Shown piece after piece: positions 1-64,000 of a stretch of DNA of 64,000 bases (the first letter of the stretch is position 1; every line of letters starts with the position of its first letter). The notes under the pieces were generated by a model, which saw only the letters and a list, made by a program, of their open reading frames with translations, was not told where the DNA came from and ran no database searches. The stretch lies in assembly GCF_001693815.1 (NCBI RefSeq), contig NZ_MBQD01000025.1, forward strand, positions 124,001 to 188,000. Reading direction: 5' to 3'. Origin of the DNA: Tessaracoccus lapidicaptus (GTDB lineage: Bacteria > Actinomycetota > Actinomycetes > Propionibacteriales > Propionibacteriaceae). The position numbers and the translations under genes are program-made.

Positions 1-1242
1 GCCGGGGACCTTCGCCCCGAACCGCAGCGTCACGCCCTCGTCGGGCTGGATCCGCATCACGAGGGCGTTGGTGCCCAGCTCCTCGGTGTCGGTGGCCGTG
101 AAGGGCAGGTGCGGGGCGCGCTTGAAGCTCAACGCCACCTCGGTGACGCGGCGCGGCATCCGCTTGGCCGAGCGCAGATAGAACGGCACCCCGGCCCAGC
201 GCCGGTTGTCGATGTCCACCCGCATGGCGGCGTAGGTCTCGGTGGTCGAGCCCGGTGAGACGCCGTCCTCCTCCAGGTATCCGATGACCGGACGGCCGCC
301 CTGCCAGCCGGCGGCGTACTGGCCGCGGGCGGTGTGCAGGTCGTAGCGGTCGGGCACGCGGGCGGCGGCGAGCACCTTCTTCTTCTCGGCGCGCAGCTGG
401 CCCGCCTCGAAGGACGTCGGCTCCTCCATGGCGGTCAGGGCCAGCAGCTGAAGGAGATGGTTCTGGATGACGTCGCGCGCGATGCCGATGCCGTCGAAGT
501 AGCCGGCGCGCCCCCCGATGCCGATGTCCTCGGCCATGGTGATCTCGACGTGGCTCACGTAGTGGTTGTTCCAGATCGGCTCGAACATCTGGTTGGCGAA
601 GCGCAGCGCCAACATGTTCTGCACCGTCTCCTTGCCCAGGTAGTGGTCGATGCGGAACACCTCGTGCGGCTGGAACAGCACGGACACCACGTCGTCGAGT
701 TCGCGGGCCGACTCCAGGTCGTGCCCGAACGGCTTCTCGATGACCACCCGGTTCCAGTTGCCCTCATGCCGCTCCGTCATGCCGTGCCGGCGCAGCTGCG
801 TCATCACCTGCTCGAAGCTCGACGGCGGGATCGACAGGTAGAAGGCGTGGTTGCCGCCGGTGCCGCGGGCGGTGTCGAGGTCGCGGATGGTGTCGCGGAG
901 GCGCTCGAAGGACTGGTCGTCGTCGAACGTCCCGGGCACGAAGCGGATGCCCTCGAGCAGCTGCTCCCACACCTCCTCGCGGAAGGGGGTGCGCGCGTTC
1001 TCCTTGACGGCGTCGTGGACGACCTGCGCGAAGTCCTGGTCGGCCCAGTCGCGGCGGGCGAAGCCCACCAGCCCGAAGCCGGGCGGGAGCATGCCGCGGT
1101 TGGCGAGGTCGTAGACGGCGGGCATCAGCTTCTTGCGCGACAGATCACCGGTCACGCCGAAGATGACGAGCACGCAGGGCCCGGCGATGCGGGGCAGGCG
1201 CCGGTCCTGGGGGTCGCGCAGGGGGTTCACGTAGCTGTTCAT
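1..1242 (-). CDS. zwf: glucose-6-phosphate dehydrogenase (3' end outside window)
   Basis: This enzyme oxidises glucose-6-phosphate to 6-phosphogluconolactone with NADP, the entry step of the oxidative pentose phosphate pathway in the cytoplasm. The 414 visible residues start at the ATG at 1242. They carry the Rossmann motif [11 protein letters not shown] (residues 28-38), EKPFGHD (169-175) and the active-site signature RIDHYLGKE (197-205). The family is about 500 residues long, so roughly the last 90 lie off the left edge. There is no Shine-Dalgarno sequence, but TAGGGT ends 8 nt before the ATG, suggesting a leaderless transcript. The gene diverges from ctaB. Identification is firm. Confidence 0.97.
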
Positions 1243-1250
1243 CGTCGCCC

Positions 1251-1256
1251 ACCCTA
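1251..1256 (-). promoter_or_regulatory. -10 box of zwf, probably leaderless
   Basis: On the minus strand TAGGGT lies 8 nt before the zwf ATG with no ribosome binding site between. This matches the leaderless pattern seen at many genes in this window. No -35 element is convincing. Confidence 0.45.
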
Positions 1257-1299
1257 TCTCCGCCGCCGTGGTGGGGGGAATGGGTCCGCGGCCGCGGCG

Positions 1300-1329
1300 T
1301 TGGGCGGCGCTGCGCCACCGGGGTAGACT
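1300..1329 (+). promoter_or_regulatory. ctaB promoter (-35 TTGGGC, -10 TAGACT)
   Basis: TTGGGC at 1300-1305 and TAGACT at 1324-1329 are separated by 18 nt. Transcription would begin near 1336, giving ctaB a short leader of about 25 nt rather than a leaderless message. Confidence 0.45.
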
Positions 1330-1363
1330 GCCGGGAGCAAATTCGTCGGGAAATGGGGTGCGT

Positions 1364-2284
1364 GTGGCCGTCAGCTCCGTCGCCGCATCCTCGGGGGCGC
1401 GCTTCTGGGACGTCGTGAAGGCGTACGTCGCGCTGACCAAGCCTCGCATCATCGAGTTGCTCCTGGTCACCACAGCTCCCGCGATGTTCCTCGCCGCGGG
1501 CGGCCTGCCGCCGTGGCAGCTCATCCTCGTCACCATGATCGGCGGCATGTTCGCCGCGGCCTCGGCCAACACCTTCAACTGCGTGCTCGACGCCGACATC
1601 GATGAGATCATGCGCCGCACCCGGCGCCGGCCCGTCCCGCGGCACCAGGTGTCCACCAGCCACGCGCTGGTCTTCGGCGGGGTCCTGGCCGTCCTCGCCA
1701 CGCTGATCCTGGGGTTCGGCGCGAACTGGCTCTCAGCGGTCCTGGCGCTGGCGGCCAACGCCTTCTACGTCTTCGTGTACACCATGTGGCTGAAGCGCCG
1801 CACCTGGCAGAACATCGTGTGGGGCGGCATCGCCGGGTGCTTCCCGCCGCTCATCGGCTGGACGGCCGTCACCGGCCGCGTCGACTGGGCCCCCCTGATC
1901 CTGTTCGCCGTGGTGTTCCTCTGGACGCCGCCGCACACGTGGGCGCTGGCGTTCAGGTACCGCGACGACTACGCCGCGGCCGGGGTGCCGATGCTGCCGG
2001 TGGTGTCGACGCCGCCGCGCGTGGCCGCGCAGATCTTCTGGTACACGCTGGCCACCGTCGCGGTGTCGCTGCTGCTGTGGCCGGTGACCCCGACGGGGCC
2101 GCTGTACCCGGTCGTCGCGGCCGTCCTCGGCGCGGTGTTCATCGCGGAGGCGGTGGCCCTGTGGCGGCGGGCCCGCGCGGGCGCCGACGGGCCGCAGCTC
2201 AAGGCGATGCGGCTGTTCCACCTGAGCAACACCTACCTGGCGCTGCTGTTCCTGGCGGTCGCCGTCGACCCGCTGCTGTTCTGA
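1364..2284 (+). CDS. ctaB: protoheme IX farnesyltransferase (heme O synthase)
   Basis: CtaB transfers a farnesyl group from farnesyl diphosphate to heme B, making heme O for cytochrome oxidase in the membrane. The protein is a UbiA-family polytopic membrane enzyme. It has the first Asp-rich motif [15 protein letters not shown] in the loop after helix 2 and the second conserved loop [17 protein letters not shown] chose the GTG at 1364 (306 residues), which fits the usual length near 300. A GTG two codons upstream (1358) is equally possible, and starts further 5' would run through the promoter. The gene diverges from zwf. Its partner ctaA lies 8 kb downstream on the other strand. Confidence 0.95.
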
Positions 2285-2308
2285 GCCCCGCCCCCGCGCG
2301 CCGCGCAG

Positions 2309-2314
2309 TATCGT
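2309..2314 (+). promoter_or_regulatory. -10 box of the DUF4921 gene, leaderless
   Basis: TATCGT ends 7 nt before the ATG at 2322, and no Shine-Dalgarno sequence is present, so the transcript should begin at or next to the start codon. Confidence 0.45.
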
Positions 2315-2321
2315 CGGGCGC

Positions 2322-3641
2322 ATGCAGCGGCGGGAGCCCGACTACGTCACGGTGCTCAGCGACGGCACCGTCAAGCAGGTCAACCCCTTCACCGGCACCG
2401 AGGTGTGGACGGTCGCGGGGCGCGCGAACCGCCCCCTCGGCGTGACCGCGACGTCCGCCGCCCCGCTCGGTCCCGCCGACCACGACCACCGGTGCGCGTT
2501 CTGCCCGGCGCGCTATCTCGAGACCCCGCCGGAGAAGTCGCGCGTGGTCCGCTCTGGCGACGGGTGGCGCACGCTGTACCGGACGCCGGCGGAGGAGCTG
2601 TTCGCCACCGTCGCGGAATTCCGCCGGGTGCCCAACCTCTTCGAGATCCTGGGCTTCGACTACTGGCACCGCAACTACGGCTTCGAGCTGCCCGCCCGCG
2701 TCCGCGACCGCCGCGACGCCTACCTCGCGACTCCGGCGGGACGGTCCCACGTCCTGGGGGTCGTCGCCGCGAAGCTGCGGGCGTCCGGCCTCGACGACGC
2801 CGCCATCGCGGGGCTGCCGGAGTCGGAGCGGCTCGCGCTGGCGTCGGGGTTCTTCGGAGGCGGCCACGACCTCATCGTCGCCCGACGCCACTTCGTCGAC
2901 GGTGCGGTCGACGACTCGCAGCTGGCGTCGTCGGGGACGCTGACCCCGGAGGAACACGAGCGGTTCATCGCCTACACCATCGGGTCGGCGCGGATGGCCT
3001 ACGACCTCAACCCGCACGCCCGGTACGTCACGGTGTTCCAGAACTGGCTCAAGCCCGCGGGCGCCTCGTTCGACCACCTCCACAAGCAACTCGTGACCAT
3101 CGACGAGCACGGCGCGCAGCACCAGGCGACCCTGGCCCGACTCCGCGCCAACCCGAACCTGTTCAACGAGGCCGGACCCAACCACGCGGCCCGCCTGGGA
3201 CTCATCATCGCCGAGAGCGACCACGCGATCGCGTTCGCAGGCTACGGGCACCGCTTCCCGACCATCGAGATCTACTCGACGGCGGCGGCGTCACATCCGT
3301 GGGCGTTGGGGGCAGCTGAAATGCGCGGCATGTCGGACATGATCCACGCCATGCATGCCGCGACCGGACCGGGCGTGCCCACCAACGAGGAGTGGCACTA
3401 CCGGCCCCTCGACGTCGCGGAGGCCATGCCGTGGCGGGTCAACCTGAAGTGGCGCGTCTCCACGCTCGCCGGGTTCGAGGGCGCCACCAGCATCTACCTC
3501 AACACCGTCGCACCGGCTACGCTGCGTGACCGGGTCGTCACCGCGCTCCTGGGACTCCGCGACCGCGGACTCCTGGCGACGGGGCTGGCGATCGGGGACG
3601 AGGCCAGTGGCCGCCCCGACCCCCTGCGCTACCGCACCTAG
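2322..3641 (+). CDS. DUF4921-family protein, GalT/HIT-like fold
   Basis: A 439-residue cytoplasmic protein that I place in the DUF4921 family, which resembles galactose-1-phosphate uridylyltransferases. It has a zinc-type CxxC pair (C58, C61) near the N-terminus and a DHLHKQ segment (251-256) at the place of the HxH-x-Q nucleotidyl-transfer motif of GalT. The motif form is HLHKQ rather than HPHxQ, so the substrate cannot be inferred. It has no signal peptide or membrane segment. It stands alone between ctaB and an MFS gene. The ATG is supported by a leaderless -10 box. Family confidence is good; function is open. Confidence 0.75.
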   Translation: MQRREPDYVTVLSDGTVKQVNPFTGTEVWTVAGRANRPLGVTATSAAPLGPADHDHRCAFCPARYLETPPEKSRVVRSGDGWRTLYRTPAEELFATVAEFRRVPNLFEILGFDYWHRNYGFELPARVRDRRDAYLATPAGRSHVLGVVAAKLRASGLDDAAIAGLPESERLALASGFFGGGHDLIVARRHFVDGAVDDSQLASSGTLTPEEHERFIAYTIGSARMAYDLNPHARYVTVFQNWLKPAGASFDHLHKQLVTIDEHGAQHQATLARLRANPNLFNEAGPNHAARLGLIIAESDHAIAFAGYGHRFPTIEIYSTAAASHPWALGAAEMRGMSDMIHAMHAATGPGVPTNEEWHYRPLDVAEAMPWRVNLKWRVSTLAGFEGATSIYLNTVAPATLRDRVVTALLGLRDRGLLATGLAIGDEASGRPDPLRYRT

Positions 3642-3692
3642 GTCCGCCCGCCCCGCCGGTGGGGCCGGGCCGCGACGAAGGGACCACCAGCC

Positions 3693-5114
3693 GTGACCAC
3701 CGAGACGACTCCACCCGCCACGCGCGGGGTGATCCCCATCCTGCTCGTCGCCGCGTTCGTCGTGATCCTCAACGAGACGACGATGAACGTCGCCCTCAGC
3801 TCGATCATGACGGACCTCGGCGTGACCGAGCGCACCGCCCAGTGGCTCACCACCGCGTTCATGCTCACCATGGCCGTGGTCATCCCCGTCACCGGGTGGC
3901 TCCTGGACCGGCTGCCCACCCGCACCGTCTTCACCCTCGCCCTCGGAATGTTCAGCACCGGCACCCTGGCCTGCGCCGTGGCGCCGGACTTCACCCTGCT
4001 CGTGGCCGGCCGCGTGATCCAGGCGTCGGGGACGGCGATCATGCTGCCCCTGCTGATGACCACGATCATGCGCCTCGTGCCCGGCGACCACCGCGGCCGG
4101 GTGATGGGCAACGTGTCGATGGTCATCTCGGTGGCGCCGGCCGTCGGCCCCACGCTGTCGGGGCTCATCCTGCAGGTGGCCACGTGGCGGGTGATCTTCT
4201 GGGTGATGCTGCCCATCGCGCTGCTCATGCTGGTGCTGGGCAGGAGCCGCCTGGTCAACGTCGGGGAGGCGAGCCGGACCCCGCTCGACGTCGCCTCCGC
4301 GCCGCTGACGGTCCTGGCGTTCGGCCCGCTGGTCTACGGGCTGAGCACCGTCGGCTCCGACGCCGTGGCCGCCTGGATTCCTGGTGCGGCCATCGCCCTC
4401 GGGCTCGCCGGGCTGGCGGCGTTCGTGTGGCGCCAGCACAGTCTGCAGGGATCCGGCGCCCCGCTGCTGGATCTGCGGACGTTCACGCACCGGACGTTCA
4501 CGGTCGCGGTGCTGATCATGGCCGTCGCGATGATGGCGCTGTTCGGGACCGTGATCATGCTGCCGCTGATCCTGCAGCGGGCGTTCGGGATGGCGCCGCT
4601 TCAGGTGGGGTTGATGCTGCTGCCGGGTGGTGTCGCGATGGGCCTGCTGTCGCCCGCGGTCGGCCGGCTGTACGACCGGGTCGGGCCGAGGGCGCTCGTC
4701 GTGCCCGCCAGCCTGGTGGTCATGGGGGTGTTCGCGTTCTTCGCGACGATCAGTCTGGCCACGCCGTGGTGGGCGGTCACGCTCGGGCACGTGGTGATGA
4801 GCATGGGCTTCGCGGCCATGTTCACGCCGCTGTTCACCGTGGCGCTGGGGTCGCTGCCGCGCCCGCTGTACTCGCACGGCTCCGCCGTCGTGGGCACGGT
4901 GCAGCAGGTCGCGGGGGCGGCGGGTACGGCCGTGTTCGTGACGATCTTCGCGGTGCAGTCCGCGGCCGCGCCCGGCGGGGAGGCTGAGGCGATGGTCGCC
5001 GGCGCCCGGTGGGCGTTCCTCGCCGCGAGCGCGATCTGGACCGTGGCGGTGGTCGCGGCCCCGTTCCTCCGTCGCCCCGACGGAGACCCGGCCTCGCTCC
5101 CCGCCGCGCACTGA
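3693..5114 (+). CDS. MFS multidrug exporter, DHA2 (EmrB/QacA) family
   Basis: A 473-residue integral membrane transporter with about 12-14 predicted helices, probably a proton-coupled drug exporter. The MFS motif A region appears as GWLLDRLPTRTVF in the loop after helix 2. The DHA2 motif C is seen around VISVAPAVGPTLSGLIL in helix 5. The N-terminus has Asn-Glu (LNETTMNVAL) where this family usually has a D1-type acidic residue. The start is the GTG at 3693, preceded by GAAGGGA at a fair distance. The stop is followed at once by the repeat cluster beginning at 5128. The substrate cannot be told from sequence. Confidence 0.88.
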   Translation: MTTETTPPATRGVIPILLVAAFVVILNETTMNVALSSIMTDLGVTERTAQWLTTAFMLTMAVVIPVTGWLLDRLPTRTVFTLALGMFSTGTLACAVAPDFTLLVAGRVIQASGTAIMLPLLMTTIMRLVPGDHRGRVMGNVSMVISVAPAVGPTLSGLILQVATWRVIFWVMLPIALLMLVLGRSRLVNVGEASRTPLDVASAPLTVLAFGPLVYGLSTVGSDAVAAWIPGAAIALGLAGLAAFVWRQHSLQGSGAPLLDLRTFTHRTFTVAVLIMAVAMMALFGTVIMLPLILQRAFGMAPLQVGLMLLPGGVAMGLLSPAVGRLYDRVGPRALVVPASLVVMGVFAFFATISLATPWWAVTLGHVVMSMGFAAMFTPLFTVALGSLPRPLYSHGSAVVGTVQQVAGAAGTAVFVTIFAVQSAAAPGGEAEAMVAGARWAFLAASAIWTVAVVAAPFLRRPDGDPASLPAAH

Positions 5115-5127
5115 ACCCCCGCCGGTA

Positions 5128-5670
5128 CGTTCGCTGAGGTCGCGTGCTCGCTCGCTGAGGTCGCGTGCCCGTTCGCTGAGGTCGCGCACCCGCTCGCTGA
5201 GGTCGCGCCCGACGGCGGAGCCGTCCGGGCGAGTCTCGAAGCCGACGCCGTAGGCGTCGATCCCTGGACCCATCCGCTGAGGTCACGCCTGCCTCGTTCG
5301 CTGAGGTCGCGCCCGACGGTGAAGCCGTCCGGGCGAGTCTCGAAGCCGACGCCGCAGGCGTCGATCCCTTGACCACCGCTCCTGAGGTTGCGCCCTGCCT
5401 CGTTCGCTGAGGTCGCGCCCGGTGCGGAGCACCCGGGCGAGTCTCGAAGCCGACGCCGCAGGCGTCGATCCCCCCGAGCGCAGCACGGATAGCAGCCTTA
5501 GTCGGGCCCGGGGGCGGGTTAGGGCGTTGGTGGGGGAGTTCGACGGCGTGTCGTGCTGGTGAGGGCGGTCCGTTCGCTGAGGTAGCGGCCACCCGTTCGC
5601 TGAGGTCGCGCCCGGTGCGGAGCCGTCCGGGCGAGTCTCGAAGCCGACGCCGTAGGCGTCGATCCCTGGA
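5128..5670 (-). repeat. left repeat cluster: 21-nt tandem units and four long hairpin modules
   Basis: This 600-base gene-free stretch (5115-5719) is built of two repeat types. Four tandem 21-nt units of the form CGTTCGCTGAGGTCGCGTGC lie at 5128-5211. Four long modules of about 70-77 bp follow at about 5191-5268, 5295-5370, 5401-5472 and 5594-5670. Each long module contains the short unit and then two palindromes, one around GACGGCGGAGCCGTC and one around GACGCCGTAGGCGTC. Read on the minus strand, the modules match the copies at 7162 and 7541, so they are inverted relative to those. The palindromes could act as terminators or REP-like elements. Copies differ by a few substitutions and small deletions. 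Confidence 0.9.
5537..5556. repeat. 20-bp dispersed motif, copy 1
   Basis: Twenty bases beginning AGTTCGACGG recur exactly at 49881-49900. Similarity continues just outside (G-rich before; GGTGA after with one inserted base). The core CGACGGCGTGTCG has inverted ends (CGAC/GTCG). Both copies are intergenic. Confidence 0.7.
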
Positions 5671-5719
5671 CCACAGCCCCGATCAGAAATTGTCAGTGGC
5701 CCCCGCAATAATAGGTCAC

Positions 5720-7153
5720 ATGAGCGACTTACGGGATCTCGGGCAGCGATACTTCGCCGCGCTCTGGGACGCCGTCGGCACGCTCGACGGCGACGCCACC
5801 GCCGCGGTCGACCGGCTGAGTGGGCTGGTCACGGCAGTCACGGAAGCCGAAGCCCAGCTCGCCGGTCTCCGCCTCCACCTGCTGCATGAGGCGAAGCTGG
5901 CCGCGGCGGAGGCCGTGATCGATGGGGTGCGGCAGTCGGTGCGCACCACCCCCGCGCAGGCCACTGCGAGTCTCCGGCTTGCGCAGGATCTGTGTGACCG
6001 GTTTCCGCTGATCGGCGCAGCCTTGAACGACGGCTCGATCTCGCTGGCGCAGGCCGACGCCATCGTCACGGGCTTGCGGAAGCTGCCCGGGCGATTGACC
6101 CGGGCGGAGTTGACGCGTTGCGAGGAGGAGATCCTGCAGCACGTCGACACCCTGGGCCCCTCGGAGTTGCGGGTGTTGGCGGCTCGTCTGGTGGAGATCA
6201 TCGACCCCGAAGCATCGGACGCGGATGACGCGAAGCGCTTGGCGCGGGAGGAAGTGGCGGCGCATCGGGGTCGGTTCCTGCGGCTGGCGCCGGACTATCA
6301 CGGGTCGATGCGCATCACCGGACAGTTGCCGGTCGCAGACGCAGCGTTGTTGATTGCGCAACTGGACGCCTTGATGCCGGACGCCTCTACCTACACCTCC
6401 GCCGGTGAGGCCGCGTCACGGGACGCGCGCCGGGCGGATGCGCTGGTCCTGCTGACCCAGAAGGCCGCCTCCAGTGGTGCGCTGCCCAGGCATGGTGGGG
6501 ATCGCCCGCAGGTGCACGTCACCCTCGACCTCGACACCCTCAAGCAGGGCCTCGGGAAGGCCTGCCTGATCGGTCTCGACGACGTCGACGGCCTGTCTGC
6601 CGGCGAGGTGCGCCGGTTGGCGTGTGACGCCGGCATCATCCCCGTCGTGCTGGGCGGGCCATCCCGGCTGCTGGATGTGGGCCGGACCTACCGCATGTTC
6701 ACTCCCGGCCTGCGGGCAGCGCTGGTGCAGCGCGACGGGGGTTGCGCGTTCCCGGGCTGCACCGCGACCCCGGCGTGCTGTGAGGCGCATCACATCGTCC
6801 CGTGGTGGCAGGGCGGTGAGACCCGGCTCGGGAACGGCGTCTTGCTCTGTCCGCACCATCACCGCCTGGTGGAGCCCGACCCGTTGCAGTCCGAGGCCTC
6901 GCAGTGGCGGGTGGATCTGGATCCGGTGACCGGGCTGCCGTGGTTCACGCCACCGCGACACATCGACCCGGCCAGACGCCCACGGCAACACCGCCGCTTC
7001 CGACTCGAACAGATCCGCGCCGGGGCACCACCCTGCCCAGACGGCGACCCACCAGACGGCGACCCTCCCGAGACGGAGTCGTCCGACGCTCGCCGGCCGG
7101 ACCTGGACGATCTCATCCGCCGCTCCGCCCACATCTGGGGCGACGGCACCTGA
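5720..7153 (+). CDS. 13E12-type DUF222 protein with C-terminal HNH endonuclease domain
   Basis: A 477-residue protein with an N-terminal helical DUF222 region (about residues 1-300) and an HNH nuclease domain (about 335-385). The HNH motif reads DGGCAFPGC, then EAHHIVPWWQGG, N, and LCPHHH, with all metal and catalytic positions intact. This is the actinobacterial 13E12 repeat family, multicopy in many genomes and suspected to be mobile or homing-like. The tail after residue 420 is Pro/Asp-rich and looks disordered. The start is the ATG at 5720; an open frame extends upstream only through the repeats. Codon choice (many TTG and GAT) looks less GC-biased than neighbours. It is bracketed by inverted repeat clusters at 5128-5670 and 7162-7680. 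Confidence 0.9.
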   Translation: MSDLRDLGQRYFAALWDAVGTLDGDATAAVDRLSGLVTAVTEAEAQLAGLRLHLLHEAKLAAAEAVIDGVRQSVRTTPAQATASLRLAQDLCDRFPLIGAALNDGSISLAQADAIVTGLRKLPGRLTRAELTRCEEEILQHVDTLGPSELRVLAARLVEIIDPEASDADDAKRLAREEVAAHRGRFLRLAPDYHGSMRITGQLPVADAALLIAQLDALMPDASTYTSAGEAASRDARRADALVLLTQKAASSGALPRHGGDRPQVHVTLDLDTLKQGLGKACLIGLDDVDGLSAGEVRRLACDAGIIPVVLGGPSRLLDVGRTYRMFTPGLRAALVQRDGGCAFPGCTATPACCEAHHIVPWWQGGETRLGNGVLLCPHHHRLVEPDPLQSEASQWRVDLDPVTGLPWFTPPRHIDPARRPRQHRRFRLEQIRAGAPPCPDGDPPDGDPPETESSDARRPDLDDLIRRSAHIWGDGT

Positions 7154-7161
7154 CGACCCTC

Positions 7162-7260
7162 GGGGATCGACGCCTGCGGCGTCGGCTTCGAGACTCGCCC
7201 GGACGGCTCCGCCGTCGGGCGCGACCTCAGCGAGCGGGGTGGCGCGACCTCAGCGAGCGA
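7162..7260 (+). repeat. right repeat copy 1, inverted relative to the left cluster
   Basis: One long module starting GGGATCGACGCC at 7162 and ending in the short unit GCGACCTCAGCGAGCG near 7236, followed by a second short unit to 7260. It begins 9 nt after the HNH gene stop and is the reverse complement of the modules upstream of that gene. Confidence 0.9.
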
Positions 7261-7540
7261 GGGGGTGGGACGGTGGGGCGGCTGCGCGCAGGGATGCCCA
7301 ACCCGACGATCACCTAGCTGGCGTCCCGCTTAGGCAGACCCGGGCCAGGGCCGCTCCACCGGCACGCCCCCGGACCCGGCCACGCCACCGTCGGAACCAG
7401 TGGGGGGAGACGGGAGCCGACGCTCGGGCGGCCTCGACTACTCAACCCCAGCCAGTCGGTCAGCCGAACAAGGCACCCGGCCACAAGGGCCGCCCGAGCG
7501 ACGGGTCACGGCTCCCCACACCCAGCAGCGGATGGGGTTG
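7261..7540. other. gene-free spacer between right repeat copies
   Basis: Two hundred and eighty bases with no convincing gene on either strand. Open frames here are short, lack start signals and resemble nothing I recognise. It may be decayed sequence inside the repeat-flanked element. Confidence 0.4.
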
Positions 7541-7680
7541 GGAGATCGACGCCTACGGCGTCGGCTTCGAGACTCGCCCGGACGGCTCCGCCGTCGGGCG
7601 CGACCTCAGCGAACGAGCACGCGACCTCAGCGAACGAGCACGCGACCTCGGCGAACGGACAGGCGCGACCTCAGCGGACG
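7541..7680 (+). repeat. right repeat copy 2 with extra 21-nt units
   Basis: A long module from 7541 to about 7615, nearly identical to the first left module. It is followed by tandem short units (GCGACCTCAGCGAACGAGCA type) to about 7680. The 21-nt period means the phase can stay open, spelling DLSERAR-like heptads, but there is no start or gene context. It ends about 30 nt before the stop codon of the DinB-like gene. Confidence 0.9.
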
Positions 7681-7711
7681 GGAAGGTGCGGCTCCGCGGG
7701 CGGCCGCTTCC

Positions 7712-8278
7712 TCAGGTGCCGTCGGCCAGGGCGGTCAGGCGCGCGACGTGCGCCTCCCACCCGTCGGCGGGCTCCCACAGATTGCCGTTGCCGGGGGCCA
7801 GCCCCGCGACACCGTCGATGCCCTCGCGCAGGATGTCGGCCTGCCCCGCATGCCGCGACACATCCGCGAGCACATGCACCAGAACCCGGCCGAGCGTCGT
7901 CGCACCCCGCTCACCCCACCAGGGCACATGCCCCGGAGTGGTCAGGTCCATCGAGCGCACCGACTCCTCCACGGCCTCGCCGACCCGCCGGTACAGGTCG
8001 ATGAGGTCGGCCGCGCTCTCGTCCGGCCCGGCGTACATGTCGGCATTCGGGTCGGCATCGAAGTCGGGCATGGTCAGCGTCACCGTCGAGGTTCGCCCGA
8101 AACAGTCCACCAGGTAGCCGTGCTCGACACCGGCGCAGTGCTTGATCAGCCCCAGCAGGTTCGTCCCCGTCGGGGTGCGGGGAAGGCGCAACTCGCGCTC
8201 GCTCAGGCCCGCGGCCTTCCACAGCAGCCCCTCCCGGGTCGAGCGAAGGTAGTCCAGCAGGATCTCTCGGATGTCCAT
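7712..8278 (-). CDS. DinB / DUF664-family protein
   Basis: A 188-residue cytoplasmic protein of the DinB-like four-helix bundle superfamily, many members of which are metal-dependent thiol transferases or have unknown roles. Putative metal-ligand histidines fall where expected: H in LIKHCAGVEHGYL and H in LADVSRHAGQADILRE. The C-terminal WEAH pattern is typical of the actinobacterial DUF664 branch. The ATG at 8278 is chosen because CAGAAT ends 6 nt before it, as at other leaderless genes. Function is not known. The neighbouring M3 peptidase gene is on the same strand upstream, 40 nt away. Confidence 0.8.
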   Translation of the reverse strand: MDIREILLDYLRSTREGLLWKAAGLSERELRLPRTPTGTNLLGLIKHCAGVEHGYLVDCFGRTSTVTLTMPDFDADPNADMYAGPDESAADLIDLYRRVGEAVEESVRSMDLTTPGHVPWWGERGATTLGRVLVHVLADVSRHAGQADILREGIDGVAGLAPGNGNLWEPADGWEAHVARLTALADGT

Positions 8279-8284
8279 CGGCCC

Positions 8285-8290
8285 ATTCTG
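8285..8290 (-). promoter_or_regulatory. -10 box of the DinB-like gene, leaderless
   Basis: CAGAAT on the minus strand ends 6 nt before the ATG at 8278, with no Shine-Dalgarno sequence. Confidence 0.35.
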
Positions 8291-8318
8291 CCGCCGGCCC
8301 GGCACCCCGTGGGGGCGA

Positions 8319-10295
8319 TCAGAGAGTCAGGCCGAGGCGGTCGAGCAGCGGCTGCAGCTGCGGGTCGCGGCCGCGGAACCGGCGGTAGGTCTCCATCGCC
8401 TCCACCGATCCGCCCGGGGCGAGCAGGGTCCGGCGGAAGTGGTCGCCCGCCTCGCGCAGCGAACCGGTCTGCTCCTCGAACCACGCGACGGCGTCGGCGT
8501 CCATGACCTTGGCCCACGCGTAGCCGTAGTAGCTGGCCGCGTAGCCGCCGCCCCAGATGTGGGCGAAGTACTGCGACCGGTAGCGGGGCGGGACCAGCTC
8601 GTCGACCAGACCCCACCGGTCGAGAGCGGCCCGCTCGAACTCCTCCACCTCGTCGGCGGACGTGGGGAGGTCCGAGAGCGGGGTCGTGTGCCAGGCCAGG
8701 TCCAGCAGGGACGCGAGCTCCGTCTCGGCGGTCGCGTAGCCCTGACCGAAGCGGCTGGCCTCGCGCAGCCGGTCGATCCACTCGGCCGGCAGCACCCGCC
8801 CGGGCGTCCAGGCCCAGTGCTCGTTGACCTGGCTGGGGAACTCGACGAAGTCGCGGGGCGTGTTGGCCCCGGAGCGCGACGCGTACTTCGAGTTCGCCAG
8901 CAGCCCGTGCAGGGCGTGGCCGAACTCGTGGAACATCGTGATGACCTCGTCCCACGTGATCGACGTGGTCGTGCGCGTGTAGTTGCAGTTGTTCGTCACC
9001 ACGGGGAGGGTGCCGTCGCGCAGCGACTGGTCGACGATGTTGCTCATCCAGGCGCCGCCCTGCTTGGTCGGCCGGGCCCAGAAGTCCATGAGGAACAGGC
9101 CGATCGTGCTGCCGTCGGTGTCGCGCACCTCGTAGACCTGCGTGTCGGGCGCGTGCCCCGCGACGCCGTCGACGGGGTGGAACGAGATGCCGTAGAGGTC
9201 GCCGGCCGCGGAATACACGGCGTCGAGAACGCGCGACACCTGCAGGTGCTCGCCCAGCTCGGACTCGTCGAACGCGAAGCGCTCGCGGCGGAGGATGGCC
9301 TCCACGTAGCTCCAGTCCGCGGCGGTGAACGTCTCGCCGGGCGCGAGCTCGGCGTACCGGGCGCGGAGGTCCGCGGCCTCCTGACGCGCCTTGGCGAGCG
9401 CGGCCTGCGCGAGCGGCACGAGCATCTCCGTGATGGCGTCGACCGTCTTCGCGCACCCGGCCTCCGCGACGAGGGCCGCGTGGTGCGGGTAGCCGAGCAG
9501 CGTCGCCCGCTCGGCGCGCAGGCGGGCCATCTCGACCACGACGTGCCTGGTGTCGAACTCCCCGGAGAGCGCCCGGGTGGTGGACGCCTCGAACAGCCGA
9601 CGGCGGACGCTCGCGTCGGCGAGCTTGGCCGCGAGCGGCTGCTGGGTGGTGTTGACGAGCTCGATGCGGTAGCCGTCGCCGTTGGCGAGCGCGGCCCGCT
9701 CCTCGGCCGTCAGGCCCTCGAGCTCCGCCTCGGTGACCTCGATAGCGCCGGCGTTGCGGGCGTCGCGGTTGAGCTGTTCGAACTTCGTCGAGAGCTGGGC
9801 CAGGCGGCGGTTCATCTCCCGCAGGCGCTCCTTCTCGGGCTCGCCGAGCGCGACGCCGGCCCGGCGGAACGAACGCAGCAGCTCGTCCAGGGCGAAGCTG
9901 TCCTCCTCGTCGGCTTCCACCTCGCCCGCGTCGATGCGCTCGCGCAGCGCCGTGAGCCGGCCGTAGAGCTCGGCGTCGAGGTAGATCGCGTCGTGATGCT
10001 CCGCCAGCCGCGGCGACATCTCCTCGTCGATGGCGTCGAGCTCGGGGGAGGCGTCGGACGAGTGGACGGCGAAGAACGCGTTCAAGACCCGGCGCAGGGG
10101 CGCCTCTGCGTCCTCCCACGCCCCCAGCACGGACTCGACAGTGGGCGGGGCGTCGTCGGTGCGCAGCCGGGCGAGACCGTCCAGGTGGGCCGACATGGCC
10201 TCGTCGAAGGCCGCCCGGTAGTCGTCGGGCGTAATGCGCGCGAAGTCAGGCAGCGCGTAGGGAAGGTCGGTCGTCAGCACCGGGTTGGTGGGCAT
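8319..10295 (-). CDS. M3-family zinc metallopeptidase (oligopeptidase / peptidyl-dipeptidase)
   Basis: A 658-residue cytoplasmic peptidase of the M3 (thimet/Dcp) family that trims short peptides. The zinc site is complete: HEFGH with H456, E457 and H460, and the third ligand at about E485 in GANTPRDFVEFPSQVNE. The length is normal for the family. The ATG is preceded by GAGGAG at a spacing of 5. Its first 50 nt overlap the 3' end of ctaA in another frame, so translation is probably coupled. Dcp and PrlC-type oligopeptidase cannot be separated by eye. Confidence 0.92.
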   Translation of the reverse strand: MPTNPVLTTDLPYALPDFARITPDDYRAAFDEAMSAHLDGLARLRTDDAPPTVESVLGAWEDAEAPLRRVLNAFFAVHSSDASPELDAIDEEMSPRLAEHHDAIYLDAELYGRLTALRERIDAGEVEADEEDSFALDELLRSFRRAGVALGEPEKERLREMNRRLAQLSTKFEQLNRDARNAGAIEVTEAELEGLTAEERAALANGDGYRIELVNTTQQPLAAKLADASVRRRLFEASTTRALSGEFDTRHVVVEMARLRAERATLLGYPHHAALVAEAGCAKTVDAITEMLVPLAQAALAKARQEAADLRARYAELAPGETFTAADWSYVEAILRRERFAFDESELGEHLQVSRVLDAVYSAAGDLYGISFHPVDGVAGHAPDTQVYEVRDTDGSTIGLFLMDFWARPTKQGGAWMSNIVDQSLRDGTLPVVTNNCNYTRTTTSITWDEVITMFHEFGHALHGLLANSKYASRSGANTPRDFVEFPSQVNEHWAWTPGRVLPAEWIDRLREASRFGQGYATAETELASLLDLAWHTTPLSDLPTSADEVEEFERAALDRWGLVDELVPPRYRSQYFAHIWGGGYAASYYGYAWAKVMDADAVAWFEEQTGSLREAGDHFRRTLLAPGGSVEAMETYRRFRGRDPQLQPLLDRLGLTL

Positions 10296-11172
10296 GGGTT
10301 CTCCTCGTCGTCGACACCAGCAGCCACGACACGGCCGCGGTGAGCACCGTCAACCCAACCATATGCAGGATCACGATGCCGACGGGAAGCCCCAGGAAGT
10401 ACTGCGCGTAGCCGACGACGCCCTGGAAGGCGACGGTGAGGAGCGTCAGGCGGGCGGCGCGGGCCGGACGATGGTGCCCGGTGCGCTGGAACAGCCACAC
10501 GCAGGCGATGACCAGCGCCACCACCAGCCACGCGGTCAAGGCGTGGATCCGGGCGACCGTCTCGATGTCCGCGCCGTTGCGGACCGCCGAGGCGTCACCG
10601 GCGTGGGGCCCGGCCCCCGTGACGACCGTCCCGACGACGATCGACAGCATCGACGCGGCGAAGGTGGCGATGACCAGCCAGCGCGCGCCGGGGGCGACGG
10701 CGGTGGGGGGCACGCCGTAGCCGACCCGCAGCGCCCACACGCACACGACGATCAGCACGATGGACAGCAGGAGGTGCGGGGCGACCCATGCCGGATCCAG
10801 GCCCGTCAGCACGGTGATGCCGCCGACGATCGCCTGCAGCGGGATGCCGATGCCCACGGCGAGCGTCAGCCACCACAGGCGCGATCCGCGGCCGCGGTTG
10901 CGCCACGCCGCGGCGAACGCGCCGACGGCGGCGATGACGAGCACGAAGGTCAGGAGCCGGTTGCCGAACTCGATGATGCCGTGGATGCCGTACGCCTCGT
11001 GGGGGACGTACGAGTCGTCGGTGCAGCGGGGCCAGGTGGGGCACCCGAGGCCGGACCCGGTGAGCCGGACGACGGCGCCCGTGACGATGATCCCCATGTT
11101 GCAGATGAGCGACACCCACAGCCACGTGCGCAGCGCGCGCTCTCCGTCGACCAGCTTCCTCAGGACGTCCAC
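10246..11172 (-). CDS. ctaA: heme A synthase (COX15/CtaA family)
   Basis: CtaA oxidises the C8 methyl of heme O to make heme A for cytochrome c oxidase in the membrane. The protein has about eight helices. Conserved histidines occur in the helix contexts IHGIIEFGNRLLTF, APHLLLSI, ARIHALTAW and ILHMVGL, and there is a Cys pair in GLGCPTWPRC. I chose the GTG at 11172 (308 residues) because GGAAGG precedes it by 7 nt. An ATG 15 nt upstream lacks any such site. The start lies inside the end of the ABC permease gene and the stop inside the M3 peptidase gene, so the minus-strand genes from 12616 to 8319 look like one operon. Confidence 0.95.
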   Translation of the reverse strand: MDVLRKLVDGERALRTWLWVSLICNMGIIVTGAVVRLTGSGLGCPTWPRCTDDSYVPHEAYGIHGIIEFGNRLLTFVLVIAAVGAFAAAWRNRGRGSRLWWLTLAVGIGIPLQAIVGGITVLTGLDPAWVAPHLLLSIVLIVVCVWALRVGYGVPPTAVAPGARWLVIATFAASMLSIVVGTVVTGAGPHAGDASAVRNGADIETVARIHALTAWLVVALVIACVWLFQRTGHHRPARAARLTLLTVAFQGVVGYAQYFLGLPVGIVILHMVGLTVLTAAVSWLLVSTTRRTHAHQPGADDRPSLRAA

Positions 11173-11918
11173 GTGAACACCTTCCATGCGAGCGCGAGTG
11201 TCGCCGCACACCAGAGGGCGGCCACCGCTAGCGGCCAGCCTAGGGCCTCACCGAGGGCGGCGGCCCGCAGGGCCTCACCGAGCGCGCCGGTGGGGAGCGC
11301 GGCCACGACCGGCTGCGCCCACTCCGGGAACCGCGACACCGGCAGCAACACCCCCAGCGGCATGCCCACGAGGTACAGCAGGTTGGCCACGGCGAGCGTC
11401 GCTTCCGGCCGCAGGGACCCGGCGACGGCGAGGCCGAGCCCGGCGAACGCCCCCATCGCCAGCAGCGACACGATGAGCGCGACGCTCAGCGATCCGAAGG
11501 TGGGGGTGGGGCGCCAGCCCAGGGCCAGCGCCACCGCCGTCAAGACGACGACCTGCCCCACCGTGATCAGCGCGATGCCCAGCCCCTTGCCCAGCAGGAT
11601 GCCCGGCCGCCCGAGCGGCGTGGCCGCCATCCGCTCCAACACGTTGTACCGCCGCTCGAAACCGGTCGCGATCGCCAAGGTCGTCAGGCACGAGCTCCAC
11701 ATGGCCAGCGCGAGCACCGACGGCGCCGACTCGTCGAGGCCGAGGCCGAGGCGGTCGCCGAAGAAGCGGGCCCCGACGAGGATGGCCACCGGGATGACGA
11801 CGGCGAGCAGCGCCTGTTCGCCGTTGCGCAGGATCAGCGCCGCCTCGGTCGTGGCGTGCGCCCAGACCCGTTGGCCCAACGGCGCGGGCCGCGCGTCGGG
11901 CGTGAAGTCGATGCTCAT
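11160..11918 (-). CDS. ABC-2 type transporter permease
   Basis: A 252-residue membrane protein with six predicted helices, the permease half of a two-gene ABC exporter. It fits the ABC-2 permease family in length and in the GERRYNVLERM-like cytoplasmic segment (here ATGFERRYNVLERMAATPL). Its ATG overlaps the ATPase stop by 4 nt. A permease/ATPase pair just upstream of ctaA and divergent from sufR is a recurring arrangement in Actinobacteria. The transported substrate is not known. A role in heme or cytochrome assembly is only suggested by position. Confidence 0.88.
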   Translation of the reverse strand: MSIDFTPDARPAPLGQRVWAHATTEAALILRNGEQALLAVVIPVAILVGARFFGDRLGLGLDESAPSVLALAMWSSCLTTLAIATGFERRYNVLERMAATPLGRPGILLGKGLGIALITVGQVVVLTAVALALGWRPTPTFGSLSVALIVSLLAMGAFAGLGLAVAGSLRPEATLAVANLLYLVGMPLGVLLPVSRFPEWAQPVVAALPTGALGEALRAAALGEALGWPLAVAALWCAATLALAWKVFTWTS

Positions 11919-12616
11919 GGGCGGTCTCCCGTGGTGTGCCGGAGGAAGGCGTCCTCGAGGGAGCCGTCGACGGTGAGCTCCGCGACGCTGCCCTCGGCGG
12001 TCACGCGCCCCCGGTCGACGATGTAGACGTGGTTGGCCAGCGCCTCGGCCTCGTGCATGTCGTGCGTGGTGAGGACGACGGCGACCCCGGCGTCGCGCAC
12101 GCGCTCCAGCACCTGCCAGGTCGCGCGGCGGCTGCGCGGGTCCAGGCCGGCGGACGGTTCGTCGAGGAACACGAGGTCAGGGCGCCCGATCAGCGCTCCG
12201 GCGAGGTTGACGGCCTGCTGCTGCCCGCCGGACAGGCGCCGGTAGGGGGTCCGGGCGAAGCTCCCGATCCCGAGCAGGTCGATGAGGTCGTCGGCCGGCT
12301 GCGGATTCGCGTAGAGGCGCGACAGGTAGCGCAGCAGCCGCGCGGCGGTGATCCCGGACCAGGCGCCGGTCGCCTGGGGCATGAGCCCGATGCGGGGGAG
12401 GACGGCGGGGGAGCCGGGCGGCTGCCCGAAGAGGGTCAGGCTCCCGCCGTCGACCCGGGCGAGCCCGGTGCAGCAGCGGATGAACGTGGTCTTGCCGGCG
12501 CCGTTGGGCCCCAGGAGGGCCGTGACCCGGCCGGCGTCGGCGGCCACTGTGAGCCCGTCGAGGGCCCGCGTGGCGCCGAACGAGACCACGAGGTCGCGGG
12601 CGTCGAGGAGGGGCAC
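11915..12616 (-). CDS. ABC transporter ATP-binding protein
   Basis: A 233-residue ATPase with Walker A GPNGAGKT near residue 37, the Q-loop within GLMPQATG, signature LSGGQQQ, Walker B LVFLDEPSAGLD and the switch His in TTHDMHEAE. It powers the permease encoded next, with which it overlaps by 4 nt. The start is a GTG at 12616, supported by TAGGCT ending 7 nt upstream and the absence of a Shine-Dalgarno sequence. It diverges from sufR across a 152-nt gap. Confidence 0.93.
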   Translation of the reverse strand: MPLLDARDLVVSFGATRALDGLTVAADAGRVTALLGPNGAGKTTFIRCCTGLARVDGGSLTLFGQPPGSPAVLPRIGLMPQATGAWSGITAARLLRYLSRLYANPQPADDLIDLLGIGSFARTPYRRLSGGQQQAVNLAGALIGRPDLVFLDEPSAGLDPRSRRATWQVLERVRDAGVAVVLTTHDMHEAEALANHVYIVDRGRVTAEGSVAELTVDGSLEDAFLRHTTGDRP

Positions 12617-12623
12617 GGCCGAC

Positions 12624-12629
12624 AGCCTA
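12624..12629 (-). promoter_or_regulatory. -10 box of the ABC ATPase gene, leaderless
   Basis: TAGGCT on the minus strand ends 7 nt before the GTG at 12616 and no ribosome binding site intervenes. Confidence 0.45.
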
Positions 12630-12701
12630 GCGCCGCGACGCCGGGAGCCGGTGACGCCGTACCCCCTGGGGCATCGTCCATCTGGTGGGACTTAGGAGAC
12701 C

Positions 12702-12753
12702 CTTGCTTGAATATGGCACCAGAATTGGCAAGACTGTCGTGAACTAATTCAAG
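12702..12753 (+). promoter_or_regulatory. candidate suf operon operator (inverted repeats)
   Basis: The region just upstream of sufR holds two overlapping inverted repeats: CTTGC 12702-12706 with GCAAG 12728-12732, and CTTGAAT 12706-12712 with ATTCAAG 12747-12753. This AT-richer patch stands out from its surroundings and lies where an autorepressing SufR would bind. GGGGGAGG just after it is the Shine-Dalgarno sequence of sufR. Confidence 0.35.
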
Positions 12754-12768
12754 TGGGGGAGGTGGCGG

Positions 12769-13461
12769 ATGACTGAGCAGGTACCGGTGGCCGTGGCCGA
12801 GGTCGCGGATCTCCCGACGAGGCGCCGCGTGGTCGACCTCATCCTCCACGAGGGCCCGCAGACCGCCAAGCAGCTCGCCGAGCGCCTCCACCTCACGCCC
12901 GCCGCCGTGCGGCGTCACCTCACGGTGCTGCTCGGCAACGGCACCCTCGTCTCCCGCGAGCAGCGGGTGTTCGGGGCCCGGGGCCGCGGCCGCCCGTCGA
13001 AGGTGTTCGCGCTCACCGACACGGGCCGCTCGGAGTTCCGGCAGGCCTACGACGACCTGGCCATCGCCGCGCTCAAGCGCCTCGCCACCGCGGGCGGCCC
13101 CGGCGCGATCCGCGAGATCGCCGAAGACCGCGTGGCCTGCATCGAGCAGCGGTTCCGCGCCGGACGCGAGACCGCCCCGGAGCGGCCCGCGATCGATCTG
13201 CTCATCGACGCCCTCGACGCCGACGGCTACGCGCCGTCCGTCCGCCCCCTCCACGGAGGCGATCAGCTGCTGCAGCACCACTGTCCGGTCGCGCACGTCG
13301 CCGCGGAGTTCCCGCAGCTGTGCGAGATCGAGACCCAACTGTTCTCCAAGCTGCTGGGCAGGCATGTCCAGCGGCTCGCGACCATCGCCCACGGCGACGG
13401 CGTGTGCACCACCAACGTGCCCCGCCCGCTGCCCACCCCCGAGATCCCGAGAAGAAAGTGA
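12769..13461 (+). CDS. sufR: SufR-like Fe-S-sensing transcriptional regulator
   Basis: A 230-residue winged-helix regulator heading the suf operon, expected to repress it when carrying an Fe-S cluster. The N-terminal HTH spans about residues 15-65 ([20 protein letters not shown]). The C-terminal half has cysteines C172, C185 and C213, spaced C-x12-C-x27-C, in the place of cluster ligands in known SufR proteins. C124 is also present. The ATG has GGAGG at 6 nt spacing. sufB begins 10 nt after its stop. Assignment rests on the cysteines and on operon position. Confidence 0.88.
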
Positions 13462-13471
13462 CGGACACGAT

Positions 13472-14914
13472 ATGACGCAGACCGCCCCCCAGGCCCCCGG
13501 GCTTGGCGCCACACAGGACGAGCACATCGAAGCCCTCTCGAAGTACCAGTGGGGCTGGCACGATTCGGACTCCGCCGGAGCAACGGCCCGGCGCGGCCTC
13601 AACGAGGCCGTCGTCACCAACATCTCGGACCTCAAGAGCGAGCCCGAGTGGATGCGCGACCTGCGCCTCAAGGGCCTGAAGCTGTTCGACAAGAAGCCCA
13701 TGCCGACCTGGGGCGCCGACCTCAGCGGGATCGACTTCGACAACATCAAGTACTTCGTGCGGTCGACGGAGCGTCAGGCCCAGACCTGGGACGACCTGCC
13801 CGACGACATCAAGAACACCTACGACCGGCTCGGCATCCCCGAGGCGGAGAAGGCCAGGCTCGTGGCGGGCGTCGCCGCGCAGTACGAGTCCGAGGTGGTC
13901 TACCACAAGATCAACGAGGAGCTCGAGCGCCAGGGCGTCATCTTCCTCGACACCGACACCGCGCTGAAGGAGCACCCGGAGCTCTTCAAGGAGTACTTCG
14001 GCACCGTCATCCCCGTCGGTGACAACAAGTTCGCCTCGCTCAACACCGCGGTGTGGTCCGGCGGCTCGTTCATCTACGTCCCGAAGGGCGTCCACGTCAC
14101 CATCCCGCTGCAGGCCTACTTCCGGATCAACACCGAGAACATGGGCCAGTTCGAGCGCACCCTGATCATCGTCGACGAAGGCGCCTACGTGCACTACGTC
14201 GAGGGCTGCACCGCGCCGATCTACTCGTCCGACTCGCTGCACTCCGCCGTGGTCGAGATCATCGTGAAGAAGAACGCCCGCTGCCGCTACACCACCATCC
14301 AGAACTGGTCGACCAACGTGTACAACCTGGTCACCAAGCGCGCCGTCTGCGAAGAGGGCGCCACCATGGAGTGGATCGACGGCAACATCGGCTCCAAGGT
14401 CACCATGAAGTACCCGGCCGTCTACCTCATGGGCGAGCACGCCCGCGGTGAGACGCTGTCGATCGCCTTCGCCGGCGAGGGACAGCACCAGGACGCCGGA
14501 TCCAAGATGGTGCACTGCGCGCCCCACACCTCGAGCTCCATCATCTCCAAGTCGGTGGCCCGCGGCGGAGGCCGCTCCTCCTACCGCGGCCTGGTCAAGG
14601 TGGAGCCGGGCGCCTCGCACTCGGCGTCGTCGGTGAAGTGTGACGCGCTGCTGGTCGACAACATCTCCCGCTCCGACACCTACCCGTACGTCGACGTCCG
14701 CGAGGACGACGTGTCGATGGCGCATGAGGCCACCGTCTCCAAGGTGTCCGAGGACCAGCTGTTCTACCTGATGAGCCGCGGCATGGAGGAGGACGAGGCC
14801 ATGGCGATGATCGTGCGCGGCTTCGTCGAGCCCATCGCCCGCGAGCTGCCGATGGAGTACGCACTGGAGCTCAACCGCCTGATCGAACTGCAGATGGAGG
14901 GTGCGGTCGGCTGA
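13472..14914 (+). CDS. sufB: Fe-S cluster assembly scaffold SufB
   Basis: SufB is the core scaffold of the SufBC2D complex, on which Fe-S clusters are assembled in the cytoplasm. The 480-residue protein matches the family length. It carries the conserved beta-helix core including [11 protein letters not shown] and the C-terminal signature [19 protein letters not shown]. The ATG at 13472 follows sufR by 10 nt. An open frame upstream only overlaps sufR. No intein is present, unlike the SufB of several mycobacteria. Confidence 0.97.
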
Positions 14915-14947
14915 TCCCGCCCGCCCCTGTCGATCCCCCACGAGAAA

Positions 14948-16135
14948 GTGAATGCTGATTTGAGTACTGCAACCGTGCCGAACGTCGCCGGTGCCATCGA
15001 GACGATCGAGTCCCATCTGCACCCCGAGCCGAGCTTCGACGTCGCCAAGCACCCCATGCCCACCGGGCGTGAGGAGATCTGGCGGTTCTCGCCGCTGAAG
15101 GCCCTGCGCCCCCTGCTCGCCGAGGGCGCGCCGCTCGGCGGGCTGGACTGGGCCGGTGAGCTGCCCGCCGGCGTCGAGATGCGCAAGGTCCCGGCCGCCG
15201 AGGCCCGCGAGCGGGCCATCGAGCCCCCCGTGGACCGCGTGGCGGCCATCGCATCCCAGCGCACCGGCGACGCGGTGTACATGAACGTGCCCGCCGAGGC
15301 CGTCATCGACGAGCCCATCGTCTTCACGGCCACGGGCACGGGCCAGCAGGCGGCCGAGTCGCTGGTGGTGGACTTCGGCCGCCACTCCCGCGCCACCCTG
15401 GTGCTGCACTTCCAGGGCTCGGCGCAGTACGCCTCCAAGTACGACTTCCGGGTCGCCGACGGCGCCGAGGTCAATCTCGTCTACGTCAACGACTGGGACG
15501 GCGACGCCGTGCACGGCGGCCAGATCACCGTCGAGGTGGGCCGCGACGCCCGCGTGCGGACCATCCACGCCTCCCTGGGCGGCAAGGCCATCCGCATCGC
15601 CGAGCGGGCCATGTTCGCCGGCCCCGGCGGCGAGATCGAGCAGTTCGGGATCTACTTCGTCGAGGGCGGGCAGCACGTCGAGCACCGCATGTTCGTCGAC
15701 CACAACGCCCCGCACACCAAGAGCAACGTGGACTATCGCGGCGCCCTGCAGGGCCACGGCGCGCACTCGGTGTGGATCGGCGACGTGCTCATCCGCAAGG
15801 TCGCGCTGCAGATCGAGACGTACGAGTCGAACAAGAACCTCGTGCTGACCGACGGCTGCCAGGCTGACTCGGTGCCCAACCTCGAGATCGAGACCGGCGA
15901 GATCGCCGGCGCCGGTCACTCGTCCACCACCGGGCGCTTCGACGACAACCAGCTGTTCTACCTCATGAGCCGCGGCATCACCGAGGACGAGGCCCGCCGG
16001 CTCGTCGTCCACGGGTTCTTCAACGACATCATCCGCCGCATCGGCGTGCCCGCCATCGAGCAGAAGCTGCTGGCCCAGGTCGAGCGCGAGCTCGAGCTCG
16101 TCCACGGCAGCACCGCGACGAAGGACCACGAGTGA
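14948..16135 (+). CDS. sufD: Fe-S cluster assembly protein SufD
   Basis: SufD pairs with SufB in the SufBC2D scaffold and helps iron entry. The 395-residue protein ends with the shared SufB/SufD motif ending [23 protein letters not shown] at 14948 is taken as the start. A TTG four codons on (14960) is an alternative, and neither has a strong Shine-Dalgarno site. The stop overlaps the start of the Rieske gene by 4 nt (GTGA). Confidence 0.96.
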   Translation: MNADLSTATVPNVAGAIETIESHLHPEPSFDVAKHPMPTGREEIWRFSPLKALRPLLAEGAPLGGLDWAGELPAGVEMRKVPAAEARERAIEPPVDRVAAIASQRTGDAVYMNVPAEAVIDEPIVFTATGTGQQAAESLVVDFGRHSRATLVLHFQGSAQYASKYDFRVADGAEVNLVYVNDWDGDAVHGGQITVEVGRDARVRTIHASLGGKAIRIAERAMFAGPGGEIEQFGIYFVEGGQHVEHRMFVDHNAPHTKSNVDYRGALQGHGAHSVWIGDVLIRKVALQIETYESNKNLVLTDGCQADSVPNLEIETGEIAGAGHSSTTGRFDDNQLFYLMSRGITEDEARRLVVHGFFNDIIRRIGVPAIEQKLLAQVERELELVHGSTATKDHE

Positions 16136-16461
16136 GCTACACGACGGTGGCGCACGTCACCGAGCTCAACGAGGACAAGCCGCTGGCGGTGGACGTCAAC
16201 GACGACCTGAGTGTCGCGCTCGTCCTGCACCACGGCCGCGTCTACGCGATCGAGGACGAGTGCAGCCACGGCAAGGTCAAGCTGAGCGACGGCGACGTCG
16301 AGGACAGCACCATCGAGTGCTACCTCCACGGCTCGACGTTCGACCTCGAGACCGGCCGCCCGCTCAACCTGCCCGCCACCACCTCGGTTCGAGTGTTCCC
16401 GTGCCGCATCGAGGGCGAGGACGTGCAGATCGACGTCACCACCCCCACCACCGACTACTGA
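16132..16461 (+). CDS. Rieske-type [2Fe-2S] ferredoxin in the suf operon
   Basis: A 109-residue soluble Rieske protein with ligands C44-x-H46 (ECSHG) and C63-x2-H66 (CYLHGS). It resembles the small ferredoxin components of ring-hydroxylating oxygenases. Its place between sufD and sufC, overlapping sufD by 4 nt, is a known actinobacterial arrangement and suggests an electron-transfer or quality-check role in cluster assembly. That role is inference. No oxygenase is nearby. Confidence 0.92.
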   Translation: MSYTTVAHVTELNEDKPLAVDVNDDLSVALVLHHGRVYAIEDECSHGKVKLSDGDVEDSTIECYLHGSTFDLETGRPLNLPATTSVRVFPCRIEGEDVQIDVTTPTTDY

Positions 16462-16495
16462 TCACCCTCACCACATCCCAGGAGCGAAGACCATC

Positions 16496-17260
16496 ATGTC
16501 TACCCTTGTCATCTCCGACCTCCACGTCGACGTCCTGACCGAGGAGGGCAACAAGCCGATCCTCAAGGGCGTGAACCTGACCGTCCGTCCCGGCGAGATC
16601 CACGCCATCATGGGCCCCAACGGCTCCGGCAAGTCGACCCTGGCCTACGCCATCGCCGGCCACCCGAAGTACGAGATCACCAGAGGGTCGGTCACCCTCG
16701 ACGGCGTCGAGCTCACGGAGCTCAGCGTCGACGAGCGCGCCCGCGCCGGCCTGTTCCTCGCGATGCAGTACCCCGTCGAGGTGCCCGGCGTGTCCGTGGC
16801 CAACTTCCTGCGCACCGCCAAGACCGCGCTCGACGGCGTGGCCCCGAAGGTCCGCACCTGGGTCAAGGACGTCGAGGGCGCGCTCGGCCGCATGCAGCTC
16901 GACAAGACGTTCTCCGCGCGCTCCGTCAACGAGGGCTTCTCGGGCGGCGAGAAGAAGCGCCACGAGATCGCCCAGCTCGAGCTGCTCAACCCGAAGGCGG
17001 CGATCCTCGACGAGACCGACTCCGGCCTCGACATCGACGCGCTCAAGATCGTGTCGGAGGGTGTGAACCGCTACTCCGCGCAGGGCGACCGCGCGGTGGT
17101 CCTCATCACGCACTACACGCGCATCCTGCGCTACATCGAGCCGACGTTCGTCCACGTGTTCGTCGACGGCCGCATCGTCGCCGAGGGCGGCAAGGAGCTC
17201 GCCGAGAACCTGGAGGCCACCGGCTACGAGCAGTACGTGAAGGCCGCGGCGAACGCCTGA
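16496..17260 (+). CDS. sufC: Fe-S assembly ATPase SufC
   Basis: SufC is the ABC-type ATPase that drives conformational change of the SufBD scaffold; it is soluble, not part of a transporter. The 254-residue protein has Walker A GPNGSGKS, the SufC-type signature SGGEKKRHEI, Walker B AAILDETDSGLD and the switch His in VLITHYTRIL. Its stop shares one base with the sufS start (TGATG). Confidence 0.97.
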   Translation: MSTLVISDLHVDVLTEEGNKPILKGVNLTVRPGEIHAIMGPNGSGKSTLAYAIAGHPKYEITRGSVTLDGVELTELSVDERARAGLFLAMQYPVEVPGVSVANFLRTAKTALDGVAPKVRTWVKDVEGALGRMQLDKTFSARSVNEGFSGGEKKRHEIAQLELLNPKAAILDETDSGLDIDALKIVSEGVNRYSAQGDRAVVLITHYTRILRYIEPTFVHVFVDGRIVAEGGKELAENLEATGYEQYVKAAANA

Positions 17261-18501
17261 TGCTCGACATCGCCCGGATCCGCGACGACTTCCCCATCCT
17301 GCAGCGCAGGGTGGGGGAGCGGCCGCTGGTGTACCTCGACTCGGCCAACACCTCCCAGAAGCCGCGTCAGGTGGTCGACGCCATCGCCGAGCACTACCTG
17401 CAGCACAACGCCAACGTGGCCCGGGCGATGCACCTGCTGGGCGCCGAGGCGACCGAGGCGTTCGAGGGGGCGCGGCGGGCGGTGGCCGCGTTCATCAACG
17501 CCGGGCGCCCCGAGGAGATCGTGTTCACCAAGAACGCGTCCGAGGCGCTCAACCTCGCCGCCCACACGCTGGGCTCCCGCCTGCGCCCGGGCGACGAGGT
17601 GGTCATCTCCGTGATGGAGCACCACTCCAACATCGTGCCGTGGCAGCTGGCGTGCGAGCGCAGCGGCGCCACGCTGCGCTGGTTCGACGTGACGGACGAC
17701 GGCCGCCTGGATCTCGAGGGCGCCGTGCGCGAGGACCTCATCAACGAGCGGACGAAGGTCGTGTCGCTGACGTGGGTCTCCAACGTGCTCGGCACCCGCA
17801 ACCCGGTGGCGGAGATCGCCGCTCAGGCGCACGCCGTCGGAGCCGTGATGGTGGTCGACGCGTCGCAGGCTGTGCCGCACCAGGCGACCGACGTCGTCGC
17901 GCTCGGCGCTGACCTCGTCGCGTTCACCGGGCACAAGATGTGCGGGCCCACCGGCATCGGCGTGCTGTGGGGCCGCTACGAGCTGCTCGCCGAACTGCCC
18001 CCCTACATGGGCGGCGGCGAGATGATCGAGGTGGTGGAGATGAGCCGATCCACCTACGCGCCCCCGCCGCACCGCTTCGAGGCGGGTACCCCGCCGATCG
18101 CGCAGGCCGCCGGGCTGCACGCCGCCGTGGACTACCTGACCTCGGTGGGCATGGACGCCATCGCCGCGCACGAGCAGAACCTGACGACCTACGGCCTGGA
18201 GAAGCTCGGCAGCATCGACGGCCTCGTCATCCTCGGCCCGACCGAGGCGGTGGACCGCGGCAGCGCGCTGTCGTTCAACCTCACGGGTGTCCACCCGCAC
18301 GACGTCATGCAGGTGCTCGACTCCCGCGGCATCGCCATCCGCGGCGGCCACCACTGCGCCCGCCCGCTCCACAAGCGCCTCGGCCACCAGAGCTCGACCC
18401 GCGCGTCGTCGTACCTGTACACCACGCGGGAGGAGATCGACGCGCTCGCCGACGCGCTCGTGTTCACCCGCGACTACTTCGCCCCTCGGTTCGGAGGCTG
18501 A
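17260..18501 (+). CDS. sufS: cysteine desulfurase SufS (group II)
   Basis: SufS removes sulfur from L-cysteine using PLP and passes it to SufU. The 413-residue protein has the PLP lysine in FTGHKMCGPTGIG and the catalytic cysteine in RGGHHCARPLH. It belongs to the SufS/CsdA class rather than IscS. It overlaps sufC by one base, and sufU follows after 2 nt. Confidence 0.97.
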   Translation: MLDIARIRDDFPILQRRVGERPLVYLDSANTSQKPRQVVDAIAEHYLQHNANVARAMHLLGAEATEAFEGARRAVAAFINAGRPEEIVFTKNASEALNLAAHTLGSRLRPGDEVVISVMEHHSNIVPWQLACERSGATLRWFDVTDDGRLDLEGAVREDLINERTKVVSLTWVSNVLGTRNPVAEIAAQAHAVGAVMVVDASQAVPHQATDVVALGADLVAFTGHKMCGPTGIGVLWGRYELLAELPPYMGGGEMIEVVEMSRSTYAPPPHRFEAGTPPIAQAAGLHAAVDYLTSVGMDAIAAHEQNLTTYGLEKLGSIDGLVILGPTEAVDRGSALSFNLTGVHPHDVMQVLDSRGIAIRGGHHCARPLHKRLGHQSSTRASSYLYTTREEIDALADALVFTRDYFAPRFGG

Positions 18502-18503
18502 TC

Positions 18504-18965
18504 ATGAACATCGACGAGCTCTACCAGACGATCATCCTCGATCACTACCGCGAGAAGCACCACTCCGGGCTCCGCGAGCCCTACGACGTTCAGGTCCACC
18601 ACGTGAACCCGTCCTGCGGGGACGAGCTCACGCTGCGGGTGCACCTCGACGGCGACACCATCCGTGACATCTCGTACGAGGGGGAGGGCTGCTCCATCTC
18701 GCAGGCGTCCACCTCCGTGATGACGGACCTGCTGATCGGCGACTCGACGGCCCACGCGCTGGACCTCCACGACAAGTTCCTGGAGATGATGCAGAGCCAG
18801 GGCCGCATCGAGCCCGACGAAGACGTGTTCGAGGACGCCATCGCGTTCGCCGGCGTCTCCAAGTTCCCCGCCCGGGTCAAGTGCGCGCTGCTCGGCTGGT
18901 CCGCGCTGCGCGACGCGACCCTCCAGGCAACCGCCCACCAGTCAGACCCCTCTCCCGCTGGTTGA
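18504..18965 (+). CDS. sufU: zinc-dependent sulfurtransferase SufU
   Basis: SufU accepts persulfide sulfur from SufS. The 153-residue protein has the zinc ligands C38 and D40 (SCGD), C63 (GEGCSIS) and C127 (VKCALLGW), plus the SufU-specific insertion between them. The ATG has GGAGG 7 nt upstream, located inside the end of sufS. Confidence 0.95.
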   Translation: MNIDELYQTIILDHYREKHHSGLREPYDVQVHHVNPSCGDELTLRVHLDGDTIRDISYEGEGCSISQASTSVMTDLLIGDSTAHALDLHDKFLEMMQSQGRIEPDEDVFEDAIAFAGVSKFPARVKCALLGWSALRDATLQATAHQSDPSPAG

Positions 18966-19027
18966 GCCGGGCGCGCGGCGTCAGCCGCTCATCCGTGTCG
19001 AGACCCTCGTCACCCACTAGGAGCACC

Positions 19028-19426
19028 ATGTACACCCCAGAACAGCGGCCCAGCGATCTCGTCAAGGACGAGCTGCCGGAGGTCGATCTCGCCCAGCCGA
19101 CGGCCCAGGTGAGTGCCGCCCCGACCGAGGACGAGATCCTCGAGGCGATGAAGGACGTCGTCGACCCTGAGCTCATGGTCAACGTCGTCGACCTCGGCCT
19201 CGTCTACGGTGTCCAGGTCGACGAGCACGCGAACGCGACGATCGACATGACCTTGACCTCGCCGACCTGCCCGCTGACCGACAAGATCGAATACGACACC
19301 AAGTATGTGCTCGACGGGTTGGTGAACTCCGTGACGATCAACTGGGTGTGGCTGCCGCCGTGGACGCTCGAGGCGATCACCGAGGACGGTCGCGAGCAGC
19401 TGCGCGCGATCGGCTACAACCTCTGA
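19028..19426 (+). CDS. sufT: DUF59 / MIP18-family Fe-S biogenesis protein (SufT-like)
   Basis: A 132-residue protein of the DUF59 (PaaD/SufT/CIA2) family, thought to aid Fe-S cluster maturation or transfer. It has DPELMVNVVDLGLVY (47-60) and the conserved TSPTCPLTD with C81. The first 30 residues are a poorly conserved leader. It is the last gene of the suf operon, 62 nt after sufU. It converges with the M50 protease gene, 4 nt from stop to stop, with no terminator between. Confidence 0.9.
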   Translation: MYTPEQRPSDLVKDELPEVDLAQPTAQVSAAPTEDEILEAMKDVVDPELMVNVVDLGLVYGVQVDEHANATIDMTLTSPTCPLTDKIEYDTKYVLDGLVNSVTINWVWLPPWTLEAITEDGREQLRAIGYNL

Positions 19427-19430
19427 GCGG

Positions 19431-19919
19431 TCAGGCCCCTTCTCTCGTGGCCAGGGCGTGAGCCAGCACGACCCGGCCGTCGCCGAAGACCGGCAGCAGG
19501 AACACGAGGTGCGCCAGGTGGAGCCAGCCGACGGCGGGCGGCAGGCCTGCTGCGAGGGTGGCGAACCCGACCAGGGCCGCGGCCCCGGGCCCGGCCACAG
19601 CGGCCACCACCGCGCGTTTGGGGGTGAGGTCGCCGACCGGGGTGACGGAGATCCGCCACCATGTGCGCTCCACCACCACGGAGCTGCTCCCGCCGCGCGA
19701 GAGAAGCACCGCGACATGACCGCACTCGTGCACCACGAATGACCCCAGCGCTCCGATCACCAGGACGAGCGTGACCTGCCAGGCCAGTTCGTACAGCCAA
19801 CCGGCTCCCGCGCCGAGGTGGGCGGCGACGGCCAGCAACCAGAAGCCCGCCGTTGCGGCCACCAGCGGCCACCCGGCCAGGACGACGGCGCGGGCGACGG
19901 CGACCAGGGCCGACGTCAC
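19431..19919 (-). CDS. small M50-type intramembrane metalloprotease
   Basis: A 162-residue membrane protein with about four helices and a zinc-protease motif HECGH at residues 64-68. A second motif, LLPVFGDGR near residue 150, is in the place of the M50 NxxPxxxxDG ligand motif. It lacks a PDZ domain and is far smaller than RseP, so its substrate is likely specific and local. The GTG start at 19919 overlaps the preceding gene's stop by 4 nt (GTGA). It is the last gene of a minus-strand island with an ABC exporter, two small peptides and a two-component system, suggesting that it clips a membrane peptide. That role is inference. Confidence 0.78.
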   Translation of the reverse strand: MTSALVAVARAVVLAGWPLVAATAGFWLLAVAAHLGAGAGWLYELAWQVTLVLVIGALGSFVVHECGHVAVLLSRGGSSSVVVERTWWRISVTPVGDLTPKRAVVAAVAGPGAAALVGFATLAAGLPPAVGWLHLAHLVFLLPVFGDGRVVLAHALATREGA

Positions 19920-20230
19920 GCGGCGCCGCTGAGCAGCCCCGCGCGGTAGCTCTTCAGCCAGCGGAAGATCACCACGGTCACGAAGACGAAGCCGGCGACG
20001 ACCAGCGTCGAGATCAGCAGGGGCCAACCCGAGGCCACCCCGACGTTCATAGTGAACGCGTCGGCATCCAGCGGCACCGTCTCGAAGAACACCGCGCCGA
20101 AGAACCCCTCGACGCGCCGCCCCACGTCGGGGGTGGCCGCCATGAGCCCGAGCAGGCTGAACGCGGCCAGCGCGACGGTCGTGACGAGTCCGGCGACGAG
20201 GCTATACAGCGAGAGCTTGAGGTACGTCAT
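19916..20230 (-). CDS. 104-residue two-helix membrane protein, function unknown
   Basis: I do not recognise the family. The protein has a hydrophobic segment at about residues 5-30 and another at about 68-92, then a basic tail (RWLKSYRAG). The loop between them is acidic (ETVPLDADAF). The ATG at 20230 has AGGAG 5 nt upstream. Its 5' end overlaps the end of the permease gene by 29 nt and its stop overlaps the M50 gene by 4 nt. In peptide-export operons, small helical proteins in this place often give immunity, but nothing in the sequence proves it. Confidence 0.65.
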   Translation of the reverse strand: MTYLKLSLYSLVAGLVTTVALAAFSLLGLMAATPDVGRRVEGFFGAVFFETVPLDADAFTMNVGVASGWPLLISTLVVAGFVFVTVVIFRWLKSYRAGLLSGAA

Positions 20231-21644
20231 GGCGACTCCTTGTTTCGTGAACGTGGATGGACCACACGCTGACCACGGCGGCCAGCGCGGCGAGGGCGGC
20301 AAGCAGCGGCACGGTGGCCGCGGCCGGGAGCTGCAGCAGGCCCGTGAGGATCCCGACGAACGCCAGGATCAGTGCCAGGACCAGCGACCCGAGCAGGGCG
20401 CTGAAGGGGTTGTCGTTCTCGGCCGGGAATGCGGACCCGACGAGGACGGCGAAGACGACCGCGGCCACCGTGCCGAGGACCGGCTCGGAGGATCCGGCGA
20501 GGAGCTCGGGCCGTGCGAGCGCCAGAACGCCGAACCCTGCTGCCAGGAACACCCCGACGACGGCCGTCTGACAGCCCACCATGCGTAGCCAGATCGACCA
20601 GGGGCCCCGCTCGGGATGCAGGATGCGCAGGGCGCGCGTGTTGCCGTAGTGGTACATCCCGGGGAAGGACAGCAGCGCGGCCGACCACAAGGGGTGGACC
20701 GACGCGGTCCCGGCCAGATAGGCGAACAGGGCCGCCGCCAACGACACCCCCAACCACAGGTGCTGATTGCGGAGCGCGTACGCGAGGTGGACGCCCCACG
20801 GACCCGACGTGCGCACCGGCAGGGCGAGATTGACGAAGCGGTGGTGGCTCGGGTGCGCGTTCGGGGCGGTGAGCACCGCGGCCAGGGCGAGCACGGCCAC
20901 GAGGCCGCCCGCCCCGAGGACATAGGCCCACGGCCCGTACGTGTGGAGGAGCCAGGGCATGAGGTTGAGCCCGATGAGGGCGCGGCCGCCTGGGGCGTCG
21001 GGCAGCGACACCGCCCCCACCAGCGACACCAGCCGCGCATTGAGCCACAGCAGGGCCGCGAACGTCACCAGCAGCAGGACCGTGGAGCGGACCCGGCGCA
21101 GCCCGAGCAGGGTGAGGAGGAGGTCGCCGGCGTTGTGCGCGATGGTGACCACGAGATACACGACGACGCCGGTCACGATCGGGGTGGTGGCGAGCAGCAC
21201 CCCGCGGGGCCCGAGGATCATGGTCGAGGAGATGCCCATCGCCGCCATGAGGACGGCCGTGATGAGGACCAGGGTGGTGGCCTCGAAGGCGAGCAGCGCG
21301 CCGCGTCGCTCACGGTGACTGACCGGGAGCTGGGCCGTGAAGTCCAGCACGGCGGAAGCCCCGCCCACCAGCAGCCGCAGGGCCATGAAGATGCCGAGGA
21401 CGATCATCGCCACCGACACCGAGGTCAGGTCGAAGACGTAGCGCCAGACGCCCAGCTCCGAGCCCACCGGCCGCATGAACTGGTAGGCCACCACCGCCGC
21501 GCCCACCACAAACGCGACCATGGTGAGGAGGATGAGGCCCCGCGCCGCCCAGGAGCGCAGCGGCCCCATCGCGAGGGCGCGGCGCGAGAAGTACCGGGCG
21601 AGCATGCCCGTGCACGCCGCCACCCGGCGGAGGCTCCCGATCAC
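20202..21644 (-). CDS. ABC transporter permease, 480 residues
   Basis: A polytopic membrane protein with roughly a dozen predicted helices and no recognisable motif other than general similarity to large ABC-2-like or EcsB-like permeases. The GTG start at 21644 overlaps the ATPase stop by 4 nt, showing that they form one transporter. The length (480 residues) is much larger than the six-helix ABC-2 permease at 11160. Given the neighbouring small membrane peptide and protease, a peptide substrate is likely. That is inference. Confidence 0.8.
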   Translation of the reverse strand: MIGSLRRVAACTGMLARYFSRRALAMGPLRSWAARGLILLTMVAFVVGAAVVAYQFMRPVGSELGVWRYVFDLTSVSVAMIVLGIFMALRLLVGGASAVLDFTAQLPVSHRERRGALLAFEATTLVLITAVLMAAMGISSTMILGPRGVLLATTPIVTGVVVYLVVTIAHNAGDLLLTLLGLRRVRSTVLLLVTFAALLWLNARLVSLVGAVSLPDAPGGRALIGLNLMPWLLHTYGPWAYVLGAGGLVAVLALAAVLTAPNAHPSHHRFVNLALPVRTSGPWGVHLAYALRNQHLWLGVSLAAALFAYLAGTASVHPLWSAALLSFPGMYHYGNTRALRILHPERGPWSIWLRMVGCQTAVVGVFLAAGFGVLALARPELLAGSSEPVLGTVAAVVFAVLVGSAFPAENDNPFSALLGSLVLALILAFVGILTGLLQLPAAATVPLLAALAALAAVVSVWSIHVHETRSRHDVPQALAV

Positions 21645-22369
21645 TGGAGGGTCCGCTCGTCCAGGTGGGACATCACCAACGCCGCGACGTCGCGGCCGGA
21701 CGCGCGCAGGTCGTCGAGGGTGACGTCGCTGATCACGTGCCCGAAGTCGAGGAAGACGATGCGGTCCGCGACGCGCTCCAGCATGGAGAAGTCGTGGGAA
21801 CACAGCAGGACACCCAGCCCCTCGGAGCGCATCCGCAGCAGCTCTCTCTCGACGAGGTACAGCGCCTCGATGTCGATGCCGTTGAGGGTCTCGTCGATGA
21901 CGGTTAGGGGCCGCCGGTTGAGGAAGGCCGAGATCAGCTGGGTCTTCTTGCGCATGCCGTGCGAGAAGTCCTCCATGAGATGCGGCAGCCGGCCCTTCAT
22001 CCCGTAGCGGTCGAACAACGCGGCCGCCGCCGCCCGGTCGACGCGCGAGCCATACAGGCCGGCGAGCAGGTCCAGGTATTCGGCGGCCCGGAGGAACTCC
22101 GGCAGATGGTCGTTGCTCGAGAGGTACTGCGCCTGCTGCCGCCCGGAGCGGAGGCGGTGCGGTGCGCCGTCGATGGTGATGGAGCCGGTGCGCAGCTTCA
22201 GGAGGTCGAAGATGAGCGTGATGAGGGTCGACTTCCCCGACCCGTTCGGGCCGACCAGACCGACGATCTCGCCGCGGCCCACGTGGAGGCTGACATCGTG
22301 CAGGACCCGGGGGCCGCCTCCGTAGGCGTAGCTGACGCCCGACACCTGCAGCACGTGCGAGAGGTTCAT
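21641..22369 (-). CDS. ABC transporter ATP-binding protein, EcsA-like
   Basis: A 242-residue ATPase with Walker A GPNGSGKS near residue 40. The degenerate signature FSHGMRKKTQ replaces LSGGQ, a form common in EcsA and bacteriocin-export or immunity ATPases. Walker B reads LTVIDETLNGID and the switch His lies in LLCSHDFSML. It powers the permease encoded directly after it. The start is the ATG at 22369 with AAGGAG 4 nt upstream. A strong hairpin at 22390-22417 separates it from the 80-residue peptide gene upstream. Confidence 0.88.
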   Translation of the reverse strand: MNLSHVLQVSGVSYAYGGGPRVLHDVSLHVGRGEIVGLVGPNGSGKSTLITLIFDLLKLRTGSITIDGAPHRLRSGRQQAQYLSSNDHLPEFLRAAEYLDLLAGLYGSRVDRAAAAALFDRYGMKGRLPHLMEDFSHGMRKKTQLISAFLNRRPLTVIDETLNGIDIEALYLVERELLRMRSEGLGVLLCSHDFSMLERVADRIVFLDFGHVISDVTLDDLRASGRDVAALVMSHLDERTLQ

Positions 22370-22389
22370 GATGCTCCTTACGTGGGGGA

Positions 22390-22417
22390 GGGGCGGGCCG
22401 GAGGTCCGGCCCGCCCC
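22390..22417 (-). terminator. 12-bp hairpin between peptide and exporter genes (attenuator candidate)
   Basis: GGGGCGGGCCGG (22390-22401) and CCGGCCCGCCCC (22406-22417) form a perfect 12-bp stem with a four-base loop. It stands 23 nt after the peptide stop and 20 nt before the ATPase start. No U-tract follows, so it may be a partial terminator or an mRNA end protector that raises peptide over exporter expression. Confidence 0.6.
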
Positions 22418-22440
22418 GGGGGGTCAGCGGAGGGACGGGA

Positions 22441-22683
22441 TCAACGGCGGCACTCGAGGGCGACCTGCCAGCCGCTCTTCCAGTACCAGTTGCCGGTGAA
22501 CCGACCCTTCTGGTTGACGACGCACCAGATGGCCATGCCGGCGAGCAGGGCGGCGGCGAGGGCCAGGATGACGGCGACGAAGACGAGGAACCAGGCGTCG
22601 TAGCGGACGACGGCGGTGTCGAACTTCGTCTTGATCAGGGATCCCAGCGGGGCGCTGGAGACGGCGGCGAGCGTTGCGTTCAT
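22441..22683 (-). CDS. 80-residue single-span membrane peptide, candidate secreted-peptide precursor
   Basis: I do not recognise the family. The ATG at 22683 has AAGGA 6 nt upstream. Residues 1-28 form an N-terminal part (MNATLAAVSSAPLGSLIKTK and a little more). Residues about 30-57 are one strong membrane helix. The last 24 residues form a basic, aromatic tail containing GNWYWKSGW and ending LECRR. A small one-helix peptide upstream of an ABC exporter and an M50 protease, followed by a hairpin, looks like a pheromone or bacteriocin precursor. It could instead be a small subunit of the transporter. Confidence 0.7.
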   Translation of the reverse strand: MNATLAAVSSAPLGSLIKTKFDTAVVRYDAWFLVFVAVILALAAALLAGMAIWCVVNQKGRFTGNWYWKSGWQVALECRR

Positions 22684-22818
22684 AGTTGTTCCTTCGTTCG
22701 GTGGTGTGCACTGCGAGGATTCCGCCGGCCATGGGTGGCGCGCCTCCGGTGTCGCCCTCGGACACCACTCCATCGCAGGGATCGCACCACGTCACGGGTG
22801 CGGCGGCGAGATGTCGCC

Positions 22819-22848
22819 GAAGGTAGATCAGGCCTGGCCGGAAGGTAG
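22819..22848 (-). promoter_or_regulatory. direct repeats upstream of the 80-residue peptide gene
   Basis: CTACCTTC occurs twice on the minus strand, at 22841-22848 and 22819-22826, 22 bp apart (about two helical turns), within the 175-nt gap between the kinase stop and the peptide start. Such spaced direct repeats suit a dimeric response regulator encoded in the same island. No promoter elements are clear. Confidence 0.35.
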
Positions 22849-22858
22849 TCCCGGCAGG

Positions 22859-23992
22859 TCAGCGCCCCGCAGGATCCGACTGCGCGACCTCGTACCCGTG
22901 CGGGAGACGCACCCGGACGTGCCACCAGCCGGCGTCGCGCACGACCCGACAGGTCCCGCGCAGCAGCCCGGCCCGCTCCTCGATGCCGATGAGGCCGAGG
23001 CCGCGCGGATTGACGCGCGAGGCCGTCGTTCGGTTGCTGAAGACGGCGATGAGGTCGTCGTCGTCCTCGGTGATGGACAGGTGGCACTGCGTACCGGCGG
23101 CGGCGTGCTTGATCATGTTGGAGGCGGCCTCGACGGTCACCTTGGCCAGCGTCGTCGCCCGGGCCGAACTCACCGGGCCGATCCGCACCTCGGTGGTCGC
23201 CATGAACCCGTGGTCGCGCAGGCGCTGCGCCTGCTCCTCGACGGCGGCGGCGAGCGTGTCGGCGTCGGCGAGGGGACCGACGAACCCGGGTGGGGGTCCG
23301 TCGTGCTCCCGCAGCGTGGAGAGCAGTTGACGCAGGTCGTGCGCCGACGAGGAGCACTCCTCCGCGATCTGGCCCAGCCCCGCGCGGATCTCGTCCGTCA
23401 CCTCCGCCGACAGCGCGAGCATGTGGGCGCGCATGGCGGCGTGGGAGAGGGTCTGGGCGACGGTGTCGTGCAGGTCCCGCGCCAGGGCCGCCCGCAGTTC
23501 CGCGACGCGCTCGTCGGCCACCTCGCGCTCGCGCAGCACGCGGCCGGCGGCCACCCGCCAGACGCTGCCCGCCCCGATGGCGAGCGCCGCGAGCACCAGC
23601 ACGAAGGCCGCGGAGATGAGGTGGTCGCGCAGCGACGTCGACGAGTGCCACACCATCGTGGCGTACGCCGAGCAGCTCAGCAGCGCGACGAGCGGGACCT
23701 TCCAGCGCAGGTCAAGCCGGATGGCTGCGAAGACGTTGATGAAGCTGGCCAGGCCTGCCACGCTGACGTCGGCCGCCGGCAGGGCGAGGAAGGACAGGAG
23801 CGAGGCGACCGTGAGCACCGACGCCACGCGGGGCACCATGGCCGAGAGCCCGGCGCCCAGACAGAGCGTGAGGGTCAGCAGGCGGGCGGGCAGCCCCTGG
23901 TCCGGCTGCACGACGAGCGCGAACGCCAGCGCCAACACCGCCATGGCGGGCTCGGCCCACCGGGTGTCGACAGAGGGCGCCGCGCTTGTCAT
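22859..23992 (-). CDS. sensor histidine kinase, NarL/DesK-type (HisKA_3)
   Basis: A 377-residue membrane kinase with about five N-terminal helices (residues 15-145) and no sizeable extracellular domain. This suggests it senses within the membrane. The phosphoacceptor is H175 in the HisKA_3 motif RDLHDTVAQTLSH. The ATPase domain has an N-box around VEAASNMIKHA and a G-box GLGLIGIEERAG. It pairs with the response regulator at 24294. The 53-residue peptide gene lies between them, 18 nt before this start. No clear Shine-Dalgarno sequence precedes the ATG. Confidence 0.92.
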   Translation of the reverse strand: MTSAAPSVDTRWAEPAMAVLALAFALVVQPDQGLPARLLTLTLCLGAGLSAMVPRVASVLTVASLLSFLALPAADVSVAGLASFINVFAAIRLDLRWKVPLVALLSCSAYATMVWHSSTSLRDHLISAAFVLVLAALAIGAGSVWRVAAGRVLREREVADERVAELRAALARDLHDTVAQTLSHAAMRAHMLALSAEVTDEIRAGLGQIAEECSSSAHDLRQLLSTLREHDGPPPGFVGPLADADTLAAAVEEQAQRLRDHGFMATTEVRIGPVSSARATTLAKVTVEAASNMIKHAAAGTQCHLSITEDDDDLIAVFSNRTTASRVNPRGLGLIGIEERAGLLRGTCRVVRDAGWWHVRVRLPHGYEVAQSDPAGR

Positions 23993-24010
23993 GCGGCGAG
24001 TCTAGGACGT

Positions 24011-24172
24011 CTACCGGTGCGGGCAGAGGTACGGGATGAGCAGGCAGTACCACTGGTGCGTGGGCGCCAGTTGCCGCGCCAGGCGCTTGATGAGGGGGCG
24101 GTGGAAGGCGGTGGTCGTCGTCACCAGGGCGATGGCGTCGGTCACGGTCGGGTCGGCGAGATGGTCGAGCAT
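24011..24172 (-). CDS. 53-residue peptide between kinase and regulator genes
   Basis: A short, previously easy-to-miss gene. The ATG at 24172 has a good Shine-Dalgarno sequence (AAAGGA, 6 nt spacing) and the frame ends with TAG at 24011, 18 nt before the kinase start. The peptide begins MLDHLADPTVTDAIALVTTT, has a basic amphipathic middle (RPLIKRLARQL) and ends in QWYCLLIPYLCPHR with two cysteines spaced C-x6-C. No signal peptide or double-Gly leader is seen and I know no family. Its position suggests a signal or antimicrobial precursor sensed or exported by the surrounding system. That is inference. Confidence 0.6.
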   Translation of the reverse strand: MLDHLADPTVTDAIALVTTTTAFHRPLIKRLARQLAPTHQWYCLLIPYLCPHR

Positions 24173-24293
24173 GCTGTGTCCTTTCGTCGGGCTCCGCCGG
24201 CGACGCTAGACGCCCGGGACGGTCATCACGCCGGGCCGGCCGACGAGCGAATGGCCGATGGTGGACACATCATCAACTTTCGTCTACGCCCGA

Positions 24294-24947
24294 TCAGTCG
24301 TCCACCAGCCCCCACTCGTGGGCCTGGGCGGCCAGCGCCGCGCGATTGGGCTTGCCGAGCCGGCCGAGCAGGCGGCTGACGTAGGTCTTGACCGTGCTCG
24401 GGGCCAGGTAGAGCTCGTCGGCGATCTCGGCGTTGCTGCGGCCGCGGCCCACGAGGCGCATGATGTCGCGGTCGATGCGGCTGAGCGACGGGGGCGGGGC
24501 AGAGCGCGCCCGGCCCGACGCGAGGATCTTCGCCACCAGCTTCGGGGACACGAGGGCGTCCCCGCTGAAGGCGCTGCGCACGCCGTGCAGGATGAGCCCG
24601 GGGCTGTCGGACTTCAGCAGGAAGCCGGACGCCCCCGCGGTGAGCGCGCGGTGCATGACCCGGTCGTCGCCGAGCGCGGTGAAGCAGACCACGCGCATCG
24701 TCGAGGGTGGCGCGGTGAGGCGGGCGGTCAGCTCGATGCCGTCGAGCGTCGGCAGGTGGATGTCCACGATCACGACGTCGGGCTCCAGCCGGCGGGCCAG
24801 GTCCAGCGCCTCGGCGCCGTCGGAGGCGCTCCCGACGAGCTCGATGTCGGCCGTGCGCATGAGGTAGGTGGCGATGGCCTGCTGCGCCAGAGGGTCGTCC
24901 TCGGCGAGCACGACCCGGATCGGGGGCGCGACAGTCGGCTGCGTCAT
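24294..24947 (-). CDS. response regulator, NarL/LuxR family
   Basis: A 217-residue regulator with a receiver domain (about 1-120) and a LuxR-type HTH (about 155-212). The acidic pocket is D17/D18 and the phosphorylated Asp is D62 in VIVDIHLPTLDG. The conserved Thr and Lys lie in VCFTALG and LLKSDS. The HTH recognition part reads NAEIADELYLAPSTVKTYVS. It is expected to be phosphorylated by the kinase at 22859 and to control this island. The ATG at 24947 is preceded by TAGGTT at 7 nt, so the transcript is probably leaderless. It heads the minus-strand island. Confidence 0.93.
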   Translation of the reverse strand: MTQPTVAPPIRVVLAEDDPLAQQAIATYLMRTADIELVGSASDGAEALDLARRLEPDVVIVDIHLPTLDGIELTARLTAPPSTMRVVCFTALGDDRVMHRALTAGASGFLLKSDSPGLILHGVRSAFSGDALVSPKLVAKILASGRARSAPPPSLSRIDRDIMRLVGRGRSNAEIADELYLAPSTVKTYVSRLLGRLGKPNRAALAAQAHEWGLVDD

Positions 24948-24954
24948 GTCCCAC

Positions 24955-24960
24955 AACCTA
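24955..24960 (-). promoter_or_regulatory. -10 box of the response regulator gene, leaderless
   Basis: TAGGTT on the minus strand ends 7 nt before the ATG at 24947, with no Shine-Dalgarno sequence. Confidence 0.5.
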
Positions 24961-25028
24961 GGCCAGGACCCCGTTCAGGGATTAGCCTTCTGACCACGGA
25001 CAGGACTCAACAACTCCGGGAGGCGACG

Positions 25029-25865
25029 ATGCCCACGTTCACGACTGCCGACGACGTCCGGCTGCACTACACCGACACCGGCGGCCCCGGCCGGCCGCTC
25101 GTCCTGGTCCACGGCTGGCCGCTGTCGGGCCAGGCGTTCGCCCGCAACATCCCCGCCTTCGTCGAGGCCGGCCTGCGGGTCATCGCGTACGACCGGCGTG
25201 GCTTCGGCCGCTCGGACAAGCCCGACACCGAGGTGGACTACGACCTGCTCGCCGACGACCTCGCCGGGCTCATCGGACATCTCGACCTCCACGGCGCCGT
25301 GCTGCTCGGCTTCTCGATGGGCGGGGGAGAGGTCGCGCGCTACTTCACGCGGCACGGGTCTTCCCGCATCGCGGGGGCGGTGTTCTCCGGCTCGATCACT
25401 CCCGCGCTGTGCATCACCGACGACAACCCCGACGGCGCGATGCCGTTCGACGGCTTCCAGGGCATGGCCGACCAGTGCGCCGAGGACCGCGACGGGTTCC
25501 TCGAGCAGTTCGTCACCTGGTTCTACAGCACCTCCGACGGCGGCCTCCAGGTCGACGACGACGTGCGGGCCCGCGCGGTGGAGATCGCTCGGCAGTCCGA
25601 CCCCCGGATGGCCGTCGACACCATCCTGCTCTGGGCCACAGACCTGCGGGCCGACTGCCACGCCATCGACGTCCCCACCCTCGTCATCCACGGGGACGGA
25701 GACATCAACGTGCCGATCGACAAGTCCAGCCGGCGGATGGCCGACTTCGTGCCGGACTCGGAACTGGTCGTGATCCACGGTGGCCCCCACGGCGTCAACG
25801 ACTCGCACGCCGAGCACTGGGAGCGCGAGATCATCGGGTTCATCGGCAGCGCGGTGGACAGGTAG
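25029..25865 (+). CDS. alpha/beta hydrolase, non-heme chloroperoxidase/esterase type
   Basis: A 278-residue cytoplasmic hydrolase with nucleophile S96 in GFSMGG, an Asp in VIHGDGDINVP and a His in GGPHGVNDSH. The HGWPLSG oxyanion segment lies at residues 29-35. The pattern fits the cofactor-free haloperoxidase/esterase branch. The natural substrate is unknown. The ATG has GGGAGG 6 nt upstream. It diverges from the response regulator and is followed after 56 nt by rarD on the same strand. Confidence 0.88.
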   Translation: MPTFTTADDVRLHYTDTGGPGRPLVLVHGWPLSGQAFARNIPAFVEAGLRVIAYDRRGFGRSDKPDTEVDYDLLADDLAGLIGHLDLHGAVLLGFSMGGGEVARYFTRHGSSRIAGAVFSGSITPALCITDDNPDGAMPFDGFQGMADQCAEDRDGFLEQFVTWFYSTSDGGLQVDDDVRARAVEIARQSDPRMAVDTILLWATDLRADCHAIDVPTLVIHGDGDINVPIDKSSRRMADFVPDSELVVIHGGPHGVNDSHAEHWEREIIGFIGSAVDR

Positions 25866-25921
25866 GCCCCGCGGGCCGGGGTCGCCGGGCATCCGACTGA
25901 CAGGGATATGCTCGGCGGGCG

Positions 25922-26815
25922 ATGAACACTGATTCGAGGGCCGGACTCGGCTACGGCCTGGCGGCCTACGGCCTCTGGGGGCTCTTCCCGCTCTTCTTCC
26001 AGCTCTTCGGCCGGTCCGGTGCCGTCGAGGTGGTCGCTCACCGGGCTACGTGGTCGCTCGTGTTCTGCCTCGTCCTCATCGGCCTGCTCGGGCAGTGGCC
26101 GCAGCTGCGGGCAGCCCTCGCGGACCGCAGGCTCGTCGCGGCGCTCGCCGTCGCCGGAGGGCTCATCGTCGTCAACTGGGGGACGTACGTCTTCGCGGTC
26201 CTCAGCGAGCGGACCCTCGAGACGGCCCTGGGCTACTTCATCAACCCCCTGGCGGTCGCGGCGCTCGGGATCCTCGTGCTGGGGGAGCGGCTCCGGCCGC
26301 TGCAGTGGACGGCCATGGCCTTCGGGGTGGCCTCGGTGGTCGTCATGGTGGTCGGCTACGGCGAGCTACCGTGGATCGCGCTGACGCTGGCGGGATCGTT
26401 CGGCCTCTACTCGCTGGTGAAGAAGGTGGCAGGCCGCTCCGTCGGGGCCCTACCCGGGCTCGCGATCGAAACCGGCGCGGTCGCCCCCGTCGCCCTCGGC
26501 TACCTCGGGTACCTGGCCATGACCGGCCAGAGCACCGCCGACGGCGGCTACGCCCTGCTCCTGGCCGCCACCGGCATCGTCACCGCCGTGCCGCTCCTGC
26601 TCTTCGCCGCGGCGGCGCGGCGCGTGTCGATGGTCACGATCGCCATCCTCCAGTACCTGGCCCCCATCGGGCAGTTCCTCCTGGGCTGGCTGGTGTTCCA
26701 CGAGCCGATGCCGCCTGCCCGGTGGGCCGGTTTTGCGCTCGTCTGGGCGGCGGTCGCGGTCTTCATCGCCGACGCCCTGCTCACCGGTCGCCGTCGCGCG
26801 CGTCTCCCAGCCTGA
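25922..26815 (+). CDS. rarD: RarD-type EamA/DMT family transporter
   Basis: A 297-residue membrane protein with ten predicted helices in two EamA repeats. The N-terminus (GYGLAAYGLWGLFPLFFQL) and the NWGTYVFAV and YFINPL motifs are typical of RarD, a predicted chloramphenicol-sensitivity permease whose substrate is unknown. The ATG at 25922 lies 9 nt after TATGCT with no Shine-Dalgarno sequence. The ABC-F gene follows on the same strand 45 nt on. Confidence 0.9.
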   Translation: MNTDSRAGLGYGLAAYGLWGLFPLFFQLFGRSGAVEVVAHRATWSLVFCLVLIGLLGQWPQLRAALADRRLVAALAVAGGLIVVNWGTYVFAVLSERTLETALGYFINPLAVAALGILVLGERLRPLQWTAMAFGVASVVVMVVGYGELPWIALTLAGSFGLYSLVKKVAGRSVGALPGLAIETGAVAPVALGYLGYLAMTGQSTADGGYALLLAATGIVTAVPLLLFAAAARRVSMVTIAILQYLAPIGQFLLGWLVFHEPMPPARWAGFALVWAAVAVFIADALLTGRRRARLPA

Positions 26816-26848
26816 CCGTCCCGGTTTGCCCTGCGCCCGCGCGCCTAG

Positions 26849-26854
26849 CAGACT
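26849..26854 (+). promoter_or_regulatory. -10 box of the ABC-F gene, leaderless
   Basis: CAGACT ends 6 nt before the GTG at 26861. There is no Shine-Dalgarno sequence. Confidence 0.35.
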
Positions 26855-26860
26855 GACCAG

Positions 26861-28459
26861 GTGCTACAGGTCAAGGACATCGAGGTGCGCGCGGGCGCCA
26901 GGCTGCTGCTGTCCCCGGTGTCCTTCCAGGTCATCGCGGGCGATCGAATCGGGCTCGTGGGCCGCAACGGGGCGGGGAAGACCACGCTCACGCGCATCCT
27001 GGCCGGTGAGGGCATCCCCGCCGGCGGGACCGTGAACCGCTCCGGACAGTTCGGCTACCTGCCGCAGGACCCGCGCTCCGGGGACCCGGAGCAGATCGCC
27101 CGCGACCGCATCCTGGGCGCGCGGGGCCTGGACCAGGTCGTCCGCCGCATGCGGCGCGCCGAGGAGGCGATGGCCACGGGCGACGGCGCGGAGCGCGACG
27201 AAGCGATGGCGGCCTACACGCGCGCCGAGGCCGCGTTCACCGCCGCCGGCGGTTACGCCGCGGAGGCGGAGGCCGCCAGGATCGCCGCCAACCTCGGCCT
27301 GGCGGACCGCATCCTCACCCAGCCGCTCAAGACGCTCTCGGGCGGCCAGCGCCGTCGTATCGAGCTCGCTCGGATCCTGTTCTCCGACGCCGACACCCTG
27401 CTCCTGGACGAGCCCACCAACCACCTCGACGCCGACTCCGTCGTGTGGCTGCGCGGGTATCTGCAGTCCTTCCCCGGCGGCCTCATCGTGATCTCGCACG
27501 ACACCGAGCTGCTGCAGGCGGTCGTCAACAAGGTGTTCCATCTCGACGCCAACCGCGCCGAGCTCGACATCTACTCCATGGACTGGAAGCGGTACCTCCA
27601 GCAGCGCGAGACCGACGAGAAGCGGCGCCGCCGGGAGCTGGCCAACGCCGAGCGCAAGGCGTCGCAGCTGATGGCGCAGGCGGACAAGATGCGCGCCAAG
27701 GCCACCAAGGCCGTCGCGGCGCAGAACATGGCCAAGCGGGCCGAGAAGCTGCTCGCGGGCGTCGAGGGCGAACGGCGCACCGATGCGGTGGCCAAGATCC
27801 GCTTCCCGGAGCCGGCGCCGTGCGGCAAGACGCCGCTGCGGGGTCACGACCTCAGCAAGTCGTACGGCTCGCTGGAGGTCTTCACCGCCGTCGACCTGGC
27901 GATCGACAAGGGCTCGAAGGTGGTCATCCTGGGGCTCAACGGCGCCGGGAAGACGACCATGCTGCGGCTGCTCGCCGGCATGGAGACGCCGTCGTCGGGC
28001 CGCGTGGAACTGGGTCACGGCGCCCGGCTCGGCTACTACGCGCAGGAGCACGAGACGCTCGACGTGAAGCGCAGCGTGCTGGACAACATGAAGTCCGCCT
28101 CCCCGAACCTCAACGACACCGAGGTCCGCAAGGTGCTCGGCTCGTTCCTGTTCACCGGTGACGACGTCGAGAAGCCCGCCGGGGTGCTGTCCGGCGGCGA
28201 GAAGACCCGCCTGGCGCTGGCGATGCTCGTGGTGTCCGCCGCCAACGTCCTGCTGCTCGACGAGCCCACCAACAACCTCGACCCGGCGTCGCGCGGCGAG
28301 GTGCTCAACGCCATCCGCACGTACGCGGGCGCCGTCGTCCTCGTCACCCACGACCCGGGAGCCGTGGAGGCGCTGGAGCCGGACCGGGTCCTCGTGATGC
28401 CCGACGGCGTCGAGGACCTCTGGAGCGACGACTACGCCGAGCTGATCGATCTCGCCTGA
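26861..28459 (+). CDS. ABC-F family ribosome-associated ATPase
   Basis: A 532-residue protein with two ABC domains and no membrane segment, the ABC-F plan of translation factors and ribosome-protection proteins. Domain 1 has Walker A GRNGAGKT and signature LSGGQRRR. Domain 2 has GLNGAGKT and LSGGEKTR. A charged helical linker (about residues 235-300, rich in Lys and Arg) joins them, as in the P-site tRNA interaction motif. It could be an EttA-like housekeeping factor or an antibiotic-resistance type; these cannot be told apart by eye. The start is a GTG preceded by a leaderless -10 box. Confidence 0.92.
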   Translation: MLQVKDIEVRAGARLLLSPVSFQVIAGDRIGLVGRNGAGKTTLTRILAGEGIPAGGTVNRSGQFGYLPQDPRSGDPEQIARDRILGARGLDQVVRRMRRAEEAMATGDGAERDEAMAAYTRAEAAFTAAGGYAAEAEAARIAANLGLADRILTQPLKTLSGGQRRRIELARILFSDADTLLLDEPTNHLDADSVVWLRGYLQSFPGGLIVISHDTELLQAVVNKVFHLDANRAELDIYSMDWKRYLQQRETDEKRRRRELANAERKASQLMAQADKMRAKATKAVAAQNMAKRAEKLLAGVEGERRTDAVAKIRFPEPAPCGKTPLRGHDLSKSYGSLEVFTAVDLAIDKGSKVVILGLNGAGKTTMLRLLAGMETPSSGRVELGHGARLGYYAQEHETLDVKRSVLDNMKSASPNLNDTEVRKVLGSFLFTGDDVEKPAGVLSGGEKTRLALAMLVVSAANVLLLDEPTNNLDPASRGEVLNAIRTYAGAVVLVTHDPGAVEALEPDRVLVMPDGVEDLWSDDYAELIDLA

Positions 28460-28499
28460 GGCGGGCTGCTGCGCGTCCGCGCACCCCCGCTGAGCGTTC

Positions 28500-28515
28500 G
28501 CGCACTGCGGTGCGC
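28500..28515 (+). terminator. short GC hairpin after the ABC-F gene
   Basis: GCGCAC (28500-28505) and GTGCGC (28510-28515) pair around a TGCG loop 41 nt after the ABC-F stop. It lacks a U-tract and similar GCGCGTCC/GCGCGTTC words repeat nearby, so it may be only a weak terminator. Confidence 0.3.
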
Positions 28516-28544
28516 GTTCCCGCCGACGCGGGAGGCCGCGGGCC

Positions 28545-28550
28545 TAGGGT
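28545..28550 (+). promoter_or_regulatory. -10 box of the phosphohexomutase gene, leaderless
   Basis: TAGGGT ends 6 nt before the GTG at 28557; no Shine-Dalgarno sequence is present. Confidence 0.5.
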
Positions 28551-28556
28551 TGAGAC

Positions 28557-29984
28557 GTGGCGAGGATCAAGTTCGGGACGGGCGGCTGGCGGGCGATCAT
28601 CGGTGACGAGTTCACCCGCGCCAACGTGCGGCTGCTGTCGGCGGCGTTGGCGCAGCGGATCATCGACGAGGGCGTGGCGGACCGCGGGGTGGTCATCGGC
28701 CACGACCGCAGGTTCCTCTCCGACATCGCCGCGGAGTGGGCCGCCGAGGTGTTCGCCGGGTACGGGGTCCGGACGGCCGTGATCAAGGTCGCGCAGGCGC
28801 CGACGCCGCTGATCATGTGGACGGTCAAGGACCAGGACCGCCCCTACGGCATGGCCATCACCGCCTCGCACAACCCGGCCCTCTACAACGGCATCAAGGT
28901 GTTCACCCACGGCGGGCGCGACGCCGACGAGACGGTCACCGACGACCTGGAACGCCGGATGGAGCCGCTCGAGGGCGCGGGCGAGGCCGGGATCGCGTCG
29001 ATGCCCTACCCGAAGGCCGTCGCGTCGGGCGCCGTCGAGGAGATCGACACGTTCAACGGCTACATCGACTCCATCATCGCCCAGGTCGACATGGACGCCA
29101 TCCGGGAGGCGAAGCTCAAGATCGCCCTGGACCCCATGTTCGGGGTGTCGCGCACCTCGCTGCAGACGATCCTCCTGACGGCCCGGGTCGAGGTCGACGT
29201 CATCAACGACCGCCACGACACGCTCTTCGGCGGGCGGCTGCCGTCGCCGACGTCGCACACGCTGCAGGCGCTGTCGCGCTACGTCGTGGACCACCGCTGC
29301 GACCTGGGCATCGCCACCGACGGCGACGCGGACCGCATCGGCATCATCGACGACCGCGGCCACTTCCTGCACCCCAACCAGCTGCTGGTGATCCTCTACT
29401 ACTACCTGCTGCGCTACAAGGGGTGGCGCGGCCCGGTGGTCCGCAACGTCGCGACGACGTCGCTGCTCGACGACGTCGCGGAGCGGTTCGGGGAGCGCTG
29501 CTACGAGGTGCCGGTGGGGTTCAAGTGGGTGTCAGGGAAGATGGCCGAGACGGGGGCGGTCATCGGCGGCGAGTCGTCGGGCGGCCTCACCGTGCGCGGG
29601 CACATCGCCGGCAAGGACGGCATCTACGCCGCGGCGCTGCTGGTGGAGATGATGGCCGTGGTGGGCAAGCCCATGAGCGAGATCTACGACGACATCACCA
29701 GCCAGTTCGCCCCCCGGTACATGGCCGAGGAGGACTTCGCCTTCGACCCCGACCGGAAACCGGAGATCCTGGCGACGCTCCTGGAGGAGCACCGGATCCC
29801 CACGTTCAGCGAGCCGGTGACCGGCACCTCCTACCTCGACGGCTGCAAGGTGCTGTTCGAGGAGGGGTGGATCATCGCGCGGTTCTCGGGGACGGAGCCC
29901 TTGCTGCGGATCTTCTGCGAGCTGCCGGACCGGGCGCGCGCCGAGCGGGCGTGCGAGGAGTTCCGGGCGTTCCTGGGCCTGTGA
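28557..29984 (+). CDS. phosphoglucomutase/phosphomannomutase family protein
   Basis: A 475-residue cytoplasmic phosphohexomutase interconverting hexose 1- and 6-phosphates. The catalytic phosphoserine is in ITASHNPALYNG, the metal loop is DGDADRIG, the sugar-binding loop is GGESSGG and the phosphate-binding loop is RFSGTEPLLRI. The protein begins directly with FGTGGWRAIIGDEF. Whether glucose or mannose phosphate is preferred cannot be decided. It converges with the GH13 gene, the stops being 6 nt apart without an obvious terminator. Confidence 0.93.
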   Translation: MARIKFGTGGWRAIIGDEFTRANVRLLSAALAQRIIDEGVADRGVVIGHDRRFLSDIAAEWAAEVFAGYGVRTAVIKVAQAPTPLIMWTVKDQDRPYGMAITASHNPALYNGIKVFTHGGRDADETVTDDLERRMEPLEGAGEAGIASMPYPKAVASGAVEEIDTFNGYIDSIIAQVDMDAIREAKLKIALDPMFGVSRTSLQTILLTARVEVDVINDRHDTLFGGRLPSPTSHTLQALSRYVVDHRCDLGIATDGDADRIGIIDDRGHFLHPNQLLVILYYYLLRYKGWRGPVVRNVATTSLLDDVAERFGERCYEVPVGFKWVSGKMAETGAVIGGESSGGLTVRGHIAGKDGIYAAALLVEMMAVVGKPMSEIYDDITSQFAPRYMAEEDFAFDPDRKPEILATLLEEHRIPTFSEPVTGTSYLDGCKVLFEEGWIIARFSGTEPLLRIFCELPDRARAERACEEFRAFLGL

Positions 29985-29990
29985 CGCCGG

Positions 29991-31952
29991 TCAGCGGATG
30001 CGGCTGACGGTCGCCTCCCACGGCTCCATGACGTCGCGGCGGGGCCCGCCCATCACCGGCACGATCCTGCCGCCCACGTGGGGACGCTTGCGGCGCTTGG
30101 ACGACGTGTTGCACTCGATGAGGAACTTCTCGTCGCCCAGCGAGCGGATGTAGGCGAAGTAGAACTTGTGGTGCGGATGCACCCACCGGAGGGCGCCGAT
30201 CGTGAGGGAGCGGTGCTGCCGGCGCAGCGCGATCAGCGCCTTGTGCCACGAGTACACCGAGTCCGGGTCGGCGACCTGCTCCTCGGCGGAGAAGCCCGGC
30301 TCGTCGTCGGTGCCCACCAGCCACGGCGTGCCGTCGGTGAAGCCGCCGTCGCGGGTCCAGCGCATCGGAACGCGCGAGTGGTCGCGGGAGCCGGCCAGGA
30401 TCTGACCCCACGCGGCCTCGGGGGTCATGCCGCGCCCCATGAGCGCGTCGTGGCGGTTGATGGACTCGACGTCGCGGAGTTCGTCGACGCCGGAGAACTC
30501 CTGGTTGATCGCCGCGAGTTCCTGGCCCTGGAACAGGAACGGCGTCCCGCGCATCGTGAGCTGGATGGTGGCCAGCATCTTGCCGATGGCGGTGCGCACC
30601 TGCGGGTCGCGCTCCCGGCCCATCCCGAACTTGCTGAGCATGCGCGGGTTGTCGTGGTTGTCGAGGAACACCGCGATCCAGTCGTTGGGCGCCAGGTGGG
30701 AGTCGTAGGCGCGGTAGAAGCGCTTGAGGTAGTACAGCTTGTAGCGGTACGAGTCCCACCGGGTGTGGCCGGGGTTGTCCAACACGTCGAAGTTGAAGAT
30801 CAGGTCCATCTCGCCGCGGCCGTAGCCGCTGAGCAGCCGGCCCAGCTCCATGCCGATGCCCGGCGTCTCGCCGACCATCACGCCGATCATGTCCGGAGGC
30901 AGCGGGTCTCCGAGCGTCCCGTCGGGGAGACGGCGGCGTGGCGTCGAGGCGGGGCGCTCGCGGCGCGTGAAGCCGTCGCGGCGCAGCCCGCGGAGGAACT
31001 CGTGCAGCCGGGGGCCGTAGAAGTAGTGCTCTACACCCGTGAACTCGAGGATGTCGCCGATGAACGGGTGCCCGTCCGGCAGGCCCTCCCGCTTCGAGAT
31101 GTAGTTGATGACGTCGAGGCGGAAGCCGTCGATGCCGCGCTGCATCCAGAACGAGACGATGTCGGCGACCTCGTCGCGCACGTCGCTGTTGTCCCAGTTG
31201 AGGTCCACCTGGCCGTCGGCGAACAGGTGCAGCACCCACCGCTTCGCCTCGGGGATCCAACTCCACCCCGATCCGGAGAAGAACGAGGTCCAGTTGTTCG
31301 GCGGCGTGTCAGGGTCGCCCTCGACCATGAAGTAGTAGCCGCCGTACCGGCCGGCCGGGTCCGCGACGGCCTTGCGGAACCACTCGTGCTGGTCCGATGT
31401 GTGGTTGACCACGAGGTCGAGGATCAGCCGCATGCCGCGCTCGTGACACCCCGCGATGAGGGCGTCGAGGTCCTCCAGCGTGCCCATCTCCTCGTTGACG
31501 TCGCGGTAGTCGCTGACGTCGTAGCCCATGTCCTGGTTCGGCGACTTGAACACCGGCGAGAGCCACACGCAGTCGACGCCGAGGTCGTGGAGGTGGTCCA
31601 GCTTGCTGATGATGCCGCGGATGTCGCCGACGCCGTCGCCGTCCGCGTCGCGGAACGACCGCGGATAGACCTGGTAGAACACGGCCTCGCGCCACCACGG
31701 CGTCGGTTCCGGCGCCCGGCCCCGCAGCGGCCGGTCCGTCTCCTGGTTGACGAGGTCGAGCACGACGTCGACCATGCCGGGCCCGGTCAGCGGCTGCGTG
31801 AGCCGTTCCACCCAGCTCAGCTTGAGCCAGGAGATCAGGTGGATGAGCCGGCGGGGCAGGCCCGTCTGGAGCATGAGCTTGTCGATGACGTCGCGTCCCA
31901 CCGGGTGCCGGTACAGGTGAGCGACGGTGTGACGCTTAGTGATCTGCGGCAT
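29991..31952 (-). CDS. GH13 alpha-glucosidase with an N-terminal helical extension
   Basis: A 653-residue cytoplasmic glycoside hydrolase of family 13, probably cleaving alpha-1,4 or alpha-1,6 glucosides imported by the neighbouring GPH transporter. Catalytic residues are nucleophile D280 (GFRLDVINYI), acid/base E362 (MVGETPGI) and D434 (FLDNHDNPRM). About 85 residues precede the usual start of the barrel at WWREAVFYQVYPRSF (87-101). They are helical with the segment HPVGRDVIDKLMLQTGLPRR. An Arg/Pro-rich insertion lies at about 326-350. The ATG at 31952 sits inside the transporter gene, overlapping its end by 17 nt. Confidence 0.9.
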   Translation of the reverse strand: MPQITKRHTVAHLYRHPVGRDVIDKLMLQTGLPRRLIHLISWLKLSWVERLTQPLTGPGMVDVVLDLVNQETDRPLRGRAPEPTPWWREAVFYQVYPRSFRDADGDGVGDIRGIISKLDHLHDLGVDCVWLSPVFKSPNQDMGYDVSDYRDVNEEMGTLEDLDALIAGCHERGMRLILDLVVNHTSDQHEWFRKAVADPAGRYGGYYFMVEGDPDTPPNNWTSFFSGSGWSWIPEAKRWVLHLFADGQVDLNWDNSDVRDEVADIVSFWMQRGIDGFRLDVINYISKREGLPDGHPFIGDILEFTGVEHYFYGPRLHEFLRGLRRDGFTRRERPASTPRRRLPDGTLGDPLPPDMIGVMVGETPGIGMELGRLLSGYGRGEMDLIFNFDVLDNPGHTRWDSYRYKLYYLKRFYRAYDSHLAPNDWIAVFLDNHDNPRMLSKFGMGRERDPQVRTAIGKMLATIQLTMRGTPFLFQGQELAAINQEFSGVDELRDVESINRHDALMGRGMTPEAAWGQILAGSRDHSRVPMRWTRDGGFTDGTPWLVGTDDEPGFSAEEQVADPDSVYSWHKALIALRRQHRSLTIGALRWVHPHHKFYFAYIRSLGDEKFLIECNTSSKRRKRPHVGGRIVPVMGGPRRDVMEPWEATVSRIR

Positions 31953-33294
31953 GGGGGCCGCCTCCTCTCAGCTCGGCCACGATGCGGCCGTAGAACTCCT
32001 CGTCGAGCCGGTACCGGGCGCGGAGGATCAGGTAGCTCGCCGCCATCAGTGCCATCGGCAGCCCGAGCATGGCACCGCGGAGGATGCCGAGCCCGGCGTC
32101 GGTGACGTCGTCGGCGGTCCGGGCGACGTCGATGCCGGACCAGATCAGCGTGATGCCGACGATACCGCTCGCGACCGCGTTGCTGAGCTTGTAGATGAAG
32201 GGCTGCAGCGAGAAGGTCACCGATTCGTTGCGGCGGCCCAGCTTCCAGTGCCCGTACTCCACGGAGTCCGCGATGAACATCACCATGAGCAATTGGACCG
32301 CGCCCTGTCCGGCGAACACCAGCACCCCCGCGATGCCCACCAGCAGCAGCGAGGTGCCCGACACCATGAACACCAGGTAGCCCAGCAGGCAGACGATGGT
32401 GGCCACCAGGTGGATCCGCCCGCGCGTCATGACCTTCGACAGGAGCGGGAACGCGGCGAGCGCGGCGATCTGCGACACCCCGAGGATGGCCGCGAACACG
32501 GGGTAGGCGCCCTCGTCGCCGTAGGCGTACTTGAAGTAGTAGAGCCCGAACGACGCGGTGGTGAGGTAGCCGGACATGAACGCCACCATCGCCAGCGTCA
32601 CCCACAGCAGCTGGTCGTTGCGCGCGATGACACCGAACAGCTCCCGCAGCGGGGTCATCTCGGGGCCGGCCGGCACCTGCTCGCGAGTGAACAGCAGCGT
32701 GAGGGACTGGAAGGCGAGCATGAGCACCACGAGGACGGCGGCGAGCGTGAACCAGGCGACCTCGGCCGAGCCGAGCAGCCCCTCCAACGCCCGGGTGGCC
32801 GGCACCAGCGCCACGACCATGGCGAACAGCCCGACGTTGGCGCAGATCCGCGCGAGGACGCCGATCTTCTCCCGCTCCTTCTGGTCCTGCGTCAGCGAGG
32901 GCAGCATGGACCAGTAGGAGATGTCGTTGACGGTGTACGCCACCTCGTAGACGAGGTAGACGACGGTGAACAGCGCGACGTAGCCCCAGCCGTCGGCGCC
33001 CAGGTCCGCGAACATCAGCAGCGACGCGCCGCCCCACAGCACGGCGCCGATGAGGATCCACGGCCGGAACTTGCCCCACCGGGTGCGCGTGTTGTCGACC
33101 ACGACACCCATGACCGGGTCGTTGACGGCGTCGAAGACCCGCATCGCCACGAGGATCACGGTGATGACACCAAGCTGCGCGCCGGAGATCTGCAGCACGT
33201 CGGTGAGATAGAACATCAGATACAGCGACACCAGCGCCGCCAACATGTCGCGGCCGAGTGTCCCCAGGCCGAACCCCCACCTCGACGCCGCCAT
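31936..33294 (-). CDS. GPH-family sugar:cation symporter (MelB-like)
   Basis: A 452-residue membrane transporter with 12 predicted helices of the glycoside-pentoside-hexuronide family, importing a glycoside with a cation. The helix-2 region has the family pattern FDAVNDPVMGVVVDNTRTRWGKFRPW, with the cation-site Asp residues. The ATG at 33294 is preferred over the GTG two codons upstream because TAGGGT ends 6 nt before it. The gene overlaps the GH13 glucosidase by 17 nt, so import and cleavage of the sugar look coupled. The sugar is not known. Confidence 0.92.
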   Translation of the reverse strand: MAASRWGFGLGTLGRDMLAALVSLYLMFYLTDVLQISGAQLGVITVILVAMRVFDAVNDPVMGVVVDNTRTRWGKFRPWILIGAVLWGGASLLMFADLGADGWGYVALFTVVYLVYEVAYTVNDISYWSMLPSLTQDQKEREKIGVLARICANVGLFAMVVALVPATRALEGLLGSAEVAWFTLAAVLVVLMLAFQSLTLLFTREQVPAGPEMTPLRELFGVIARNDQLLWVTLAMVAFMSGYLTTASFGLYYFKYAYGDEGAYPVFAAILGVSQIAALAAFPLLSKVMTRGRIHLVATIVCLLGYLVFMVSGTSLLLVGIAGVLVFAGQGAVQLLMVMFIADSVEYGHWKLGRRNESVTFSLQPFIYKLSNAVASGIVGITLIWSGIDVARTADDVTDAGLGILRGAMLGLPMALMAASYLILRARYRLDEEFYGRIVAELRGGGPHAADH

Positions 33295-33300
33295 GGCCAC

Positions 33301-33306
33301 ACCCTA
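33301..33306 (-). promoter_or_regulatory. -10 box of the GPH transporter/GH13 operon, leaderless
   Basis: TAGGGT on the minus strand ends 6 nt before the ATG at 33294. It overlaps an alternative GTG start region, supporting the later ATG. Confidence 0.45.
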
Positions 33307-33323
33307 AGGGGTCGGGGCGGCCG

Positions 33324-34109
33324 TCAGGGGCGTACCAGCGTCACCACGTCGACGGCGGCTGCCACGGACTCCGCAGGGACCCCTTCGGGGAGGCCGTGGA
33401 ACGCGTTGGGGCCCATCGCGATGAGGTCCGCCACGGCGTCGGCGGCCAGGTCGGCCCGCCAGCGCACCGGCCGCACGTGTGCCTCCCAACCCGGAAAGCC
33501 CGCCAGCAGCGCGTCCGTCTTGTCGCCCGCCACGTCAAGCAGGCCGTGACGGGTGCGCAGGGCGGCGAGGTGCTCCGCGGTGGGCACGGCCACGACGACG
33601 CGCCCGCCCGGGGCGAGGACGCGGGCGAACTCCGCGGGGTTGCGCGGCGCGAACACGCACAGCACCGCGTCGACGGCGCCGTCGGCGACGGGCAGACCGG
33701 CCCAGGTGTCGGCGACGATGGCCGCGGCCCGCGGGTGCGCCCGTGCCGCCCGCCGGGCGGCGGCGGGGGAGACGTCGGAGGCCAGGCCCTCCGCGTCCGG
33801 GTGCGCATCGAGGGCCCGTGCCAGGTAGTACCCGGTGCCGGCGCCCACCTCCAGGATCCGGCCCGCGCCCGCCGTCGCCGCGGCGACCGCGTCGGCGAGC
33901 GGCGCGTAGTGGCCAGCGGCGAGGAACCGGGCGCGGGCCTCCAACATCGCGGGGGTGTCGGCGTTGGCCGGCGCCGCCCGGCCCAGCAGGTTGACGTAGC
34001 CCTGCCGCGCGATGTCGAACGAGTGGCCGGCGGCGCAGCGCAGCGCGCCCGGCGTGCGGGTCAGCGGCGCCGCGCAGTGCGGGCAGCGCAGCCAGTCCAG
34101 GCCGCTCAC
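33324..34109 (-). CDS. RlmA-type 23S rRNA (guanine-N1)-methyltransferase
   Basis: A 261-residue SAM methyltransferase with an N-terminal zinc finger (CPHC near residue 8 and a C with GH about 15 residues on). The SAM-binding motif is ILEVGAGTGYYLARAL. This layout fits the RlmA(I)/RlmA(II) group modifying G745 or G748 of 23S rRNA; RlmA(II)/TlrB members give tylosin resistance. Which guanine is methylated cannot be told. The GTG start overlaps the SURF1 stop by 4 nt. Confidence 0.85.
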   Translation of the reverse strand: MSGLDWLRCPHCAAPLTRTPGALRCAAGHSFDIARQGYVNLLGRAAPANADTPAMLEARARFLAAGHYAPLADAVAAATAGAGRILEVGAGTGYYLARALDAHPDAEGLASDVSPAAARRAARAHPRAAAIVADTWAGLPVADGAVDAVLCVFAPRNPAEFARVLAPGGRVVVAVPTAEHLAALRTRHGLLDVAGDKTDALLAGFPGWEAHVRPVRWRADLAADAVADLIAMGPNAFHGLPEGVPAESVAAAVDVVTLVRP

Positions 34110-34861
34110 CGCGGGGGCGGTGCGGGGCTGGCGGGGCCCGCCTGCCGCTCCCGACGACGGTCGCGGAGGTCGGCGCGCACCAGCACCACCATGCCGATGA
34201 CGCCGATGGCCGTGAACGCGAACCACTGGAGGGCGTAGCTGAGGTGCGGGCCCTCGTCCAGGGCGGGCGCGCCGAGCGGCCGGAGGTCGGGGGACTCGGC
34301 AGGCGTCGACTCCAGCAGGGCGACGTACCCGTTGACGAGGTCCTCGCCGAGCGCGCGGCCCAGGGCGTCGGAGTTGAGCAGACGGATCTGGTTCTCATGC
34401 GGCGTCATGGCGCCCTCGTCGCCGCGGTCGTTGCGCCGCACGAAGCCGGTGACGGTGACCTCTCCCTCCGGCGGCTCAGGCAGGACGCCGTCGGGGTGAC
34501 CGGGTTGCCGGGGGAGGAAGCCTCGGTTGACTAGCAGCAGGTCGTCCCGGTCGGTCCGCAGGACCGCGACGGCCTCGCTGCCGTAGGCGCCGTCGAGGGA
34601 CCGGTAGCGGACCTGGAACCAGTCCCCGGTGTAGGTGCCTGTGGCGGTGACGCGGTACCACTGGTCGTCGTCGTCGATCGTGCCCGTCATCACCTCGTGG
34701 TAGGGCGCGACGGGGAGGGCGCGGTGCGCTTCCACGATCGCGTTCGAGTCACGCCGCTCGTCGAGGCGGCGGAGCTGCCACTGGCCGAGCAGGATGAAGG
34801 TCGTGGCGAGGACCGCGGCGAAGACACCCATCGCGATCCACCGCTTCACCTGACGGCTCAC
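34106..34861 (-). CDS. SURF1-family cytochrome oxidase assembly protein
   Basis: A 251-residue membrane protein with one helix near the N-terminus (about 8-26) and one near the C-terminus, the SURF1 plan. Conserved elements are LGQWQLRRLDER, WYRVTATGTY, LLVNRGFLPR and the terminal YALQWFAFT. It helps insert heme A into the aa3-type oxidase, linking it to ctaA and ctaB in this window. The GTG start at 34861 overlaps the DUF3099 stop by 4 nt. Confidence 0.93.
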   Translation of the reverse strand: MSRQVKRWIAMGVFAAVLATTFILLGQWQLRRLDERRDSNAIVEAHRALPVAPYHEVMTGTIDDDDQWYRVTATGTYTGDWFQVRYRSLDGAYGSEAVAVLRTDRDDLLLVNRGFLPRQPGHPDGVLPEPPEGEVTVTGFVRRNDRGDEGAMTPHENQIRLLNSDALGRALGEDLVNGYVALLESTPAESPDLRPLGAPALDEGPHLSYALQWFAFTAIGVIGMVVLVRADLRDRRRERQAGPASPAPPPR

Positions 34862-35169
34862 TCGCCCTCCTCGACGCTGCCGGGGACGATCTGGCCGCCG
34901 CTGATGGCCGGCCGGGCGGGCTCGTCGGGGCGCACCGGAGGTGGCGGCCGGTGGTCGGCGTTGTTGGCGAACAGGACGGCGAACGCCGGCAGCAGCGCCG
35001 CGGCGGCCAGGGCCGCGATCTTCCACCAGCCGGGCACGACCAGGAAGGCCAGGAAGCACGCCGTGCGGACGCCCATGGTGATCAGGTACCGGCGCTGGCG
35101 CTCCTCCAGGTCCAGTGTCCGGCTGCGGCCGGCGCTGGTGATGAGCGTCGCGTCCGTCGCCTTGGCCAT
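34858..35169 (-). CDS. DUF3099 small membrane protein
   Basis: A 103-residue protein with two hydrophobic helices preceded by the DUF3099 signature ITSAGRSRTLDLEERQRRYL and MGVRTACFLAF. The family is actinobacterial and of unknown function. The ATG at 35169 is supported by TATGCT ending 7 nt upstream; an ATG four codons earlier overlaps that box. It heads a three-gene operon with SURF1 and the RlmA-like gene, each pair overlapping by 4 nt. It diverges from fabG. Confidence 0.88.
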   Translation of the reverse strand: MAKATDATLITSAGRSRTLDLEERQRRYLITMGVRTACFLAFLVVPGWWKIAALAAAALLPAFAVLFANNADHRPPPPVRPDEPARPAISGGQIVPGSVEEGE

Positions 35170-35176
35170 GCGTTCC

Positions 35177-35182
35177 AGCATA
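35177..35182 (-). promoter_or_regulatory. -10 box of the DUF3099 operon, leaderless
   Basis: TATGCT on the minus strand ends 7 nt before the ATG at 35169. Confidence 0.4.
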
Positions 35183-35225
35183 GTCCGGCGCCCAGCGGGC
35201 GGGCCGTCACCGCGGGCCCATGCGG

Positions 35226-35231
35226 TAGGTT
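35226..35231 (+). promoter_or_regulatory. -10 box of the fabG-fabI operon, leaderless
   Basis: TAGGTT ends 6 nt before the GTG at 35238, with no Shine-Dalgarno sequence. Confidence 0.5.
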
Positions 35232-35237
35232 GCTCCC

Positions 35238-35948
35238 GTGGCTGAATCAAGAGTCGTCCTCGTCACCGGGGGCTCCAAGGGCATCGGGCGCGCGATGGCC
35301 GAGACGTTCCGCGACGCGGGCTACCGCGTGGCGGCGACGTACCGCTCCGGCGGCGTCCCCGACGGCGTCCTCGGCGTCACCTGCGACATCACCGACCAGG
35401 GCCAGGTCGACCAGGCCTTCTCGACCATCGAGGCCGAGCTCGGCCCGGTGGAGATCCTGGTCGCGAACGCGGGCGTCACCCGCGACACGCTGCTCATGCG
35501 GATGTCGGACGAGGACTGGGACACCGTCATCGACACCAACCTCACCGGCACGTTCCGTGTGGTGCGCCGGGCGACCCGCCCGATGATGCGCAACCGCTTC
35601 GGCCGCGTCATCCTCATCTCGTCGGTCGTCGGGCTCCTCGGCTCTCCCGGGCAGATCAACTACGCCGCTTCGAAGTCCGCGCTGGTGGGCATGGCCCGCA
35701 GCCTGGCGCGCGAACTCGGCAGCCGCAACGTGACCGCCAACGTGGTCGCCCCGGGCTTCATCGAGACGGACATGACCGCCGTCCTGCCCGAGGAGACCAT
35801 CGCCGGCTACAAGTCGCGCATCCCCACGGGCCGCCTCGGCACCGTCGACGACGTCGCCCACGCGGCACTCTTCCTCGCCGGCGAACACGCCGGCTACATC
35901 ACCGGCGCCGTCGTCCCCGTCGACGGCGGCCTCGGCATGGGTCACTAG
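35238..35948 (+). CDS. fabG: 3-oxoacyl-ACP reductase (FabG/MabA)
   Basis: FabG reduces 3-oxoacyl-ACP to 3-hydroxyacyl-ACP with NADPH in fatty acid elongation. The 236-residue SDR protein has the cofactor loop TGGSKGIG (10-17), NAG, and the catalytic triad S128/S129, Y142 and K146 (YAASK). fabI follows after 13 nt with a Shine-Dalgarno sequence, giving a pair laid out like mycobacterial mabA-inhA. The start is a leaderless GTG. Confidence 0.93.
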   Translation: MAESRVVLVTGGSKGIGRAMAETFRDAGYRVAATYRSGGVPDGVLGVTCDITDQGQVDQAFSTIEAELGPVEILVANAGVTRDTLLMRMSDEDWDTVIDTNLTGTFRVVRRATRPMMRNRFGRVILISSVVGLLGSPGQINYAASKSALVGMARSLARELGSRNVTANVVAPGFIETDMTAVLPEETIAGYKSRIPTGRLGTVDDVAHAALFLAGEHAGYITGAVVPVDGGLGMGH

Positions 35949-35961
35949 AAAGGACGCCGCG

Positions 35962-36735
35962 ATGGGTCTCCTCGAAGGCAAGAACATCCTGGTCACCGGC
36001 GTGACCATGCGCACCTCGATCGCGTACGCGGTGTGCGACATCGCGCAGCGGGAGGGCGCCACCGTCGTGGTGTCCGCCGCCGGCCGAGCCATCGCCCCCG
36101 CGCAGCGGGCGATCGCCAACCTCGACCCGGTGCCGGCGCTCATCGAGCTCGACGTCACCAACCCGGATCACCTGGCGGCGCTCCCGGAGACGCTCAGCGA
36201 GCACTTCGACGACGGCCTCGACGGCATCGTCCACTCGATCGCCTACGCCGACCCGGAGAAGGCGCTCGGCGGCGCGTTCCTCACCACCGAGTGGGAAACC
36301 GTCGCGAACGCCCTGCATATCTCGGCCTACTCGCTGCAGTCGCTCACCATGGCCGCCAAGCCGATCCTCAACCGCGGGGCCGGGGTCGTCGGGCTGACGT
36401 TCGACGCCCGGGTCAGCTGGCCGACCTACGACTGGATGGGCGTGGCGAAGGCGGCGCTGGAGTCGACGTCGCGGTACCTCGCCCGCTACCTCGGTCCGGA
36501 CGGCATCCGCGTCAACCTCGTCGCGGCCGGGCCCCTCGACACGGTGGCCAAGAAGGCCATCCCCGGCGCGTCGTCGTTCAACGACATCTGGGGCCAGCGC
36601 GCCCCGCTGTCGTGGGACACGAGCGACGCCGTCCCGTCGGCCAAGGCCGTCGTGGCGCTGCTGAGCGACTGGTTCCCCTCCACCACGGGCGAGATGGTCC
36701 ACGTCGACGGCGGGCTGCACTCGACCGGCGCCTGA
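35962..36735 (+). CDS. fabI: NADH-dependent enoyl-ACP reductase, InhA-like FabI
   Basis: FabI reduces the trans-2 double bond of enoyl-ACP, the last step of each elongation round. The 257-residue protein has a FabI-type nucleotide loop (VTGVTMRTSIAYAV), HSIAYA (91-96, the place of InhA Ser94) and the catalytic Y156 and K163 in YDWMGVAK. Its C-terminal half, including NLVAAGPL and ALLSDWFPSTTG, looks closer to mycobacterial InhA than to E. coli FabI. The ATG has GAAAGGA upstream and follows fabG by 13 nt. Confidence 0.93.
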   Translation: MGLLEGKNILVTGVTMRTSIAYAVCDIAQREGATVVVSAAGRAIAPAQRAIANLDPVPALIELDVTNPDHLAALPETLSEHFDDGLDGIVHSIAYADPEKALGGAFLTTEWETVANALHISAYSLQSLTMAAKPILNRGAGVVGLTFDARVSWPTYDWMGVAKAALESTSRYLARYLGPDGIRVNLVAAGPLDTVAKKAIPGASSFNDIWGQRAPLSWDTSDAVPSAKAVVALLSDWFPSTTGEMVHVDGGLHSTGA

Positions 36736-36786
36736 CAACCGGCCGGGCTTCCGGCACGCCGATCCTCGGGCACCCGGCGGGTCGGG

Positions 36787-36792
36787 TAGGTT
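36787..36792 (+). promoter_or_regulatory. -10 box of the ABC ATPase-NfeD-SPFH operon, leaderless
   Basis: TAGGTT ends 7 nt before the ATG at 36800, with no Shine-Dalgarno sequence. Confidence 0.5.
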
Positions 36793-36799
36793 GGTGGGC

Positions 36800-37585
36800 A
36801 TGGCAGCGGTGGCGGAACTGGCGGGCGTGACGGTCCAGCGTGGTGGGTCCACGCTGTTGGACAACCTCAGCCTGGTGGTCGGTGAGCAGGACCGCTGGGT
36901 CGTCATCGGGCCGAACGGCGCGGGGAAGACCACGCTGCTGCAGCTGCTCGCCGCACAGCTGTATCCCACCGACGGCATCGTGGGACTCCTCGGCGAGGTG
37001 GTCGGCACCGTCGACGTCTTCGAGCTGCGGCCCCGGATCGGGCTCACCTCCTCGGCGCTGGCCGAGCGCATCCCGGACGCGGAGAAGGTCCGCGACGTCG
37101 TGCTGTCCGCCGCCTACGCCGTCGTCGGACGCTGGCGCGAGGAGTACGACGGCTACGACCTCGACCGCGCGGACCAGCTCCTCGGCTCGATGCGCATGGG
37201 CGGCTTCGCCGAACGCACGTTCGGCACCCTCAGCGAGGGGGAGCGCAAGCGCGTCCAGATCGCCCGGGCGCTGATGACCGACCCCGAGCTGCTGCTCCTC
37301 GACGAGCCCGCGGGCGGCCTGGACCTGGCCGGTCGGGAGGCCCTCGTCGACACGCTCTCCGAGCTGTGCCTGGACGAGGACTCGCCCGCGACGATCCTGG
37401 TGACCCATCACGTCGAGGAGATCCCGCTCGGCATCACGCACTGCCTGCTGCTCAGCGGCGGCCGGATCGTGGCCGCCGGGCCGATCGCCGAGACCCTCAC
37501 GGATGAGAACCTCAGCGCCACCTTCGACCTGCCCCTGACCGTCACCACCGACGGCGGGCGGTGGAACGCCAGGAGCCGACGGTGA
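36800..37585 (+). CDS. ABC-type ATP-binding protein without a permease
   Basis: A 261-residue ATPase with Walker A GPNGAGKT, a variant signature LSEGERKRVQI, Walker B LLLLDEPAGGLD and the switch His in LVTHHVEE. It resembles the ModF/YlmA-like soluble ABC proteins more than a transporter subunit, and no permease gene is adjacent. Its stop overlaps the NfeD-like gene's start by 4 nt, placing it in an operon with a membrane-scaffold pair. Its role is unknown. Confidence 0.88.
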   Translation: MAAVAELAGVTVQRGGSTLLDNLSLVVGEQDRWVVIGPNGAGKTTLLQLLAAQLYPTDGIVGLLGEVVGTVDVFELRPRIGLTSSALAERIPDAEKVRDVVLSAAYAVVGRWREEYDGYDLDRADQLLGSMRMGGFAERTFGTLSEGERKRVQIARALMTDPELLLLDEPAGGLDLAGREALVDTLSELCLDEDSPATILVTHHVEEIPLGITHCLLLSGGRIVAAGPIAETLTDENLSATFDLPLTVTTDGGRWNARSRR

Positions 37586-38058
37586 ACGAGCTGCTCGACT
37601 GGATCCAGGCCAACCTGTGGGCGGGCTGGGGGATCCTCGCGGCGCTGCTGGCCGCGGCCGAGCTGCTCACGATGGACCTGACGCTGCTGATGCTGGCGGC
37701 CGGCGCGGCCGCCGGGGGCGCCACCGCCCTGATCTTCCCGGGACTGGTGTGGCTGCAGATCGTCGTCGCGCTCGTCACCGCGGTCCTCACGCTGTTCCTC
37801 CTGCGCCCCACGCTCCTCGACCGCGTCCGGCGTGCCCCGGGCTACCGCTCGTCGCTCGACACCCTCGTGGGGGCCTCGGGCCACGCGACGGCGGCGATCA
37901 CGCGCACGGCCGGGGAGGTCAAGGTCTCCGGGCAGGTGTGGGAGGCCCGCTCGTTCGATCCCAGCGTCACCATCGACGCCGGTGAGGAGGTCGAGGTCTT
38001 CGGCCTCGACGGCATCACCCTCATCGTCTATCCCACCCGTCGACAGCTCGGCAGCTAA
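37582..38058 (+). CDS. NfeD-like membrane protein
   Basis: A 158-residue protein with three or four N-terminal helices (about 10-75) and a C-terminal OB-fold domain (about 90-155) ending in the typical EEVEVFGLDGITLIV. NfeD proteins pair with SPFH proteins in membrane microdomains; the partner follows 10 nt on. The GTG at 37582 has AGGAG 6 nt upstream and overlaps the ATPase stop. Confidence 0.9.
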   Translation: MNELLDWIQANLWAGWGILAALLAAAELLTMDLTLLMLAAGAAAGGATALIFPGLVWLQIVVALVTAVLTLFLLRPTLLDRVRRAPGYRSSLDTLVGASGHATAAITRTAGEVKVSGQVWEARSFDPSVTIDAGEEVEVFGLDGITLIVYPTRRQLGS

Positions 38059-38068
38059 GGAGCCCGCC

Positions 38069-39235
38069 ATGCCCGACATCACATTCTGGGTCCTCATCGC
38101 GCTGGTCATCCTCATCGTGATGATCCTCGCCGCGACGCTGAAGATCATCCGCCAGCAGCAGGTGGCGCTCGTCGAGCGCCTCGGCAAGTTCCGCAAGGCG
38201 CTCGAGCCCGGCCCCCACCTCGTCGTCCCCTTCTTCGACCAGGTGCGCTACACGCTCGACATGCGCGAGCAGGTGGTGCCGTTCCCACCCCAGGGGGTCA
38301 TCACCGAGGACAACCTCATGGTGAGCATCGACTCGGTCATCTACTTCCAGATCGTGGACCCGGTGCGCGCCGCCTACGAAGCGCAGAACTACCGGGCGGC
38401 CATCGAGCAGCTGACCATGACCACCCTGCGCAACATCATCGGCGGCATGGACCTCGAGGCCGCGCTCACGTCGCGCGAGGAGATCAACCAGCGGCTCCGC
38501 GCGGTCCTCGACGAGGCCACCGGCAAGTGGGGCATCAAGGTCAACCGGGTCGAGCTGCGGGCCATCGAGCCGCCGCCCACCATTCGCGACGCCATGGAGA
38601 AGGGCGCGCGCGCCGAGCGCGAGAAGCGGGCACAGATCCTGCTGGCCGAGGGCCAGCGGCAGTCGCAGATCCTGTCCGCCGGCGGCGACCGCGAGGCCGC
38701 GATCCTGCGGGCCCAAGGCGACCGCGAGGCCCAGGTGCTGCGCGCCCAGGCCGAGCGGCAGGCGGCCATGCTCCGGGCGGAGGGCGAGGCGCAGGCCATC
38801 ACCAGCGTGTTCGAGGCCATCCACGCGGGGCAGCCGGATCAGGCGTTGCTCGCCTACCAGTACATGCAGATGCTGCCGAAACTCGCCAACGGTGACGCCA
38901 ACAAGATGTGGATCGTGCCCAGCGAGCTCAACGACGCGCTGAAGGGCCTGGGCCAGATCGCCGGTGGCGAGGCGGAGGACGTGCGGGAGTACGTGTCGAA
39001 GGCCACCACCCAGTTCCAGCGCCCCGAGAAGGTCGACGTGCACGCGGAGATCGAGGAGCAGGCGCAGAAGGACAAGAAGCGCTCCGACGCGACGGTGGAG
39101 AAGGCCATCGCCCACGCCCAGGCACTCGAGCAGACCAAGCTCGCCAGGCGCCAGACCGTGGGCCGGCCGGCGCTGCAGCAGGCGCCCGAGGCTGAGCCCG
39201 TCCCGCAGGAGACGCCGCCGGGCGACTCGCAGTAG
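38069..39235 (+). CDS. SPFH/band 7 (stomatin-like) membrane scaffold protein
   Basis: A 388-residue protein with one N-terminal helix (about 5-25), an SPFH domain (about 30-200) and a long coiled coil (about 190-270) made of Ala/Glu/Arg/Gln repeats such as REAQVLRAQAERQAAMLRAE. The Lys/Gln/Pro-rich tail looks disordered. Stomatin-like proteins oligomerise into membrane microdomain scaffolds and often pair with NfeD, as here. The ATG has AAGGAG upstream. A hairpin terminator follows the stop. Confidence 0.93.
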   Translation: MPDITFWVLIALVILIVMILAATLKIIRQQQVALVERLGKFRKALEPGPHLVVPFFDQVRYTLDMREQVVPFPPQGVITEDNLMVSIDSVIYFQIVDPVRAAYEAQNYRAAIEQLTMTTLRNIIGGMDLEAALTSREEINQRLRAVLDEATGKWGIKVNRVELRAIEPPPTIRDAMEKGARAEREKRAQILLAEGQRQSQILSAGGDREAAILRAQGDREAQVLRAQAERQAAMLRAEGEAQAITSVFEAIHAGQPDQALLAYQYMQMLPKLANGDANKMWIVPSELNDALKGLGQIAGGEAEDVREYVSKATTQFQRPEKVDVHAEIEEQAQKDKKRSDATVEKAIAHAQALEQTKLARRQTVGRPALQQAPEAEPVPQETPPGDSQ

Positions 39236-39238
39236 AGG

Positions 39239-39263
39239 CGCTGGGCGCCTCCCGCGCCCAGCG
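39239..39263. terminator. bidirectional hairpin terminator
   Basis: CGCTGGGCGC (39239-39248) and GCGCCCAGCG (39254-39263) form a perfect 10-bp stem with a five-base loop, lying between the convergent SPFH gene and the pentapeptide pseudogene. Confidence 0.7.
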
Positions 39264-39271
39264 GGCGCCAC

Positions 39272-39732
39272 TCAGCCGAGATCGATGCCGAACTGGTGCA
39301 GCAGCGCCAGTGCGGCGTCGTCGGGCGTCAGGCGCAGCCCCTTCGTGCGGCAGGTCGCCAGGTCGATGCGGTAGCCGTAGCTGCCCTTGAGGTTCGCGTC
39401 GCGCAGGTCGGCGTCGGCGAAGCGCGCCCGCGTGAGGTCGCAGTCGGTGAAGCGGCTGCGCGTCAGCGTGACGTCGCTGAAGTCCACGTCGACCAGGGAG
39501 CAGCGTTCGAACACCCAGCGGTCAGCGGTGGCCTGCTGAAAGCTGCCCAGGTCGAGCTTGCACTCCGAGAAGTACGGCTGCCCCAACCCGGAGGTCCTCA
39601 GCCTGCGCCAGGCCACACCCACCAGGTGCAGTCGTCGAACTCCATCGCCTTGAGTGCGGTCGAGCCCAGCACACCCGTGAGGGTCTCGCCGACGAAGACC
39701 TCGTCGCCCCCCAGATCCGCGAGATTACGCAC
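39272..39732 (-). pseudogene. pentapeptide-repeat protein, frameshifted
   Basis: Two adjoining frames together make one pentapeptide-repeat protein. The 5' part begins at the GTG at 39732, 8 nt before GGGAGG's end and overlapping the symporter stop. It reads VRNLADLGGDEVFVGETLTG to MEFDDCTWW and then hits a stop at 39598. The rest continues in another frame from about 39622 (AWRRLRTSGLGQPYFSECKL) through repeats such as CDLTRARFADADLRDANLKG. The seam lies in the G/T-rich stretch near 39615-39625. One inserted base (or two removed) would restore the frame. It may be a sequencing error, a true mutation or programmed slippage. Confidence 0.7.
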
Positions 39733-40690
39733 GCTCGCGCCCCTCCCTGCCCAGGCGGTTCGCGAGGACAGAACTGGCGAGTAGTTGGGCCTGGTGGAAC
39801 AACATGAGCGGGATCACCAGGACGCCGACCGTGGCGCCGCCGAAGAGGACGCTCGCCATGGGCACTCCCGTGGCCAACGACTTCTTCGTGCCGCAGAACA
39901 TCAGCGCGATCCGGTCCTCGCGCGGCAGGCCGAGCCGGCCTCCCAGCGTCCACGTGAAGACGAACATGAACGCCAGCAGGCCGAGGGCCAGGGGCACGAG
40001 CAGAGCCAGGTCGAGTGGCTGGAGCTCGCGCCACACGCCGGAGACGCGGAGCTCGGAGAACGCGCCGTAGACGATGAGCATGATGACCGCCTGGTCGAGG
40101 AACTTGAGCCTCGCGCGGTGGCGGGCCATGAACCCGGCGGTGGCGAACCTCGACAGCTGGCCGAGGACGAACGGGAGCAACAGCTGCACCACCACGCCCC
40201 ACACCTGCTCGAACCCGATGGATCCGCCGCTGGCGGTGGGGATGAACAGCATCGCCAACAGCGGCGTGAGTCCCACGCCGAGGATGTTCGACGCCGTCGC
40301 CGACACCATGGCTGCGGGCACGTTGCCGCCGGCGAGCGACGTGAAGGTGATCGACGACTGGACGGTCGAGGGCACGAGGCACAGGAAGATCAGGCCGGCC
40401 CGGATCGGGGCGCTCAGCACGCCGTCGGGCAGGAACAGGAGCGGGGTGGCGAGCAGGGGGAACACGACGAACGTCGTCGCCAGGATCGCTACATGCAGCT
40501 TCCAGTTCCTCAGGCCCGCGAGCGTCTCGGCCGCCGACAGCCGCGCCCCGTAGCCGAAGAACAGCACGAACACGCCCACCCGGGTCACCAGGTCCAGGAC
40601 CTCGGCGGCGGATCCGCTGACGGGCAGCAGCAGCCCCAGCGCCAGCGTGCTCAGGATGATGACCAGCATCGGGTCGATCCGCAGCTTCAC
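39725..40690 (-). CDS. bile acid:sodium symporter-family (SBF-like) transporter
   Basis: A 321-residue membrane protein with about ten helices, of the SBF-like (PF13593-type) group. Characteristic segments are FLCLVPSTVQSSITFTSLAGGN and FCGTKKSLATGVP. The likely substrate is an organic anion taken up with sodium, but it is not known. The GTG at 40690 is immediately after the stop of the PabBC gene, with GGAGGAG 7 nt upstream, so the two are co-translated. The downstream pentapeptide pseudogene overlaps its stop. Confidence 0.9.
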   Translation of the reverse strand: MKLRIDPMLVIILSTLALGLLLPVSGSAAEVLDLVTRVGVFVLFFGYGARLSAAETLAGLRNWKLHVAILATTFVVFPLLATPLLFLPDGVLSAPIRAGLIFLCLVPSTVQSSITFTSLAGGNVPAAMVSATASNILGVGLTPLLAMLFIPTASGGSIGFEQVWGVVVQLLLPFVLGQLSRFATAGFMARHRARLKFLDQAVIMLIVYGAFSELRVSGVWRELQPLDLALLVPLALGLLAFMFVFTWTLGGRLGLPREDRIALMFCGTKKSLATGVPMASVLFGGATVGVLVIPLMLFHQAQLLASSVLANRLGREGRERA

Positions 40691-42412
40691 TTAACTCTCC
40701 TCCAGTCGGGCGGGCAGGACGCCGCGGACGGCGTTGGTGACGACGAGGGTGTCCGCGCGGCGGAGTTCGTCGACGGTGAGGCGACGCTCCTCGATGCGGC
40801 CCGCGCCGATCAGCTCCGGGCGGGCGAGGATCTCGGCGCGCTGTACGCCGTCGAGGATGCCGAGGTCCAGCGGCGGGGTGACCCAGCGCCCGTCCACGAG
40901 TGCGACGACCGACGTCCGCCCGCCCTCCAGGACGTACCCGTCGGCGTCGTACCCGATCGTGTCGAAAGCTCCGGCGTCCTCCGCCGCGCGGACGGCGTCG
41001 TCGTACAGCTGACGCGCCGACGTCTTGTGGCGCGCCAGCGCGCCCGGGCGCCACGGGGCCGGGGCCAACCGGGCCGTGACCTCGCCGGCCAGCGGCGCCA
41101 GTGGGCTGCGGGTGACCCTGGCCGTGCCGTCGGGGGCGACGTCGATGCCCACCCGCCAGCTGCCGGCCCGCGGGGTCTCCGCGACCGCCCTGGCGACGGC
41201 GTCTCCTGGGTCCCCGAAGCCGAGCGCGCGCGCGGAGGCCGCGAGCCGGGACCGGTGCCGTGCCGCGAGGGGCGCCGCGCCGTCGACGACCCGCATCGCC
41301 TCGCGGAGGTGGACCGTCGGTCCGGCGTCGGTGGCGAACCGGGCCTTGGCGCGGCACTCGGCCCACTCGGCCGCCGCGGTGCTGTCGGTGACGATGCCCG
41401 AGCCCACGCCCAGCGTCGCGGTGCCGGCGGCGTCGATCTCGAGCGTCCGGATGACCACGGAGAGGTCCATGCGCCAGCCCAGCGGATCATCGGCAGGCTC
41501 GATGGTGCCGAGCGCGCCCGTGTACAGCCCGCGCGTGGTGGGCTCGGCGGCGCGGATGAGCCGCATGCTGGCCAGCTTCGGCGCCCCGGTGATCGAGCCG
41601 CACGGGAACAGGGAGGACAGCAGCAGCGCCGGGGTGGTGCCCGGAGCGAGGTCGCCGTGGACGGTGCTGGTCATCTGCCAAAGGCTCCCGACGCGCTCCA
41701 CCTGGAACAACCGGTCGACCGCGACCGTCCCGGGCACGCTCACCCGGCTGAGGTCGTTGCGGATGAGGTCGACGATCATGAGGTTCTCGGCGCGGTTCTT
41801 GGGGTCCGTGCCGAGCAGCGCGGGGTCCGAGTCCGCGTCGGCGGTGCCCTTCATCGGGCTGCTGGTCGCGACGCCGTCCGCGACGTGGAGGAACAGCTCG
41901 GGAGACAGGCTGAGCGTCCACGCGGCCGCCGGTCCGGGGAGGTGCGCGAGGACGCCGAACTCGACGGGTTGGCGCTCGCGGAGCCGCGCGTAGAGCGCGG
42001 CGGGGCTGCCGACGGCACGGCCGGTGACGCGATGGGTGTAGTTGACCTGGTAGCTGGTCCCGGCGGCGATCGCGGCGCGGATCGCCTCGACCTGGGTCGC
42101 GAACTCGGCCTCGGTCACATCCGGCGCGGTGTCGGCCAGCCAGCCGTGGCCGTCTGCCGGGAGCACCTCGCCCAGGTCCACGTCCCGGCGCTCGGCGAAC
42201 CAGTAGAGCGCGCCCGGAGAAGGGCGACGCAGGCCCGTCTCCGCCTCGGCGAGGTCGTAGGGGAGCCAGGCTAGGCAGTGCTCACCCCGGTCCCAGCCGG
42301 CGGCCAGTGCTGCGTCGAGCCCGGAGAGATCGACGCGATCGACCCTGGTCAGCCGCGTGTGGAGGGTCGCGCGGCCCGTGCGGGCGTCGTCGAGCAGCGC
42401 GAAGGGGTCCAT
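40691..42412 (-). CDS. PabB-PabC fusion: aminodeoxychorismate synthase component I and lyase
   Basis: A 573-residue bifunctional enzyme of p-aminobenzoate and folate synthesis. Residues 1 to about 365 are the chorismate-binding domain, with the PabB-type active-site lysine in SSPMKGTADAD, then NLMIVDLIRNDL and GSITGAPK. Residues about 375-573 are a fold-type IV PLP domain like 4-amino-4-deoxychorismate lyase, with a candidate PLP lysine in ARHKTSARQLYD. Such fusions let one protein make PABA from aminodeoxychorismate; the amidotransferase PabA is not in this window. The ATG at 42412 is preferred over a TTG three codons upstream. Confidence 0.9.
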   Translation of the reverse strand: MDPFALLDDARTGRATLHTRLTRVDRVDLSGLDAALAAGWDRGEHCLAWLPYDLAEAETGLRRPSPGALYWFAERRDVDLGEVLPADGHGWLADTAPDVTEAEFATQVEAIRAAIAAGTSYQVNYTHRVTGRAVGSPAALYARLRERQPVEFGVLAHLPGPAAAWTLSLSPELFLHVADGVATSSPMKGTADADSDPALLGTDPKNRAENLMIVDLIRNDLSRVSVPGTVAVDRLFQVERVGSLWQMTSTVHGDLAPGTTPALLLSSLFPCGSITGAPKLASMRLIRAAEPTTRGLYTGALGTIEPADDPLGWRMDLSVVIRTLEIDAAGTATLGVGSGIVTDSTAAAEWAECRAKARFATDAGPTVHLREAMRVVDGAAPLAARHRSRLAASARALGFGDPGDAVARAVAETPRAGSWRVGIDVAPDGTARVTRSPLAPLAGEVTARLAPAPWRPGALARHKTSARQLYDDAVRAAEDAGAFDTIGYDADGYVLEGGRTSVVALVDGRWVTPPLDLGILDGVQRAEILARPELIGAGRIEERRLTVDELRRADTLVVTNAVRGVLPARLEES

Positions 42413-42420
42413 GGCCGACA

Positions 42421-42426
42421 AGGGTA
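42421..42426 (-). promoter_or_regulatory. -10 box of the PabBC operon, leaderless
   Basis: TACCCT on the minus strand ends 8 nt before the ATG at 42412 and overlaps the alternative TTG. Confidence 0.35.
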
Positions 42427-42482
42427 TCGGGCGCGCCCGGCGCAGCGGGCGGTCGGGTGGGGCGCGTAGGGCTGCGGTCTCG

Positions 42483-42488
42483 TACAGT
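42483..42488 (+). promoter_or_regulatory. -10 box of the SpoU methyltransferase gene, leaderless
   Basis: TACAGT ends 7 nt before the ATG at 42496; no Shine-Dalgarno sequence is seen. Confidence 0.45.
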
Positions 42489-42495
42489 GCTGCCC

Positions 42496-43275
42496 ATGCT
42501 CATCGACGTGACCGACGCCGGGGACCCGCGACTCGTCGACTACGTCGGGCTGCGGGACGCGCAGCTGCGCCGGCCCGAGGTGTCGCGGTTCATCGCTGAG
42601 GGCGTCAAGATCATCGAGCGGGCCTTCGCGGCCGGGTGTACGCCGCGCTCGCTCCTGCTGCAGCCGCGGTGGCTGCCCGGCCTCCGGGAGCTGATCGACG
42701 CCTGGCCCGACGTCCCGGTGTACCTGGCGTCCGAGGCCCTGATCGAACACGTCAGCGGCTTCCACGTGCACCGCGGGGCGCTCGGCTCCTTCGACCGGCC
42801 ACAGGAGACCGGCTGGGACGAGCTGCTGGGCGGACGACGCCTCATCGTGTGCGAGGACACCGTCGACCACGCCAACCTCGGGGCCATCATCCGCGTCGCG
42901 GCCGGCCTCGGCTGGGACGGCGTCCTCGTCTCACCCGGCAGCGCGGACCCGCTCTACCGGCGCGCCGTCAAGGCGTCGATGGGCTCGTCGCTCGCCCTGC
43001 CGTGGCGGCGGATGGCCTCCGACAGCGACCTGCAGCGCCTACGGGACGCGGGCTTCACGCTCGTGGCGTCGACGCTGGCGCCGGGCGCCGTCGACCTCGC
43101 CGGCCTCGAGCCCCCGGCGAAGGCGGCGCTGCTGCTCGGCACCGAGGGACAGGGCCTGAGCGACGCCTGGTCCGCGGCCGCGGACCGCCACGTCACCATC
43201 CCCATGGCGGCCGGCGTCGATTCGCTGAACGTCGCCACGGCCGCCGCCATCCTGGCCTACGCCCTGCGCCCGTGA
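42496..43275 (+). CDS. TrmH/SpoU-family RNA 2'-O-methyltransferase
   Basis: A 259-residue SPOUT methyltransferase with an N-terminal substrate-binding domain and the C-terminal knotted domain. The three SpoU motifs appear as DHANLGAIIRVAAGLG, LLLGTEGQGLSD and IPMAAGVDSLNVATAAAI. It probably methylates a ribose in rRNA or tRNA; some relatives give thiostrepton resistance. The precise target is unknown. It diverges from the PabBC gene and is followed after 12 nt by the small lipoprotein gene. Confidence 0.9.
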   Translation: MLIDVTDAGDPRLVDYVGLRDAQLRRPEVSRFIAEGVKIIERAFAAGCTPRSLLLQPRWLPGLRELIDAWPDVPVYLASEALIEHVSGFHVHRGALGSFDRPQETGWDELLGGRRLIVCEDTVDHANLGAIIRVAAGLGWDGVLVSPGSADPLYRRAVKASMGSSLALPWRRMASDSDLQRLRDAGFTLVASTLAPGAVDLAGLEPPAKAALLLGTEGQGLSDAWSAAADRHVTIPMAAGVDSLNVATAAAILAYALRP

Positions 43276-43281
43276 CACACT
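43276..43281 (+). promoter_or_regulatory. -10 box of the lipoprotein-CDF operon, leaderless
   Basis: CACACT ends 6 nt before the second of two adjacent ATG codons (43288). This favours that start over the ATG at 43285. Confidence 0.35.
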
Positions 43282-43287
43282 GCGATG

Positions 43288-43770
43288 ATGGTGCGCATCA
43301 TCGTGAGGGTGACCGCGGCGCTGCTCAGCCTGGTGCTGGTCGGTTGTGCGGAGCCCGCCTTCCCCCGCGACCCGGACGACACGCTGCAGCGGGCGAGCGG
43401 GGGGACCCTGCGGGTGGGGGTGTCCGACCACCCGCCGTTCACCGAGGTCGCCGACGACGGGTCCGTGTCGGGCGACGAGGTGGAGATCATCGAGGGCTAC
43501 GCCGAGTCCATCGGCGCCACCGTGGAGTGGCGCGACGGCGCCGAGAGTGAACTGGTGGAGTTGCTCGACCTGGGTCAGCTCGACGTCGTCATCGGCGGGA
43601 TCGCGTCGGACTCCCCATGGTCCAAGCACGCCGCCTTCACCCGGCCCTACACGCGCGTCGTCGGGACGGACGGCAAGGCGCAGAAGATGGTCATCGCGGC
43701 CCGCCTGGGGGAGAACGCCCTGCTGACCAGCCTCGACCGCTACCTCATCGAGAAGGGGCTGCGGGCATGA
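43288..43770 (+). CDS. small lipoprotein with a one-lobe SBP_bac_3 (amino-acid-binding-like) domain
   Basis: A 160-residue lipoprotein with a signal peptide and lipobox LVLVGC (Cys near residue 20). The mature part matches lobe I of family 3 solute-binding proteins: TLRVGVSDHPPFTE, DVEIIEGYAES-like segment and QLDVVIGGIASDSPW, then TRPYTR. The usual second lobe of about 90 residues is missing; the sequence passes directly to the closing helix NALLTSLDRYLIEKG. No ABC permease is near. Its stop overlaps a CDF transporter start by 4 nt, so it may serve that transporter. The start at 43285 is also possible. Confidence 0.75.
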   Translation: MVRIIVRVTAALLSLVLVGCAEPAFPRDPDDTLQRASGGTLRVGVSDHPPFTEVADDGSVSGDEVEIIEGYAESIGATVEWRDGAESELVELLDLGQLDVVIGGIASDSPWSKHAAFTRPYTRVVGTDGKAQKMVIAARLGENALLTSLDRYLIEKGLRA

Positions 43771-44750
43771 GGCGCGCGGTGTCGTCGGTGCTGCCGCCTG
43801 AGCAGTCCGCCATCCTCGCCAAGGCGGTGCGGCTCGAGTGGATCACGCTGGTGGTGATGACCGTGATCATCGCCGCCGTCGGGATGGCGGCCGGTCAGTC
43901 CCAGGCCATGCGCACCGCCTTCGTGGAGGACTCACTGGCGCTTCTACCGCCGATCGCGTTCCTCATCGGGGTGGCGCGGGCGCGCAAGGGACGCAGCCCG
44001 GAGCACCCCTACGGCCACCACCGCGCCATCGCGGCCGGCCATCTCGTCTCCGCGGTCGCCCTCCTGGTGTTCGGCCTCATGCTGCTCTACAACGGCCTGT
44101 CGGGACTCGCCAAGGGGGAGCGGCCGCCGATCGGGGCGATCTCGCTGTTCGGCCAGACCTTCTGGTCCGGGTGGCTGATGATCGGGGTCATGACGCTCAG
44201 CGCCATCCCGCCGGTCATCCTCGGCCGGATGAAGCTCAAGCTCGCCGAACAGCTGCACGACAAGGTGCTGGCCGCGGACGCGGACATGCTCAAGGCGGAC
44301 TGGCAGACCGGGCTGGCGACCGTGGTCGGGGTCACCGGCATCGGGTTCGGCCTGTGGTGGGCGGACTCCGCCGCCGCCGCGCTGGTCTCCATGTCGATCG
44401 TCAAGGACGGTTTCACCAACGTGCGCGGCGCCGTCGGCGCCCTGCTGGACCGCCGGGCCGCCCCGCTCGAGTCGGACGAGCCGGATCCGCTGATTGAGAA
44501 GCTCCGCGACGAGGCGCTGCGTACCCCGTGGGTCGCGGAGGCCGCCGTGAGGAGCCGCGATATGGGCCACGTCTTCCACAGCGAGGTGTTCGTGGTCCCC
44601 GTGGAGGGCGCCAGGCTCCGCATCGAGGACCTGGAGGAGTTGCACGACCGCTGCCGGGACGCGGACTGGAAGGCCGTCGACACCGTCATCGTGCCCGTCG
44701 ACGGCATCCCCGAGGGGCTGAGCGCGTTGGATCCGCGGAGCCGGGGCTGA
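43767..44750 (+). CDS. cation diffusion facilitator (CDF) family transporter
   Basis: A 327-residue membrane protein with about six helices and a cytoplasmic C-terminal domain, expected to export divalent metal such as zinc, iron or manganese by proton exchange. The helix 2-3 loop carries the family marker SPEHPYGHHRAI. Helix 5 has the acidic site ADADMLKADW. The helix-2 site reads VEDSLALLPP. The ATG overlaps the lipoprotein stop by 4 nt. The metal cannot be assigned from sequence. Confidence 0.9.
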   Translation: MRRAVSSVLPPEQSAILAKAVRLEWITLVVMTVIIAAVGMAAGQSQAMRTAFVEDSLALLPPIAFLIGVARARKGRSPEHPYGHHRAIAAGHLVSAVALLVFGLMLLYNGLSGLAKGERPPIGAISLFGQTFWSGWLMIGVMTLSAIPPVILGRMKLKLAEQLHDKVLAADADMLKADWQTGLATVVGVTGIGFGLWWADSAAAALVSMSIVKDGFTNVRGAVGALLDRRAAPLESDEPDPLIEKLRDEALRTPWVAEAAVRSRDMGHVFHSEVFVVPVEGARLRIEDLEELHDRCRDADWKAVDTVIVPVDGIPEGLSALDPRSRG

Positions 44751-44767
44751 TCCCCGGGCGCACACAT

Positions 44768-44798
44768 GAGGGCCGGCCCCGCCTGGGGACCGGCCCTC
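44768..44798. terminator. bidirectional hairpin terminator
   Basis: GAGGGCCGG (44768-44776) and CCGGCCCTC (44790-44798) form a 9-bp stem. Outer CACAC (44761-44765) and GTGTG (44803-44807) could extend it. It lies between the convergent CDF and nuclease genes. Confidence 0.75.
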
Positions 44799-44810
44799 TG
44801 CAGTGTGGGG

Positions 44811-47138
44811 TCAGCGCTGCGGACCGCCCCAGTCGGGCCGTCCGCCGAACCGGCCGGAGTTCGGTTCGGTCAGGGTGAGGCCGACGAGCACCGGGTCGTG
44901 GTCCGAGGACCGGTAGGGGTCGGCCGCCCACAGGTCCGCCTCGGCCGCCCCCTTGTAGGTGGTGTCGTAGTCGAACAGATCCGACTCGTCGGCGTTGATG
45001 TGCCACGCCGCGCTCCCCGAGACGAAGCCGGCCAGCGACTCGTTGGCCAGGGCGTAGTCGAGGTAGCCGATCATGCCGTCGAAGACATAGGAGTACGCCC
45101 CCTCGCCGCCGAACTGCTTCTCCAGATCCGTGTACCCGGCCTCGACGAACGCGTCGATGGGCGCCTCATGGTCGTAGCTGTTGAGGTCGCCGATGACGAG
45201 CGTGCGGGCCTCGCCGACGCCCGTAGGGTCGGAGGCCAGCCACTCGATCATCCGCTCGGCGGCGGCCAGGCGCGTGCCGTTGCAGTTGCCGGAGCCGTCG
45301 ACGGTGTCGGGGTCGCCGACGCCGGCGCATGACGAGCCCTTCGATTTGAGGTGGTTGACCGCCACGTTGACCTTCTCGGGGCCGCGGACCTGCTTGAACG
45401 TCTGCAGCAGGGTCGGCCGGTTGAGGTCGTCGCCGTAGTCGAGGGCTGCCCAGTCGCCGACGGGCTGCACCGTCGAACGCTTGTAGATGAGCGCCTGGAT
45501 GATGGCGTCCGAGCCGACCACGCCGGTGTTGACCGCCCGGTAGGTGTCGGCGCCCAGGTGCGCGTTCAGGGCCGTGACCAGGTTCTCCACGGCCGTGCCG
45601 TTGTTCTCGATCTCCATGAGACCGACGACGTCGGCATCCATGGCCGCGAGCGCGGCGACGATCTTGGCCTGCTGCCGCTCGAACTCCTCCACCGTGTCGG
45701 CGCCGCGGGCCTCCGGGTCGTCCGAGCGCAGGGTCGTGAAGTAGTTGAGCACGTTCATCGACGCGACCGTGAGGTCGCCGCCCACCTCGGGGACGTCGGG
45801 CCGCGGGTTGGCCGGGACGTGGGTGGCGCCCTGCGTCGGCTGGACCTTCCACGCGTTGAACACGTAGCTGAGCACGCCGGTGATCCCGGACACGCCGTCG
45901 CCGCCGCGGAAGTAGTTGTCGCGGGTGAACGCCTTCCCGTTGGGATGGATCGCCGGGGAGGGATTCTGGTCGGTGCGGCCGTCGTCGACCACCAGTCGGT
46001 TGGCGAGGTTGACGCTCAGCAGGCTCTGTGCGGCCGGTCCCGGCTCGACCACGGCCGTCGGCGTGTGCTGTCGCGAGGTGCCGTAGACGATCTCGCCGTA
46101 GCGGTCGAAGTTGTAGTACTCGATGATCGTGAGTTCGTCGGGGAACCTCACAAGCATCCCCTCGTGGCGCTCGGGCGACACCAGCGGCAGGGTCAGGTCG
46201 AGGGGCGTCACCGGCCCGCCGGAGCCCAGCACCTCCACCGACGTGGGCGAGAGCTGCGTCTGGTTCCGGTACTCCGACACCCGGCCGGCGACCCGTACCC
46301 GGTCCCCCGGGGACACCGCGACACCGCCGCGGTAGACGAAGACGGCGTCGCTGGTGGCAGAGTCACGGTCGCCGGCGTCCTGCACGAAGAAGCCGTCAAA
46401 GCCGCCGCTCTGGAAGTCGCCCGTGACGACGCCCTCGACGGTGACGTCCCGGCCCGCGTAGGCGGCCCGGTCGCCCGTGCCCTGGACGGTCCCGATCGGC
46501 ACGATCGCGGGTTCCTGCGGCTCGGGCGGGTCGGTGGGCTGGGTTGAGCCGTCGCACGTGAAGGTGCCCAGGGCGCTGAACGCGTCCAGGCCCTTGCCGG
46601 TCCACTGGGCGGTTGGGTCGAAGGCATCCGTGGGGTCGGCGTCGACGACACACGCCGAGCGCACCAGCGTTCCGTCCCCCGTGCCGAGCAGCTCGGAGCC
46701 CCATTCGGTGCCGGGATCGTGGCCGACCTGGCCCAGCGAGTCGACGACCGTGGTGCCGGACCGGAGGACGACGGCGTCGTCGCCGTTGTACCAGCCGGAG
46801 CCGTTGGTGGCCTCGGCGAGCGCGAGCAGCTGCGCGTCCGCGGACGCGTGGACCACGTGGTGGTAGCCGCCCGGGGCGACGGTCCCGGACAGGGTCACGG
46901 TCAGGCCGGCGGACGACGCGCCGTTGAGGAACATCTCGATCCGGTGGCCGGTGAGGTCGATGGCCCGCGCCGTCGGGTTGTACAACTCGAGCGCCTTGTT
47001 GTTACTGCTGCCCTCCAGGTAGGCGCTGATCATGAGGGTGGAGGGGGCGGCCGCCGCGTCGTGCGGCGTGGCCCCCAGCAGTCCGGCCGCCAGCGCCGTC
47101 GCGGCGCCGACGGCGGCCGCGCGTTGTCTCAGGGACAT
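44811..47138 (-). CDS. ExeM/NucH-family secreted nuclease with lamin-tail domain
   Basis: A 775-residue secreted DNase. Residues 1-30 are a signal peptide ending near HDAAAA. A lamin-tail domain follows (about 33-150, ALELYNPTARAIDLTGHRIE), then an OB-fold-like region (about 210-330), then an endonuclease/exonuclease/phosphatase domain (about 460-765) with MNVLNYFTT, DVVGLMEIENNG, VIGDLNSYDHEAP and SSDHDPVLVGL. The C-terminus has no LPxTG motif or membrane anchor, so it is probably released. It may degrade extracellular DNA for nutrients. A terminator hairpin follows the stop. Confidence 0.92.
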   Translation of the reverse strand: MSLRQRAAAVGAATALAAGLLGATPHDAAAAPSTLMISAYLEGSSNNKALELYNPTARAIDLTGHRIEMFLNGASSAGLTVTLSGTVAPGGYHHVVHASADAQLLALAEATNGSGWYNGDDAVVLRSGTTVVDSLGQVGHDPGTEWGSELLGTGDGTLVRSACVVDADPTDAFDPTAQWTGKGLDAFSALGTFTCDGSTQPTDPPEPQEPAIVPIGTVQGTGDRAAYAGRDVTVEGVVTGDFQSGGFDGFFVQDAGDRDSATSDAVFVYRGGVAVSPGDRVRVAGRVSEYRNQTQLSPTSVEVLGSGGPVTPLDLTLPLVSPERHEGMLVRFPDELTIIEYYNFDRYGEIVYGTSRQHTPTAVVEPGPAAQSLLSVNLANRLVVDDGRTDQNPSPAIHPNGKAFTRDNYFRGGDGVSGITGVLSYVFNAWKVQPTQGATHVPANPRPDVPEVGGDLTVASMNVLNYFTTLRSDDPEARGADTVEEFERQQAKIVAALAAMDADVVGLMEIENNGTAVENLVTALNAHLGADTYRAVNTGVVGSDAIIQALIYKRSTVQPVGDWAALDYGDDLNRPTLLQTFKQVRGPEKVNVAVNHLKSKGSSCAGVGDPDTVDGSGNCNGTRLAAAERMIEWLASDPTGVGEARTLVIGDLNSYDHEAPIDAFVEAGYTDLEKQFGGEGAYSYVFDGMIGYLDYALANESLAGFVSGSAAWHINADESDLFDYDTTYKGAAEADLWAADPYRSSDHDPVLVGLTLTEPNSGRFGGRPDWGGPQR

Positions 47139-47229
47139 GGGTCTCCTCGTGACTCGGGTATCTGTCCCGCGAGCCTAGGGAGCCGATCTGAACCTGAGAA
47201 GGACTGTTAGTTAACGTCGGATGAACCGG

Positions 47230-47835
47230 TCACGCGGTCGCGCCGGGGGGAGTGGCATGCGTGGCCTTCGGCGACACGGGCCAGTCGTCGGGGTAGCGCC
47301 ACGCCAGCTCGGTGACCTTGGCGTCGAGCTGGCGCCGCAGCCGCGCGGACAGCCGATCCCCGAAGACCGTGCCGTTGAGGTGATCGGTCTCGTGCTGCAG
47401 GCAGCGCGACAGGAGCCCGGTCCCCACCACCGTGACGTCGTTGCCGAAGGCGTCCTGGCCGGTACACACCGCCTGGTCGGGGCGGGCCAGCACCGCGTAC
47501 CCGCCCGGGTAGGACAGGCAGCCCTCGTCGGCGGACTCCAGCTGCCGCGCGGCGCCCTCGGGCAGCGTGACCGTCGGGTTGCACACCACGCCGATGTGGA
47601 TCGTGTCGTCGGCGTCGGGGCACTCGTAGATGAACACCGCCTTGCCGACGCCGACCTGGGTTGCGGCGAGGCCGACGCCCTCCGAGGCCCGCATGGTGGC
47701 GAACATGTCGCGGACGAGGGTGTGCAACTCCTCGTCGAACTCCGTGACGGGCTCGGTGGGCTGATGCATGACGGGAGTGCCCCAGCGGGTGATCGGCCTT
47801 ACCTGGCCGCCCTGCGTGAGATCGTCCTCGGTCAT
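47230..47835 (-). CDS. def: peptide deformylase
   Basis: Def removes the formyl group from nascent proteins at the ribosome. The 201-residue protein has GVGLAATQ (53-60), EGCLS with metal ligand C106, and HETDH with H148, E149 and H152. Two in-frame ATG codons lie close together. The second, at 47835, has GGAGG 6 nt upstream; the first directly abuts that site, so the second is chosen. The C-terminal 25 residues after AWRYPDD are variable. It diverges from xerC. Confidence 0.95.
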   Translation of the reverse strand: MTEDDLTQGGQVRPITRWGTPVMHQPTEPVTEFDEELHTLVRDMFATMRASEGVGLAATQVGVGKAVFIYECPDADDTIHIGVVCNPTVTLPEGAARQLESADEGCLSYPGGYAVLARPDQAVCTGQDAFGNDVTVVGTGLLSRCLQHETDHLNGTVFGDRLSARLRRQLDAKVTELAWRYPDDWPVSPKATHATPPGATA

Positions 47836-47918
47836 CGTCATCCTCCAAGCATCGACGGCATTCCGGCTGCCCAGTATGCCGCAGGGTGTCGCTGGGGGGC
47901 ACGCGAGGGGGCGTGCGC

Positions 47919-47924
47919 CACACT
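47919..47924 (+). promoter_or_regulatory. -10 box of xerC, leaderless
   Basis: CACACT ends 7 nt before the ATG at 47932; no Shine-Dalgarno sequence is seen. Confidence 0.35.
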
Positions 47925-47931
47925 GGCGCAC

Positions 47932-48837
47932 ATGGAACTGCCACCCGGTTGGTCCGCGCTCTTGGAGGACTACGTCGCGCACCTGGACGCCGAGCGCGGC
48001 CTGTCGCCGCACACGGTGCGGGCGTACCGCGGGGATCTCGTCGAACTGGCCCGCCACTGCGGCGTGGGGCCGGCCGAGGTCACGCTGCCGGCGCTGCGGT
48101 CCTGGCTGTCGGCGATGACCGACGCCGGCGCCGCCTCCTCGACGGTGCAGCGGCGCGTCGCCTGTGTCCGCGGCTTCTTCGGTTGGGCGCGCCGGGAGGG
48201 GCTGGTGGCCGAGGATCCCGCGGCGCGGCTGACAGCGCCTCGCCGGCGGCGCCACCTGCCGAGGGTGCCCAGCCGTGCCGACGTGGACCTGAGTCTGGCC
48301 TCCGTGAGCGCCCGGCTGTCGGAGGGCGACAACCCGCTCGTCCACCGAGACCTCGCCCTGGTGGAGGTCCTCTACTCCAGCGGGCTGCGCGTGTCCGAGG
48401 CGTGTTCGCTGCGGTTGCGCGACGTCGACCGCGAGCGCCGGGCCCTGACCGTGCTCGGCAAGGGCGGCAAGGAACGCACCGTGCCGCTGGGGGTGCCCGC
48501 GCTCCGGGCGCTGGACGCGTGGCTGCACCGGCGGCCGGAGGTCGCCGGTCCGCGCAGCCCGGAGACCGTGTTCCTGGGCGCCCGTGGAGGGGCGATGGAC
48601 CCGCGTGTCGCGCGGCGGGTCGTCCACGCGGCCACCGCGGGGGCGGGCAGGGGAGCGGAGACGGGGCCGCACGGCCTGCGGCACGCGATGGCGACGCACC
48701 TGATCGACGGCGGCGCGGACCTGCGCAGCGTCCAGGAGATGCTCGGCCACTCGTCGGTGGCCACCACGCAGATCTACACGCACGTGACCTCCGAGCGGTT
48801 GCGGCAGGCCTTCCGGCAGGCGCATCCCCGGGCCTGA
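47932..48837 (+). CDS. xerC: tyrosine recombinase XerC
   Basis: XerC resolves chromosome dimers at dif with XerD. The 301-residue protein has an N-terminal SAM-like core-binding domain (about 5-100) and a catalytic domain with R153 (SGLRVSE), K177 (GKGGKER), H247 and R250 (HGLRH), H273 (LGHSS) and the nucleophile Y282 (IYTHV). Length, and a place near def and rpsB, fit the chromosomal XerC rather than a phage integrase. It converges with the tandem M23 gene, stops 12 nt apart. Confidence 0.93.
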   Translation: MELPPGWSALLEDYVAHLDAERGLSPHTVRAYRGDLVELARHCGVGPAEVTLPALRSWLSAMTDAGAASSTVQRRVACVRGFFGWARREGLVAEDPAARLTAPRRRRHLPRVPSRADVDLSLASVSARLSEGDNPLVHRDLALVEVLYSSGLRVSEACSLRLRDVDRERRALTVLGKGGKERTVPLGVPALRALDAWLHRRPEVAGPRSPETVFLGARGGAMDPRVARRVVHAATAGAGRGAETGPHGLRHAMATHLIDGGADLRSVQEMLGHSSVATTQIYTHVTSERLRQAFRQAHPRA

Positions 48838-48849
48838 GTGTCGTCGCGC

Positions 48850-49749
48850 TCACCGGCCCAGGGTCAGCGGGTCGATCAGGTCGCCGTCGCGCCATGCCAT
48901 CCAGTGCAGATGGCACCCCGTCGACAAGCCTGTGGAGCCCACCCGGCCGATGCGTTCGCCCGCCGCCACCCGCTGTCCTTCCCTCACCTCCAGCCCGGGT
49001 AGATGCGTGTACGCCATCTGGAGTCCGGCGCCGTGGTCGATGCGGACCCGGAATCCGTAGGCGGCGTGGAAGGACGCATCGACGACGACACCGTCGGCCG
49101 GCGCCGCCACCGGCGTGCCGCACGCGGCCGCGAGGTCCACGCCGTCGTGGAGCTTGACGACGCCCGTGACCGGATGGCGCCGCGTGCCGAAGCCCGATGT
49201 GATCCGACCGGCGACGGGCCGGCCCCCGACGGCCGCCACCCGCGCCGCGGCGAGCGGGGGCGGGGTCCGCGGCATCGCGCCGTGGGGTAGGAGGCGGATC
49301 GTGGGCGTGGCGGCGTACTGGAGCGGGTCGAGGTGATCGACGCCGTCGGTCAGGCCCCAGTGCAGGCATGCGGTGGCGCAGTGGCCCGCCAGCAGCGTCC
49401 CGATCGGGTCGCCGGCGCCGACGACGTCGCCCTTCGCGACGGTGGCCCGCACCGGCTGGTAGGTCGTGCGCCACCCGTTGCCGTGATCGACCGATACGGT
49501 GCCCACGCCCGCGACCGACCCGGCGAAGTACACGCGTCCGGCCGCGGCGGACGCCACCGTCGCACCGGCGCGCCCGGCGAGGTCCACGCCCCGGTGGCCG
49601 GCGGCGTACCTCGAGGCGAGCGTGTCGAAGCCGCGTGTCACCGCCCCGGTCAGCGGGCGGTCCAGCACGAACCCGTCCGCGACGGCCGCGCCCGCCCCCG
49701 GCGCGGTCAGGGCGAGGGCGAGGAGGACGGTGATGAGGAGGCGTCGCAT
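48850..49749 (-). CDS. secreted protein with two M23 (LytM) peptidase domains
   Basis: A 299-residue exported protein with a signal peptide (1-25) and two M23 zinc-peptidase domains in tandem. Domain 1 (about 30-145) has GHRGVDL (H52, D56) and CLHWG, with C128 where the HxH motif normally has its first His. Domain 2 (about 170-299) is canonical, with H201, D205 and H280-L-H282. It may cut peptidoglycan cross-links or activate an amidase. Actinobacterial M23 genes next to rpsB often show the CLHWG form, so domain 1 may be that lineage. CACGAT ends 6 nt before the ATG. Confidence 0.88.
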   Translation of the reverse strand: MRRLLITVLLALALTAPGAGAAVADGFVLDRPLTGAVTRGFDTLASRYAAGHRGVDLAGRAGATVASAAAGRVYFAGSVAGVGTVSVDHGNGWRTTYQPVRATVAKGDVVGAGDPIGTLLAGHCATACLHWGLTDGVDHLDPLQYAATPTIRLLPHGAMPRTPPPLAAARVAAVGGRPVAGRITSGFGTRRHPVTGVVKLHDGVDLAAACGTPVAAPADGVVVDASFHAAYGFRVRIDHGAGLQMAYTHLPGLEVREGQRVAAGERIGRVGSTGLSTGCHLHWMAWRDGDLIDPLTLGR

Positions 49750-49755
49750 GCCGCC

Positions 49756-49761
49756 ATCGTG
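49756..49761 (-). promoter_or_regulatory. -10 box of the tandem M23 gene, leaderless
   Basis: CACGAT on the minus strand ends 6 nt before the ATG at 49749. Confidence 0.3.
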
Positions 49762-49880
49762 TGCGGCCGGCGGCCCGGAATGCCGCGCGATCCGTCGGCC
49801 TGTGGACAACTCGGCGACCACCGTCGACACGAATGACAGGGAAGCGCGACCCTCGGCGGGCTGCGCGGGCTCGAGAGGGC

Positions 49881-49900
49881 AGTTCGACGGCGTGTCGTGC
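49881..49900. repeat. 20-bp dispersed motif, copy 2
   Basis: Exact match to 5537-5556 over 20 bases beginning AGTTCGACGG. Here it sits between the divergent M23 and rpsB promoters. Confidence 0.7.
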
Positions 49901-49924
49901 GGTGAAGCGGCGGGATGAACCCGT

Positions 49925-49954
49925 TTGGTGGCGGGGCGCGGCACTGGCTACGAT
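49925..49954 (+). promoter_or_regulatory. rpsB promoter (-35 TTGGTG, -10 TACGAT)
   Basis: TTGGTG at 49925-49930 and TACGAT at 49949-49954 are 18 nt apart. Transcription would start near 49961, giving a leader of about 190 nt before rpsB. Confidence 0.55.
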
Positions 49955-49960
49955 GGACCC

Positions 49961-50150
49961 CGCAACCCTCGTGGGTTGACATCGCATGCGCTCAGCGGGA
50001 GATCCCGTCGGCTGCCGCGTGGTCCCCCTCCCCGGAGGCGGGTGCGGACGCCGGGCGCATCAGGCAGGCCCTCACGGGCCATCGTAACCACCGTGTGAGC
50101 GCGCGCGCTCACCCAGCCAGGCGGGTCCGCCCGCCGCGAAAGGAACGGCC
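49961..50150 (+). promoter_or_regulatory. structured 5' leader of rpsB
   Basis: This untranslated stretch is rich in hairpins. CAACCC/GGGTTG with a TCGT loop is at 49963-49978, right at the predicted transcript start. GGCCC/GGGCC with a TCAC loop is at 50067-50080. A perfect 18-base palindrome, GTGAGCGCGCGCGCTCAC, is at 50095-50112. GGCGGG/CCCGCC with a TCCG loop is at 50120-50135, just before the Shine-Dalgarno sequence AAAGGA. It may be an S2 or rpsB-tsf autoregulatory element. No known riboswitch class is recognised. Confidence 0.5.
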
Positions 50151-51086
50151 ATGGCCGTCGTCACCACTCGCCAGCTCCTCGAGTCGGGCGTGCATTTCGG
50201 GCACCAGACCCGGCGCTGGAACCCCAAGATGAAGCGGTTCATCTTCGCGGAGCGCAACGGCATCTACATCATCGACCTCCAGCTCTCGCTGCGCTACATC
50301 GACAAGGCGTACCACTTCGTCAAGTCCACCGTCGCGCGCGGCGGCCAGGTGCTGTTCGTCGGCACCAAGAAGCAGGCGCAGGAGGCCATCGCCGACCAGG
50401 CCACCCGCGTCGGGATGCCCTACGTGAACCAGCGCTGGCTGGGCGGTATGCTCACCAACTTCCACACCGTCACCAAGCGCATCCAGCGCCTCAAGGAGCT
50501 GGAGGGCATGGACTTCGCTGACGTGCCCGGCTCCGGCCTGACGAAGAAGGAGCTCCTGCAGCTCGAGCGCGAGAAGAACAAGCTCGCCAAGACCCTCGGC
50601 GGCATCCGTGACATGGCCCGCACCCCGCAGGCCGTCTGGATCGTCGACACCAAGAAGGAGCACCTCGCCGTCGACGAGGCGCGCAAGCTGAACATCCCCA
50701 TCGTCGGCATCCTCGACACCAACTGCGACCCCGACGAGGTCGACTACGCGGTGCCCGGCAACGACGACGCCATCCGCTCCGTCGCCCTGCTGACCCGCAT
50801 CATCGCCGACGCCGTCGCCGACGGCCTCATCGAGCGCTCCGCCGGTCGCGGGGGCGAGCAGGCCGTCGAGGCCGAGCCCATGCCCGACTGGGAGCGCGAG
50901 CTGCTGGGCGCTGAGGGCGAAGCCGCCGAGGCCGCGCCGGCCGAGGAGGCCCCCGTCGCCGAGGCCGCCGCGGAGGAGAGCCCCGCCGCCGCGGAGGAGA
51001 CCCCGGCCGCCGCGGAGGAGGCCCCCGAGGCCGACGCCGAGGCCGCGGTTGAGGCGCCTGCCGCCGAGTCCACCGACGCCAACTGA
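50151..51086 (+). CDS. rpsB: 30S ribosomal protein S2
   Basis: S2 is a primary part of the small ribosomal subunit. The first 225 residues are typical ([51 protein letters not shown]). An extension of about 75 residues follows, rich in Ala and Glu with repeated AAAEE-type units. The ATG has AAAGGA upstream. tsf follows 27 nt after the stop. Confidence 0.98.
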
Positions 51087-51113
51087 TCACTCGAACAGAC
51101 GGGAAATCCAGCC

Positions 51114-51923
51114 ATGGCTATCACTGCCGCTGATGTGAAGAAGCTCCGCGACGCCACCGGCGCGGGCATGATGGACGCCAAGAAGGCCCTCACCGAGGCC
51201 GAGGGCGATTTCGACAAGGCCGTGGAGCTGCTGCGCATCTCCGGCCTGGCGAAGGCCGCCAAGCGGGCCGACCGCGAGGCCACCAACGGCATCGTCGCGG
51301 GCCGCGACGGCGCGCTCATCCAGTTCGCCGCCGAGACCGACTTCGTCGCCAAGAACGCCGAGTTCGTCAGCCTCGCCGACGACATCCTGGGCGCCGTCCT
51401 CACCTCCGGTGCCTCGGACGTGGCGTCGGCCAACGAGGCGTCGCTCGCCTCCGGCAAGAAGGTCCTGGACGCGGTCCAGGAGCTCGGTGCCAAGATCGGC
51501 GAGAACCTGTCGCTCGTCGCGGTCGCCAACTTCGACGGCGACACGCACCTGTACCTCCACCGCCGCGCCGCGGACCTGCCCCCGCAGGTCGGCGTGCTGG
51601 TCGAGTACAAGGGTGACGAGGCGCTCGCGCACCAGGTCGCCATGCAGATCGCCGCGATGTCGCCGCAGTGGGTGACCCGCGACGAGGTGCCGGCCGACAT
51701 CGTCGAGAACGAGAAGCGCATCGCCGAGGCCACGGCCAAGGAGGAGGGCAAGCCCGAGGGCGCCATCCCGCGCATCGTCGAGGGCCGCGTCGGCGGCTTC
51801 TACAAGGACGTCGTCCTCGTGGACCAGGCCGCGGTCTGGGAGGACAAGAAGTCCGTCGGTGACGCACTCAAGGCCGGTGGCACCGAGATCGTGCGCTTCG
51901 TCCGGTTCGCCGTCGGCGCCTGA
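51114..51923 (+). CDS. tsf: elongation factor Ts
   Basis: EF-Ts exchanges GDP for GTP on EF-Tu. The 269-residue protein has the N-terminal UBA-like domain with [19 protein letters not shown] and the core motif [16 protein letters not shown], with TDFV in contact with EF-Tu. The C-terminal [11 protein letters not shown] segment is typical. It is cotranscribed with rpsB. A strong hairpin lies between its stop and pyrH. Confidence 0.98.
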
Positions 51924-51966
51924 TCACCCGTCCCAGCAGCGGACGACACAAGTGAAGTAGAGTGGC

Positions 51967-51999
51967 GTGCGCCGCGATCCGAGTAGGGTCGCGGCGCAC
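51967..51999 (+). terminator. 14-bp hairpin between tsf and pyrH
   Basis: GTGCGCCGCGATCC (51967-51980) pairs with GGGTCGCGGCGCAC (51986-51999) over 14 positions with one G-T pair and a five-base loop. It starts 44 nt after the tsf stop and 36 nt before pyrH. No U-tract follows, so it may be a terminator, an attenuator or an RNA-stability element. Confidence 0.65.
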
Positions 52000-52034
52000 G
52001 TCCATGTTCGGATCGGTCGGAGTCGAGGAGTCAC

Positions 52035-52742
52035 GTGGCATACCATCGGGTGCTGTTGAAGCTGTCGGGCGAGGTGTTCGGCGGCGGGAAGCTCGGAGTC
52101 GACCCCACGGTGGTGTCGGCGATCGCCGCCGAGATCGCGGAGGTCGTGCGGGGCGGGACCCAGGTCGCCGTCGTCGTCGGCGGCGGGAACTACTTCCGCG
52201 GCGCGGAGCTGTCCCAGAACGGCATGGCCCGCGACCGGGCCGACTACATGGGCATGCTGGGCACCGTCATGAACAGCATCGCGCTGCAGGACTTCTGCGA
52301 GAAGGCCGGCATCGAGACCCGCGTCCAGTCGGCCATCAACATGGCCCAGGTCGCCGAGCCCTACATCCCGCGGCGCGCCGAGCGGCACCTCGAGAAGGGG
52401 CGGCTCGTGATCTTCGGCGCCGGGTCCGGCATGCCGTACTTCTCCACGGACACCGTCGCGGCGCAGCGTGCCCTCGAGATCGGGGCCGAGGTGCTCCTCA
52501 TGGGCAAGCAGGGCGTCGACGGCGTGTACAACAAGGACCCGCAGGTCCACCCCGAGGCCACGAAGTTCGACCACCTCACCTTCGACCAGTTCCTCACCGA
52601 GGACCTGAAGGTCGCCGACGCCACCGCCATCTCGCTGGCCCGCGACAACAACCTCAACATCGTGTTTTTCAACCTTTCCACCCCGGGCAACATCGGGCGC
52701 GTCGTGGCCGGCGAGCCCATCGGAACCCTCGTCTCGCGATAG
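52035..52742 (+). CDS. pyrH: uridylate kinase (UMP kinase)
   Basis: PyrH phosphorylates UMP to UDP, for nucleotide and cell-wall precursor synthesis. The 235-residue amino-acid-kinase-fold protein has [33 protein letters not shown] and the [11 protein letters not shown] segment. The GTG at 52035 has GAGGAG 5 nt upstream. frr follows 26 nt after the stop. Confidence 0.97.
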
Positions 52743-52768
52743 TCCCACCGAGAATCACAGGAGCACAC

Positions 52769-53326
52769 ATGATCGCCGACGTCCAGAAGGAAGCCTCGAA
52801 CAAGATGCAGCACGCGGTGGACCACGCGCGTGAGGATCTCGCCACGATCCGCACCGGCCGGGCCCACCCCCAGATGTTCAACAAGATCACCGCTGACTAC
52901 TACGGCGCCCCGACCCCGCTGCAGCAGCTGGCGACGTTCACGTCGCCGGATCCCCGGTCGATGATCATCACGCCCTTCGACCGCAGCGCCATCGGCGCCA
53001 TCGAGAAGGCCATCCGCGACGCGGACCTCGGCGTCAACCCCAGCAACGACGGCAACGCGGTGCGCGTCGTCATGCCGCAGCTCACCGAGGAGCGCCGCAA
53101 GGAATACATCAAGATGGCCAAGTCGAAGGCCGAGGACGCGCGCGTGGCCGTGCGCAACGTGCGCCGTCACTCCATCGACCAGCTGAAGAAGCTCCAGAAG
53201 GACGGCGAGATCGGCGAGGACGACCTCTCCCGCGCCGAGAAGGCGCTCGATGCGAGCACCAAGAAGTTCGTCGAGAGCATCGACGAGCTGTTCAAGCACA
53301 AGGAAGCCGAGCTCCTCGAGGTCTGA
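52769..53326 (+). CDS. frr: ribosome recycling factor
   Basis: RRF splits post-termination ribosomes together with EF-G. The 185-residue protein has the family segments DLATIRTGRAHPQMFNKI, NDGNAVRVVMPQLTEERRKE and VRNVRRHSIDQLKKL. The ATG has CAGGAG upstream. The stop shares one base with the cdsA start. Confidence 0.98.
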   Translation: MIADVQKEASNKMQHAVDHAREDLATIRTGRAHPQMFNKITADYYGAPTPLQQLATFTSPDPRSMIITPFDRSAIGAIEKAIRDADLGVNPSNDGNAVRVVMPQLTEERRKEYIKMAKSKAEDARVAVRNVRRHSIDQLKKLQKDGEIGEDDLSRAEKALDASTKKFVESIDELFKHKEAELLEV

Positions 53327-54186
53327 TGACGGGACAGGCAGCGACGACGCCCGCCTCGAAGGCCGGACGGGATCTCCCCGTCGCCATCGGGGTGGGCATC
53401 GCGCTGTTCGTCCCGTTCGCGGTGGGCCTCATCTGGTTCCCGTGGCTGTTCATCCTGCTGGTCGCCGTCGCGCTGACGGCCGCTGCCGTCGAGGTCCACG
53501 GCGCGCTCCTGCGCAAGGGGATGCGCGCCGAGATCGTCCCCATCGCCATCGGCACCGCGGTCAGCGTGGTCGGTGGATACCTGGCGGCGGTCACCGAGCT
53601 GCGCGTCACCCCGACGGCGTTCGTCATCATCTGCCTCGGCGCGACGATGATCGCCGCCCTGGGCGCACGGCTCCTCCGGGGCCGTGAGGGCTTCATCCGC
53701 GACATCGCGGCCAGCTCGCTGCTCATCGCCTACATGCCGATGCTCGGCATGTTCGTGCCGCTGCTCATGACGGCCCCGGCGGGCCAGCTGCGCGTCCTCA
53801 CCGTCATCGTCATCGTCATCGCGGCCGACACCGGCGCCTACGCCGTCGGGTCGCTGCTCGGCCGCCACAAGCTCGCCCCCGAGATCAGCCCCGGCAAGAC
53901 GTGGGAGGGACTGGCCGGCGGTGTGACCGTCGCCACGGGCTTCGCGGTGGCCGCCGTCGCGTTCCTGCTCGACGGGCCTTGGTGGGTCGGGATCCCGCTG
54001 GGTATCCTGGTGAGTCTCGCCGCCACCATCGGCGACCTCGTCGAGTCGCTCATCAAGCGCGACGCCGGACTCAAGGACATGTCGAACTTCCTCCCCGGCC
54101 ACGGCGGGGTCATGGACCGGCTGGACTCGATGCTCGTCGCGTTCCCGATGGGGTGGCTCGTGCTCCATCTCGCCCTCGGCGGGTGA
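53326..54186 (+). CDS. cdsA: phosphatidate cytidylyltransferase
   Basis: CdsA makes CDP-diacylglycerol from phosphatidate and CTP, the branch point of phospholipid synthesis, in the membrane. The 286-residue protein has about eight helices, the motif [12 protein letters not shown] and the C-terminal signature [31 protein letters not shown] (given here for its key Asp, Lys and His residues in two parts: [15 protein letters not shown], then [11 protein letters not shown]). It starts within the frr stop. rlmN follows. Confidence 0.96.
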
Positions 54187-54206
54187 CTCTCCACGCGAAG
54201 GACCCC

Positions 54207-56748
<2,542 letters not shown>

Positions 56749-56749
56749 G

Positions 56750-57442
56750 TCAGGGGTTTCCCCACAGGGTGCGATAGCGCCGGATCCGCTCTGGGTCCGG
56801 CGCTTCGCCGTATCCGGCCCAGAGCGCGTCCTCGTGGCCGGGCCCGAAGTTCCACTCCAGCGACCAGGACGCGATCGCGAGGTCCGCCCAGCGGTCGGCG
56901 ACGCCGAGGTCGCCGACGTCGACGATGCCGACGAACGCGCCGTCGGCGTCGATGAGCGTGTTGGGCGCGCACGCGTCGCCGTGGGCGACGACGAGGAGGT
57001 CGACGTCGTCCTGGTAGCCGATCCAGTCGGCGGGGCCGAACGGGCAGTCCGTCGGGTCGAGGCTGTGGAGTATCGCGAGTCCCTCCCCGATGGCCGCGGC
57101 GGCGCGGTCCGGGTCCGCCATCCCCACGCTGCCCACCGCCGACTCGCCGGGCATCCCGAGCGTGACGATCAGCCAGCCGTCGTCGACCTCCTCGTAGTCG
57201 GCCATGCGCGGCGAGGGGAAGCGGCTCGCGAGCCAGGATAGGCGCTCAGCCTCCGGCAGCAGGTCCTCCGGGCTCCACTTGGCGTACAGCGGCTGCTCGT
57301 CGGGCCCGACCAGGCGGGCCGTGAGGCCGCCGAGCTCGTTGCGCCACACCAAGGAATCGACGCGTCGGCCGTGGGCGGCGGCCCACCGGGTGATGGCGAA
57401 CGGGACGGGGGTGCCGGGCGGCGGCGTGGAGGCGAGAGGCAT
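56750..57442 (-). CDS. aminoglycoside 3'-phosphotransferase-like kinase
   Basis: A 230-residue protein of the APH/choline kinase superfamily with the catalytic loop AHGDACAPNTLID (Brenner motif) and the metal-binding IVDVGDLGVADRWADLA. The layout is that of APH(3')-type enzymes, but the protein is shorter than the usual 260 or so. Resistance function cannot be claimed; many chromosomal relatives phosphorylate unknown small molecules. The ATG at 57442 follows CAGGAT by 6 nt. No mobile-element marks surround it. Confidence 0.85.
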   Translation of the reverse strand: MPLASTPPPGTPVPFAITRWAAAHGRRVDSLVWRNELGGLTARLVGPDEQPLYAKWSPEDLLPEAERLSWLASRFPSPRMADYEEVDDGWLIVTLGMPGESAVGSVGMADPDRAAAAIGEGLAILHSLDPTDCPFGPADWIGYQDDVDLLVVAHGDACAPNTLIDADGAFVGIVDVGDLGVADRWADLAIASWSLEWNFGPGHEDALWAGYGEAPDPERIRRYRTLWGNP

Positions 57443-57448
57443 GCCTCG

Positions 57449-57454
57449 ATCCTG
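57449..57454 (-). promoter_or_regulatory. -10 box of the APH-like gene, leaderless
   Basis: CAGGAT on the minus strand ends 6 nt before the ATG at 57442. It could also act as a weak Shine-Dalgarno sequence. Confidence 0.3.
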
Positions 57455-57482
57455 GCACACCGGGTGCCCGCGCCGGCCCGCC

Positions 57483-57488
57483 TAGACT
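57483..57488 (+). promoter_or_regulatory. -10 box of the dxr operon, leaderless
   Basis: TAGACT ends 6 nt before the GTG at 57495; no Shine-Dalgarno sequence is present. Confidence 0.5.
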
Positions 57489-57494
57489 GGGCCG

Positions 57495-58694
57495 GTGCGC
57501 ACCATCGTCCTGCTCGGATCCACCGGCTCGATCGGAACCCAGACCCTCGACGTCATCTCCAGCAGGCGGGACCGGTTCCGGGTCGTCGGGCTGTCCGCCT
57601 CCGGTGGGAACATCGAGCTCCTCGCCCGCCAGATCGTGCAGTACCAGCCCGAGACGGTGGCCCTGTCGCGGGCGAGCGCGGCCCAGGACCTCCAGCGCGC
57701 CCTGTACGCCGAGGCGGACCGGCGCGGCTGGAACGAGGGCGACTACCAGCTGCCGAGGCTGCTGCTGGGACCGGACGCCTCGACCGAGCTCGCGGCGGCG
57801 GGAGCCGATGTCGTCGTCAACGCCATCACGGGTGCCGCGGGCCTGCGGCCCACGCTGGCCGCGCTCGCGGCCGGCTCGACGCTCGCGCTGGCCAACAAGG
57901 AGTCGCTGGTCATCGGCGGTCGCCTCGTGACGCAGGCGGCGCGGCCCGGACAGATCGTCGCGGTGGACTCCGAGCACTCGGCCTTCGCCCAGGCCCTGCG
58001 CTCCGGGCGCTCCGACGAGGTGCGCCGGCTCATCCTCACCGCCTCCGGGGGTCCGTTCCGCGGCAGTACGCGCGACCAGCTCACTGACGTCACGCCGCAG
58101 CAGGCGATGGCGCACCCCACGTGGGACATGGGACGGGTCATCACCATCAACTCCGCGACGCTGGTGAACAAGGGACTTGAGCTCATCGAGGCGGCGCTGC
58201 TCTACGGCGTCGACTACGACGACATCGTCGTCACCGTCCACCCGCAGTCGATCGTCCACTCGATGGTGGAGTTCCATGACGGGTCGACCATCGCGCAGGC
58301 GTCGCCGCCGGACATGCGCCTGCCCATCGGCATCGCGCTGACGTGGCCGGACCGGCTCGCCGACGCCGCCACCCCCTGCGACTGGTCCACGGCGTCGGCC
58401 TGGACCTTCGAGCCGCTCGACTCGGCCACGTTCCCCGCCGTCGAGATCGCCAGGGCGGCGGGTCGGGCCGCCGGCACCGCGCCCGCGGTGTTCAACGCCG
58501 CCAACGAGGCGTGCGTCGAGGCGTTCTGGGCGGGTGAGATCGGCTTCCTCGACATCGCCGACATCGTCGCGGCCTGCGTCGACGAGCACCTGGCCGACGG
58601 ACACGTGCCCGACGCCGACCTCACCCTGGACGCGGTCCTCGCGGCCGACGGCTGGGGCCGTGCCCGCGCCGCGGAGTTGGCGGCCGGCCGATGA
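57495..58694 (+). CDS. dxr: 1-deoxy-D-xylulose 5-phosphate reductoisomerase
   Basis: Dxr converts DXP to MEP, the committed step of non-mevalonate isoprenoid synthesis and the target of fosmidomycin. The 399-residue protein has the NADPH loop [35 protein letters not shown] with the metal ligands, and SGGPFRG. The leaderless GTG start is supported by TAGACT. The stop overlaps the rseP start by 4 nt (ATGA). Confidence 0.97.
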
Positions 58695-59977
58695 CCTTCC
58701 TCACGACGGTGCTGTTCGCCGTCCTCTTCTTCGCCGCCATCATGGCGTCGATCGCGCTGCACGAGATCGGGCACCTGGTCCCGGCCAAGCTCTTCGGCGT
58801 CCGCGTCTCGCGCTACTTCGTCGGCTTCGGGCGCACGCTGTGGTCCACCCGCCGCGGCGAGACCGAGTACGGCATCAAGCTCCTCCCGCTGGGCGGGTAC
58901 GTGCGGCTGATGGGCATGTACCCGCCGCAGGGCCCGCGCACGGGCCGCGAGGGTTGGCTGACCCGCATGGCGGACCAGGCGCGCGCCGTCGAGTACGAGG
59001 AGATCACCCCCGCGGACCGCGGCCGGCTGCTCTACGAGAAGAAGACCTGGCAGAAGATCGTCGTCATGCTGGGCGGCCCCGCCATGAACCTGCTGCTGGC
59101 CTTCCTCATCTTCCTCGGCATCACGTCCGCGTTCGGGATCTACACGCCCACGCTCACGGTCGCGGCCGTCTCGGAGTGCGTCATCGCGGCGGACCGCGCG
59201 GAGCGCACCTGCACCGGCGACGACCCGCCCACCCCTGCGGTCGAGGCGGGCATCCGCGAGGGTGACCGCATCGTGTCCTTCAACGCCATCGAGCCCGCCG
59301 ACTGGGACGAGGTGGGCGAGCTGATCCGCGCCAACGGGGCGGGGGAGGCCCGCATCGTCGTCGAGCGCGACGGGCAGCGGGTCGAGCTGCCCACCGTCTC
59401 CACCGTCCTCAACCACGTGCCGGACCGGCTCGACCCGTCCCGCATGGTGGAGGCGGGCTTCCTCGGCGTGACACCGGTCACCGAGCAGCGGCGCGGTGGC
59501 GTGACCGAGACGGTGGAGCAGATGTGGCAGCTCACCCGGCAGTCGGTGGTCGCGCTGGCGAGCTTCCCGGTGCGCGTCTACAACGTGGCGGCGGACCTCG
59601 TCACCGGTCAGCCCCGCGACATCAACTCGCCCATCTCGATCGTCGGCGCCTCGCGGGTCGCGGGGGAGATCGGCGCGAGCGACCGGCTCGCGGCCGACGA
59701 CAAGGTCGCCAGCTGGCTGTCGCTGCTCGGCTCGGTCAACCTGTTCCTGGCGCTGTTCAACCTGGTGCCGTTGCTACCGCTCGACGGCGGGCACGTCGCC
59801 GCCGCGGTGTGGGAGTGGCTCAAGCGCGTCGGGGCGCGGGTGGCCGGCCGCGCGGACCCGGGCCCCGTCGACACCGCGAAGGGGCTCCCGGTCACCTACG
59901 TGGTCGGCGGCTTCCTGCTGCTCGGCGGCGGGATCCTCATCCTCGCCGACCTCATCTCGCCCATCCAGCTGCTGTGA
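58691..59977 (+). CDS. rseP: site-2 protease (RseP/Rip1-type M50 RIP metalloprotease)
   Basis: An intramembrane zinc protease that cleaves membrane-anchored anti-sigma factors and other single-span proteins. The 428-residue protein has HEIGH (24-28) in helix 1, a PDZ domain (about 170-250, [14 protein letters not shown]) and the second zinc motif [12 protein letters not shown] in the C-terminal half. The order dxr-rseP-ispG is conserved in Actinobacteria. It overlaps dxr by 4 nt. Confidence 0.95.
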
Positions 59978-60009
59978 TGCCGGGCCGCGGGCGGCGAGGG
60001 CGGACCTAG

Positions 60010-60015
60010 TAGTGT
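60010..60015 (+). promoter_or_regulatory. -10 box of ispG, leaderless
   Basis: TAGTGT ends 7 nt before the ATG at 60023. It would give ispG its own transcript besides read-through from dxr-rseP. Confidence 0.45.
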
Positions 60016-60022
60016 TGGCGCC

Positions 60023-61165
60023 ATGTCCGTGAACCTCGGTATGCCGGCCGCGCCCGCCCCCGTTCTCGCCCCCCGCCGCCAAACCCGCCAGATCAAGGTG
60101 GGCAAGGTCCTGGTGGGCGGCGACGCCCCCATCAGCGTCCAGTCGATGACCACGACGAAGACCACGGACATCAACGCCACGCTGCAGCAGATCGCCGAGC
60201 TCACCGCGACCGGATGCGACATCGTGCGCGTCGCGGTGCCCAGCCAGGACGACGCCGACGCGCTGCCCATCATCGCGATGAAGTCGCAGATCCCCGTCAT
60301 CGCGGACATTCACTTCCAGCCGCGCTACGTTTTCGCCGCCATCGACGCCGGCTGCGCCGCGGTGCGCGTGAACCCCGGCAACATCAAGCAGTTCGACGAC
60401 AAGGTCGCCGAGATCGCCAAGGCCGCCTCCGACGCCGGGGTGTCGCTGCGCATCGGCGTCAACGCCGGCTCGCTCGACAAGCGGCTGCTGGCCAAGTACG
60501 GCGCCCCGACGCCCGAGGCGCTCGTGGAGTCGGCGCTGTGGGAGGCGTCGCTGTTCGAGGACGTCGGCTTCCACGACTTCAAGATCTCCGTCAAGCACAA
60601 CGACCCCGTCGTCATGGTGCGCGCGTACGAGATGCTGAGCGAGAAGTGCGACTACCCGTTGCACCTCGGCGTCACCGAGGCCGGGCCCGCGTTCCAGGGC
60701 ACCATTAAGTCCTCCGTCGCGTTCGGGGCGCTGCTGAGCAAGGGCATCGGCGACACCATCCGCGTCTCCCTCTCGGCTCCGCCGGCCGAGGAGGTCAAGG
60801 TGGGCCTGAAGATCCTCGAGTCGCTCAACCTGCGGCCCCGCAAGCTGGACATCGTGTCCTGCCCCTCCTGTGGTCGCGCCCAGGTGGACGTCTACACCCT
60901 CGCCGAGCAGGTGACCAAGGGTCTTGAGGGGATGCAGGCGCCGCTGCGCGTGGCCGTCATGGGCTGCGTCGTCAACGGCCCGGGGGAGGCCCGCGAGGCC
61001 GATCTCGGTGTCGCGTCGGGCAACGGCAAGGGCCAGATCTTCGTCAAGGGCGAGGTCATCAAGACGGTGCCGGAGGACGAGATCGTCGAGACCCTGATCA
61101 TCGAGGCGCAGCGCCTCGCCGCCGAGATGGGCGAGATCGGCACGCCTGCGGTCTCGGTCTCTTAA
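60023..61165 (+). CDS. ispG: 4-hydroxy-3-methylbut-2-en-1-yl diphosphate synthase
   Basis: IspG is a [4Fe-4S] enzyme of the MEP pathway making HMBPP. The 380-residue protein has the cluster ligands C280 and C283 (CPSCGR), C315 and E322 (GCVVNGPGE), and the TIM barrel with the SMTTTKTTD start. The ligands connect it to the suf operon in this window. TAAGCT, the probable -10 box of the next gene, overlaps its stop codon. Confidence 0.97.
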
Positions 61166-61168
61166 GCT
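61163..61168 (+). promoter_or_regulatory. -10 box of the GNAT gene, overlapping the ispG stop codon
   Basis: TAAGCT begins with the ispG stop TAA and ends 7 nt before the ATG at 61176. A leaderless transcript for the GNAT gene is likely. Confidence 0.45.
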
Positions 61169-61175
61169 GTCGCGC

Positions 61176-62009
61176 ATGGCTTCCCGGGTACGCGCGTTGG
61201 GCGGCGCGGACCGGGAGGAGGCGCTGGCCTTCCTCGCGGGCAGCCCCGAGGAGAACCTGTTCCTCGCCTCCAAGATCGCCACGCTGGGCATCGACCGGCG
61301 CCGCCTCGGCAGCGTGTACGCCTACGACCGCGCCGGCCGGATCTCGTCACTCCTGCTCGACGGCGGCACGGTCTTCGTCGCCGGTTTCGACGCCGACGCG
61401 CTGCCGGCGTTCGTCGGCCAGCTGGGCCCCATTCGTCGCTGCTCGTCGATCCTCGGTCCGGCCATCTCCGTGCTCGGCCTCCACCTCGGGCTCAGCCAGC
61501 GCTGGGACGCCTGGGGCCGCGTCAGCAACGTCCGGGCGCGCCAGCCCCTGATGCTCCTCGACCGTGAGCCCGCCGTGCCGGCCGACCCCCGGGTGCGATG
61601 CCTCACCCCCGACGACTACCCGACCTACCTCGACGCCTCCGTGCACATGTACACCGACGAGATCGGCAGCTCGCCGTTCAAGTACGGCAGCGGCTACGAG
61701 CGCTTCGTCATGCAGCGGCTCATCGACGGCGACGCCTACGGCATCGTCGACGACGACGGCCGCGTCATCTTCAAGGCCGACCTCGGCCCCAGGCTGGGGG
61801 ACCAGGCCCAGCTCCAGGGCGTGTGGGTCGCGCCGGAGCTGCGGGGTCGCGGGCTCAGCACCCCGGCGCTCAGCGGCATGCTGACGCTGGCCATGCGGCG
61901 CTTCCCGCGCATCAGCCTGTACGTCAACGACTTCAACACCCCGGCCATCCGGGCCTACGAGCGGCTCGGGTTCGTCGAGGTCGGCGCCCTCGCCACGGTC
62001 CACTTCTGA
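61176..62009 (+). CDS. DUF4081-GNAT family N-acetyltransferase
   Basis: A 277-residue protein with an N-terminal DUF4081 domain (about 1-115) and a GNAT acetyltransferase domain (about 140-277). The acetyl-CoA loop lies around [15 protein letters not shown] and the C-terminal region is [19 protein letters not shown]. It lies between ispG and proS, where this gene is conserved in Actinobacteria. The acetyl acceptor is unknown. Confidence 0.9.
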
Positions 62010-62018
62010 GCGGTGCCC

Positions 62019-62024
62019 TAGGCT
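62019..62024 (+). promoter_or_regulatory. -10 box of proS (leadered)
   Basis: TAGGCT lies 32 nt before the proS ATG, and AGAAAGG at 62041-62047 could serve as the ribosome binding site. This transcript would have a short leader of about 25 nt. Confidence 0.4.
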
Positions 62025-62056
62025 GTGCCTCGTCACCCGTAGAAAGGCCTGCCTCT

Positions 62057-63823
62057 ATGCTCACCCGTCTGTCGAGCCTGTTCGTGCGCACCCTCCGCGA
62101 CGACCCCGCCGACGCAGAGATCCCCAGCCACCGCTGGCTCGTGCGCGCGGGTTACATCCGCCGCGCGGCGCCGGGCATCTACTCGTGGCTGCCGCTGGGG
62201 CTGAAGGTGCTGCAGAAGGTCGAGATGGTGGTCCGGGAGGAGATGGACGCCATCGGCGCGCAGGAGGTGCGGTTCCCCGCGCTGCTGCCCCGCGAGCCCT
62301 ACGAGGCGACCGGGCGTTGGACGGAGTACGGCGAGACCCTGTTCCGCCTGCAGGACCGCAAGGGCGCGGACATGCTGCTGGGCCCCACGCATGAGGAGAT
62401 GTTCACCCTCATGGTCAAGGACCTCTACAGCTCCTACAAGGACCTGCCGCTGTCGCTCTACCAGATCCAGACCAAGTACCGCGACGAGGCCCGTCCCCGC
62501 GCCGGGCTGCTGCGCGGCCGCGAGTTCGTCATGAAGGACTCCTACTCGTTCGACGTCGACGACGCCGGCCTGGAGGCTAGCTACCAGGCGCACCGGGTCG
62601 CGTACCAGCGGATCTTCGAGCGCCTCGGCCTCGAATACGTCATCGTGTCGGCCATGGCCGGGGCCATGGGCGGCTCGCGTTCCGAGGAGTTCCTTGCCGT
62701 CGCGGACAACGGGGAGGACACCTTCGTGCGGTCGCCCGGGGGCTACGCCGCCAACGTCGAGGCCGTGCGCGTCGCCGCCCCGGCGTCGCCCCAGCTCGCC
62801 GATGCGCCCGCGATGTCGGTGGTGGAGACCCCGGACGCCGGCACCATCGCCGCCGTCGTCGAGATCCTCAACCGGGACCTACCCGGCCGCGACTGGACCG
62901 GCGCGGACACGCTGAAGAACATCCTGTTCATGGTCACCGCGCCGGACGGCACGAAGCGCCCGCTGGCGGTGGGCCTGCCCGGCGACCGCGAGGTGGACGT
63001 CAAGCGCCTCGCCGCGGCATTGGAGCCCGGGGTCGCCGACGTGTTCGGCCCCGAGGACTTCGCCCGCTACCCGCAGCTCGTGGTGGGCTACATCTCCCCG
63101 GTCTCGCTGGACGGCACGCGCGTGCTGGGCAAGGACTCCGTCACCGGCATCGAGTACCTGGTCGATCCCCGGGTCGTGACCGGCACGCACTGGGCCACCG
63201 GCGCCAACGAGAAGGACCGCCACCTGGTGGGCGTCACGGCGGGTCGTGACTTCGAGCCCGACGGGATCCTCGACGTCGCCGAGGTGCGGGAGGGGGACCC
63301 GGCTCCCGACGGCTCGGGGCCGCTGTCGCTCGCCCGCGGCATCGAGATGGGCCACATCTTCCAGCTGGGCCGCAAGTACGCCGAATCGCTCGGCCTCAAG
63401 GTGCTCGACAGCAACGGCAAGCTGGTCACGGTGACCATGGGCTCCTACGGCGTCGGCGTGTCGCGCGCCGTCGCGGCGGTCGCCGAAGCGACCTGCGACG
63501 ACCGCGGCCTGCGGTGGCCGCTGGCGCTGGCGCCGTTCCAGGTCCAGGTGGTCGCCACCGGCAAGGACGCGGCGCTCTTCGACGAGGCCGCGCGCATCGG
63601 CGGCGAGCTCTCCGGGCGGGGCCTCGACGTGCTGCTCGACGACCGGAAGGCCAGCCCCGGGGTCAAGTTCGCCGACGCCGAGATCATGGGCATGCCGCTG
63701 ATCGTGGTCGTGGGCCGCGGTCTGGCCGACGGTGTGGTGGAACTCCGCGACCGCCGCACCGGCGACAAGCGCGAGGTCCCGGTGGGCGACATCGTCGACG
63801 AGGTGCTGCGGCAGGCGCGCTGA
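62057..63823 (+). CDS. proS: prolyl-tRNA synthetase (bacterial type)
   Basis: ProS charges tRNA-Pro. The 588-residue class II synthetase has motif 2 ([19 protein letters not shown]), motif 3 ([14 protein letters not shown]) and an editing (INS) domain between them (about 220-400), as in the prokaryote-like class. The C-terminal anticodon domain has [15 protein letters not shown]. The ATG at 62057 follows AGAAAGG. A terminator-like hairpin follows the stop. Confidence 0.97.
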
Positions 63824-63831
63824 CGCGGCGG

Positions 63832-63867
63832 CCTGCCGTTCAGGCCCACCCAGGCCAGAACGGCAGG
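63832..63867. terminator. hairpin after proS, overlapping the end of the convergent gene
   Basis: CCTGCCGTT (63832-63840) and AACGGCAGG (63859-63867) form a 9-bp stem with an 18-base loop, starting 8 nt after the proS stop. The right arm lies within the last codons of the minus-strand gene at the window edge. Confidence 0.5.
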
Positions 63868-64000
63868 GGCCGTCCCAGCGCGGTCACGGCGTCGCCCTGA
63901 GCGACGAGCAGGTCCAGGTGGTGCGCCGCGTCCGTGCCGCCGGCGGCCGCCAGCCGGCCCAGGCCGGACAGCAGCCCCGCCTCCAGCAGCGCCCATCCCT
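63840..64000 (-). CDS. partial unidentified protein (C-terminal 52 residues)
   Basis: The only minus-strand frame at the right edge that looks coding. It runs from beyond 64000 to a TGA at 63840-63842 and includes EAGLLSGLGRLAAAG, HHLDLLVAQGDAVTALG and the end PLPFWPGWA. The composition is Ala/Leu-rich and helical. Too little is visible to name the family. A ferritin-like DUF4439 protein is often found beside proS in Actinobacteria and is one possibility, but this is a guess. Confidence 0.5.
   Translation of the reverse strand, partial: GWALLEAGLLSGLGRLAAAGGTDAAHHLDLLVAQGDAVTALGRPLPFWPGWA

Follow-up and report, generated by a model that had tools for sequence, protein, structure and literature searches.

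Eight genes lie on the minus strand between positions 19431 and 24947 of the 64-kb window, the term used here for the whole stretch of DNA that was analysed. The first-pass annotation had described eight genes on one strand in this order, with the last four overlapping in series, and both points held: every frame was found on the minus strand, and the three junctions ATPase/permease, permease/104-aa protein and 104-aa protein/protease overlap. The genes and two candidate DNA boxes for the response regulator (RR) are as follows.

24294-24947, minus strand: RR of the NarL/LuxR type in the candidate signaling unit, 217 aa; Response_reg 8.4e-23, GerE 5.7e-12 (Pfam)
24271-24286, minus strand: candidate RR box in the promoter of the peptide-kinase operon, TAGACGAAAGTTGATG; best site of the matrix in the 64 kb, 17.7 bits
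24011-24172, minus strand: candidate pheromone precursor, 53 aa, C-terminal end WYCLLIPYLCPHR; two-Cys tail motif, 28 profile matches at E≤1
22859-23992, minus strand: membrane histidine kinase, the proposed pheromone receptor, 377 aa; HisKA_3 2.6e-11
22814-22829, plus strand: candidate RR box in the tmcA promoter, TCGCCGAAGGTAGATC, ~146 bases upstream of the tmcA start; 16.6 bits
22441-22683, minus strand: tmcA, putative TMcin precursor, 80 aa; called from relatives, alignment, predicted cut and Cys spacing
21641-22369, minus strand: tmcB, putative ABC exporter ATPase, 242 aa; ABC_tran 2.2e-23
20202-21644, minus strand: tmcC, putative ABC exporter permease with 12 hydrophobic segments, GTG start, 480 aa; called from conserved loci and hydropathy
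19916-20230, minus strand: tmcE, putative two-helix escort-type protein, 104 aa; called from conserved loci and hydropathy
19431-19919, minus strand: tmcP, putative minimal site-2 protease with HECGH, P143, D147 and four hydrophobic segments, GTG start, 162 aa

No Pfam or NCBIfam match over the curated cut-off was obtained for the two peptides, the permease, the protease or the 104-aa protein, and an Rfam scan of the whole window returned nothing. The eight genes are two units side by side, tmcABCEP and the RR/53-aa peptide/kinase set.

The last five genes almost certainly constitute a TMcin cluster (TmcA precursor, TmcBC exporter, TmcE and TmcP), an assignment that rests on anatomy and on the published description of staphylococcal TMcin, not on direct sequence comparison. 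TMcins are a bacteriocin class published in 2025 (Nat Commun, PMC12328743) with a biosynthesis preprint in 2026 (bioRxiv, PMC13252029), and their clusters have been reported in Bacillota and Actinomycetota (PMC12328743, PMC13252029). The relatives of the present cluster fall in the same two phyla, with 90 proteins, the window's own included, matching the 80-aa peptide at E≤1e-3. Among these matches are proteins of B. haynesii and B. paralicheniformis, presumably species close to B. licheniformis, and we take NC_006270.3 to be B. licheniformis; a homologous TMcin system on NC_006270.3 is named in the TMcin paper. TmcA consists of a leader, a predicted cut at D29|A30-W31, one transmembrane helix (residues 32–50) and the cysteines C54 and C78. 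In an alignment of 47 of the 90 relatives, the tryptophans flanking the helix (W31 and W53) are invariant, every precursor has D|AW where the cut is predicted, and the Cys pair is present in all 47 with a spacing of 25 in 31 and of 24 in 16. The precursor of genome G169 reads D|GW at the cut, and in G154 a stop lies inside tmcA. We found tmcB after the peptide gene in 36/36 loci and an HExxH frame downstream of it in 34/36, and the window's gene order was recognized in relatives; the earlier expectation that the 80-residue peptide, exporter and M50 protease are conserved together is thus borne out, as they travel as one unit. Searches for tmcA relatives in viral contigs, for the permease and precursor in a plasmid collection, and for the precursor profile among solved structures gave, respectively, none, no match and no credible match.

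In its anatomy the locus resembles the TMcin-G1905 cluster, which has a one-helix precursor flanked by Trp with two conserved Cys ~25 apart, an ABC exporter with a 12-helix permease, a two-helix escort and a four-helix HExxH...D site-2 protease. The hydrophobic segments of TmcA, TmcC, TmcE and TmcP (1, 12, 2 and 4) agree with the published TMcin counts, and H64, E65, H68, P143 and D147 of TmcP are invariant among 23 aligned sequences (the window's own and 22 from the loci of tmcA relatives), which is the signature of the S2P clan. Unlike the TMcin-G1905 cluster, the eight genes include no DsbA-like tmcD. The order here is A-B-C-E-P; the 2025 paper mentions three arrangements (PMC12328743). Staphylococcal TmcP belongs to PF11667 (DUF3267; PMC12328743, PMC13252029), whereas the present TmcP has no Pfam match to that family at E≤1 and so is not placed in it. 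A daptide protease label for TmcP was rejected, as the local match to the intramembrane protease model NF041824 is weak (0.00039, 19.7 bits) and far below the curated cut-off of 300; unlike daptide loci, the eight genes also include no daptide modification enzyme. The YydFGHIJ epipeptide locus and the Eep/EcsAB pheromone pathway likewise bring an M50 protease and an ABC exporter to bear on a peptide. The present locus differs from both in that no modification enzyme is found among the eight genes and that the precursor is of the transmembrane TMcin type. The first-pass annotation knew of no earlier description of such a gene set. That view falls, because the five-gene core is a TMcin cluster: the peptide/exporter/protease set is already described, and the locus extends a known class by one member. 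Its suggestion that a membrane peptide is cleaved and exported agrees with the published TMcin pathway (PMC12328743, PMC13252029), and of its two options, pheromone or bacteriocin, the second is right for the 80-residue peptide, while the first is not supported for a product of M50 cleavage.

The TMcin genes adjoin a two-component system. The staphylococcal cluster instead includes a helix-turn-helix operon, and the work on that cluster did not address its role. The kinase is a membrane histidine kinase (HisKA_3) as first described, but a strict hydropathy threshold gave 3 helices rather than five. Orthologues at E≤1e-40 occur in 19/198 family genomes, all 19 with an RR homologue near the kinase. 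Within the genus, 4 genomes have tmcA, which in 3 of them immediately follows the kinase, and 10 of the 13 kinase genomes have no detected tmcA, one of these ten (G157) being only 60% complete. The RR, peptide and kinase form a unit of their own, present also in related genomes where TMcin was not found. By tblastn, the tmc loci of other genera showed weak RR matches in six loci and no match to the kinase, and G169 has tmc, the box and an RR homologue with no kinase at E≤1e-40.

Directly upstream of the kinase lies a small gene whose product has a two-Cys C-terminal end, typically C-x-x-hydrophobic-P-x-x-C. Such a frame was found for 17/19 kinase orthologues, or for 12/19 by a strict pattern composed after the peptides had been seen; in G165 and G070 the kinase is present and a two-Cys peptide was not found, and the motif frames of G159 and G082 have no clear start. 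Over 449 kb of background, both strands, the strict motif occurs 8 times, 7 of them in the same peptide. The frames of both small peptides are conserved outside the strain, as had been anticipated, although several of the 28 proteins matching the 53-aa profile are its own members or near copies. T. lapidicaptus has a 53-aa peptide with 91% identity to that of the window. In 15 aligned peptides (G157, G159 and G082 omitted; G122, with a weaker kinase match, added) the Cys pair is invariant, the tail is short and the ring residues vary. In several members the N-terminal part includes a hydrophobic stretch, and the G122 relative has a Sec-like signal followed by the motif; a clear Sec signal is missing from most peptides of this type, and we recognized no dedicated processing enzyme next to them. 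Our searches turned up no publication on this peptide family, nor any on two-component control of a TMcin.

Once kinase similarity is accounted for, genomes with more similar sensors also have more similar peptides, with a partial r of 0.46 and a permutation p of 0.0002 over 16 of the 19 kinase genomes (G165, G159 and G070 omitted), shared ancestry not being fully removed, and with r of 0.41 and p of 0.0008 when G163 is left out. The kinase alignment comprised 18 of the 19 kinases (G070 omitted). G163 and G148 illustrate the pattern: their kinase domains are equally distant from that of the window (0.58 and 0.57), yet G163 has a sensor value of 0.60 and an identical peptide tail, whereas G148 has 0.39 and a different tail. 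Linkage of a small peptide gene and a membrane kinase, together with covariation of ligand and receptor, is what a peptide-pheromone two-component system would look like. The agr system (AgrBDCA) likewise places a small peptide gene beside a multi-helix membrane kinase and regulator, and has a short C-terminal ring of the kind proposed here. It differs in that the present unit pairs a HisKA_3 kinase with a NarL/LuxR regulator, and in that a disulfide rather than a thiolactone is proposed; in the Pfam search at E≤1, none of the eight proteins matched an AgrB-like processing protease.

We trained a 16-bp matrix for the candidate RR box (consensus TCNCCGAAAGTTGATC) on genomes in which tmc was not detected. 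Within the 64 kb it scores highest at the peptide-kinase promoter (17.7 bits) and the tmcA promoter (16.6 bits), the third site reaching 9.6. This test was not blind, as the seed word AAAGTTGA had been noticed by eye in the window's own promoters, and the tmcA likeness spotted and tmcA promoters printed, before training. None of 672 null windows reached the score of the window's tmcA site, the null leaving out windows of the ABC and WhiB sites described below, since those stretches had been fetched for these sites. Three of four tmcA promoters in the genus outscore all 672; the fourth, in G154, is weak (7.4 bits, reached by 9/672). Among 18 tmcA promoters of other genera, two score 13.5 and 11.0. 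A candidate signaling unit and the TMcin genes are thus linked by a putative common DNA box, not by a common peptide. The position and motif of the peptide, its covariation with the sensor and this box are elements that the sequence itself shows.

The box is not unique to the two promoters genome-wide, as a few comparable sites occur elsewhere. The pattern built from the window's two sites had 11 matches with ≤2 mismatches against 5 for a reversed control, and one further exact match in the genome, upstream of an ABC exporter. Homologues of that exporter's ATPase (42–56%) lie in the RR-kinase neighborhood in 5/19 kinase genomes (G040, G087, G179, G105 and G070), the other 14 having none above 32% in the stretches read, and the exporter orthologue in G148 has no box within 400 bases. 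G148 has two extra box sites, near genes without clear relevance. The tmcA site is outscored by one upstream of a WhiB-like gene (17.5 bits). We do not claim this gene as a target, as 14/15 orthologues score ≤7.5 at this place, although G167 reaches 13.0 at about the same distance. Two of the 21 box near-matches also lie in G167, a genome where no kinase orthologue passed E≤1e-40. One near-match in the window's own genome was dropped as it abuts the atpA start.

The 53-aa peptide could instead be a small membrane-associated regulator, kept in the producing cell, that adjusts the kinase from within. Its gene lies directly upstream of the kinase, several members have the hydrophobic stretch and most loci show no recognized protease or exporter beside it, but the invariant Cys pair, short tail and variable ring suit an oxidized extracellular ring and the G122 relative has its Sec-like signal, so that we regard an internal role as rather unlikely. 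Autoinducing bacteriocins are a known pattern, and the peptide may be a second one, the box-associated ABC transporter serving as its exporter or immunity pump. The exact box match and the ABC homologues that five genomes have close to the RR-kinase locus agree with this; that the window's transporter copy lies elsewhere in the genome, that 14/19 kinase genomes lack a homologue above 32% in the stretches read, and that a short peptide matched to its sensor suggests a signal, make it a doubtful proposition.

The remaining alternatives concern what the kinase senses. HisKA_3/NarL kinases often respond to envelope stress, and the present one has a weak LiaS match (21.7 bits against a cut-off of 450) and is followed by tmcA in 3/4 genus genomes having it; it might then detect envelope damage or TMcin itself in a LiaS-like or immunity role, the small peptide being incidental or a minor modulator. 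With tmcA undetected in 10/13 genus kinase genomes and the peptide covarying with the sensor, we find this improbable. The proposal of the first-pass annotation, that the M50 protease frees the peptide sensed by the kinase, fares worst: only gene adjacency speaks for TmcA as the ligand, whereas TmcA is conserved across phyla and the sensor is not, a small peptide gene of its own accompanies the kinase, and 10 genus genomes have the kinase with no tmcA detected, so that we give this reading very little credence.

We consider it reasonably likely that a peptide pheromone acts through the two-component system to switch on TMcin. The 53-aa precursor would be exported and its tail, C-L-L-I-P-Y-L-C, would probably close as a small disulfide ring to give the pheromone. 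The kinase would sense the ring peptide, and the RR would bind the box at its own peptide-kinase promoter, giving positive feedback, and the box at the tmcA promoter; through the latter, we propose, TMcin would be made at high cell density. Peptide secretion, ring closure, RR binding and activation are steps that we infer. TmcA would then insert in the membrane, TmcP, helped by TmcE, would cut off its leader (predicted before A30-W31), a C54-C78 disulfide would close the C-terminal loop, TmcBC would pull TMcin from the membrane, and the secreted TMcin would form pores in rival Gram-positive cells. These TMcin steps have been shown or proposed for staphylococcal TMcin (PMC12328743, PMC13252029), and for the present locus we infer them from homology and anatomy.

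The 2026 preprint left the regulation of TMcin open (PMC13252029), and the locus offers a concrete control circuit with base-level candidate sites. We lean slightly toward a new pheromone family of the Propionibacteriaceae (Actinomycetota), with precursors of 40–60 residues, a C-x-x-hydrophobic-P-x-x-C disulfide ring, a gene directly before a HisKA_3 receptor kinase, strain-specific pairs and a defined DNA box, which in at least two or three Tessaracoccus genomes would control a pore-forming TMcin. To our knowledge, few peptide quorum-sensing families are known in Actinomycetota. If the small peptide is the signal, the locus would add a peptide quorum-sensing family in this phylum, with visible peptide-receptor pairing and a bacteriocin as its read-out.

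All eight minus-strand genes that the first-pass annotation placed at 19431..24947 were found, and the overlaps within the final four were likewise seen in this genome (27 contigs, 3.09 Mb). A 91% relative of the 53-residue peptide bears the name T. lapidicaptus, which makes Tessaracoccus (Propionibacteriaceae) the most likely genus. The island is made up of two halves, namely the tmc cluster (precursor gene tmcA, ATPase tmcB, permease tmcC, tmcE and protease tmcP) and a response regulator (RR), 53-residue peptide and HisKA_3 kinase that form a unit of their own.

By homology and anatomy, the five-gene half is a cluster of the TMcin class of transmembrane-helix bacteriocins. As reported in PMC12328743 and PMC13252029, TMcin precursors carry Trp on both sides of the transmembrane helix and Cys at 25 and 50, an S2P-type TmcP takes off the leader, TmcE is a two-helix escort and TmcBC is the exporter, with a permease of 12 helices. 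Killing requires the disulfide, target membranes acquire pores, and the class ranges over Bacillota and Actinomycetota (PMC12328743, PMC13252029). Hydrophobic segments in our proteins (TmcA 1, TmcC 12, TmcE 2, TmcP 4) agree with the published permease and escort.

Ninety proteins, own record counted, matched the 80-residue precursor at E<=1e-3, and 47 of them were aligned, giving invariant columns at R27, D29, A30, W31, A37, W53, C54, F62, G64, G71 and C78. With the first Cys numbered as mature residue 25, the predicted cut (marked by a slash) falls at D/A-W in 47/47 aligned precursors; the two Cys stand 25 apart in 31 and 24 apart in 16, with Glu before the second in 42/47. Beyond the aligned set D or A is variable at the cut, which reads D/GW in the congener G169, Q/AW in a Bacillus precursor and E/AW in a Romboutsia precursor. 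Comparison of our tmcA with that of the congener G163 over 63 codons (dS 0.34, dN 0.014) indicates that strong constraint acts on the gene. Paractinoplanes maris has two tandem copies of tmcA (L025:7419-8195). The tmcA of the congener G154 (L103:2862-3101) is interrupted by an in-frame stop close to its end and is preceded by a weak copy of the promoter box described below, which suggests that it is decaying.

Conserved synteny of precursor, ATPase, permease and protease, for which the first-pass annotation had proposed a search, was observed in a GTDB contig scan that yielded at least 36 precursor loci spread over Actinomycetota and Bacillota. Among the 36 loci listed, an ATPase follows the precursor in all 36, and tblastn recognized the permease in 21 (misses in Bacillota) and the protease in 23 (misses in Bacillota and one Bifidobacterium). 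A same-strand HExxH frame occurs in 34, the exceptions being L034 and L019, the latter having a tblastn match to the protease despite this. Residues H64, E65, H68, P143 and D147 of TmcP are kept in 23/23 aligned sequences, and a Pfam scan of our TmcP gave no match to PF11667. TmcP-like proteases of the Bacillus, Romboutsia and Marininema loci are extended at the N terminus by a PqqD-like domain (PF05402; 3/4 above cut-off):

L033:10391-11347, PqqD-bearing TmcP-like protease
L027:10446-11351, PqqD-bearing TmcP-like protease
L032:10522-11415, PqqD-bearing TmcP-like protease
L043:10391-11272, PqqD-bearing TmcP-like protease

The PqqD-like domain is a RiPP leader-binding fold. Also present in the Romboutsia locus (L032:11692-12925) are genes for a DUF3267 protease and for a DsbA-like protein of thioredoxin fold, both described in staphylococcal TMcin clusters. 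The word PqqD is absent from the main text of PMC12328743 and PMC13252029.

Orthologues of the kinase (E<=1e-40) are present in 19/198 genomes of the family, 13 of them within the genus, and an RR homologue lies within the stretch read around all 19. Since tmcA is confined to 4/39 genus genomes (our own, G154, G163 and G169), 10 of the 13 genus genomes having the kinase show none, one of these (G157) being 60% complete. In several of the genomes with no tmcA detected, the RR-kinase pair has the same suf/rarD neighbours, and in G167 and G166 the neighbours are present with neither unit between them. tmcA directly follows the kinase in our genome, G163 and G154. G169 has no kinase orthologue at E<=1e-40; its tmc cluster (L104:7449-14559) lies elsewhere on the chromosome, and beyond it are an RR homologue and frames resembling transposases. 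In G165 (L093:3308-5831) an RR flanks the kinase on either side, with no two-Cys peptide between.

A short frame with a two-Cys end was recognized, by eye and relaxed search, directly 5' of 17/19 kinases; G165 and G070 have none, and in G159 and G082 it lacks a clear start. Both small peptides are kept outside this strain, a point on which the first-pass annotation had staked its proposal. Fifteen aligned peptides span 40-60 residues, and by a lenient test a purine-rich stretch resembling a ribosome-binding site accompanies 14 of the starts chosen for them. Among the 17, the ring is longer in G179 and G157 and Pro is missing in G106, G105 and G159. A strict pattern, composed after the peptides had been seen, matched 12/19 kinase upstream regions; in the 449 kb examined, counting both strands, it came up 8 times, 7 of them as this peptide; a loose pattern matched 16/19 at a chance rate of ~0.07 per 200 bases. 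Our genome and G163 share the tail WYCLLIPYLCPHR unchanged, its codons differing silently at three places and its stop codon differing too, and the remainder has diverged; four other pairs gave dN/dS of ~0.24 to 0.59. A profile of the 15 retrieved 28 proteins at E<=1, 27 below 1e-4 (several being members or near copies), annotated merely as "hypothetical protein". Single scans of the 15 gave one chance-level Pfam match (0.078) and nothing in NCBIfam at E<=0.1. Across the order, a sensor profile with 9 candidates scored per genome matched 42/391 genomes, every one in Propionibacteriaceae. Fifteen further loci from this search comprised a Sec-like precursor bearing C-E-I-L-P-I-L-W-W-C (G122), a repeat of the G106 peptide (G039), three unlike loose matches and ten without a match.

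Once identity in the kinase domain is removed, peptide-tail similarity still correlates with identity of the sensor domain (partial r 0.46 at a permutation p of 0.0002, 16/19 genomes; r 0.41, p 0.0008 without G163). Peptide and sensor co-vary in this test, from which shared ancestry is not fully removed.

The two halves share a candidate RR site. AAAGTTGA before our peptide gene, and its likeness before tmcA, had been spotted ahead of matrix training. Training of the 16-base matrix used the eight AAAGTTGA sites upstream of peptide-kinase operons from seven genomes with no tmc detected (G148, G164, G159, G105, G040, G087, G106). Applied to the 64-kb window, the matrix ranks the promoter of the peptide-kinase operon first (17.7 bits) and that of tmcA second (16.6), ahead of a third site at 9.6. 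The tmcA promoters of G163, G169 and G154 score 24.4, 14.3 and 7.4 bits; among 672 null windows of 200 bases, a set without our promoter region, the promoter in G169 or two sites listed below (ABC, WhiB), the maximum was 12.4 and 9 reached 7.4. Upstream of tmcA in other genera, 16/18 stretches score 9.1 bits or less, the remaining two 11.0 and 13.5; five kinase upstream regions (G165, G157, G082, G072, G070) also score 9.1 or less. A search of 12 whole genomes for the consensus gave 5 exact sites, each before a peptide-kinase operon used to define it; allowing <=1 mismatch gave 21, against 4 for the reversed consensus. G167 accounts for two of the 21 and G129 for none, and both genomes lack a kinase orthologue. 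The pattern of our own two sites has one more exact match in our genome (21.8 bits, 228 bases 5' of an ABC exporter), two matches with one mismatch (one at atpA, the other upstream of a WhiB-like gene), and 11 with <=2 mismatches versus 5 reversed:

L166:3116-6279, ABC exporter preceded by an exact box match and by a 403-residue membrane-type frame
L168:4892-5685, WhiB-associated box-like site, 17.5 bits, ~254 bases before the WhiB-like gene

ATPase homologues of this exporter (42-56%) lie near the RR-kinase locus in 5/19 kinase genomes; the other 14 have none >32% in the stretch read, and no box lies within 400 bases of the exporter's orthologue in G148. The transporter may export the 53-residue peptide or protect the cell. 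In G167, which lacks the kinase, a 13.0-bit site lies at about equal distance from a WhiB-like gene.

Literature searches on this peptide unit, on bacteriocin regulation in Tessaracoccus and on peptide quorum sensing in actinobacteria found no description of it, subscription papers being mostly outside their scope. Of seven papers that mention TMcin two are relevant, and "histidine kinase" and "Tessaracoccus" are absent from the main text of PMC12328743 and PMC13252029. For the signalling half we infer a signal role, ring closure, export and box binding. Our confidence in the overall reading is somewhat better than even, slightly reduced on account of the WhiB site found genome-wide and of a seed that was not blind: in this Tessaracoccus genome, a peptide-sensing two-component system probably governs TMcin production.
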